A stretch of 29,460 nucleotides of DNA from positions 1 to 29,460 of the IMG/VR virus record IMGVR_UViG_3300020731_000062. One strand, written 5' to 3'. Positions within the stretch are counted from its first letter, which is position 1, and each line of letters starts with the position of its first letter. Shown here piece by piece: positions 1 through 29,460 of the stretch. A program made the position numbers and the translations under genes. The stretch is from a virus. The notes beneath the pieces were generated by a model, which saw only the letters and a program-made list of their open reading frames with translations, had not been told where the DNA came from and did not search any database.

Positions 1-70
1 CATTTTGGTAATTATCAGCCCACGCATTTAGTTCATCAATGGTGTACCAAGGGCGTGTATTTTCATCCAT
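1..70 (-). CDS. Small phage protein, N-terminal part only
   Basis: Partial gene cut by the left edge. From an ATG at 70 it reads MDENTRPWYTIDEL and continues out of the window. An AAGGA site lies about 10 bases upstream, inside the end of the preceding gene, whose TGA at 63-65 overlaps this start by 8 bases. This is the same coupled arrangement seen throughout the left operon. I do not recognise the family from 23 residues. It shows that the minus-strand operon continues to the left. Confidence 0.6.
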   Translation of the reverse strand, partial: MDENTRPWYTIDELNAWADNYQN

Positions 71-440
71 TGTTCTTATCCTTCAGCTTGGCTTCAATGG
101 CTCTGGCAAAGTCGTCCATCCATGCGCCATAAACAATTCGCCATTCAGCAGATAGTAGTTTTAAATCTTCTTCTGTTAGTCCTACCCATTCACGCTGATC
201 TTTGCTAGGAATATGATAGGTCGGTCGAGTCATTGCGTTGACTGCCTTGTCTACACTTGATTGCATTTGCTTTTGCATACCATCAATAAAGCCACGTTCA
301 TATTCTTTTGTCAATCCTTCGTACTCAAGGATTGCTCTAGCAAACAATACAGGAAAGTCAGCCGTGCCATTTGCTTCAACCAATCCCTCTGCTTTGCCAC
401 TCATGTGCAAATAAATGTTGTGTATTTCTTCATCAGTCAT
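63..440 (-). CDS. Hypothetical phage protein with WVGL...FARAIEAKLK tail
   Basis: This 125-residue soluble, mostly helical protein has no catalytic motif that I can identify. Residues 1-20 start with MTDEEIHN, like the MTKEE/MTNEE starts of its operon neighbours. The C-terminus (WVGLTEEDL ... DFARAIEAKLKDKN) matches the C-terminus of the protein at 1244-2164 (WVGLKDDDE ... SFAKAIEAKLKERN). The two genes also share a nearly identical stretch of roughly 30 bases at the DNA level (about 78-110 and 1257-1290). That suggests recombination between genes of this operon rather than independent evolution. Its start overlaps the end of the upstream gene (433-597) by 8 bases, so translation is probably coupled. 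Function unknown. Confidence 0.8.
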   Translation of the reverse strand: MTDEEIHNIYLHMSGKAEGLVEANGTADFPVLFARAILEYEGLTKEYERGFIDGMQKQMQSSVDKAVNAMTRPTYHIPSKDQREWVGLTEEDLKLLSAEWRIVYGAWMDDFARAIEAKLKDKNNG

Positions 441-597
441 CCTTGTCCTCCATTTCTTTCAGCATATGATTTAATGCCATCATCTGTTTACTTTTCTCCA
501 TGCGTTGGGCATGAAGAAAGTTCATTGCCTCGTTCAAGGCTTGAGTTGCCCCATACAGTTCAATGATTTCGTCTTTAATTTCTTCTTTGGTTTTCAT
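433..597 (-). CDS. Small helical hypothetical protein (54 aa)
   Basis: Read directly from the minus strand: ATG at 595-597, stop TGA at 433-435, 54 residues starting MKTKEEIKDEIIELYG and ending LKEMEDKDD. It is strongly charged with heptad-like spacing, so probably a short helical or coiled-coil protein. The ribosome binding site is the GGGGACAAGA just upstream, shared with the tail of the previous gene (594-800), and its ATGA overlaps that gene's stop. The MKTKEE start resembles the MTKEE starts of its neighbours. Function unknown. Confidence 0.7.
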   Translation of the reverse strand: MKTKEEIKDEIIELYGATQALNEAMNFLHAQRMEKSKQMMALNHMLKEMEDKDD

Positions 598-800
598 TCT
601 TGTCCCCTTCCTTCAATTTCATGTACTAAATCCCACATACCTACTTCAGCACATAATCTTGCACACGCTCTACGTTCCTGCTCTGCCACCAGTTTGGCAA
701 AGATTTCAAATCGGTTTGGCTCATCGTCTTCCAATGTCCAGCCTTGATGCCAATCCAAATCAGCCTCTTTTACCATATCTCTGATTTCTTCTTTAGTCAT
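594..800 (-). CDS. Small paralog-family protein (ERRACARLCAE motif)
   Basis: The start is placed at ATG 800 (MTKEEIRDMV), preceded by AGGA, rather than at the ATG 7 codons upstream, because the MTKEE start recurs in this operon and the stop of the preceding gene overlaps it as ATGA. The product has 68 residues. It carries ERRACARLCAEVG, a variant of the EREACAKI motif shared with the genes at 2157, 2357, 2548, 2748 and 3029, and ends GRGQE, as does the gene at 2548-2751. Such short proteins are frequent in phage early regions. No biochemical role can be assigned from sequence. Confidence 0.75.
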   Translation of the reverse strand: MTKEEIRDMVKEADLDWHQGWTLEDDEPNRFEIFAKLVAEQERRACARLCAEVGMWDLVHEIEGRGQE

Positions 801-1051
801 TTTGCATCCTCCCAAATCCATCCTAATAACTCAGTTGTGTTTTTGATTTGTTCATCAGTTGGCTTTTGAAACATTGCAAACTTTGTCGTTGGCGAACCAC
901 CATACAAACACCAATAACCAATTGGTATGGGTGGTTTGTAAAAAGTAACAACTCCTTTAGCCGTTCCTATGCCTACATCCCCAGTTACAGGGTCTACTCT
1001 TAACCTAGTGTCTAGCTCACCTTTTTCGTTATATTTTGGTAATGGATTCAT
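797..1051 (-). CDS. Hypothetical phage protein (84 aa)
   Basis: This 84-residue protein starts at ATG 1051 behind an AAAGGG site. The sequence is beta-rich, with several glycines and prolines in the centre (VDPVTGDVGIGTAKGVV, YKPPIPIGYW), and ends GWIWEDAK. It is unlike the helical paralogs around it and has no motif that I recognise. Its stop overlaps the start of the 594-800 gene as ATGA, and its own start lies 23 bases inside the 1029-1247 gene. Function unknown. Confidence 0.7.
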   Translation of the reverse strand: MNPLPKYNEKGELDTRLRVDPVTGDVGIGTAKGVVTFYKPPIPIGYWCLYGGSPTTKFAMFQKPTDEQIKNTTELLGWIWEDAK

Positions 1052-1247
1052 GTTTTTTTCCCTTTAATTTTCTAAGTTGATATTCTTTATACGCTTCGTA
1101 TACCAATTTGTTTTTTTCTTCTTTACGGTCAAAGTACCAAAGTACTGCAACTCTTCTCACGACATTAGTAGGTACATCACGCCAGACATACCATCGACCC
1201 CTTTCAAAACGCCACACTGCTTTAATAACATATAACCAAAATTTCAT
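1029..1247 (-). CDS. Basic aromatic hypothetical protein (72 aa)
   Basis: This 72-residue product begins MKFWLYVIKAVWRFERGRW. It is rich in Trp, Tyr, Arg and Lys, and the second half is highly charged and helical. An AAGGA lies about 9 bases before the ATG. The N-terminal 14 residues are hydrophobic but too short and too interrupted by charge for a clear membrane span. The start overlaps the stop of the 1244-2164 gene. A nucleic-acid-binding or membrane-surface role is possible but unsupported by any motif. Confidence 0.65.
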   Translation of the reverse strand: MKFWLYVIKAVWRFERGRWYVWRDVPTNVVRRVAVLWYFDRKEEKNKLVYEAYKEYQLRKLKGKKHESITKI

Positions 1248-2164
1248 GTGTTGCGTTCCTTCAGCTTGGCTTCAATGGCTTTGGCAAAAGACTTGGCATC
1301 GACACCATCCCAAGGAATTTCATCGTCATCTTTCAGTCCTACCCATTGTTTAGGATGAGTGTAGAGAGGTGTTGTATAGCCACCTTCTTCACGAGTGTGT
1401 TCGGCAGGGCAGATTACATCAAGGATAACTCCGTCTTTTTCCATACCCCAAGCAACAGGCTCATCTTTTGTTTCTAATTTTGGTTGTGGGTGGGTGTAGA
1501 GAAGTGTGCCTTCTGGTGGCGGCTCTCCAAACCAACCATGAATGAGTGATCCATCAATCCATTTGACTACACTACCAACTGGCTCAGGCTCTTGCTTCTC
1601 TGCGTCTGCGATGGCTTGGCGTAGGGATGTGGTTGCTTCATCAACTTGATCAAACACAAAATCATCCCCAGTAAGAGAACCATAACTTATAACGTTCTCC
1701 AACGCCTCAAGCGCCAGTGTCATTGCTTCTTTACTCGTATGTTCATCTTCACTCATCCATGCAACAGGCGCATCTTTTGTTTCTAGTGCTTCTTCTAAGG
1801 CTTTGATAGCGTCTTCTTTTGCTTCACGAATAGATGATCCACAAGTGTCTTTTGATTTCAATACCTCTAACGCTTGTTGCATTACTTCTTTAGTCATGGT
1901 GTTTCCTTGCTCGGATTGATGGAGTAACGGCTCGGTTGTAATGTGCTTACGTCCGTTGTTGTCTGTGATTATTCGTTCAGTCATAAGTTTAACCGCCACA
2001 GGCTCCTGTTCTGGTTGTGCCAATACTTCTTTGATGGAGATGATGGTGCTCCATACTTTATCTTCTGAATAAAGTTTTTCGCCATTTCTCAACAATCGAA
2101 ATGTTTCCTCTCGCACTTCTTTTAGTGTGTCTAGTGCAAGTCGTAGTGTTTCTTCTTTAGTCAT
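1244..2164 (-). CDS. Modular hypothetical protein made of repeated phage units
   Basis: This 306-residue protein is a chain of related units. Three begin with MTKEETLRLALDTLKE (residue 1), MTKEVMQQALEVLKS (residue 90) and TSKEAMTLALEALEN (about 143). Each is followed by an 'AI.AL.EAL'-type helix and a PVA(V/W) segment. Later segments LLYTHPQPK and PLYTHPKQ also repeat. The C-terminus (WVGL ... FAKAIEAKLKERN) matches the gene at 63-440. Met90 (ATG at 1895-1897) has its own AAGGA ribosome binding site, so a 217-residue shorter product is possible. The DNA before Met90 copies the gene junction found at 3026-3050, implying that the gene arose by joining ancestral neighbours. PVAW/YTHP proteins are common in tailed phages; function unknown. 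Confidence 0.8.
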   Translation of the reverse strand: MTKEETLRLALDTLKEVREETFRLLRNGEKLYSEDKVWSTIISIKEVLAQPEQEPVAVKLMTERIITDNNGRKHITTEPLLHQSEQGNTMTKEVMQQALEVLKSKDTCGSSIREAKEDAIKALEEALETKDAPVAWMSEDEHTSKEAMTLALEALENVISYGSLTGDDFVFDQVDEATTSLRQAIADAEKQEPEPVGSVVKWIDGSLIHGWFGEPPPEGTLLYTHPQPKLETKDEPVAWGMEKDGVILDVICPAEHTREEGGYTTPLYTHPKQWVGLKDDDEIPWDGVDAKSFAKAIEAKLKERNT

Positions 2165-2360
2165 TCTTATCCACTCCCCTTGCTCGGATTGCTTTTGCTA
2201 ATGGCTGACGCACTTTGTCAGGCCACCCAGGTAATTCAAGTGTTTCACAAATCTTTGCACATTCCTCACGTTCATCTTCAGCAATAGCATCAACAATTGT
2301 GCGTACCATACCCTCACTAAAGTGTTCCAAAAGTATTTGAACCGCTGTATCTTTAATCAT
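2157..2360 (-). CDS. Tandem paralog 2 (MIKDTAVQILLEHFSEG family)
   Basis: This 67-residue protein has the same first 24 residues as the next gene upstream (2357-2551): MIKDTAVQILLEHFSEGM, then VRTIVD. It then has EREECAKICETLELPGWPDK and ends AKAIRARGVDKND. The pair is a recent tandem duplication whose C-terminal halves have diverged. It overlaps both neighbours by short ATGA-type junctions. EREECAKI ... IRAR is a recurrent phage early-protein signature with no assigned biochemistry that I know of. Confidence 0.8.
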   Translation of the reverse strand: MIKDTAVQILLEHFSEGMVRTIVDAIAEDEREECAKICETLELPGWPDKVRQPLAKAIRARGVDKND

Positions 2361-2551
2361 TTGCTATCTCCCCTTGCTCTGATTGCGTCAGCAATGATTT
2401 CAGAATAATTACGCTCTAACCCATCTGCATATTCATCCGCCACTTTTGCACATTCCTCACGCTCATCTTCAATTAAAACATCCACAATAGTGCGTACCAT
2501 GCCTTCGCTAAAGTGTTCCAAAAGTATTTGTACCGCTGTATCTTTAATCAT
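2287..2551. repeat. Direct repeat of about 74 bp from a tandem gene duplication
   Basis: The segments 2287-2360 and 2478-2551 are nearly the same and encode the common N-terminus of two adjacent paralogs. Both end at the start codon with ATCTTTAATCAT on the plus strand. The spacing is 191 bases, so unequal recombination could add or remove a gene unit. Confidence 0.85.
2357..2551 (-). CDS. Tandem paralog 1 (MIKDTAVQILLEHFSEG family)
   Basis: This 64-residue protein shares its N-terminus with the 2157-2360 product, then reads EREECAKVADEYADGLERN and ends IADAIRARGDSK. The DNA of the shared part (2478-2551 against 2287-2360) is nearly identical, differing at a handful of positions, with a 191-base period. 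The variable half lies between the EREECAK motif and the IRARG end. The two copies could form heterodimers or bind different partners, but that is speculation. Start and stop junctions are coupled (ATGA). Confidence 0.8.
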   Translation of the reverse strand: MIKDTAVQILLEHFSEGMVRTIVDVLIEDEREECAKVADEYADGLERNYSEIIADAIRARGDSK

Positions 2552-2751
2552 TCTTGTCCCCTTGATTGAATGTGGTCAACGCTTACCCAACCTAACGAAT
2601 CAGCAAGCCCAAGAATTGCTTGACGCTCGGCAGATGCAACAAATGCGGCGAAGTATTCAAGGTAGTCAATAAACTGCTCCCTGTCTTTGCCCATGCCGTA
2701 AAGCGACAAGCCCGATGCGTCTGCCATGACAATAATGTGTTCTCTGTTCAT
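2548..2751 (-). CDS. Small paralog-family protein (SAERQAILGLADSLGW)
   Basis: The start is assigned to ATG 2751 (MNREHIIVMADASGL) because AAGGAACAAGA precedes it and the gene then overlaps its neighbour by ATGA. A longer reading frame upstream would run through the preceding gene. The product has 67 residues. Its ASAERQAILGLADSLGW segment occupies the place of the EREACAKI motif in the other paralogs, and it ends IQSRGQE, like the protein at 594-800 (IEGRGQE). Function unknown. Confidence 0.75.
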   Translation of the reverse strand: MNREHIIVMADASGLSLYGMGKDREQFIDYLEYFAAFVASAERQAILGLADSLGWVSVDHIQSRGQE

Positions 2752-3026
2752 TCTTGTTCCTTTATAGCTAATGCAATTCGGGTACGTTCTTGATGAAGAA
2801 TGTCCAATGTTTTTCTTTGTATTGGCTCTCCTGTGCCTTGCATAACAATTTTGATGCAAGCCTCACGTTCTTTTAGTATTGCCACTTCGATTTGTAACTC
2901 TGCGTTTTTCAACATCATTTGTCTGCCGTTTTCCATCAAATAATTTGCCAAATACAATACATCGTCTTTTTTGTATGGCATGGTTAATATTTGATCTGCA
3001 ATATCAAATAGTTCTTCTTTAGTCAT
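2748..3026 (-). CDS. Small paralog-family protein (EREACIKIVMQG)
   Basis: This 92-residue helical protein begins MTKEELFDIADQIL and contains KEREACIKIVMQGTGEPIQ, then ends IALAIKEQE. It has the same plan as its neighbours: MTKEE start, EREAC motif, and an 'IA.AI' tail. The ribosome binding site AAGGAAATAATA is formed by the last codons and stop of the upstream gene. That junction is duplicated inside the gene at 1244-2164. Function unknown. Confidence 0.8.
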   Translation of the reverse strand: MTKEELFDIADQILTMPYKKDDVLYLANYLMENGRQMMLKNAELQIEVAILKEREACIKIVMQGTGEPIQRKTLDILHQERTRIALAIKEQE

Positions 3027-3028
3027 TA

Positions 3029-3235
3029 TTATTTCCTTGCTCGGATTAGTTCTGCTATTGCTTTAGGACTGCCTTGCCACGGTTCTTCTGCAATTTTTGC
3101 ACAAGCCTCACGCTCGGTTTTAATTGCACTGTTAACTAACCGCAAAACTTCTTCATCGCAATCTAGTAAGCGTTTAAACGCAACAAGGTTTAATTGTTCT
3201 TTGTGAAATAATTTGATGTATTCTTCATTTGTCAT
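3029..3235 (-). CDS. Small paralog-family protein (EREACAKIAEE ... IRARK)
   Basis: This 68-residue product begins MTNEEYIKLFHKEQ, carries TEREACAKIAEEPWQGSPK and ends IAELIRARK. It is the clearest example of the family design repeated in this operon. It overlaps the upstream mini membrane protein by 11 bases. Only 2 bases separate its stop from the next ATG, so the encoded tail AATCCGAGCAAGGAAA doubles as ribosome binding site for the next gene. Function unknown. Confidence 0.8.
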   Translation of the reverse strand: MTNEEYIKLFHKEQLNLVAFKRLLDCDEEVLRLVNSAIKTEREACAKIAEEPWQGSPKAIAELIRARK

Positions 3236-3335
3236 CGCTCATCTCCTGAATAAATGCCCACGCAAGCACGCAGGCCACAATGAATACAGCTACTGCACCG
3301 CCAAGAGCTAAAGCCCATATCAATGAATTAGTCAT
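3225..3335 (-). CDS. Single-span mini membrane protein (36 aa)
   Basis: The minus strand from ATG 3335 to TGA 3225-3227 encodes MTNSLIWALALGGAVAVF followed by IVACVLAWAFIQEMSDDK. One hydrophobic stretch of about 22 residues (5-28) with acidic C-terminal residues predicts a single transmembrane helix. It is coupled on both sides (ATGA with 3332-3607 and an 11-base overlap with 3029-3235), which supports real translation despite its size. Small membrane proteins of this kind in phage early operons may alter the host membrane; nothing more specific can be said. Confidence 0.65.
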   Translation of the reverse strand: MTNSLIWALALGGAVAVFIVACVLAWAFIQEMSDDK

Positions 3336-3607
3336 AGCATTCCAAAGTGTTTTTGGTAGAAGTTTTTTATTTCGCCAAGAGAGGCACCAGGCTTTTGGTT
3401 GGCTATTTCAGTGAGCCAAACTCGCTCCCACAGCTCCATCATGACCATCTGGGCTCCGGCATCTACCAGTTCGAGAGTTGTGTACAAGTTCTTGGCCGGA
3501 TCGATCCAGCACCGTTTTGAGGTCGGTCTTCCATAAATGGGTAGGTAAGTGATTCCTTTGAGAGAAAACGCCGGCTGGGCAATCGTAGGGAAACCTTCAC
3601 GCATCAT
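3332..3607 (-). CDS. Hypothetical phage protein (91 aa)
   Basis: The start is placed at ATG ATG 3607 (MMREGFPTIAQPAFSL), behind GGAGAGTA, rather than at the frame's upstream ATG, which would bury it in the previous gene. The product has 91 residues and looks like a compact globular protein (GITYLPIYGRPTSKRCWID, then VDAGAQMVMMELWERVW). It ends KNFYQKHFGML. I do not recognise the family. It overlaps the gene on each side by 4 and 11 bases. Confidence 0.7.
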   Translation of the reverse strand: MMREGFPTIAQPAFSLKGITYLPIYGRPTSKRCWIDPAKNLYTTLELVDAGAQMVMMELWERVWLTEIANQKPGASLGEIKNFYQKHFGML

Positions 3608-3752
3608 TACTCTCCAACCAAAATATCTTTTTCTCGAGTTCTTCGTTCTTCTTGACCATGTAAGCATAGTCAGTTGCAATCTTCTCTACCAACTTGTTGA
3701 CCTCCTTCAAATGGTGATGCAGCTCAACGAGCGTGTTTATAAAAGGATGCAT
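3597..3752 (-). CDS. Short coiled-coil protein (51 aa)
   Basis: The start at ATG 3752 (MHPFINTLVELHHHLKEVNK) is supported by GAGGA 5 bases upstream. The product has 51 residues, with hydrophobic residues at heptad spacing from residue 7 to the end (VNKLVEKIATDYAYMV, NEELEKKIFWLES). It is probably a short coiled coil that oligomerises. It lies between a membrane protein gene and a globular protein gene, overlapping both. Function unknown. Confidence 0.65.
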   Translation of the reverse strand: MHPFINTLVELHHHLKEVNKLVEKIATDYAYMVKKNEELEKKIFWLESNDA

Positions 3753-3925
3753 ACATTCCTCACAATCAAAGCTATAAAAAAGGCTGCACAAAACACAATC
3801 GCTCCAACAGCGTATGTGCTCATAGTGCGCGGGTAGATGAAGATACAAGCGCCGTACTCCATCGTCTTGGGAAACGCCTCTATAAGCGTCCTTGGGTAGT
3901 GTCTGATAGTTGGGTTTTTGTCCAT
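3737..3925 (-). CDS. Small membrane protein with EAFPKTMEYG motif
   Basis: This 62-residue protein has a polar N-terminus (MDKNPTIRHYPRTLIEAFPK, then TMEYGACIFIY) followed by a hydrophobic span at about residues 39-60 (AVGAIVFCAAFFIALIV). An 'RTLxEAFP-T-EYG' start followed by one membrane span is, from memory, a recurring small protein in aquatic phages. AAAGGA lies 5 bases before the ATG. It is the first gene after the 1.6 kb RNA locus and may be transcribed from the promoter at 4734-4763 if the structured RNA is read through. Confidence 0.75.
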   Translation of the reverse strand: MDKNPTIRHYPRTLIEAFPKTMEYGACIFIYPRTMSTYAVGAIVFCAAFFIALIVRNVCILL

Positions 3926-3989
3926 AGTTTTCCTTTGTTGAGGAGGTGATTTTGGACGGAACGCAAGAGAGCGTCTCTAGGTGTTTTCC

Positions 3990-4115
3990 CTAATAGACAT
4001 TAACGCCAATCAGTTTTTCACACACAAGGTCGTATACGCTTGTGTCCTTCTTACTGCCATATCCAATCCTGGATTTTGTGTACTGGGCTAAAGCGGAAAT
4101 TCGTGGTTTTTTCAT
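3990..4115 (-). CDS. Doubtful 41-aa ORF inside the structured RNA
   Basis: The minus-strand ATG at 4115 opens 41 codons reading MKKPRISALAQYTKSRIGYG and ending CEKLIGVNVY. The composition looks protein-like, but there is no ribosome binding site (the upstream bases are CCCTCCGACTCC). Part of it also forms a perfect 7-pair hairpin (4022-4028/4039-4045). It may be a real small gene at the 3' end of the RNA, or chance. A longer reading from 4178 is less likely. Confidence 0.3.
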   Translation of the reverse strand: MKKPRISALAQYTKSRIGYGSKKDTSVYDLVCEKLIGVNVY

Positions 4116-4580
4116 GGAGTCGGAGGGAGTGAGTGAGCTTTGTTTAGGCGAAGGTTTGCCTAGAGGATAGCAAGCCATCCTCTAAAGCCTTACCTGAGTC
4201 GTCGGTCGCTCGTGTCGCCCCATTCAGGGGAGCTGTAAAGTTGTTCGCCAGCTCCTATACACCGAAATTATCCGCTCAACATGCGGCTTTCTCTAACAAC
4301 GTTTCCGGTGTGCGACGCTATCATTGCCACCCTACCGTCACACTGAAGAACGGATTTAAGTGTTGCCATCCAAGGCAGCTACTGTTGCGCCACGCTTTCC
4401 CTACGCGCTCGGTCTGAGAGACTTCTGTCCGAGATACCTTGCAAGCCAGAACTGTCGCAACTCTGCTCCTTGGGGACTACACTTTTGCTGATGCCATGAC
4501 GCAGTACAGCTACTCATTTCCTCAACCCTCGGTATGAAGTCATACCCGTTAGACTCTTGCAAGAAGTAACGGCAGAAAGC

Positions 4581-4680
4581 AAAAAACCCATTGGTGAACG
4601 AGCTTTAGGCTTGGTTGCCGCATAGACATAGAGCTACACCCCTATATCTAGCTTTGACGAAGCCCGCTCACCAATGGGTT
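4581..4680 (-). terminator. Promoter-proximal 21-bp hairpin followed by T6
   Basis: On the minus strand, arms 4660-4680 and 4585-4605 pair over 21 positions (two G-U pairs) around a 54-base loop that holds its own 9-pair hairpin. TTTTTT at 4581-4586 follows at once. It ends about 147 bases after the predicted transcription start. It could be an attenuator that decides whether the rest of the giant RNA and the operon are transcribed, or simply the first domain of the RNA. The large loop makes it an unusual terminator. Confidence 0.45.
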
Positions 4681-4733
4681 TGCGAGTGCGTTTGTGTAGA
4701 ACTACAACGGGTTACCAAGCCGTTGATGCGCGT

Positions 4734-4763
4734 AGTATATCAAACAACAAAAAAACGTGTCAA
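4734..4763 (-). promoter_or_regulatory. Strong sigma70-type promoter for the giant RNA
   Basis: The minus strand reads TTGACA (4758-4763, a perfect -35), an 18-base spacer rich in T, and TATACT (4734-4739, five of six matches to TATAAT). Predicted start near 4727. It points into the structured RNA and, beyond it, the left operon. It is among the best promoter matches noticed in the window. Confidence 0.75.
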
Positions 4764-4783
4764 GTAATAATTAATGTAGTCTT

Positions 4784-4865
4784 GGCAGTCAACTGCCGTT
4801 TGCCTGCTTTTTAACTGCCGTCTACATGTAGAAATGTAGAAAGCTATGCTTCTGTAGTTTCTACA
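4784..4865. promoter_or_regulatory. Cluster of operator-like dyads upstream of the promoter
   Basis: Immediately upstream of the -35 at 4763 lie: the inverted repeat GGCAGTCAACTGCC (4784-4797); a direct repeat AACTGCCGT at 4791-4799 and 4813-4821, 22 bases apart (about two helical turns); the perfect palindrome TCTACATGTAGA (4821-4832); and arms TGTAGAAA/TTTCTACA (4835-4842, 4858-4865). Dense dyads at helical spacing beside a strong promoter suggest sites for a dimeric regulator. The ribbon-helix-helix protein at 8806-9069 is one candidate, by inference only. Confidence 0.45.
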
Positions 4866-4878
4866 CCTAATTTTGGGC

Positions 4879-4903
4879 AAAAAAAAGCACCCCGAAAGGT
4901 GCT
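4879..4903 (-). terminator. Intrinsic terminator ending the RNA array
   Basis: On the minus strand AGCACC, a TTTCGG loop region and GGTGCT form a compact GC-rich hairpin (4886-4903), followed by T8 (4879-4886). This is a textbook rho-independent terminator. No protein gene lies directly upstream of it, so it most likely ends the structured RNA transcribed from about 5499. Confidence 0.85.
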
Positions 4904-4976
4904 GTTGGTGCTCACATAAAGCAGTGTTTTTCAACTTTGAAGAAGGAAGCACTTACAACGGCGCTAACCCGTTGCA

Positions 4977-5077
4977 CACCAACACGGCTGGGGACTGAAT
5001 GTAAGAGATACTTGTTTTAGAGTACAAGCAAATTGGCTTTTAACCATAGTCAATCCCCATGCGTTTTGGCGTTGGTG
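4977..5077 (-). repeat. RNA array module 1
   Basis: Outer helix 4977-4983/5071-5077 (7 pairs), inner helix 4990-4998/5050-5058 (9 pairs including one U-G on the minus strand). Between them is an internal loop with ACGCAT on one side and AGCCGT on the other (minus strand), which is kept in module 2. The apex contains a CTTGT/ACAAG hairpin. Confidence 0.75.
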
Positions 5078-5127
5078 CTACCTTGGCGATTACTTATGTA
5101 GCTTGATTTTGCCTCGGGCTTTCGCCA

Positions 5128-5216
5128 CACCAACACGGCTGGAGACTGCACTTAAAGTCGGAACGCGTCCCACGGCTTCTAGCTGCCTCAATCCCCATGC
5201 GTGTTAGTTGTTGGTG
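5128..5216 (-). repeat. RNA array module 2
   Basis: Outer helix 5128-5134/5210-5216 (7 pairs), inner helix 5141-5148/5189-5196 (8 pairs, two of them G-U on the minus strand). The internal loop ACGCAT/AGCCGT is the same as in module 1, while the apical part is unrelated in sequence. Both wobble positions would be A-C mismatches if the plus strand were the RNA. Confidence 0.75.
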
Positions 5217-5296
5217 AGGTTTGGATTTCGTGGGATGTCCATTCTCCCGTGCGCCGTTGCGAACCCAACGGTAAGCGTCCTTCGTCTATCGCACTA

Positions 5297-5441
5297 CACC
5301 AACAAGAGTAGAGACTGATTGGAGTCATGACCTCCGTGGAGCATCGGGATGAAGATGTTAACTGCACCTAGCTGGCCAGACGGAACAGTTCAGAGCACCC
5401 ATGACCGACTTCTTCCCACTCAATCTCTACACTTCTTGGTG
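5297..5441 (-). repeat. RNA array module 3 (diverged, covarying)
   Basis: Outer helix 5297-5302/5436-5441 (6 pairs), inner helix 5308-5318/5420-5430 (11 pairs including the conserved U-G). The helix sequence differs from modules 1 and 2 at several positions, but both sides changed together, so pairing is retained. It has the longest apex (about 100 bases), and its 5' end abuts the T-run of the upstream terminator-like hairpin. Confidence 0.7.
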
Positions 5442-5468
5442 AAAAAAATCCCGACACCAGGCCGGGAT
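5442..5468 (-). terminator. Intrinsic terminator after the small nuclease-like gene
   Basis: The minus strand has ATCCCG, a loop, CGGGAT (5448-5468), then T7 (5442-5448). It would end transcripts of the gene at 5507-5818. It also lies only about 30-57 bases after the start predicted for the promoter at 5506-5534, so it may act as an attenuator for the RNA array. A second intrinsic hairpin close to a promoter mirrors the arrangement at 4581-4680. Confidence 0.75.
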
Positions 5469-5505
5469 AAACCCCAAAGGAGTAGCAACTACAGGAAACG
5501 ATTGC

Positions 5506-5534
5506 ATCATAACTCAACAATTCTGACTTGCCAA
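5506..5534 (-). promoter_or_regulatory. Sigma70-type promoter for the RNA array
   Basis: Minus strand: TTGGCA (5529-5534, five of six), a 17-base spacer, TATGAT (5506-5511, five of six). Predicted start near 5499. It overlaps the last codons of the nuclease-like gene, so the array has a promoter of its own just before a region with no gene. Confidence 0.65.
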
Positions 5535-5818
5535 CGGTTATCTACTTTTCTCCAACCATGCACCTCAATCTTTATCCCTGCCGAGAGGACGATTGGGTAA
5601 TTCTCATGGCCTTTGATCTTATTAACCCTACTGCTGACGTTGCCATAAGAGGTAGTTTGGACGCCCATAACCACACCTTCTGACAGACAAAGTATGTCAA
5701 TGAAACCAGCAAAATCATTCTTTCGCTTGGTAAAAAAGTTAAATCTTTCAACGACTTCTGCATAAAAACCTCTCTCCCTCATGTGCTTGAGACTCAACTG
5801 TGTTGTAGATATTGCCAT
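5507..5818 (-). CDS. Small PD-(D/E)XK-fold-like protein
   Basis: The start is chosen at ATG 5818 (MAISTTQLSLKHMRERG) because AAGGGA lies 5 bases upstream; an ATG 6 codons earlier (5836) lacks this. About 103 residues. The order of elements resembles small restriction-endonuclease-fold proteins: an N-terminal helix (SLKHMRERGFYAEVVERFN), then FAGFIDILCLSEGVVMGVQTT, where D in FIDIL could be the acidic metal ligand and VQTT sits where ExK normally lies. The Glu-x-Lys is therefore replaced by Gln-containing VQTT. The fold may be kept for DNA binding, or activity may be altered. A terminator follows. The nuclease assignment is tentative. Confidence 0.6.
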   Translation of the reverse strand: MAISTTQLSLKHMRERGFYAEVVERFNFFTKRKNDFAGFIDILCLSEGVVMGVQTTSYGNVSSRVNKIKGHENYPIVLSAGIKIEVHGWRKVDNRWQVRIVEL

Positions 5819-5825
5819 AAATCCC

Positions 5826-5854
5826 TTGCAAGACATGAATTAATTTAATACACT
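5826..5854 (+). promoter_or_regulatory. Possible promoter for the plus-strand recombination operon
   Basis: TTGCAA (5826-5831), a 17-base spacer and TACACT (5849-5854), each four of six matches to consensus. It lies 35 bases before the first plus-strand gene and within the divergent gap. Moderate quality; the AT-rich stretch between (ATTAATTTAATA) would ease melting. Confidence 0.4.
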
Positions 5855-5888
5855 GTATGGCCCAACTAACCATTCTACAGGAGAAACC

Positions 5889-6080
5889 GTGAACGCATTC
5901 CCGAACCCCAACAACACAGAGCAAACCGGTATGAGTTTGCGAGACTACTTTGCTGCCCAAGCCCTTCAAGGACTAATAGCCAACGGCGAGGCGGTTAACG
6001 AATACTCAGCTGCTCGCGTGGCTTATGGTTTTGCAAACGCAATGATGGAAGTCAGAGATGAAGATAACCAACAAGTTTAA
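5889..6080 (+). CDS. Small phage protein with GMSLRDYFAAQAL motif
   Basis: This 63-residue protein starts at GTG 5889 with AGGAGA just upstream. The segment GMSLRDYFAAQALQGL followed by an ARVAYGFANAMMEVR helix is, from memory, a frequent signature of very small proteins in phages and prophages of Proteobacteria. Its function is not established. As first gene of the plus-strand operon it overlaps the nuclease gene start by 23 bases, so the two are probably translated together. Confidence 0.8.
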   Translation: MNAFPNPNNTEQTGMSLRDYFAAQALQGLIANGEAVNEYSAARVAYGFANAMMEVRDEDNQQV

Positions 6081-6942
6081 TCTCCCAGAGACCTTCGTGA
6101 ATATCATGAAGCGTCCCACCTACAGCAAGGGTCAGGCGAATCTATCTGCCACCGAGCTGATTACCGCCCCCAGGCTTGTACAGCTCCGTAAAGCCCACAT
6201 GGATGAGCTCGAGAGCGACGTGACTGAGAACGTCTGGTCGATCTTTGGCGCAGCCATCCACGGCATTCTAGAGCACGGCAAGGCAGACAACCACATCGTA
6301 GAGGAGCGGATTACCACCACCCTCGAGGGATGGAAGATATCCGGCGCTATAGACCTACAGATCATCAACGAGGATGGGTCTGTGACGATCAACGACTACA
6401 AGACCACCGGTGCTTGGGCTGTCATGAATGAGAAGATCGACTGGGAACTACAGCTAAACATCTATGCTTGGCTTGTCGAGAAGGTCAAGCAGCTGCCGGT
6501 CAAGAAAGTGGAAATCGTGGCCATTATTCGCGATTGGAGCCGTCGAGACGCTGAGTCTAGGCAAGGATACCCCGACGCCCCGATTAAGGTCATACCGATC
6601 CATCTATGGCCTTTTGAGGTCAGAGAAGCATTCATCATCGAGAGAATAAAAGAACATTCCAACGCAGAAATGGACGTTGAAATGGGCGGGAGTCTTCCAT
6701 CCTGTACACCAGACCAGATGTGGGAGAAACCAACCTCTTACGCCATCATGAAAGAGGGCAACAAGCGCGCCACAAGCGTGCATACAAGCGTATTAGAGGC
6801 TCAAGAGGCTTTGACTACGGTGAAAGGAAAGGCGGAAATTGTGACGCGGCCAGGCGAGAGAACACGTTGTGAGACGTTTTGTCAGGTCAACAGTTTCTGT
6901 AATCAATATCAACAATATCTACAGGATAAACAAAATGGCTAG
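6058..6942 (+). CDS. Cas4/RecB-like PD-(D/E)XK nuclease
   Basis: This 294-residue protein is a probable Fe-S-cluster DNA exonuclease. The motifs are in the right order: GAAIHGILEH (His68), GAID (Asp99), NDYKT (Asp113, Lys115) and QLNIYAW (Gln132), the core of the RecB/Cas4 nuclease fold. Cys216 (SCTPDQMW) and the C-terminal cluster Cys271, Cys275, Cys281 (RCETFCQVNSFC) fit a four-cysteine iron-sulfur site. In phages such enzymes accompany single-strand annealing proteins, and here an ERF protein follows two genes later, so a two-part recombination system is likely. The ATG at 6058 is used (GGAAG upstream), but a start at 6106 (MKRPTYSKGQ) is also possible. Confidence 0.85.
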   Translation: MKITNKFNLPETFVNIMKRPTYSKGQANLSATELITAPRLVQLRKAHMDELESDVTENVWSIFGAAIHGILEHGKADNHIVEERITTTLEGWKISGAIDLQIINEDGSVTINDYKTTGAWAVMNEKIDWELQLNIYAWLVEKVKQLPVKKVEIVAIIRDWSRRDAESRQGYPDAPIKVIPIHLWPFEVREAFIIERIKEHSNAEMDVEMGGSLPSCTPDQMWEKPTSYAIMKEGNKRATSVHTSVLEAQEALTTVKGKAEIVTRPGERTRCETFCQVNSFCNQYQQYLQDKQNG

Positions 6943-7201
6943 AGCACCAAAAGATTATGCAAAATTGTACAAAGATGCAATTATTCAAACAGAAAAAAGC
7001 AATGAAATTTGTTATGAACTGCGAAAAGAAGTGGATGATATTCAACAAAGGTACTACCTCTTGAATAAAGAGTTTGATAAAGCGGTTGCGATCAACAAAG
7101 AGTTTCAAGAGACGATTGTTCAACAAAGAGGAATCATCCATTACTTGGAAATGCAAGTCAGAGCGATAGATCAAAAACTAACAAACATGGAAAAAGAATG
7201 A
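6935..7201 (+). CDS. Coiled-coil protein A (88 aa)
   Basis: The start at ATG 6935 (MARAPKDYAKLYKDAI) is preceded by AGGATAAACAAA; the same frame extends upstream only inside the nuclease gene. From about residue 20 to the end there is a continuous heptad-like helix (ELRKEVDDIQQRYYLLNKEF). The segment QQRGIIHYLEMQV near the C-terminus matches DQRAVINYLENKL in the gene at 8176-8418, so the two are paralogs. The gene is noticeably more AT-rich than the nuclease gene before it and the ERF gene after it, suggesting separate acquisition. It overlaps ERF by ATGA. Possibly a recombination accessory or structural coiled coil; function unknown. Confidence 0.75.
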   Translation: MARAPKDYAKLYKDAIIQTEKSNEICYELRKEVDDIQQRYYLLNKEFDKAVAINKEFQETIVQQRGIIHYLEMQVRAIDQKLTNMEKE

Positions 7202-7962
7202 CTGTTCATAAAAAACTGATGAATGCCAGATGCCAATTGCTACTGGCCAAGCTCGAAAAGACAGGAAAAAACAGCTTTCAGGGCTACAGGTACTTCGAAC
7301 TCGGAGACTTTCTGCCGGCCGTACAGCTTATTTTTGAAAAAGTAGGTCTCTGTGGCGTCGTATCCTACGGGACTGACTTTGCCACTTTGACCATCACAGA
7401 CGTGGATGACGGCACGATGGTGATCATCCAGTCCCCTATGGCCTCGGCATCCCTGAAGGGCGCGCACGAAATACAGAACTTGGGCGCTGTTGAGACCTAT
7501 CAACGTCGCTATCTGTGGATGACTGCGATGGAGCTGGTTGAGAACGACCCCATTGACGCGGCTCCTCCACTGGAAAAGCCGGTTAAACCCCAACAAGTTG
7601 ACCTTCCCAAGCCCCAACAAGTTGACCCCCAACAAGTTGACAAGCCCAAATACAAGGCAGAAACGCCCAAACCAACAGTCTTGAAGGACTCAAAAGAGTT
7701 CCCAGGACTTCAGGAAATTGGCGTGGCACAGCCAATGGTTGAGTGGAAGATCAGTATTGACCAATTCCTCAAAGATGATGAATGGAAGAACATGGTCATA
7801 GAAGCCACCAAAACGACCGTGGAGCTCACGCAAGCGGCCGAGGACGTGCAGAGTATCTACCGCGTCAACAAAACGATTTACGAGGATTTTAAGAAGGAAT
7901 ATCCAACGGAATTTGCCGAATTGTTGGATTTGTTCAAGGCTAAAAAGGAGTCATTTAAATGA
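7198..7962 (+). CDS. erf: ERF-family single-strand annealing protein
   Basis: This 254-residue protein would anneal complementary single strands during phage recombination and genome circularisation, after nuclease resection. The N-terminal domain (residues 1-118) has the family features: KNSFQGYRYFELGDF at 24-38, a central beta region, and the arginine-rich GAVETYQRRYLWMTAMEL at 96-113, the ERF counterpart of 'ITYARRYAL'. Residues 119-165 form a Pro/Lys/Gln linker with three PQQVD copies encoded by perfect 15-base repeats. A C-terminal helical domain follows (170-254), which in ERF proteins often binds partners. It is coupled to the coiled-coil gene by ATGA and to the SSB-like gene by overlap at 7959. 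Confidence 0.85.
   Translation: MTVHKKLMNARCQLLLAKLEKTGKNSFQGYRYFELGDFLPAVQLIFEKVGLCGVVSYGTDFATLTITDVDDGTMVIIQSPMASASLKGAHEIQNLGAVETYQRRYLWMTAMELVENDPIDAAPPLEKPVKPQQVDLPKPQQVDPQQVDKPKYKAETPKPTVLKDSKEFPGLQEIGVAQPMVEWKISIDQFLKDDEWKNMVIEATKTTVELTQAAEDVQSIYRVNKTIYEDFKKEYPTEFAELLDLFKAKKESFK
7588..7641 (+). repeat. Three copies of a 15-bp repeat in the ERF linker
   Basis: CCCCAACAAGTTGAC occurs at 7588-7602, 7612-7626 and 7627-7641 without change, coding PQQVD each time. Perfect conservation, including third positions, indicates recent slippage or duplication. Linker length probably varies among relatives. Confidence 0.9.
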
Positions 7963-8222
7963 GCGCAGATTATCCAAACAGTGGAACATTGTTCGCAGCT
8001 AAGAAGATGTTCAACGAGAAGTCCCCGCACTTCAACGGGTACATCGATATCGACAAAGATTTATTGATGTCCCTGATCGAAAAGTCCGGCGATCAAGAGG
8101 TCAAGATCAAACTTGACGGTTGGAAGAAGAAGGACAAAGAAGGCAATCACATGGTTTCATTAAAGGTAAATACTTATGAGAAAAAGCAAAGCACACCAGT
8201 TGCAGATCCCTGGGACAATTGA
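7959..8222 (+). CDS. SSB-like small protein with acidic tail
   Basis: This 87-residue protein reads PNSGTLFAAKKMFNEKSPHF, then YIDIDKDLLMSLIEKS and VKIKLDGWKKKDKEGNHMVS, ending VADPWDN. The pattern (short N-terminal loop, strands with 'DGWKK.DK.GN.M.SLKVN', acidic aromatic end) resembles small phage proteins with an OB-like or DUF736-like fold, and the DPWDN tail recalls the acidic tip by which SSB recruits partners. The order nuclease, ERF, SSB-like supports a role on single-stranded DNA. The fold assignment is inference. It overlaps the next gene by 47 bases if that gene starts at 8176. Confidence 0.6.
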   Translation: MSADYPNSGTLFAAKKMFNEKSPHFNGYIDIDKDLLMSLIEKSGDQEVKIKLDGWKKKDKEGNHMVSLKVNTYEKKQSTPVADPWDN

Positions 8223-8418
8223 AATTAGCCCCCGAACTGCAAAGAACCTCAGAGAGACAATGCACAGACAGGAAGAGGAAATCACCGATCTGAAGCATTT
8301 ATTGGACTCAAGACTTGATGAAATAGAAGATTTAAAGATAAAAATCTTGGATCAAAGGGCGGTAATCAACTATTTGGAGAACAAACTTGACAGAACCAAT
8401 CCAGTTCGAGGCAATTAA
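8176..8418 (+). CDS. Coiled-coil protein B (80 aa), paralog of 6935-7201
   Basis: The ATG at 8176 has AAAGG upstream but lies 47 bases inside the previous gene; ATG 8260 (MHRQEEEITDLK) is the alternative. Either way the product is a long charged helix (LLDSRLDEIEDLKIKILDQR, then AVINYLENKLDR) with coiled-coil character. The QR-x-I/V-x-YLE segment is shared with the coiled-coil protein at 6935-7201. Two diverged copies flanking the ERF and SSB-like genes suggest that they interact or serve alternative partners. Function unknown. Confidence 0.65.
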   Translation: MRKSKAHQLQIPGTIEISPRTAKNLRETMHRQEEEITDLKHLLDSRLDEIEDLKIKILDQRAVINYLENKLDRTNPVRGN

Positions 8419-8809
8419 AACAGCCTTAAAACAATCCAAGGATGGTTATGTACTCACACTAGCCGTGCATCCAGACGACATCCCCGACGACTTGATGCGG
8501 GATTTTGTTGGGTCACGGTATGTTGTGGTCATGGTCAGACTCGGAGATGATGAAATGCCCCTATCCAGAGAAGACGAATTTCCAGGAGACATGGCGGTGA
8601 AGATTGCCGGCATGCTCTGTCGGGATAAAGAATTCTGGGACTGGCTCAACAAAAAAGAATGGTTGATGGACAAGAATGAGTTTGCTTGCACAGAGTGGCT
8701 TTGCGAATACCTCGATATTGAGTCACGCAAAGAGCTCAAGACCAACGCAGAGGCTAGAAGTCTATTCAACCAATTGCGCTCAAGCTTTGAGCATTGGAGG
8801 AAAGAATGA
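8387..8809 (+). CDS. Hypothetical phage protein (140 aa), TTG start
   Basis: The frame opens with TTG at 8387 behind a good GGAGA, reading MTEPIQFEAIKTALKQSKDG. The segment YVLTLAVHPDDIPDDLMRDF, then VGSRYVVVMVRLGDD is beta-rich and acidic. The second half is helical and Trp-rich (FWDWLNKKEWLMDKNEFACT). It resembles conserved phage proteins that sit next to recombination genes, but I cannot name a function. The use of TTG with a clear ribosome binding site suggests low expression. The stop overlaps the next start as ATGA. Confidence 0.75.
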   Translation: MTEPIQFEAIKTALKQSKDGYVLTLAVHPDDIPDDLMRDFVGSRYVVVMVRLGDDEMPLSREDEFPGDMAVKIAGMLCRDKEFWDWLNKKEWLMDKNEFACTEWLCEYLDIESRKELKTNAEARSLFNQLRSSFEHWRKE

Positions 8810-9069
8810 AGCTAATTCCGTATAGCGTGTACCTACCGCCGGAATACTATGAGCAGATCAAAGAACTGGCCAAGGAGCGCAAAGCCTCTGGCCTGGTCAG
8901 AGATGCGATTTGCATGATCATGGACGGCGGCGATCAGTTTAAAGCAGGTTATAACAAAGGCTTGGATGATGCGGTGAAAGTGATCGTTAAGAACCGAGAA
9001 CTCAAGAATGCGGGAGGGGACTACTTAAAGGAAGTCCTTGAACAAAGAATCAAGAGACTACACAAATGA
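8806..9069 (+). CDS. Ribbon-helix-helix-like DNA-binding protein
   Basis: The start is ATG 8806, six bases after a perfect GGAGG; a TTG 4 codons upstream is rejected. The 87-residue product opens with a short strand (KLIPYSVYLPPEYYEQIKEL) and a helix, then AKERKASGLVRDAICMIMDG. The strand-helix-helix spacing is as in CopG/Arc/MetJ-type repressors, where the dimer inserts the ribbon into the major groove. The C-terminal part is helical and charged. As a probable dimeric DNA-binding protein in the early operon it is a natural candidate regulator of the dyad-rich promoter region at 4784-4865. That link is hypothesis. Confidence 0.65.
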   Translation: MKLIPYSVYLPPEYYEQIKELAKERKASGLVRDAICMIMDGGDQFKAGYNKGLDDAVKVIVKNRELKNAGGDYLKEVLEQRIKRLHK

Positions 9070-9272
9070 AAGCCTCACACGCAATAGCCATCATGGTTTC
9101 TCGAGCTCTTGAAGAAGAGATAGAGGAGAACCCCACAGAAGTCTTCTTGGCTTTTGCGGGTCTCTTTTGCAGCATGGGCATCAAGCTGGGTGCTGAAGAA
9201 GAAGATATAGTGAATCTCATTAGAAATCTGTACAAAGATATTTTGGCTGAATCAAAAGGGGAGATGCACTAA
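9066..9272 (+). CDS. Small acidic helical protein (68 aa)
   Basis: This 68-residue protein starts MKASHAIAIMVSRALEEEIE and contains a hydrophobic patch (VFLAFAGLFCSMGIKLG) in an otherwise acidic helical sequence. It is coupled to neighbours by ATGA at its start and TAATG at its end. No motif recognised. Its coupling suggests expression together with the RHH protein. Confidence 0.7.
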   Translation: MKASHAIAIMVSRALEEEIEENPTEVFLAFAGLFCSMGIKLGAEEEDIVNLIRNLYKDILAESKGEMH

Positions 9273-9466
9273 TGCAAGACCGTGAAAACTTTCGAGCACT
9301 GGCAGCCATGTTTGCACTCAGCAAGCTGGCCGGCACTGTCTTCGACCACGAGGCACACGAGATCGCAAAAGAATGCGTCTTGTTGGCCGATGCTTTACTC
9401 GAGGAACTAGACCCCCAAGAGGGGATTGTTGCACTCAAAAAAAGGAAAAAGAATGTATCGGAATAG
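9272..9466 (+). CDS. Small helical protein (64 aa)
   Basis: This 64-residue product begins MQDRENFRALAAMFALSKLA and ends VALKKRKKNVSE with a basic tail. The middle is amphipathic helix (HEAHEIAKECVLLADALLEE). GGGGAGATG precedes the start. The last 14 bases overlap the start region of the zinc-finger nuclease gene. Function unknown. Confidence 0.7.
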   Translation: MQDRENFRALAAMFALSKLAGTVFDHEAHEIAKECVLLADALLEELDPQEGIVALKKRKKNVSE

Positions 9467-9749
9467 AAAGTTACTGGACGCCTGTCGCGAACTGCCTTGT
9501 CAGCATTGCGGTATCAGCGATGGGACTGTAGTAGCAGCTCATTCCAATCAACTAAAAGACGGCAAAGGACGCGGACTGAAGGCTCATGACTATCGGGTTG
9601 CGTCACTCTGCTACAAATGCCATATGGAGTTAGACCAAGGCAAAGACCTATCCAAACAAGAAAGGATTGACTTGTTCGAAGCCGCCCATCGAAGTACAAT
9701 AGGAAAACTATTTGAACTTGGATATATAAAAGTAAATGAAAAAAATTGA
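9453..9749 (+). CDS. HNH-like zinc-finger nuclease (DUF1364/Ref-like)
   Basis: The start is ATG 9453 (MYRNRKLLDACRELP), preceded by AAGGAAAAAGA; the ATG 9 codons earlier gives only a lysine-rich extension. It has 98 residues. Cys16-x2-Cys19 (CQHC) and Cys53-x2-Cys56-His57 (CYKCH) form the treble-clef zinc site, and AAHSN (His30) is placed like the catalytic histidine of HNH enzymes. This architecture is typical of phage proteins annotated as DUF1364, and resembles the P1 Ref and lambda-type recombination nucleases. A role in processing recombination intermediates fits the operon. DNA cleavage has not been shown for most members. Confidence 0.75.
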   Translation: MYRNRKLLDACRELPCQHCGISDGTVVAAHSNQLKDGKGRGLKAHDYRVASLCYKCHMELDQGKDLSKQERIDLFEAAHRSTIGKLFELGYIKVNEKN

Positions 9750-10236
9750 CATTTCTGGTCAAAAATTTGGTCGATTATTGGCTTTGGAAGAGTTTTCTTC
9801 TTCTGGTCAAGGCATCAAATGGAAATTTATTTGTGATTGTGGAAACAAAATTGAGCGACTTGCAAAAGCCGTAAGATTTGGTGATCCAAATAAAAAAAGT
9901 TGCGGATGCTTGCAGCGGGAAATTTGGTCTGAAAGATGTATTAAATTAAATTTTAAGCACGGAATGACAGACACTCCGTCGTGGCAAAGCTGGAAATCTA
10001 TGCTAGATAGATGCAACAATCCAAACGCTCCAAAATTTCATCATTACGGAGGCGGAGGCATCCAAGTTTGCAAAAGATGGCTTGATTTTGAAAACTTTTA
10101 TAAAGACATGGGAGAACGACCTAAAGATAAAACTTTAGATCGAATAGACGTAAACGGAATGTATGAGCCGTCAAATTGCAAGTGGGCAACTTATAAAGAA
10201 CAAAGAAACAATAGGAGGCCCACCGCAAAACGATAG
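9736..10236 (+). CDS. Free-standing HNH-type homing endonuclease-like protein
   Basis: This 166-residue protein has an N-terminal zinc ribbon (Cys33-x-Cys35 ... Cys56-x-Cys58). It then has the body typical of a large phage endonuclease family: HGMTDTPSWQSWKSMLDRC, YGGGGIQVCKRWLDFENF, LDRIDVNG and NCKWATYKEQRNN. Many such genes move as selfish elements between phage genomes. It is markedly AT-rich compared with the genes around it, lies at the very end of the plus operon, starts 14 bases inside the previous gene with a poor ribosome binding site, and stops 22 bases before the convergent late gene: all signs of insertion. The target site cannot be inferred. Confidence 0.8.
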   Translation: MKKIDISGQKFGRLLALEEFSSSGQGIKWKFICDCGNKIERLAKAVRFGDPNKKSCGCLQREIWSERCIKLNFKHGMTDTPSWQSWKSMLDRCNNPNAPKFHHYGGGGIQVCKRWLDFENFYKDMGERPKDKTLDRIDVNGMYEPSNCKWATYKEQRNNRRPTAKR

Positions 10237-10257
10237 GCCAACTCTTTGAGAGAGGAC

Positions 10258-13200
10258 TTATCTCTGTTTCTGCGCATTAGAAACTTGATCATTAAAGGTT
10301 TTCATTATTTGATATTTTTGAGCCTCATACTCACGAATATCTTTTAATGGAACCTTATTTTTTAACATGTTCTTTTTGTTTTTATTCATTTCATCGATCA
10401 CGTTATTGAAATTTGACGCAGCATAATATAACTGGGCTTCTGGGTGGGCAGCCATATATTTGCTTGGGTCTTGACCAGACTTTTGAGTATTGATAATTTC
10501 ATTACCATATTTGTTCATTAGCGTAATGTTGCTGTAGAACTTGTCTTGAATGGCCGCTTGGCTCTTTGCGTCACCATAGAAACGTCCTGCAAGCGGGATT
10601 CTATAGCTGGGCACTGGCTCACTGGTAAAGGCGGATTTAGCCAATTCACCGGCCTTGATGACCTCGCGAGCAGCTCCTCCACCAATTTGACCTGCATAGT
10701 AGTCAATCTCATCCGCGGTTGGACTAATCTTACCCTTGGTGTAGTGGGTTCCAGGAGGTGAACTGACATAGTTTAAGAACTCTGCAATCCACTGGCTTAT
10801 TTGTGTTGAATTCTCACGGCTCCTCATGAATCCAGGTGTGGGTTTAAGAGCGGTATCTTCTTTAAAGATTGGACGCCCAAACGCATCCTTATTCATTGTT
10901 ACAGCAACGATTGGATCTATAGGCGTTGGAGATAACATCTGAGCAATAGTACCGCCACCCAATGGGTTGAATGAATCTAAAAACAGACCCAAGACTTGTG
11001 TTGCTGCATCAGTGATTGGTTTGCCACCGCTAATCAAATGGTTCTTGCCAAGGATGTATTCTGTTGCAATGCGTGCAACACCCGGCACCACGTTGTATCC
11101 AGGGGGCATCGGGAGGGTTAAATACTTCTTGTTGCCAATCGGAATGATGAAGTTTTTATCCCGAATATAGTCTGGCGGCTCATCAGCATCAAACCCAGCC
11201 GCGGCCATCCACAAAGCCTGGAGAACGCCAACAGCAAGACCGCCTGCGATGATTTTTCTTCCTGCTGGACCGTTTAATGTTTTACCAACAAGAACTGCAC
11301 CCTGTACAGCGGGGTTAAAGAACGCATATAGGGCTTGTAGCAGAGGACTGGCTTGGCCTTTGCGGTTAAAGTTGATGGTGACATTCTTGCCAAGACTTGC
11401 TGCACGCTCTTCGCCCAAACCCATATCAAGAGCGACCTTGAATACAGACAGACGAACGGCGTTCTCCATTGCATCGTTGTAGTCCGACAGCAGGTCAAAC
11501 ACATACCTTGCCTTTTTCATGGCGCCGCTTTGAGTCTCGTCAGCCCACAGTCTCTCTATAATGGTTGTGTCCTTGCCGCTATAGTTACCTTTTGCAAATG
11601 ACTCTCTGAAACCGGTCGTTCCACCAGCCCGACGGAATCGATCATAAAGAGCAACATAAGGCCCAGTGACTGCTGCATTTTTTCTGCTTGCTCGCTCGCT
11701 TTGCATGATGGCAAATATTGCTGGAAACACATGTTTGGCAACTTCTTTTTGTTTGCCAGCCAACGGAGTGTTAGTCAAGTTGAATGCGGCACCAAAAGAA
11801 TCGCGCGTAAAGTTGATAACACCAAACACTGGATTAAACTGTGTATTAACAGACGCGATCCAACGCGTTATTTGCGCTGATGTACCCAGCAGGCCACCAA
11901 GGGTCTGGGCATCCAGGTTTGACATCGCCTGGGCCATTCTGATGGCTTTGGGATCCTTTGTATTGAAGAAGATGTAGCGGTCTTTGCCGTTGATCCTGAC
12001 AGGAAACACATTAGGACTGCTTCTGAGGCCTGCATTAATGGTGTACCGAACCTGACCAGTCAAAGGATCGATGCTGGGAGTCTTTGGTTCTTGGATGAAG
12101 TTCTGTGCAGTGGAGATGGGCAGACCCATCGAAACAAGCTCTTGATACAAAGCTGCTTTGTTCTTGATTGCATCAGGATTGACCGGTAACCAAAAGTCTG
12201 GATTGGGATTCTTTAGGGCCATGCCATACAGCGCACGACCAATCCTGGCTTTCTCAGAACGAATGATGGCACTCTCACGCTGGATGGCAATGTTGGCAAG
12301 AATGTCTACCACGGACTTTGTCGAGCCGTAGGCGCGCTTGGATGCGCTTCCTTTGACCTGGAAACCTTTACCCAAGCCAACACCATGATGCATGAAGTCA
12401 AGCTCTTCTTGATCCCTCATGAGTGGGATGTAGTGCTTGTAGGCTTGGTTCCAGTTGTCAATCGTCGCCTGAGTCTCGAGACCGCGGTCAACAAGAATCT
12501 TTTGCGTGCCCTTGATGATGTCGTCTACCTTGGCGGCAATCTTTGCGAGTTCAGCCGCTTTTGTTGGATCAAGATTTTTAAAGTAATCTTTGGCCGCCTG
12601 AGTGCCAATACCGGAGCCAGGCTCGTTATCAACATCCGCAAACCTGGGGTTGATCTGCGCAATAGCATCATTACGCTCTTCGGCGTGGCGGTTGTGTAAA
12701 TACTGCTCTAGATCATCGATACTAAGCTTGGCGCTTATTAAATCCTTGACGACGGGACTCAAGTCATTCTTGAGGAAGTCTTTGATCTCATTGGCTGTCC
12801 TGCCGTGATAGAGTTCTTCCTTCATGTACGCATCAAACGCGTCATCAATCAAGCCGGAATTCTTGGTAATCGCAGCTTGGACTTGCCTTGTATCAACGTG
12901 TTTGTCGTAAATTTTATAGTCAAGCGTGTTAATTAGATGGCCAAGCTTGGTCTCGGGCGCGAGATCCCAGGTCTTCTGTGGTGCGGGCCCTCCAAACACA
13001 TTCCTCTTGCTCGGGGGGCCTGGCGGGAACATATTGCCTTGTCGGCCTAGAGGAGCGCCTCCACCTCCTTGATTGACTTGGCCTTGCTGACCAGCTTGTC
13101 CAGCTCCTGGTAGAGGGAATAGGCTTCCTTGTTGCCCTCCTGTTGGTACAACTGAAGGTTGGTTGACACCCACGCCTTGAGCTGTTCCAGGTGCTTTGGA

Positions 13201-16200
13201 GGCTGAGGACTTGCCGTAATCTTCAAAAGACTTTGAAGTGTTTTGTGTAGTTGATTTTCCATATGCTTCCCTCATTGCAGTAAATGCAGACTCATTTCTT
13301 ACCAAAATGTCCATGAGGGCATCTCGGTAATAGTCCATCATACTTGAATCAGCAAGATAATTAGCGACTTTAATCATCTCCCCGTTGTGTTCAACGCCAT
13401 GACTCATGCTGCCCGTGTGAGCAATCTCATGGATCATCGTGTTGAGAATAGTCTCTCTGACACCAGCCAGTGTTTTTGCGCCAAAATTATAGAATGGATT
13501 AACAAATACACCCTTGTATGGGACTTTGATATGTACGCCACCGTATTTTTTATCAATAGAAACACCACCAAAAAAGAGGTTTTCTGGTTTTAATACATCG
13601 TATGAGTAAAGCCCGCTATCGGCTAGATTTTCTTTCATCTCAACCAACAATGTGCCTAGCTCTGCAAAGAATTTCTCTGGGTCTCCGTAAGGTCTACCAA
13701 CTTCAAGGTAGTCTACGTTTGTGTTGTTATGGAAAATAGGCAGCTTGGGGTCTTGACTCATGTTAACCATGAAGTCAGCCATCACGGGAGCTTCTTTTTC
13801 AGCTGTAAAAGTTGATTCTTTTTTGTTATCTTTTGGCTTTACCAAATCCTCGCCAGTTTTTGTTTTGACAAATCCATCACTAACAAAAATTTCTCGTGGA
13901 ACTGGAGGCAACTCAAATTTATTCTCGGCCCCAGCATTTCTGGTGTCAAAAGCCTTTTTTAGTTTCTTAGATGCATCGGCAATTTCAGAGCCAACTTCGA
14001 GGCGTGGCATTGAAACAATACCCTTGAAGTTTTCTTGCAAGTCTTTGGCCTCATTGCCCCTCGCCACTTGTTTTAAATACTCACCAAGAGACTTGATGTC
14101 CTCATCAATACGTCCTTTAAAGCGTTCACGACTGTTCTCAAACGGATAGTCTGGGTGTTTTGCATCTACATCAGGCTTGACGTTGATAAGAATATCGTAA
14201 GGGATGATTTCGGATTGACTTAAAGGAAAGTCGTGTCTAAATTGGTAAACACCGCTAGACAATACCTTGTGGTTTGGTCTATTGCTGTATCCTGAAGATT
14301 CTTTTCTATCAACGCCAAAATAAACATCAGCATCTCCCCACGAGAAATGCACCGTCGTGAGCTTGGGCATCTTCTTGTCGTCAAAATTAACCCCAACAGG
14401 CAGCGTCTCTTTGTTGCCGTTGAAATCAACAGTTACTTCTACAGGACCAACAAGAGGTTGTTTTAATGCATCAATAGAATCCTTGCTATAAGGGAACCAA
14501 ATATCTTTTTGATCGCCGGTTTTGGGATCTGTATATTTCTCTGGTATCGTGACTGTTACCGATGTACCGTGTTCTGTTGAGGGCGCTTTGGTTTTGTTGA
14601 TATCAAACTTACTGTCAGCAATTGCCCGGGAGTCGGTATCCACAGTAGTTCTAATGCCATCTCTAACAGTATCGAGCTTGAGTCTTTCCGAGCCCATCAT
14701 AAAGCCCATCTTGGCCAGACCCAATCCACCGCTTCGTTCTTTAGGATCGAGATCAGATTTATCAGACCCGGCCACAGTAAAGAATGCATCTTTTACAATG
14801 CTGGGCGTCATACCGCGGGCGTTATCTGTAACGGTGATTGTCCTGTCTTTTTGATTGAGAACAATATTGATCTTGCCCACTTTGACCAGTCCCAACTTGA
14901 CCGCCGCTTTGGACGCATCAAAAGCGTTTTGGAGCAATTCTTTTACAGACACGTCTGCTATGTTGGCCGCATACAGATTGCCGCCCAAAAGCTTAATTAG
15001 GCCTCCCATGTCTGCGTTTAGCTTACCCTTCTCTGTACCGGTCTGTTTGTCGGATGCTTTGGAGGCGGCAACCTTGGGCTCTGCGCCAGGTCTAAAGTTA
15101 AATGTTAATGTTTTTGCAGGCACACGCTGATATGCTTTTGGGTTTTTAGCGTTATCTGGTTTAAATCTAACGTAGTCACCCTCAACACCCAACACTATTC
15201 CTGGGACGCTGCCCATGCTTGCATGATCACCGGGCTGAAACTCTTGAGACTTTTGTTCAACAACATCATGTATTTTGTCATTCAAAGCCTCCATCTCGGC
15301 AGGTTTAGCCTCAACTTTTGGCTGGCCAAATAAATCCTCTTGGCCTTTGGCGGCAGCAGTGTCGGCAGGACGATTACTTCCTGTCAAAGTAAATTCACCG
15401 ACACCTTCGTCGGCCTTGGCTTTAGCCTCCGCCTCTCTCTCGGTTTTTAGACGGTCTTCTTTGGCGCGCTCTGCTGCTCGGACTTCATCTGGTGTTTGAC
15501 CGGTAAGTGCCAATTCTGCTTTACCTGGCTCAATAGCTCTATTCTCGTCTTCGGGCTCAATGACCGTATCAGCGAGGTCAGCTTCTCTTTGTTCATTAAA
15601 GGCTTCTTCAAGGAGGAGGTTGACATCTTTTAACTCCAGTTGTTGTTTGATTTGATCTTCTAACTCTTTAATATTGCCGCGCAAATCTTCTATTTGACTG
15701 GTGATCTTTTCTAATTCTTGCTCGGCATCAAACGTCATGTAATTATATTGGCGCAATCTTTCTTTAATATATTCCGCAGACTCTTTGTCATCAAAATTTG
15801 GTGCATCATGACGCATATCATTGGGTAAATATGCATCAAGTCTTCCGCTTAAAACAATATCAGACAAGCTTTGTCCGCCACTTTTGCTTTTTAATTTTGT
15901 AAATCTATCTTCTAAACTGATATCTCTAACGTCGGCAGCAGTTAAATCCCCCTTCAAGGCACCAAATAGACCAGTTGTTTTAACTTGCCTTCTGGCCATC
16001 TCAGCATATTCTAAATCCTTGTTGAGTTTTTCAAGATACAACTCATCTTCGGTTTTATTTGTCAGCTCCAGAGGAGGTGGAGTTTTTTTAACTCTAGTTT
16101 TTGTTGAAGTAATTAGTTTCTTTGCAGCCTTTATTGATTTATCGTGTTCAATCAAAGCCTTTTTCAATTCAGCATTGGCTTTTTGTATGGCCCTATTTTG

Positions 16201-19200
16201 CTCACCAGGCGTCATCTTGTTGTTCCTGGCCATCTCATCAACAGCAACCTGACCTTTGTCTTTTAATATATCTGCGGTGCTATTTAAATCATCAATTGCT
16301 TTTTGATGTGCGTCCGGATCTTTTGCTGTTGGCATGGACTCAGTTAATTGATTAACCAAATCATTTGATCTATTGATACCATCAACCGCGGGTTGCGCAA
16401 GTTTTTCTAATATGGGCGCCGGGGTTAACTTCGACTTGCCAACTTTAATTTTTGGTTCTATAGCGGCAGTTGGCTTTTCTTCTTCTGCCTTGGGTTCTTC
16501 TGGTGGTAATTTCTCTTCAACTTTTGGAACGACCTGCTCTTCTTTTTTGACTTCAGTAGGCTCATTAAACTTAGCGGCTTTTTCTGCTTGTTCTTTGGCA
16601 AAGTCTTTTGCTTTTGTTTCGGCCTCTTCCCCAAATGTTTTTGTAGGAAATGCTCTAGCTGAACCATTTACATATTTGCCTGCATCATTGTCAAACAAAT
16701 TGGCCACAAAGCCTGTAGGAGTTTTTAACACATGATAGTCGGTATTTTCTCCCATTGGAAAACTTGCCACTTGCTCAACATTGGGTGGTAATTTAGGGGT
16801 CTTTTTATCCTCAGACTTTGGCGCTTCAGCAGGGACAAGTGGTTTAATAGATTTATTAAAGTCGTCTATTTGTTTTTGATCAATTCCTATATCGGCAAGC
16901 TCTGTAAAAAATTCTTTTTTAATGCCGCCATGTTCTTTTATTGAATCCAAAAGAACTTCTTTAATATTGCTCTTTGCATCTTCAGGATTCATTTCTTGAA
17001 GATCTGGTTCTTTCTTTACACCATGCTCATATATTTTATTGGCAAAATCATTAACGTGGTCTTCTAGTGTTTTCTTGGGCTTAATAACTTCAACTGTCGT
17101 TGTATGAGGCGTTAATGTTCCGTCTGGTTTTATCCCGCCAGCATCTGAAAATTCTTGTTCTGCAATTTTTTCAAATGGAATGCCAGCTTTGTACGCTTCA
17201 GATGCGCGAGGCGTCAATTCAATTATGTTTCCCGATACAGGTACAAATGATAATTTGCCAGTTACATTATCTGCAATTATTTTTCCGTTAAGAACATCAC
17301 CTTCGTCTTCTGCAAGATAAGAATTTTTGATTGCAAGATTTGGAGATGTAGTGGAAGATTGAGAAACAGTTCCATTACGCAAAACAACTGAGTGTGTATT
17401 GTTGGCATCATCTGTTTTCTTTAATACCTCAGTGCCAGGCTGTAGATTTTTTCTTTCAACTTTTTCCCAACCAGTTGCATCAAATGCAACATCATTTGGT
17501 TTTACTTCTTCTTTTTTAGCTCCAGTCAACTCATCCAGCATAGCTTGAGTGTCTTGGCTATTAGATGGAGGAGCAACATCTCCTTCTTTTGGCTCTTGCA
17601 AAACTTTCTCGGCGGCTTCCTGTTTTTCAATGTTTGCAGCCGTTAAAGGCGGTCTCTGCACCTCTTCTGGAGCAAACTGAGCATATGCATACGAGTTGGG
17701 ATTTAAACGCGCTACAACGTCTTTATTGATGCCCTCTTGTGTAAATTCAGCATTGGCAACATCTTTTTTGATGGCATTTGCAACAGCAAGGTTGCGGCCA
17801 AACTCAGTTTTCTCTAACTGTCTTTGGGCTGCTTGCGTACCCTTTGTGGCTCCAATAGCAGCGCCAGCGGTAGCGCCAGATTGAATAATTGTTTGCCTTA
17901 AAGTCTCTGCAAGCTGTTCGTAAAGGCCACCTAAGCTTGGATTTTTGTTTGTGCCTATTCCTGGCAATATATCAATTCCATACTGGGTGGCAGTTGTTGC
18001 AAGCTCAGTAGGAAGCTCGTGAGCAATTGCATTCATAAAATAGGCGGCAACGTCATTTGCAGTAACTGGCTTTTTGTTCGGGGCTTCTTTGAACAATGTT
18101 TTCAATCCAGCCAATGACTTGGGCATACCAAACTGCTCAAACATAACTTCTGCGGCCGCTTGCAAACCAGCTCTTGCTGATGCTGCTACCGGGTCAAGAC
18201 CAGCTTGCCTGCCTTCGCCATAAGCTTGGCCATACTGCTGAACGCCAGCAAATGCCAACATTGGTGCGGCAGTTCCGGTAATTGTTCCAATCGCCATAAC
18301 TGGAGCTTGAGTAGCAAGTGTGGCAATTGCATGTTGAGCTGACTTTTCAAATAGGCTTGGTCCTGTTGGTACATTAGCACCCTTCTCGGATTCAACCCTT
18401 TGAGCGCCCATTAGATCTTTGGACATTTGGGCATCGCCAATCAGGTCGGCATAATTTTGCATCAAGCCCATGCCTGTTTGCGCAAGCTGTGATTTAGCTT
18501 CAGCGCCAACTCGAGTTAAAAATCCGGCTCCCTCAAGTTCTTTTGCCTGCTCCTGGACAGCTTTATCGGCTTGTTCACCAACAATATCAGGAGTCAATTG
18601 CTGAAGATCAGGTCGCATGACGCCGCGCTCTGCTTGCACTTGAGCCAATGTTCTAGCGGTCTCTGGATTTGCGCCCTGGTCTATAAAGCGATTTGTTTGT
18701 GTTTCAACTCTGGAGTCTGTAGCAAACTTTGCTTTTTCAGGCTGCAAGTCCATTGCTTTGTAGCGGTCAGCAATGATTTTTGCCGCCCTACCGCCAACAG
18801 TATTTTCTTGCTGAGTCAGTCTATCAATTGTTTGTTGCCTTTTATCTGGATCCATTACATCCAAATTTTTTTGCATACTTGCAACAAATTTTGGATTTAA
18901 TCCTTGCAGGTTTTCTTGCGGCAGTTGAACTCCAGACAATACGCTTTGGTATTCTGGCTTTTGAACATTGGCTATGGCAGACGCAAAATCATCCCCCGTA
19001 GGGTTGCCCAGACTTGGTTCTGGCGCTTCTTGGGTGGGTTGCGCTGGTACTTTTACCAGTTGCTGGTCTGGCACGGAAGGTGCTTTTTCATTTGCAGGCG
19101 TTTCTTTAGGCAATAAATTCTGCAAATTGCTAGAAATCAATTGCATCGCTTGATCAGGCGTTGTGCCTTCAGGAACCTCAAAACGCCCTATGCGTCCATC

Positions 19201-19227
19201 GGGCAATTCAAATCTTGCGATTGGCAT
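10258..19227 (-). CDS. Giant polyvalent virion protein (GHKL ATPase, metzincin-like protease, LPD38)
   Basis: This 2,989-residue protein is probably packaged and ejected with the DNA. It starts MPIARFELPDGRIGRFEVPE, behind AAGGATAAGCC. Regions: glycine/alanine-rich, membrane-active-looking helices at about 285-460; charged coiled-coil linkers at 500-1330, with an SH3-like segment near 1340 (PGIVLGVEGDYVRF); a GHKL ATPase at about 1400-1570 with N-box ELLQNAFDAS (Glu1430, Asn1434), DNARGM (Asp1468), GGLGL (1500-1504) and HGTSVTV (1553-1559); the zinc-protease motif HEIAHTGSMSH (His1933, Glu1934, His1937, His1943); a Gly/Pro/Gln linker at about 2000-2075; and an LPD38-type C-terminal region (VINFTRDSFG at 2470, NFNRKG at 2619, hydrophobic helix near 2658-2679). 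Polyvalent proteins are proposed to protect incoming DNA or manipulate the host. No single enzymatic role is proven here. Confidence 0.85.
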   Translation of the reverse strand: MPIARFELPDGRIGRFEVPEGTTPDQAMQLISSNLQNLLPKETPANEKAPSVPDQQLVKVPAQPTQEAPEPSLGNPTGDDFASAIANVQKPEYQSVLSGVQLPQENLQGLNPKFVASMQKNLDVMDPDKRQQTIDRLTQQENTVGGRAAKIIADRYKAMDLQPEKAKFATDSRVETQTNRFIDQGANPETARTLAQVQAERGVMRPDLQQLTPDIVGEQADKAVQEQAKELEGAGFLTRVGAEAKSQLAQTGMGLMQNYADLIGDAQMSKDLMGAQRVESEKGANVPTGPSLFEKSAQHAIATLATQAPVMAIGTITGTAAPMLAFAGVQQYGQAYGEGRQAGLDPVAASARAGLQAAAEVMFEQFGMPKSLAGLKTLFKEAPNKKPVTANDVAAYFMNAIAHELPTELATTATQYGIDILPGIGTNKNPSLGGLYEQLAETLRQTIIQSGATAGAAIGATKGTQAAQRQLEKTEFGRNLAVANAIKKDVANAEFTQEGINKDVVARLNPNSYAYAQFAPEEVQRPPLTAANIEKQEAAEKVLQEPKEGDVAPPSNSQDTQAMLDELTGAKKEEVKPNDVAFDATGWEKVERKNLQPGTEVLKKTDDANNTHSVVLRNGTVSQSSTTSPNLAIKNSYLAEDEGDVLNGKIIADNVTGKLSFVPVSGNIIELTPRASEAYKAGIPFEKIAEQEFSDAGGIKPDGTLTPHTTTVEVIKPKKTLEDHVNDFANKIYEHGVKKEPDLQEMNPEDAKSNIKEVLLDSIKEHGGIKKEFFTELADIGIDQKQIDDFNKSIKPLVPAEAPKSEDKKTPKLPPNVEQVASFPMGENTDYHVLKTPTGFVANLFDNDAGKYVNGSARAFPTKTFGEEAETKAKDFAKEQAEKAAKFNEPTEVKKEEQVVPKVEEKLPPEEPKAEEEKPTAAIEPKIKVGKSKLTPAPILEKLAQPAVDGINRSNDLVNQLTESMPTAKDPDAHQKAIDDLNSTADILKDKGQVAVDEMARNNKMTPGEQNRAIQKANAELKKALIEHDKSIKAAKKLITSTKTRVKKTPPPLELTNKTEDELYLEKLNKDLEYAEMARRQVKTTGLFGALKGDLTAADVRDISLEDRFTKLKSKSGGQSLSDIVLSGRLDAYLPNDMRHDAPNFDDKESAEYIKERLRQYNYMTFDAEQELEKITSQIEDLRGNIKELEDQIKQQLELKDVNLLLEEAFNEQREADLADTVIEPEDENRAIEPGKAELALTGQTPDEVRAAERAKEDRLKTEREAEAKAKADEGVGEFTLTGSNRPADTAAAKGQEDLFGQPKVEAKPAEMEALNDKIHDVVEQKSQEFQPGDHASMGSVPGIVLGVEGDYVRFKPDNAKNPKAYQRVPAKTLTFNFRPGAEPKVAASKASDKQTGTEKGKLNADMGGLIKLLGGNLYAANIADVSVKELLQNAFDASKAAVKLGLVKVGKINIVLNQKDRTITVTDNARGMTPSIVKDAFFTVAGSDKSDLDPKERSGGLGLAKMGFMMGSERLKLDTVRDGIRTTVDTDSRAIADSKFDINKTKAPSTEHGTSVTVTIPEKYTDPKTGDQKDIWFPYSKDSIDALKQPLVGPVEVTVDFNGNKETLPVGVNFDDKKMPKLTTVHFSWGDADVYFGVDRKESSGYSNRPNHKVLSSGVYQFRHDFPLSQSEIIPYDILINVKPDVDAKHPDYPFENSRERFKGRIDEDIKSLGEYLKQVARGNEAKDLQENFKGIVSMPRLEVGSEIADASKKLKKAFDTRNAGAENKFELPPVPREIFVSDGFVKTKTGEDLVKPKDNKKESTFTAEKEAPVMADFMVNMSQDPKLPIFHNNTNVDYLEVGRPYGDPEKFFAELGTLLVEMKENLADSGLYSYDVLKPENLFFGGVSIDKKYGGVHIKVPYKGVFVNPFYNFGAKTLAGVRETILNTMIHEIAHTGSMSHGVEHNGEMIKVANYLADSSMMDYYRDALMDILVRNESAFTAMREAYGKSTTQNTSKSFEDYGKSSASKAPGTAQGVGVNQPSVVPTGGQQGSLFPLPGAGQAGQQGQVNQGGGGAPLGRQGNMFPPGPPSKRNVFGGPAPQKTWDLAPETKLGHLINTLDYKIYDKHVDTRQVQAAITKNSGLIDDAFDAYMKEELYHGRTANEIKDFLKNDLSPVVKDLISAKLSIDDLEQYLHNRHAEERNDAIAQINPRFADVDNEPGSGIGTQAAKDYFKNLDPTKAAELAKIAAKVDDIIKGTQKILVDRGLETQATIDNWNQAYKHYIPLMRDQEELDFMHHGVGLGKGFQVKGSASKRAYGSTKSVVDILANIAIQRESAIIRSEKARIGRALYGMALKNPNPDFWLPVNPDAIKNKAALYQELVSMGLPISTAQNFIQEPKTPSIDPLTGQVRYTINAGLRSSPNVFPVRINGKDRYIFFNTKDPKAIRMAQAMSNLDAQTLGGLLGTSAQITRWIASVNTQFNPVFGVINFTRDSFGAAFNLTNTPLAGKQKEVAKHVFPAIFAIMQSERASRKNAAVTGPYVALYDRFRRAGGTTGFRESFAKGNYSGKDTTIIERLWADETQSGAMKKARYVFDLLSDYNDAMENAVRLSVFKVALDMGLGEERAASLGKNVTINFNRKGQASPLLQALYAFFNPAVQGAVLVGKTLNGPAGRKIIAGGLAVGVLQALWMAAAGFDADEPPDYIRDKNFIIPIGNKKYLTLPMPPGYNVVPGVARIATEYILGKNHLISGGKPITDAATQVLGLFLDSFNPLGGGTIAQMLSPTPIDPIVAVTMNKDAFGRPIFKEDTALKPTPGFMRSRENSTQISQWIAEFLNYVSSPPGTHYTKGKISPTADEIDYYAGQIGGGAAREVIKAGELAKSAFTSEPVPSYRIPLAGRFYGDAKSQAAIQDKFYSNITLMNKYGNEIINTQKSGQDPSKYMAAHPEAQLYYAASNFNNVIDEMNKNKKNMLKNKVPLKDIREYEAQKYQIMKTFNDQVSNAQKQR

Positions 19228-19236
19228 GGCTTATCC

Positions 19237-20613
19237 TTATTGTTCAAAGCCTAGAAATTTTACCCCAGGAGTCGTCTTTAATGCAGGTGGAACTGGCGCT
19301 CCTTCAGGCGATGTTGCCAAAGATCGTGTGGGCGCAGGACTAGACGGTCCGCCAAGCCATGACGGTAAATTCCACCCATCGTCTTGATTTTGAGATGCAT
19401 CAAATGTTGGAACTGGCGCAGCGGGAACATCAAGTCCATATTTATTATAGGCAGCAACCCTATTTCTATGAATCATTACATCATATTTATCAAACATCTC
19501 TGTTCCAGGAGGGTAATTGGCTTGCGCTTTTTTCAGTGCAGAGTTTGCGCTTTCAGCTTCAAGTTCAGCAAAATGCATGTCCTTTTGAGTTTTCAAGTCT
19601 GCTTTACTGGGCAGAGAGACCGCTCTAGCTTCATTAAGCGCTGCTTCAGATTGATAATAAGGCAATATTGCATTAACTTTTGCCTGGTTAATTTTGTTCC
19701 CTTCTTGTTCGAAGGCAAGTTTAGCTTTTTCAGCCTGTGATGAATTAAGCAACTGCAATCCAGACATACGAAGATGCTGGGCGGTCGAGGCTTGTGTAAA
19801 AGCGGAATTTTGAAGCGCTTGAGCGTCTTTAACATCTCCTTTAAGCGCTGAATTCTTTGCTTGTTCCGCCATAAATTGCGAGTGATCGAGCAAGTCTTGT
19901 GAGTCTTGAATAGATTTTTTACCAGCCAAATAGGCAGCTACACCCTCTTGTCCGCCTTTTGCTATGTTTGTAAGACCGTAAGGAGAGGTTCCGCCCATCA
20001 TTGAAAGACCAGCTTGCAACAGCGCCATGTTGGTATTGCTACCCTTTCTTTCCTCAATATCAGCTTGTTTGCCTCTTAATTTCTCAATATAGGGATCAAA
20101 CAAAGCAGCAGTTTTGGTTTGTTCTGGAGCTGCCGCAATTTCAGATGCAGACTGCAATGCTTGCGAGCGCGCAATAACATCTTCTGGTGATATTTGGCTG
20201 GGTATATTTGCTTCAGTTAAACCTGTGTACCCATAAGCCGGCTGAACAAGACCTTTGTCTGCATAATGCTGTTCGCCAGTAATACCGCCACCAGCCATGC
20301 CTTGCATGTTCTGAGCTGGTAATGCACCAATCCCTTGTTCTTCAGGCAACTGTCCAACTTGTTGACCCTGTTGTGGCACTTGAGGCGCCTGCTGGGGCAT
20401 CATCTGGGCTAAGTCTTGTTGGACTACAGGAGGAGGCATTTGACCCGATTGGCGAGCCATAGCTTCTGATCGCATACTTTTGCGGTCTTGGCTTTCCTGA
20501 AATGCAAGAGGGAAGATGTACGGATCGTTAGCATGCATCTTGGCATACTGCGCCAACTGTACATCGGACATTCTCCGAAGATTAGAACTAATACTTTGCG
20601 GTGCAATAGACAT
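19237..20613 (-). CDS. Internal virion/ejection-type structural protein
   Basis: This 458-residue protein begins MSIAPQSISSNLRRMSDVQL. Residues 55-110 are Pro/Gln/Met-rich (PQQAPQVPQQGQQVGQLPEE), followed by the MAGGGITGEQ motif seen in many phage virion proteins. Residues 135-370 are long helices rich in Ala, Gln and Lys (SQFMAEQAKNSALKGDVKDA), and the tail is Pro-rich. The composition and position directly before the giant polyvalent gene suggest an internal or ejected particle protein. Its start overlaps the stop of the next upstream gene as TAATG. No enzymatic motif. Confidence 0.7.
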   Translation of the reverse strand: MSIAPQSISSNLRRMSDVQLAQYAKMHANDPYIFPLAFQESQDRKSMRSEAMARQSGQMPPPVVQQDLAQMMPQQAPQVPQQGQQVGQLPEEQGIGALPAQNMQGMAGGGITGEQHYADKGLVQPAYGYTGLTEANIPSQISPEDVIARSQALQSASEIAAAPEQTKTAALFDPYIEKLRGKQADIEERKGSNTNMALLQAGLSMMGGTSPYGLTNIAKGGQEGVAAYLAGKKSIQDSQDLLDHSQFMAEQAKNSALKGDVKDAQALQNSAFTQASTAQHLRMSGLQLLNSSQAEKAKLAFEQEGNKINQAKVNAILPYYQSEAALNEARAVSLPSKADLKTQKDMHFAELEAESANSALKKAQANYPPGTEMFDKYDVMIHRNRVAAYNKYGLDVPAAPVPTFDASQNQDDGWNLPSWLGGPSSPAPTRSLATSPEGAPVPPALKTTPGVKFLGFEQ

Positions 20614-21668
20614 TATGCCTCCATCTTGGCTAGAGCCAAATCAACCAAACCTCTTGATTTAATATCTTTGGTAGACCCGCCATCTTTTGCGCGCATCAAT
20701 GCGGCCGCGGTCAAGCCTGCTCCAGCTACCTGTGAGAGCATGCTAGGAGGAGCCTGGTAGACGGATGCAGACTGCTGTGTCATCGGCAAACCACGAATCA
20801 GATTGGACATGAAGTTCATCTGCTGATACGGGAAGTTCTGCGCATTTAAGAAGTTTTGCTGATCCGTATTCATTGCATTTTGAACTTGCTGTTGTTGCTC
20901 ACCGCCAAGCTGGTTCTGTAGTCCAATGATACCCAAGTTTTGGTTGTACTGGTTATTGCCTAGCGTACCCAACGTGTTGGCGCTTTGTAGAGCTGTGTTC
21001 AAGCCTTGGAGTCCAAGGTTGGCTCCAAACTGACCTTGTTGTGCATTAAGGTTGGCGGCGTTTTGTGCTGCGCCTTGTTCGGTATTAAACTGTTGAGCCG
21101 CTTGGTTATAGGCGTTGTTATAACCCTGACCCACCAAATTCTGTTGGGCCAATTGATTATTAAGGTTTGTGGCGGCGTTCTGTACACCAAACCGAGAGTT
21201 ACCAAAAGCCCCTGCCTGAGTGGCCTGAGCGTTTTGAACTTGTTGTGCAGCGCCTTGCTGTTGGGCCTGAATAGCCATCTGCGGGGCTAGAGACGCCTGC
21301 AAATAGGGATTCATGTAGCTTTGCGCTACACCAGGATTTGTAAAACTTTGTGTTTGGTAGGGGTTGTATGTATAGTTTGTGTTAAGCGCATTTACCCCCG
21401 CTGTACCCGCTACAGCGGTTGCATCCTGCAATTGGGGTGAAGACTGCAAAGCCCCAGCAGAATTGAATGATTGTTGCTGAAGAGGTGTAAACCCAGCAAC
21501 TTGCGGCCCTTGATACTGCTGATAAGGGTTTGTGGCGGGGTTTACATACGATGCCGCCTCACCCAAAAGCGCTTGGCCGTAGGGAGCTATTTCAGGAGAA
21601 AAGCCATATTGGGTTTCTGTAACTTGTTGCGGTAGGGGAGCCGCGCCTGTAACTGCTGTTGTGGTCAT
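20613..21668 (-). CDS. Q/N/A-rich virion protein
   Basis: This 351-residue protein is extraordinarily rich in Gln, Asn and Ala (NAQATQAGAFGNSRFGVQNA, QFGANLGLQGLNTALQ), with a Tyr/Pro-rich N-terminal part (ATNPYQQYQGPQVAGFTPLQ) and a short basic C-terminus (MRAKDGGSTKDIKSRG). Such proteins are common in the ejection modules of short-tailed aquatic phages and may form extended helical bundles in the particle. AAGGAACGGTC precedes the ATG. Function inferred from composition and neighbours only. Confidence 0.7.
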   Translation of the reverse strand: MTTTAVTGAAPLPQQVTETQYGFSPEIAPYGQALLGEAASYVNPATNPYQQYQGPQVAGFTPLQQQSFNSAGALQSSPQLQDATAVAGTAGVNALNTNYTYNPYQTQSFTNPGVAQSYMNPYLQASLAPQMAIQAQQQGAAQQVQNAQATQAGAFGNSRFGVQNAATNLNNQLAQQNLVGQGYNNAYNQAAQQFNTEQGAAQNAANLNAQQGQFGANLGLQGLNTALQSANTLGTLGNNQYNQNLGIIGLQNQLGGEQQQQVQNAMNTDQQNFLNAQNFPYQQMNFMSNLIRGLPMTQQSASVYQAPPSMLSQVAGAGLTAAALMRAKDGGSTKDIKSRGLVDLALAKMEA

Positions 21669-21677
21669 GACCGTTCC

Positions 21678-24600
21678 TTATGCAGGTAAATATTGGTTTG
21701 CGTTGGTGTTGGTAGCCACGCGGTCTTTGCCAGTTGTTTTTGCTCTGGCTTTTTGAATGCGATCCATCATTTTATAAAGCTGGCGAGCGCCTGCTTCAGT
21801 AGAGCCATTGCCAAGTTCAGAAACAATCCGAGCGGGAACTACAAACTCACCGTCAGCAAGACGAGCAGGCTCAGGATCAGAAGAACCAATAGTAGCAGGT
21901 ATTGAATCGGATACCCCATCGCCTGGGCCACGGAGTAAACGACCGCCATCTGAGTATCCTCCTAAATGCCCAACGGACATACCACCTGCGGCAAGACCCA
22001 TGAGTCCACCGCCTGCGGCTGCTACACCCATGTCAGTGTATGACGGATTGCCATTGCTATCTTGGCCACCATCAGGAACCATAAGATGACCATTGCCTGC
22101 AACATAAGAGCCGGTAGGGTATGTTTTGCCACCAACAGTAAGTTGACCTGCGGCATTGGTGCTAGGAGCTGCTGATGCCGCAGCCGCAGCGGCAGAGGGC
22201 GCGTTAACTCCATTTGCAGCCAAATAGTCTAGTGTTTTTTGACTCAAGGCTGGTACAGGCGATCCTGTATAAGATGGATCATACGCGCCAATATATTGAG
22301 CAGTAGAACTAAAGTTTTGATCAAAATTAGGATTATTTACATATGTTTTAGACGATGGATCAAACACATAGGGTTGTGATATTGTATAGATGGGATTCTC
22401 TTTCATTCCCATCACAGACGTATAGTATGGCTTGGCTATTTCGCCTGTGGGTGTGTACGGTACTTTTGAGAATGGTATCTTGCCATTCAACATATCCAAA
22501 TAATGCTGTGTACCCGCATCTGTTGTGCTTGCTGGAGCCGCAGGGTTTGTATACCCTAAACTCCCACCTGCTTTGGTGTACGCGTCTTTCAAGGCTTGTA
22601 TGCCGGGGGCGCTGGCACTGACTGCGGGTTGAGATATGGTTCCGTTGGGATTAATCACCGCATTGTTACCGCTAACACCTGAAGGCAGAGCACCAGCAGG
22701 CGCAGTAGCAATATCAGTTGGGGTGCTTACATTCTCGGTTGTGCGATTGACTGGGTTCAACACAATAGGCGTTGTTGTACCCGGCGCTGTGTATGTGTTT
22801 AAAGTTGTACCATTTTGAGTCGTCGTTGTGCCCGTTGTCCCCATAGGGATAGTGCCCGGTAGTGTAGTGGCGGGAGCAGTAGGGGCGGGAGTAATAGGTT
22901 TTACCACAGCCGCTTTTTTGGCCGCTATTGCATTTAATATATCTGCCGCAGATTGGTAATTTCCAGGAGGTAAACCATTTTGAGCCGCCAACTGATTTAA
23001 CATAGCGGTTGTTGAGCTCGCCACACTTGATGCTGAAGGCGTTTGTGAAGCGGCCAATGCCGCTGCCATTGCAGGACTTGTAAATGCACTTGCTGGGTTG
23101 TACATTGGCCCGTTTGGATCAACCGCGTTGTATTGATCAGATACCGTAGATAGTGGTACGCTCATAGCGGTTGCAACAGCACCCGTATTAACGCCCCATT
23201 TATCCATCAAACTTGAAATGGCTTTTTGTGCGGCCGGAGTATCGCCGCCATATTGAGACAGCACAGCATTAACAGCTTTTTGAATTGTCGTATTTTGGTC
23301 TGCCTGAGACGCATTGGAAAAATTAGATATGTCTGTTGAAGTGGGGTTTTGAATGCTATTAAGATATGCGGCATTTTGCGAATTTTGTATTGCAATTTGA
23401 CCGCCTTGTGCAGGTGTCGACGCACCCAAAGATTGGTCAATCATCTGTAAACCCAACGGCACTCCCGTAGGTGCTGGTGTAGGTAAAGACGCTATGCCCG
23501 ATGATGAGTCACTCGGAGCAGGCATTGGAGTAGGTGTTGGCGCAATATAGAGAGGATTGTTAGGTTCACTTTGAAGAACTTGAGCTAGAGGATTATTGGC
23601 CGCAGGCGCAGAAGTGGAAATTGCGGCATTAACAGCCGCAGGATCAGCGTTAAACTGTTGTTCTGCTAACGCAACATTGGTTCCTGGATTTTGAGCCAAA
23701 TAATCTGTAATTTGTTGAGGCGTATACGAAGTATATTTTGGTGTAACGGGAGCGGCAGGAGCGGCAGGAGCGGCAGGAGCAGAAGTATCATATTGCGGAG
23801 TACCATCTTCATAATAGCCCACAACATCCCCTGCGGCATAACCTTTAACAGCACCACCTTTGGCCAAAGCCACCAGCCCGCCTGTAGCGGCTGAAACCTG
23901 GTACATATTAGAAGGGCCAGAGTAAGGATTACCGCCAAAAAGAGCAAGTTTTCCTCTGTATGTGGGGACATTAACGCCTGCTTGTTTTTGCCCGCTTTTA
24001 AGTAAAGATACAGCGCCTAGTCCCAAGCCTGCTTGTGCCAAAGGACTTAAATCTTTAAAATCTTGATAAAGCGATGTTTTGCCTGCCGCAGTTTTGGCTG
24101 CATCGGCGGCTGTGCCTGGAGTCGTTAGATAGTCATAGGCTTTACTAAAGATATTACCGCTAGGTTGAGGCGCTGCTTTTAAAGGATTGACTGCATTGGC
24201 ATATTGCGTGTTATCCGCAAGAGCCATTTGGCCAGGTGTTGCAGCTGGGGGGCTAACATTTGATGGCGCTGGATTATAGGGCGCAGGATTTGCAGCCTCT
24301 GCATTCATGTATTGAGCACTACCAGGAGGGGGAGGTGGCATATTTGCAGCAGCTTGATCCATCGTGGGTTGAATCTGCGGCTGATTGAACAAATTATTGT
24401 TGGCCGCCATTTGTTCGGCAGTGGGTTGAATTTGTGGTTGGTTAGGAACTTCCAGATTGGTCACATTAGATGTTGCGTTAACACCGGATGCATTTGCCGC
24501 CTGAACTGCTGGACTCTCTGTACTTAAATCTTTTATTTCTACATTAGCAGCATTAGGATTAGTCTCACCAATTTCACTTAATCCAGCCAAACCATAACCC

Positions 24601-24845
24601 ATAGCCCCGGCTTGCAAAGCACTGCCAATATTTCCGCCATTCAACAAATTGGTAATACCACCCGCCAACCCAGCTCTGGTAGCAAAACTTAATCCAGCAT
24701 CACCAGCTCCGCCAAGCTCAAGACCAGACGGGCCCATAAAATATGCTAATGCAGCGGCCTCGGCCATCTGTCCGATAGAACTTTTGCCTACATCATGGAT
24801 GGCGTTTGATATGCCATTAAAAGCATTACTAAAAATATCAGACAT
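21678..24845 (-). CDS. Large low-complexity virion protein with conserved C-terminal domain
   Basis: This 1,055-residue protein has an N-terminus with hydrophobic Gly/Ala-rich stretches (MAEAAALAYFMGPSGLELGG, GSALQAGAMGYGLAGL) that may interact with membrane. A long Pro/Ala/Thr/Ser/Asn-rich middle follows. The compact C-terminal domain (about residues 960-1040) is conserved in many phages, with GPGDGVSDSIPATIG, DGEFVVPARIVSELGNGS and ARQLYKMMDRIQKAR. The middle includes GGxxxLAKGG motifs and an APA tandem repeat. It is probably a particle protein that acts during DNA delivery. GGAG lies 7 bases before the ATG. Exact role unknown. Confidence 0.7.
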   Translation of the reverse strand: MSDIFSNAFNGISNAIHDVGKSSIGQMAEAAALAYFMGPSGLELGGAGDAGLSFATRAGLAGGITNLLNGGNIGSALQAGAMGYGLAGLSEIGETNPNAANVEIKDLSTESPAVQAANASGVNATSNVTNLEVPNQPQIQPTAEQMAANNNLFNQPQIQPTMDQAAANMPPPPPGSAQYMNAEAANPAPYNPAPSNVSPPAATPGQMALADNTQYANAVNPLKAAPQPSGNIFSKAYDYLTTPGTAADAAKTAAGKTSLYQDFKDLSPLAQAGLGLGAVSLLKSGQKQAGVNVPTYRGKLALFGGNPYSGPSNMYQVSAATGGLVALAKGGAVKGYAAGDVVGYYEDGTPQYDTSAPAAPAAPAAPVTPKYTSYTPQQITDYLAQNPGTNVALAEQQFNADPAAVNAAISTSAPAANNPLAQVLQSEPNNPLYIAPTPTPMPAPSDSSSGIASLPTPAPTGVPLGLQMIDQSLGASTPAQGGQIAIQNSQNAAYLNSIQNPTSTDISNFSNASQADQNTTIQKAVNAVLSQYGGDTPAAQKAISSLMDKWGVNTGAVATAMSVPLSTVSDQYNAVDPNGPMYNPASAFTSPAMAAALAASQTPSASSVASSTTAMLNQLAAQNGLPPGNYQSAADILNAIAAKKAAVVKPITPAPTAPATTLPGTIPMGTTGTTTTQNGTTLNTYTAPGTTTPIVLNPVNRTTENVSTPTDIATAPAGALPSGVSGNNAVINPNGTISQPAVSASAPGIQALKDAYTKAGGSLGYTNPAAPASTTDAGTQHYLDMLNGKIPFSKVPYTPTGEIAKPYYTSVMGMKENPIYTISQPYVFDPSSKTYVNNPNFDQNFSSTAQYIGAYDPSYTGSPVPALSQKTLDYLAANGVNAPSAAAAAASAAPSTNAAGQLTVGGKTYPTGSYVAGNGHLMVPDGGQDSNGNPSYTDMGVAAAGGGLMGLAAGGMSVGHLGGYSDGGRLLRGPGDGVSDSIPATIGSSDPEPARLADGEFVVPARIVSELGNGSTEAGARQLYKMMDRIQKARAKTTGKDRVATNTNANQYLPA
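23751..23781. repeat. 9-bp tandem repeat in the 1,055-aa protein gene
   Basis: The unit AGCGGCAGG is repeated about three times plus a partial copy, encoding APAAPAAP on the minus strand. Probably replication slippage in a flexible linker. Confidence 0.85.
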
Positions 24846-24879
24846 GGAAGTGCTCCAAGAATATGTTCCAGTTTACCAT

Positions 24880-25206
24880 TTAACCTATCTTCCAGCTAGT
24901 ACCTGTCGAGTAAACAGGCACGGTATTTGTACCGCCACCGACCACCGTTGACCCAAAAGTTGTAACCGTTGCATCAGACACAAAAGTCCTAGTCCCCGCG
25001 TTGGTCATGGACGCTGTGGGTAGTTTGGCCACTGTGGTTATGGATGTGTTGGTAATATAGGCATCAATGACTGTGCCTAAAACCCCATTCAACTGATTAA
25101 AAAACAAACGTAGAACGTTGGCCAGCCTGTCTACATACGTTTTATCGTATAAATCTGGGGCTATGGGCAGGTTTGGTACTGCGGGATTGATGGGTTTTGT
25201 AGCCAT
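24880..25206 (-). CDS. Small tail-associated protein (108 aa)
   Basis: This 108-residue protein starts MATKPINPAVPNLPIAPDLY. The segment KTYVDRLANVLRLFFNQLNG is a helix found in small proteins encoded next to tail-hub genes in podovirus-like phages. The rest is Thr/Ser/Val-rich beta sequence, like a fibre or adaptor shaft (TNTSITTVAKLPTASMTNAG). The start overlaps the stop of the preceding gene (TAATG). A role as tail adaptor or fibre-base piece is likely but unproven. Confidence 0.65.
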   Translation of the reverse strand: MATKPINPAVPNLPIAPDLYDKTYVDRLANVLRLFFNQLNGVLGTVIDAYITNTSITTVAKLPTASMTNAGTRTFVSDATVTTFGSTVVGGGTNTVPVYSTGTSWKIG

Positions 25207-27299
25207 TATCTGCGTCCGTCTGGTCTAATACTAAAGCGTGGTGCGCCCAACTGCCATGTCGTGCCAATCTTGTTGGACTCCATCTTAAAGATCATTTGGC
25301 GCCCTCTGATCCTGGTATAGACTTGGCCCGTAAATTCTTGGGTAATGTTATAGGCCGCTTGGTACGCAACATTGTTGCTGTACGTCTGGGTAGCACCCGA
25401 GCCCGAATCGGTCAAGGCATACAAAGTCATTGTGGTGACTGGGCTACTGTTGTTGGTAGACCCCTCAAACGTTAAGTCAGGAAGTATGCGATCAACAAAT
25501 ACAAAGTGATCCCCATCACCAATATCGAACTCAGAAGAAGATATGTAAGCGTCAATAGCAATAGGAGTTCCCGTTTCGTTATCGTCCACGCCACTTTCTT
25601 GATTAAGCAAATAGCCATTGTATGTTGCTCCAATCGGATTATTTTGAAGTGTGGTATCTAGCCATGCTGTTCTACCCATTGTGCCGTAATACCATGTTTT
25701 CTCAGCGTAGTTATAGACAACATAGCTGTTAATTTGATTTCCTGTGCCTGATACATAGAACCACCAAACCTCATTAAAGCCTTCTACTGTAGAGCAGTAA
25801 ACTTGTTGGTTTTGGTAGTAATTGATATTTTGGAAAACATATCGGCGCAGGTCACAATTTAGCGTCTGGGCTACACCGCCGCTATACATGTAAAACTTAT
25901 CAACACCCATCCAGTACACAACGCCCGAAGCAAGCGCTGCTGCATTGGGCCCAATGATTGTTGTGTTTTCACCAAGAAGCTGTACGCCCCAAACATAAGG
26001 CGGGCCAAGGTATTGAAAAGAATAACAAGCCGCATCGGTCAATACAAATATCTCTTGACGGGTTTGGATGGCCGTGACAATTTGTGAGCCGTGCGACAAG
26101 CGCACGCTACCCGCTTGATTGGTAATATCAGGATACCAAACCAAAGGATTTTGCTGGTCAGACCAACGAATCAACATGGGGTCTAGCGTGCTTGAGCCGT
26201 AGTCATTTGTGCCAAATACAATGACAAAATTAGATGCATCTGAGACTTGTAAATAGTTTTGATAAAGCGGAACATCCACTAGATCAGAGATGTAAAACGT
26301 GCCAGAGCCAGCAGAAGACGTATTAATAGGCGCGCCACCTTGGGTAGCTGAAATATTAAACTGTGTTCCAGAGACATTGACCACATAGTAAGTTGTGTTG
26401 GTCGCTAAAGGACTGGGCAATGAACCGCCCGTCACCCCAAGCTGTATGCCACTGTTATTGGGCAGAGTAACGCCCGATACGACTAGCGCTGGGGAAGCAT
26501 AAGAGATAGTGACTGAGCCGCCCGTGGTATTGAGCGCTACACCTGGAGTTGTAAGTGTGGGTGCCGTCCAGTAATAAAGACCACCACCACGGGGGCCAAA
26601 GATTAAGTTTTGACCAAAGTTGTATGCATTCCAAATCTGAAGATTGTTCTTGACGGCCTGCCCATTACCCCATGAACCCCCACCCCAAGTACCTGCGCCC
26701 CAACCACTAAATGGCGTCTGGAAAGCTGGGCCAGTATTGAGTTGATAAGCTGCCGTAACTGTTCCGCCTCCAGGTGAGCCTGAAGCATCGGTTGAATTGG
26801 CTGTAGCTGTAGCGGTAAATGTAAATGAATTGACGTTGGGAACGCTTGTAATTTGATACTGTTGATTGAGTACACCCGCAGTAATGTTTCCGCCAAGACC
26901 CGTAGCGCCACTAAAAGTCACAAAATCATTCATTAATGCGCCGTGTGCAGTTGCGGATACCGTAATGGTAGAAGAACCCGCAGTGGCAGTGAAAGGGTTG
27001 GTTAATGTGGTTGTTGATCGGATTGGAGTAATATCAAAATACTGATTACCAATCGTTAAGTAATACTTTAAATTTGTGCCAGCACCAATGATGTTCTGCG
27101 CTGAAAGCGTGATCCAATTCCAAAGAGAACGGCAAACGCCCAAAAATGTACTGGATGAATACTGCGTCCAGCCGCCAATCTTCTCGGGACTGCCCTGACG
27201 GAATCTTACTTTGTCGGACTCATACCACCCGCCTTCGTTAAAGTAACGAGTGTTTTCGCGATTTACGCCCGGTTTAAAAGTAATTTTTGAAAATGGCAT
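25206..27299 (-). CDS. Probable tail hub/nozzle beta protein (P22 gp10-like)
   Basis: This 697-residue protein begins MPFSKITFKPGVNRENTRYF, then EGGWYESDKVRFRQGSPEK and IGGWTQY. That start is one I associate with podovirus structural proteins near the tail hub. The sequence is almost entirely beta strand and rich in Tyr, Trp, Gly and Asn, with blades such as WSDQQNPLVWYPDI and VWGVQLLGENTTIIGPNAAA, consistent with a beta-propeller (P22 gp10 or T7 gp12 type). Two inserted Thr/Ser-rich segments (about residues 100-175 and 255-335) look like small Ig-like decorations. It closes the head-tail channel and helps anchor fibres in related phages. Assignment by similarity of style. Confidence 0.65.
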   Translation of the reverse strand: MPFSKITFKPGVNRENTRYFNEGGWYESDKVRFRQGSPEKIGGWTQYSSSTFLGVCRSLWNWITLSAQNIIGAGTNLKYYLTIGNQYFDITPIRSTTTLTNPFTATAGSSTITVSATAHGALMNDFVTFSGATGLGGNITAGVLNQQYQITSVPNVNSFTFTATATANSTDASGSPGGGTVTAAYQLNTGPAFQTPFSGWGAGTWGGGSWGNGQAVKNNLQIWNAYNFGQNLIFGPRGGGLYYWTAPTLTTPGVALNTTGGSVTISYASPALVVSGVTLPNNSGIQLGVTGGSLPSPLATNTTYYVVNVSGTQFNISATQGGAPINTSSAGSGTFYISDLVDVPLYQNYLQVSDASNFVIVFGTNDYGSSTLDPMLIRWSDQQNPLVWYPDITNQAGSVRLSHGSQIVTAIQTRQEIFVLTDAACYSFQYLGPPYVWGVQLLGENTTIIGPNAAALASGVVYWMGVDKFYMYSGGVAQTLNCDLRRYVFQNINYYQNQQVYCSTVEGFNEVWWFYVSGTGNQINSYVVYNYAEKTWYYGTMGRTAWLDTTLQNNPIGATYNGYLLNQESGVDDNETGTPIAIDAYISSSEFDIGDGDHFVFVDRILPDLTFEGSTNNSSPVTTMTLYALTDSGSGATQTYSNNVAYQAAYNITQEFTGQVYTRIRGRQMIFKMESNKIGTTWQLGAPRFSIRPDGRR

Positions 27300-27302
27300 G
27301 AT

Positions 27303-27737
27303 CTAAGCATACTTCCTTGTGCCTGTGCGGTCAATAATAAGTGCCTGACGTCTAGCTTTATCGCCCTCATTATTTGGCACAGAAATGTGCGTCCAGCGGT
27401 CAAACTCACGGATGACTTGATCAAACTCTAGCTGTGACCCAATGATAGCCTGAACCACTTGGTCTGGCGTCATCCCAGGTACTCGCAGGTCGGCCGCGCA
27501 GCCCAGCCTATGTTGTGAGGTTGGAGCCGATCCTACGGCTGTATTTACTTGGGCGGATCTATAGGCCGAGTTAACCATGATCGGCACGCCGCCCAAGACG
27601 AACTTAACTTGTTCAAGAAAGTTTGCGAGACGGACGAGATTTTGTCTTTCAGATTCGTTAGGTTCATTTGAAAACTCCCTGTGATCTGTGATTGTAAGCT
27701 CTTCGAGCGAAAAATGGGGGCTGAGTAAGGTAGTCAT
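27303..27737 (-). CDS. M15-family peptidoglycan peptidase (endolysin)
   Basis: This 144-residue protein is a zinc D,D-peptidase that should cut stem peptides of host peptidoglycan at lysis. The M15 pattern is complete: NSAYRS (55-61), SQHRLGCAADLR with zinc ligands His76 and Asp83, and WTHISV with the third ligand His117; FDQVIREF supplies the acidic residues before it. There is no signal peptide or membrane span, so it depends on the holin encoded immediately upstream in the transcript. The start overlaps the holin stop (ATGA) without a clear ribosome binding site, which indicates translational coupling. Confidence 0.9.
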   Translation of the reverse strand: MTTLLSPHFSLEELTITDHREFSNEPNESERQNLVRLANFLEQVKFVLGGVPIMVNSAYRSAQVNTAVGSAPTSQHRLGCAADLRVPGMTPDQVVQAIIGSQLEFDQVIREFDRWTHISVPNNEGDKARRQALIIDRTGTRKYA

Positions 27738-28234
27738 TTTGTGGGTGTCGAGTTGTGAATCATCGTGTCTTTGGCTTGTGAACCGCTGGATGATCCAAAA
27801 TAGAATGACAAGACTAGCATTAAAGCGCCATCCAAAGTACCCAATACACGGGCAATCAGCTCACGCATAGTCGGCTCAATTACATGGGTCAAGAGGAAGA
27901 ACTGTACTGCTGACCATGCCACCACAATCATGATAGAAAGAATGGGTGGTATAAAGCTATTGGTGCTGATCTGCATCTGGCGAGCGCTTGCTCGGTCGGC
28001 TACCGCCAACTTCTCAAAGTCAAGACCCATCTCTTGCGCTCTGGCTTTTAGGGCAATCTCAGCAGTCTGGAGTGAAGCAATCTGGTCGGCGGTCATCTTG
28101 CCAGAGTTAATCGTGTTCTGCACTTCACTAGGGTCAACCCCTATGGCTTTGGAAACGGCCTCAACTGCCATGCCCGCAAGTGGGCCAGCTAAACAGGTAG
28201 CCAATGTAGGTGCAAGCGATTTAAGCCAATCCAT
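27734..28234 (-). CDS. Holin, GTA-type 3TM family
   Basis: This 166-residue protein has a weakly hydrophobic N-terminal helix (LAPTLATCLAGPLAGMAVEA) and a helical middle with the signature VADRASARQMQ (compare 'DR.SARxM' of the GTA 3TM holins). Two clear membrane spans follow (PILSIMIVVAWSAVQFFLL, and a second containing LGTLDGALMLVLSFYFG) with a polar C-terminus. It would form the hole that releases or activates the endolysin encoded next. The ribosome binding site AGGAG lies inside the end of the frameshifted gene before it. Confidence 0.8.
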   Translation of the reverse strand: MDWLKSLAPTLATCLAGPLAGMAVEAVSKAIGVDPSEVQNTINSGKMTADQIASLQTAEIALKARAQEMGLDFEKLAVADRASARQMQISTNSFIPPILSIMIVVAWSAVQFFLLTHVIEPTMRELIARVLGTLDGALMLVLSFYFGSSSGSQAKDTMIHNSTPTK

Positions 28235-28780
28235 TCTTATGCTCCTTTGAATTCTGGTAGTCTATGTGTATGGCGTACATAAGCGCGGCAAACGTGAGGA
28301 AAAGAGCAAGGATTCCTGCCATGATCGAGGCTCGGAGTTCCCATTTATTAATGAACTGACGCCTTTTGAGGGCGACAAGCTCAGTGGCTTTTTTTGTTCA
28401 CGCTCGACTTTTTCTCGCTCTTTACGCACAATCTCACGCATTTCTGTGAATTTTGACCAAAGACCTGGCATACCGATCTGATAAATAATCATCTCACGAA
28501 GCTCAGTCTCCATGCGTTGAATCTGCTCTTGGCGCAGAATTCTGTTCATTGCCTCTTCATTGATGGATACATTCTTTGGCAGTGGATTCTTCTTGGCCTC
28601 TTTCTCAGCTTCCTTAAACGATTCTTGATGAGTAAAGAATGCCCCAAGGTTTTTGCCAATATCATTGACAATATCACCGACCTCTTTGCCGTCTTTCTTG
28701 AAATCTTGGTAGAGATCAATGCACTCACGAATCCCTGCGTGAGCTGCTTTACACGCCGCAAAAATGGTGATTGGATCCAT
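28221..28780 (-). CDS. Lysis-region membrane protein expressed by a -1 frameshift (or broken by an indel)
   Basis: From ATG 28780 (MDPITIFAACKAAHAGIREC) the frame gives 131 residues of charged helix ending REKVEREQKK. In the zero frame the rest is a poorly folding tail to a stop at 28262. In the -1 frame it becomes ATELVALKRRQFINKWELRA, then a hydrophobic span (SIMAGILALFLTFAALMYAI) and stops at 28221: 186 residues in all, a C-terminal membrane anchor as I expect for this family. The slip site is A_AAA_AAG at 28388-28394, exactly in phase. A stem (28381-28385 with 28355-28359, and 28371-28374 with 28360-28363) follows. Either programmed frameshifting or a missing base in a 7-base homopolymer explains this. 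Located next to the holin; perhaps a lysis regulator. Confidence 0.75.
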
Positions 28781-28974
28781 TAGATTCCAAAGAATTTGTG
28801 GAAGAACTGCGCCGCAACCCCAGGCCCGAACATCACCATTGCCATCACAGCATAGATCAAATACTCGATCTTGGTCATGCGCCTTTCGCCACTTTTCAAC
28901 GATTGCTCAATGTTCCTGTAACGCTCATCACAGACTGCAACGTGAACGGCCAAGTCTTTCTCGGTGTCAGACAT
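28780..28974 (-). CDS. Small membrane protein of the lysis region (64 aa)
   Basis: This 64-residue protein has a charged N-terminal helix (SDTEKDLAVHVAVCDERYRN, then IEQSLKSGERRMTK) and one membrane span at about residues 36-58 (YLIYAVMAMVMFGPGVAAQF). The layout, helix then C-terminal span, is common among small holin-accessory or haemolysin-XhlA-like phage proteins. Its stop overlaps the next start (TAATG) and its own start overlaps the previous stop by 8 bases. Role in lysis inferred from position. Confidence 0.7.
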   Translation of the reverse strand: MSDTEKDLAVHVAVCDERYRNIEQSLKSGERRMTKIEYLIYAVMAMVMFGPGVAAQFFHKFFGI

Positions 28975-29131
28975 TGGTTTCAGGTGGAGTTGTTGCCACT
29001 TGCTCAGGCTGTTGTGCTTGTGCTTCTTTTTGAACTTCTTGGATCAATTGAAATACTTCTTGGAATGGGCGTGTTCCAAGGTAAGCCATGATGTTGTTCA
29101 CGAGTGTGGTTGATAAAATTACTTTGTCCAT
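28967..29131 (-). CDS. Small hypothetical protein (54 aa)
   Basis: Read directly: ATG at 29129-29131, TGA at 28967-28969, 54 residues beginning MDKVILSTTLVNNIMAYLGT and ending in a Gln/Pro/Thr tail (AQQPEQVATTPPETNV). AAAGGA lies just before the ATG, inside the end of the preceding mini gene. The first 40 residues are an amphipathic helix. Function unknown; coupling and position suggest a lysis or tail accessory gene. Confidence 0.7.
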   Translation of the reverse strand: MDKVILSTTLVNNIMAYLGTRPFQEVFQLIQEVQKEAQAQQPEQVATTPPETNV

Positions 29132-29133
29132 TT

Positions 29134-29220
29134 TTATCCTTTAGAAATTAAAATTCCCATTGCGTAACCAATTATAAAAGCCACCATTGGATGACAAATA
29201 AACTTAATTACTTTTGTCAT
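29134..29220 (-). CDS. Mini membrane protein (28 aa)
   Basis: ATG 29220 to TAA 29134 encodes 28 residues: MTKVIKFICHPMVAFIIGYA then MGILISKG. It is a single hydrophobic helix with Lys at both ends. Its last codons provide the AAAGGA ribosome binding site of the next gene (ATG 29131), and its start overlaps the previous stop (ATGA). The fit with both neighbours argues that it is translated. Possibly a tiny holin-like or membrane-stress peptide; unproven. Confidence 0.6.
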   Translation of the reverse strand: MTKVIKFICHPMVAFIIGYAMGILISKG

Positions 29221-29460
29221 GCCGTCTGCCAAGGCAATTTAGGCGTAACAACAGTCGGATTGATCTGATTAGCAATCATCGTGTCCAATGCAGTTTGTGT
29301 TGCCGTTTGGTCAACGCCATTTTCATAAATCCAACTTAATACCTCTGCCTGTGTCAAATTGGCATAAGGGATGTATTGTTCATTAGGGTTGTAAACAATG
29401 TTGCAAGTGCTATAAATCCTTGCGGTATAGGGGACTGTTTGCCCATTTACTGTTTGGGTT
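29217..29460 (-). CDS. DUF7936-like phage protein, C-terminal part
   Basis: The gene enters from the right edge. The visible 80 residues include VPYTARIYSTCNIVYNP, then QAEVLSWIYENGVDQTATQT and INPTVVTPKLPWQTA before TGA at 29217-29219. The helix with W-x5-V followed by 'NP..V.PKLPW' is the end typical of a small protein found beside tail genes in T7-like and other podovirus-like phages (DUF7936, from memory). Upstream sequence is missing, so start and length are unknown. Confidence 0.7.
   Translation of the reverse strand, partial: TQTVNGQTVPYTARIYSTCNIVYNPNEQYIPYANLTQAEVLSWIYENGVDQTATQTALDTMIANQINPTVVTPKLPWQTA

Follow-up and report, generated by a model that had tools for sequence, protein, structure and literature searches.

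Does the minus strand of this virus genome carry one very large, ornate noncoding RNA, possibly GOLLD, or an RNA put together from separable parts? The window, meaning the whole stretch of DNA analysed here, is a 29,460-base virus record in which a single minus-strand reading frame of 2,989 aa (10258-19227) takes up almost one third of the length. A preliminary description had assigned about 770 bases, ending at 3960, to one structured minus-strand RNA. The structured RNA at this locus is genuine and lies on the minus strand, with covariation among relatives both in a first part, the header, and in the body that follows it (body A). Judged from the genomes compared, the RNA is a combination of these two modules and not one fixed 770-base unit or a single class, as header and body were found apart and also in other combinations. 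The relatives are environmental viral contigs (numbered L below), except for Acidovorax phage AP1, MW202545.1 and the chromosomal loci of RF02932.

Searches against known RNA families

With Rfam release 15, nothing in the whole window reached the gathering score. When 3700-5900 was searched with permissive filters, no GOLLD, ROOL, HEARO or intron (group I or II) appeared at E values up to 5, and only weak sub-threshold matches of sRNA type were returned, mostly around an unrelated terminator. GOLLD and ROOL were likewise absent at gathering score from the related loci, no tRNA was found in the window, and in the 145 related loci scanned with ARAGORN none lay within 3 kb, so the proposal that the RNA is possibly GOLLD was not borne out. 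Loci with tRNA were seen as exceptions in L125 and in L186 (MW202545.1), the latter with five tRNA genes at 1245-1726 directly upstream of its header-body RNA. The preliminary description had also foreseen that the lack of a significant match to the GOLLD and ROOL models would point to a new large RNA. No significant match was the outcome, and strong covariation speaks for that alternative, but the RNA consists of two modules, and Rfam already lists one of the exchangeable parts as RF02932.

The complete 806 nt folded with z -3.0 against shuffles on the minus strand and z -2.2 on the plus strand. Because this gain is modest, the proof of the RNA comes from its relatives and not from folding energy. 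Among cultured phages, blastn gave no match to the region, body A, the body-C loci or the L164-type header, and the L186 header matched only itself; RF02932-type bodies were the only ones found in cultured phages.

Table 1. Features of the RNA locus, in window positions
Feature	Coordinates	Strand	Evidence
Array of three hairpin units, upstream of the header	4975..5443	-	direct and inverted repeats
Sigma-70-type promoter TTGACA-N18-TATACT	4734..4763	-	11 of 12 consensus positions
Header RNA type 1, about 150 nt	4581..4731	-	R1 match of 160.8 bits, covariation, folding z -7.9 against shuffles
P1 hairpin CAACGG/CCGUUG	4705..4725	-	double changes in all 6 pairs
Pseudoknot PK1: 4694-4699 (CUACAC) with 4634-4639 (GUGUAG) in the P3 loop	4634..4699	-	complementarity scored per sequence
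Loop-loop contact: P1 loop 4714-4718 (UUGGU) with P4 loop 4611-4615 (ACCAA)		-	complementarity; covaries across header types
P2 stem, 21-22 bp (4660-4681 with 4584-4605), encloses P3 and P4	4584..4681	-	inverted repeat; covariation on helices 4-6
U-run past P2, intrinsic-terminator-like (U6 in the window)	4581..4586	-	U-run kept in header types of unrelated sequence
Body A RNA, about 450-470 nt, 17 helices	4116..4572 (approx.)	-	covariation, ten sequences
HNH endonuclease ORF remnant, 41 codons	3990..4115	-	by-eye alignment to the N-terminus of intact L114 and L174 HNH proteins
Right-hand junction of the exchanged cassette (TGTCTATTAGGG and neighbours)	3994..4006	-	homology with L003 and L009 (body C) resumes at 3999

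Promoter and type-1 header

We gathered 80 related viral loci via the neighbouring exonuclease (6058-6942). Local alignment yielded two separate conserved blocks, the first about 170 nt past the promoter (header) and the next about 470 nt (body A), and body A was present in only part of the header-bearing loci. The promoter named in the preliminary description was confirmed, and sigma-70-like promoter pairs also lie upstream of the type-1 headers of those aligned relatives that have enough upstream sequence. A 20-base invariant piece of the header retrieved 82 stretches from IMG/VR, which contain 64 distinct headers. The header is composed, in order, of the P1 hairpin, a single strand that forms PK1 with the P3 loop, P2 enclosing P3 and a small hairpin P4, and the U-run; the alignment behind the R1 model that scores it includes the window header.

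In 24 diverse sequences, 30 of the 50 pairs of the type-1 header were changed on both sides and none of 500 shuffles reached any of five measures, as counted on a MAFFT alignment that was not structure-fitted and with a structure derived from the window sequence. The sequence does contain the long helix that had been described (P2), and its two wobble pairs remained G-U in 22 of 24 aligned relatives. Since these pairs are conserved as G-U, the assignment to the minus strand is right. P2 is a stable stem directly followed by U6, as in an intrinsic terminator or attenuator. PK1 was scored per sequence because it was misaligned in the header alignment, with 34% of cells paired. Hypervariable complementarity, mostly of 6-8 nt, was present in nearly all 64 headers and scored 15.1 with the own partner vs 10.9 with swapped partners, while the sequence itself varied by phage (CUACAC/GUGUAG, CAUCGA/UCGAUG, CACUGA/UCAGUG). 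Type 1 alone gives no covariation for the contact between the P1 and P4 loops, as both loops are nearly invariant.

A switch in which the 5' strand of P1 pairs with the linker past the U-run was rejected, with shuffles as high in 880 of 1000 cases for type 1, 24 of 1000 for other types and 206 of 1000 combined. A bacterial copy of the type-1 header was likewise discarded; its sole match in a bacterial contig (L176) was a chance one, inside an EF-Ts-like gene named by eye. The R1 model had no match in 399 genomes of one bacterial order, a search that ran without a positive control.

Body A

The ten sequences of body A have a mean column identity of 72%, with 97.0% of cells paired over 85 predicted pairs. 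Double changes occurred in 45 of the 85 pairs, none of 500 shuffles was as high and every slid control was far lower, where the counting used the same MAFFT alignment, not structure-fitted, from which the structure had been predicted. At least ten helices had been claimed for the region, and body A alone has 17 with covariation support. The pseudoknot suggested between 4240-4245 and 4295-4300 did not survive the comparison: it is fully paired in only two of the ten sequences (window and L077), shows no covariation and is broken in the other eight. Other contacts of the pseudoknot type, namely PK1 and the loop-loop contact of the header, hold up. The proposed end at 3960 was also not sustained, as the homology of body A stops at about 4110, 4115-3990 is a truncated HNH frame and the sequence outward from about 4000 is a flank common to phages with another body. 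A pattern search for the body returned 14 stretches, several of them with body A behind quite different upstream sequence. Against the RF02932 model, the body A of the window had no match.

Exchange of headers and bodies

At this site, phages that are otherwise nearly identical can have a different header or a different body. The window, L003, L009 and L004 have common flanks but differ in header, body or both; L003 and L009 are the carriers of body C among these flank-sharing relatives. Behind the type-1 header, we found body B in L004, L083 and L132, body C/D in L009, L118, L022 and L084, and further bodies as well. Headers without a body (L140 and L099) and bodies without a header (RF02932 in AP1, and 8 of 55 body-C upstreams) also occur, and therefore the modules are separable. 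By comparison of these genomes, headers and bodies have evidently been exchanged independently between close relatives.

In L086, the body behind the type-1 header is Betaproteobacteria-1 (RF02932; 101.2 bits, 1481-1598, minus strand). L186, which is MW202545.1 of the Manatee Spring phage, has an RF02932 body (100.1 bits, 1995-2112, plus strand) behind a different header of the same architecture. The gathering score of RF02932 is 49.4 bits, and its model of 120 nt does not cover the header. A further RF02932 body lies in L185 (2430-2553, plus strand). In the cultured Acidovorax phage AP1, whose host is Paracidovorax oryzae, RF02932 follows the primase gene and has no header. Of 399 genomes sampled from the order to which an Alcaligenaceae genome belongs, 6 also had RF02932, four of them above the cut-off. 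A literature search on the Betaproteobacteria-1 RNA and on put antitermination returned nothing usable. Small ORFs behind body A (L061, 108 aa) and behind RF02932 (L179) have a common motif, FGIPYPLRPGWAKR / LHIPFPLKNGWPRK, seen only there, and the L061 protein had no Pfam or PHROG match.

Other header types and a coevolving loop pair

Around the exonuclease, L003 and the window are 89% identical, yet the header that L003 carries at this site is unlike that of the window in sequence. Its P1 is CAUUGGUGGGGAUCAAUG, the loop GGGGAU pairs with AUCCCC within P2, and a longer U-run follows. Scanning 2.1 Mb of fetched loci for the architecture (promoter, P1, loop pairing, stem of at least 13 bp and U-run) gave 72 matches, one per locus, among which L069 is doubtful, against no match when about 30% of the loci were shuffled as a control; the 72 are a biased sample because many type-1 loci had been fetched via the header. 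New header types were seen in L012, L026, L031, L035, L052, L055, L058, L072 and L080. The header types have almost no sequence in common, and the architecture is kept.

To avoid a start from headers, we sampled from body C, whose motif in IMG/VR gave 73 stretches with 55 distinct upstreams. A long stem with a U-run was present in 47 of the 55 (7 in shuffled upstreams), the stem, U-run and a kissing P1 together in 46 (6 in shuffled upstreams), and a promoter-like pair in 38. From the U-run to the body, the gap was 14-22 nt in 39 of 46 headers, with 16 nt as the mode (19 headers). With the best P1 hairpin selected anew for each partner, the longest loop match in 45 distinct headers was 7.69 nt with the own stem vs 5.16 +/- 0.15 nt with the stems of others, and the maximum of 2000 shuffles was 5.73. 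As the own stem is matched better than swapped partners, the pairing between the P1 and P2 loops is real and coevolving. Such covariation is compatible with loop pairing inside one RNA or between RNAs alike.

HNH genes and neighbourhood

In six relatives (L114, L137, L164, L167, L173 and L174), an HNH gene begins with its start codon right where body A ends, and L061, L077 and L107 have body A without HNH. Pfam PF01844 was found in the L114 protein, the 41-aa remnant of the window had no Pfam match, and three HNH proteins (117-178 aa) contain only the PF01844-type HNH domain in Pfam. Together, the remnant and the junction resemble a scar left when cassettes were exchanged. Most economically, the HNH genes would be read as homing endonucleases that travel with the RNA locus and spread it.

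The units of the hairpin array have constant stems and variable apical parts, and the array is flanked by terminator-like sites at 5468-5448 and 4903-4886. Array units also occur in about 20 other loci, on the strand of the header, with their 3' end mostly 84-342 nt upstream of its promoter; array, header and body therefore form one neighbourhood. Downstream of the header, 76% of the coding is on the strand of the header, upstream 71% is on the opposite strand, and the first same-strand frame starts at a median of 417 nt past the U-run. The downstream genes vary, including HNH genes (Pfam) and, by eye, DNA methyltransferases, ParB-like proteins and helicases, so the RNA does not belong to any single gene as its leader. 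Elsewhere in the window, 1881-1918, 2149-2192 and 3012-3047, between small minus-strand genes, match one piece of L009 and may be short repeats or paralogous gene starts.

Proposed mechanism and alternatives

Across the loci compared, the layout is shown to consist of a promoter-like sequence, a header of about 150 nt, a U-run, usually 14-22 nt of spacing and then one of several unrelated structured bodies of 120-470 nt. A probable role for the header is that of a terminator-capped small RNA or attenuator that controls read-through into the body and the operon. We read the region as a modular phage noncoding-RNA locus with the header as attenuator, the body as effector and the HNH gene as homing passenger, and give this reading a rough probability of 0.45. 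Transcription from 4734 would produce a stable, terminator-capped header RNA of about 150 nt, and a fraction of polymerases would read through to a header-plus-body RNA of about 620 nt and the operon behind it. The contact from P1 to the P2 loop, private to each header type, may set how often the stem terminates, or may let headers recognise each other in trans. The body would be the effector RNA, and the HNH enzyme, decayed in the window, would be a homing passenger that drives the swaps. We favour the modular attenuator because the header covaries and holds a pseudoknot, the U-run is kept, the spacing is near-fixed, the loops coevolve and body A covaries; also because parts are swapped within shared flanks, HNH genes start at the body end, downstream coding is on the same strand and the modules are separable. 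Against it, efficient termination at the stem would leave the body little transcribed, and the switch between P1 and the linker found no support. HNH stands beside the body in only a minority of loci (behind 12 of 64 type-1 headers and in 7 of 65 body-C loci), and 5 of 38 headers have mostly opposite-strand genes downstream.

The chance that the region merely folds by accident or encodes protein, with no functional RNA, is next to nil. Its energy is only modestly better than that of shuffles, but in header and body A alike, all shuffles and slid controls fall far short of the compensatory changes observed, and for these two parts we reject this explanation on evolutionary conservation. Relatives differ by indels whose lengths are not multiples of three, and the body is not spanned by any reading frame. 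A weightier alternative, though still an unlikely one, is a single large ornate RNA like GOLLD or ROOL, in which header and body would be domains of a homo-oligomer and the P1-loop/P2-loop pairing an inter-subunit kissing loop. The size of about 620 nt, the phage location and the dense covarying structure would suit it, as would the type-private loop pairs and the near-fixed spacing of header and body, and assembly through intermolecular kissing loops is known for GOLLD and ROOL (PMC12286853). However, a U-run stands between the parts, headers and bodies are found apart, one header goes with bodies of unrelated sequence, and neither GOLLD nor ROOL matches in sequence; the covariation itself is blind to whether pairing is intra- or intermolecular.

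The position as a leader heading a same-strand operon also bears on two readings by analogy with known phage RNAs. We regard it as quite unlikely that the locus confers RNA immunity or incompatibility between phages, where the P1 loop of a resident header would pair with the P2 loop of an incoming phage of the same type and terminate its early operon. In its favour, the loops have diversified into dozens of types with the architecture kept, and close relatives differ in type, but across 64 phages the type-1 loops hardly vary, an odd property for immunity types. It is hardly likely that the nascent header acts as a put-like processive antiterminator, modifying RNA polymerase so that it would read through its own and later terminators. 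The header sits directly behind the promoter, and many unpaired bases are invariant in type-1 headers; yet put elements have a sequence core in common whereas header types share almost no sequence, and some headers are followed by opposite-strand genes. Very improbable is a mobile intron or RNA-guided element, with body and HNH gene forming a self-splicing intron or an OMEGA-like guide and nuclease. The HNH ORF does start directly at the RNA end, and cassettes are swapped between close relatives, but no Rfam intron or HEARO matched at E values up to 5, the HNH proteins are small with the HNH domain only, body A occurs without HNH in three loci, and several unrelated bodies occupy the same site.

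Beyond the modular attenuator, we tentatively raise a broader possibility, which we consider doubtful: an undescribed modular system in which headers with hypervariable loops, in dozens of types, stand at near-fixed spacing to unrelated effector RNAs and recombine freely with the help of HNH enzymes, the loop pairing being a specificity code. If so, each phage would have an RNA specificity code of its own, serving assembly or immunity, while effector RNAs would come from a common pool that includes Betaproteobacteria-1. On the function of large RNAs of phages, GOLLD and ROOL among them, these genomes offer a natural experiment with swapped parts in close relatives. With swapped parts, covarying loop pairs and a known orphan family as a module, it can be tested by domain swaps which part does what. 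The orphan Betaproteobacteria-1 RNA gains a context, and the alignments are ready for new RNA families.

Comparison with known systems

In HEARO/IscB elements, an RNA lies directly before an HNH-bearing nuclease ORF. The present locus is alike in having a structured RNA directly before an HNH ORF, but it differs in that HEARO did not match, none of the three HNH proteins searched in Pfam was a RuvC-HNH (IscB-like) nuclease, and the HNH-only proteins are small and often absent, with no more than a remnant in the window. The CI RNA of phage P4 is a small RNA that forces termination of the early operon, and put of phage HK022 is a nascent RNA element that modifies RNA polymerase for processive antitermination. 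Both resemble the header as small structured RNAs at the start of a phage operon and tied to termination; to our knowledge, neither has a long second RNA body behind it.

GOLLD is often found near tRNA islands, a neighbourhood described for ROOL as well, forms a homo-oligomeric nanocage and is expressed more strongly during lysis. The RNA at this locus is also large, ornate and phage-encoded, but there is no covariance-model match and linkage to tRNA is not general (0 of 145 loci; exceptions L125 and MW202545.1). GOLLD has a less conserved 5' part and a universally conserved 3' region (PMC12286853). At the present locus, a common conserved 3' region is missing, because the 3' body is the part exchanged in close relatives. 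ROOL env-120 has 659 nt (PMC12286853), and ROOL is comparable in size, phage origin and loop-loop contacts, whereas its sequence does not match and the RNA studied here has two modules with a U-run between them. As for Betaproteobacteria-1, body A does not match it, the Rfam model has no header and the AP1 copy stands without one; even so, in L086 RF02932 takes the body position after a type-1 header, and in MW202545.1 it does so after another header of the same architecture.

Follow-up and report, generated by a model that had tools for sequence, protein, structure and literature searches.

What is encoded by the repeated and inverted arms on the minus strand of IMG/VR phage record IMGVR_UViG_3300020731_000062, the 29,460 bases of which are, as a whole, the window of this study? 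A first-pass annotation had described a tandem array of three homologous RNA modules, and the direct repeats and inverted arms were located as claimed on this strand, in module 1 (4977-5079), module 2 (5128-5216) and module 3 (5297-5441). The internal loop ACGCAT/AGCCGT attributed to modules 1 and 2 was confirmed, and the same two modules have GGGGATTG/CAGTC(C/T)CC in common. Module 3 carries AGAGATTG/CAGTCTCT with a different loop, confirming that both sides of its inner helix are altered. The annotated wobble was likewise confirmed: each of the three modules has it as U-G when the minus strand is read. On the opposite strand the frequent T-G pair would become C-A, which identifies the minus strand as the one from which the RNA is read. 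The segment 4879-5441 comprises three two-armed RNA units in a chain, with an intrinsic terminator at its end.

In each unit, a constant hinge hairpin bears a variable tip and is fused to a tail closed by GUUGG..CCAAC; each GTTGG is common to the end of a hinge and the start of a tail, so that neighbouring parts overlap by 7 nt. Going 5' to 3' along the minus strand, one meets the end of a 109-aa gene, then a terminator-like hairpin, hinge 3, tail 3, hinge 2, tail 2, hinge 1, tail 1 and the terminator. The unit 3 hinge with its tip (5297..5441) comprises a 5' strand at 5421-5441, the tip at 5318-5420 and a 3' strand at 5297-5317, its arms forming inverted repeat I2 (85% over 26 nt). It is a variant hinge with loop UGU/ACU and lower stem AAG/CUU, and its tip, of the family GGUCAUG..CUUCAUCCCGAUGCUC, has homologues in L031, L052, L053 and L098 (59-69% identity) and also in L129. 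The same tail type as in unit 3 (5210..5303) likewise occurs in L129; this tail is closed by GUUGGUG/CACCAAC, a helix supported family-wide. The unit 2 hinge (5128..5209) joins ACGCAUGGGGAUUG and CAGUCUCCAGCCGUGUUGG around a 40-nt tip (5149-5188), and its tail (5071..5134) has the GUUGGUG/CACCAAC closure and is of the UGGCGAAAGCC type, with a start also seen in tails of L008 and L076. The unit 1 hinge (4977..5070), with the strands ACGCAUGGGGAUUG and CAGUCCCCAGCCGUGUUGG and a tip at 4998-5050, is covered by the free-stem covariation test described below. Its tail (4904..4983), again with GUUGGUG/CACCAAC closure, is represented in a 44-sequence alignment (A1) and contains a hairpin NNNGG-GUUAGCG-CCNNN, a hairpin CAC-UGCUUUAU-GUG and a loop-loop pseudoknot AGC/GCU.

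The array proper starts at 5441, where blastn alignments of the relatives L123, L124, L125 and L146 break (5441-5442). Its transcript ends at the annotated intrinsic terminator (4879..4903, minus strand; 7-bp stem, 4-nt loop, 8 T), which a terminator scan recovered at 4886-4903; having its own terminator and leading no gene, the array is free-standing. The promoter that had been assigned to it is doubtful. This promoter-like site (5506..5534, minus strand, 10/12 consensus) lies inside the end of the 109-aa ORF (5507-5836, minus strand), whose 3' end is conserved in relatives, and between site and array stands a terminator-like hairpin (5441..5468, minus strand; 5448-5468 in the scan), just upstream of the array and probably belonging to the preceding 109-aa gene. 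Because of the overlap with a conserved ORF end and the terminator before the array, the site is weak evidence, and two promoter-like sites were found in the region against 1.8 expected by chance. Across loci, a promoter at a fixed distance ahead of the first units was rejected, TANNNT being only modestly enriched at -24 and -19. The window also encodes a separate conserved small RNA (4580-4728, minus strand), a long hairpin with a T-run (CCCATTGGTGA..TCACCAATGGGTTTTTT) and a near-perfect promoter at 4734-4763 (TTGACA-18-TATACT), which is 72-86% identical in L124, L129, L142, L143, L156, L180 and L181 and has no Rfam match. At 10258-19227 (minus strand) lies the gene of a giant 2989-aa phage protein, the C-terminal 880 residues of which match phrog_14770 and phrog_616.

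The earlier statement that no described RNA class has this build agrees with the searches, in which no Rfam family matched the hinge in the window or in 27 relatives. The Rfam covariance models (4227 families, gathering threshold) gave no match in the window, CRISPR families and phage packaging RNA (pRNA) among them; many relatives' arrays adjoin terminase genes. The 27 relatives returned tRNA only, with no match for the hinge or its domains even at lax thresholds. Up to E=5, the window region gave only weak hairpin matches near the terminator at 5441-5468 and a further one at 5678-5768, and ARAGORN found no tRNA and no tmRNA in the window. The int-alpA RNA (RF02996) fell just below threshold at L016 329-397 (minus strand, downstream of the array) and at L076 2677-2753 (minus strand). 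A CRISPR array or RNA anti-CRISPR was rejected, the repeats being divided into arms of 14 and 21 nt that flank variable inserts, as was integron attC, since GTTGGTG misfits GTTRRRY (sixth base T) and the hinge has G-U pairs on one strand only, as in RNA. No description of such an RNA family was found in the open literature; a subscription paper may hold one.

Conservation of the hinge was assessed by a free-stem pattern test in place of a covariance model, since tip lengths range from about 20 to 120 nt. In the pattern used, ACGCATG-N-CAGCCGTGTTGG, the loops are specified and the stem may have any sequence; with the loops and GTTGG set by the search, the pairing figures speak for the free stem positions only. 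At stem positions 2-8 of 229 distinct modules, 1562 of 1603 cells are paired, compared with 1431 (sd 4.6) after shuffling, and in the 83 modules with a non-consensus 5' strand the corresponding values are 544 of 581 cells and 434 (sd 5.7). Sliding the partner strand by 1-3 positions, a control that, unlike the shuffles, preserves relatedness among modules, reduced pairing from 97.4% to 36-58%. The stem occurs in 64 different combinations, with G-C, A-T, C-G and T-A at several positions, and the lower stem is also altered on both sides (ACG/CGT, AAG/CTT, ATG/CAT). The first-pass annotation had proposed that pairing rather than sequence is kept, and this extends to the 229 distinct hinges, in which 97% of cells are paired with the stem left free and the two strands change together rather than independently. 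A search of phage contigs placed the module, with compensatory changes, in about 200 other fetched contigs, which excludes chance. The absence of a credible gene was also upheld: no reading frame is conserved, tips are of every size from 20 to about 120 nt, and a protein-coding reading of the AUG in GCAUGG was rejected because frames and stops are not conserved.

The annotated outer helix CACCAAC/GTTGGTG stands in part, as one of two competing pairings. The strand upstream of the hinge can pair with GUUGG, extending the hinge, at 74-98% per position; GTTGG can also pair with the next CCAAC downstream, which lies 35-200 nt after it across units. Two free pairs beside GTTGG/CCAAC scored 0.74 and 0.74 in the 47 units deviating from TG, against 0.47 and 0.44 (sd 0.06) when shuffled. 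Since covariation supports this downstream pairing, the true unit is hinge plus tail; the tail domain, half of each unit, had been overlooked. In the family of the tail at 4904-4983 (44 sequences), 97.9% of cells are paired, 57 cells are altered on both sides versus 11.3 after shuffling, and the covariation score is 0.353, versus 0.114 when shuffled and at most 0.107 when slid. The loop-loop helix is AGC/GCU in 37 of these tails (A-U) and GGC/GCC in the other 7 (G-C), with no exception. Such covarying helices and the loop-loop helix indicate a folded domain with a tertiary contact. The tail at 4904-4983 has a closing helix, two hairpins and a loop-loop contact (from covariation only), elements of a tRNA-like build, and tails of this type would thus formally resemble the tRNA elbow.

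The array is not private to one phage; the three units are one instance of a large combinatorial family. The 15-mer CACCAACACGGCTGG occurs in at least 120 stretches of viral contigs, most of them the same hinge and a minority chance matches in coding DNA. A complete scan of one narrow slice of the strict pattern yielded 31 contigs, of which 18 were already among the matches listed earlier; extrapolation from this overlap gives roughly 200 IMG/VR contigs with the strict consensus and a larger number with the relaxed one, placing the hinge in hundreds of contigs. Relatives of the exonuclease gene beside the array bear arrays that differ but occupy the equivalent position. Across 84,980 prokaryote genomes, no match to the strict pattern and two to the relaxed pattern were obtained: one, in Nocardia, looks like chance and was discarded, and the other, in a Halothiobacillus MAG, is real. 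The MAG has two copies of the hinge stem GGGCATTG/CAGTGCCC, and its unit copies (L354, L368-L371) are 88% identical over 144 nt and lie near phage-like genes; no further hinges were found among 369 genomes of its class. Searches by blastn with the region and consensus units did not detect the hinge in 50,697 phage isolate records, plasmids gave no convincing match, and the array was absent from named-phage relatives of the array-bearing terminase. Owing to this near absence from isolate phages and genomes, the domains cannot be linked to hosts.

Tips and tails together amount to 439 domains in about 231 sequence families, 88 of them with two or more members (counts that rest on a blastn threshold and single linkage). 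The parts combine almost without restriction: the 205 units that have a tip as well as a tail represent 197 different combinations of the two. The 11 occurrences of tail family F2 involve 11 tip families, and family F3 is found 7 times in the tip position and 4 times in the tail position; an F3 domain without hinge, 83% identical over 65 nt, is also found in an intergenic region of Cylindrospermopsis phage Cr-LKS3 (L348, about 5000-5065). Of the tip pairs, 42 differ at no more than about three positions; 29 of these are in contigs without detectable flank similarity, and four of the 29 are 100% identical, including tip 2 of the window and that of L104 (40/40), the flanks of which are unrelated. 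Near-identical tips in contigs with unrelated flanks demonstrate recent cassette transfer, and the conservation of domains within families suggests that each was probably selected for its own fold. We are dealing, almost certainly, with an undescribed phage RNA family in which a constant hinge carries an exchangeable tip and tail, units are chained and domains are swapped as cassettes from phage to phage.

The surroundings of the arrays bear on what such RNAs do. A gene for the small or large terminase subunit lies within 2 kb downstream on the same strand at 55 of 121 loci (RNA-selected, with enough downstream sequence), compared with 9% of random positions, at a median distance of 217 nt. 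For 108 of the 166 last units, a start codon and ORF lie no more than 160 nt further on, without a terminator (median 33 nt; ORFs of 60 or more codons, by a mechanical rule), and 9 of 166 end in a terminator. Other arrays lie inside tRNA arrays or beside other genes. Genes for tRNA-Met (CAU) stand just downstream at 16 of 197 loci (L033, L094, L104, L114, L250, L310 and others); several of these phage genes, as read from their sequences, have the C1xA72 mismatch typical of initiator tRNA. In L235, L238 and L249 the hinge starts immediately after the CCA with which a phage tRNA ends, and the L238 unit sits between tRNA-Gly and tRNA-Met. Further conserved, structured-looking RNAs (AGAACCTCGGTGTGACCCGCACCTCC..GGGAGGGCGGC.. 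and related) lie downstream of the array in L143, L177, L123 and L146 and are possibly another large phage RNA; Rfam searches in L143, L177 and L123 gave no match for them.

Our tentative first choice is that the array RNA would act in trans as a polymorphic multi-domain ligand, most likely a counter-defence decoy. The trans role is argued from the window array, free-standing, with a terminator and leading no gene; the units found directly between or behind phage tRNAs also speak for this explanation. In the proposed mechanism, the hinge and acceptor-like helix would serve as a standard backbone for folding and stabilising the transcript, and perhaps for its processing in the way of a tRNA array, and each tip or tail would be a different folded ligand occupying a host factor. 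The targets would most likely be defence proteins that sense or cleave RNA or tRNA. In many phages, transcription together with the late (terminase) operon could make the RNA abundant late in infection, and cassette exchange could renew the phage's ligand set as hosts change, like the warhead swaps of polymorphic toxins. A decoy is favoured because there are precedents for phage RNAs that overcome defence: phage tRNAs counter tRNA-cutting defence systems (PMC11555353, PMC10264068) and RNA mimicry of the ToxIN antitoxin defeats ToxIN (PMC3475682). Against the ligand reading, none of the tips or tails was matched to a host RNA or known defence system.

The placement before packaging genes (55/121 loci) suits a cis role equally well. 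The arrays could be cis-acting leaders of the packaging or late operon, each unit being a two-state switch that pairs GUUGG upstream or downstream and so would control antitermination (as HK022 put RNA does), RNA processing or terminase translation. The terminase enrichment and short distances, the many last units running into an ORF start and the pairing of the upstream strand with GUUGG all favour such a leader. We nevertheless regard it as rather unlikely, since the arrays of the window and of L143 end in their own terminators, some arrays lie in tRNA arrays or beside other genes, and a switch has no need of about 231 swapped domain families. A cis leader alone leaves the free-standing arrays and the wealth of swapped domains unexplained, and the trans ligand is preferred on this account.

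An improbable role is that of a structural or assembly RNA, either a ROOL/GOLLD-like nanocage or scaffold or a packaging RNA, with tips as interchangeable surface features. The arrays are large folded phage RNAs near tRNAs, as are ROOL and GOLLD (PMC12286853), they adjoin terminase genes and tertiary contacts are present; however, no Rfam large-RNA family matches, and lengths as different as a single tail (L123) and three or more units suit a fixed cage poorly. Also quite improbable are selfish or neutral cassettes that would spread by recombination at the hinge and hitch-hike in tRNA arrays and late leaders: tips do move between unrelated phages, and hinges are joined directly to tRNA CCA ends, but pairing and within-family domain sequences are strongly conserved, there is no mobility gene, and free recombination at 14-21 nt would need a dedicated or very permissive recombinase. 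Chance repeats or protein-gene remnants can be dismissed, being refuted by covariation in 229 distinct modules, by the lack of a conserved frame and by tip lengths of every size.

Under the trans-ligand reading, it is conceivable, short of probable, that natural phages share a pool of hundreds of RNA cassettes, freely combined on a standard backbone, as a polymorphic RNA arsenal; by analogy, this might be a counterpart of polymorphic toxins or anti-defence islands. Its near absence from phages in culture and from sequenced hosts would explain why such an arsenal has escaped notice. To our knowledge, every structured phage RNA described to date has one fixed fold. A family that recombines about 231 RNA domain families on a constant joint, across hundreds of uncultured phages, represents a new organisation of functional RNA, and the swapped domains offer a natural library of folded RNA ligands for testing against host proteins. 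The arrays may account for part of the long intergenic leaders ahead of terminase genes, and if the decoy idea is true, RNA-based counter-defence is far commoner and more modular than known.

Among known systems, GOLLD and ROOL are likewise large, highly structured, phage-encoded and often near tRNAs, but each is one long fixed fold, whereas here short two-arm units with swapped domains are repeated and no covariance model matches. HK022 put RNA, an antitermination leader, is similar in being a phage RNA with two hairpin arms that opens an operon; it differs in sequence, and the present units are chained, domain-swapped and, in the window, ended by a terminator. With tmRNA the arrays have in common a tRNA-like domain and other domains in one RNA, and L036 contains an 18-nt T-arm-like match; however, no tmRNA was found by ARAGORN or at the gathering threshold, and the array is without a tag frame. 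The likeness to tRNA (RF00005) lies in the closing helix of about 7 bp that joins both ends of a domain and two hairpins with a loop-loop contact, in the real D- and T-arm sequence of certain tails and in the location of some units between tRNAs. Tails of L112 and L118 reach the RF00005 threshold, and some cassettes are thus tRNA-derived; in contrast, the tails of the window are without an anticodon arm, the 3' end is CCAAC-AACC and not NCCA, and most tails are un-tRNA-like in sequence. In organisation, the analogy is with polymorphic toxins and integron cassettes, which also place exchangeable cassettes on a constant scaffold; here, there is no integrase site and no protein, and the cassette is a folded RNA domain.
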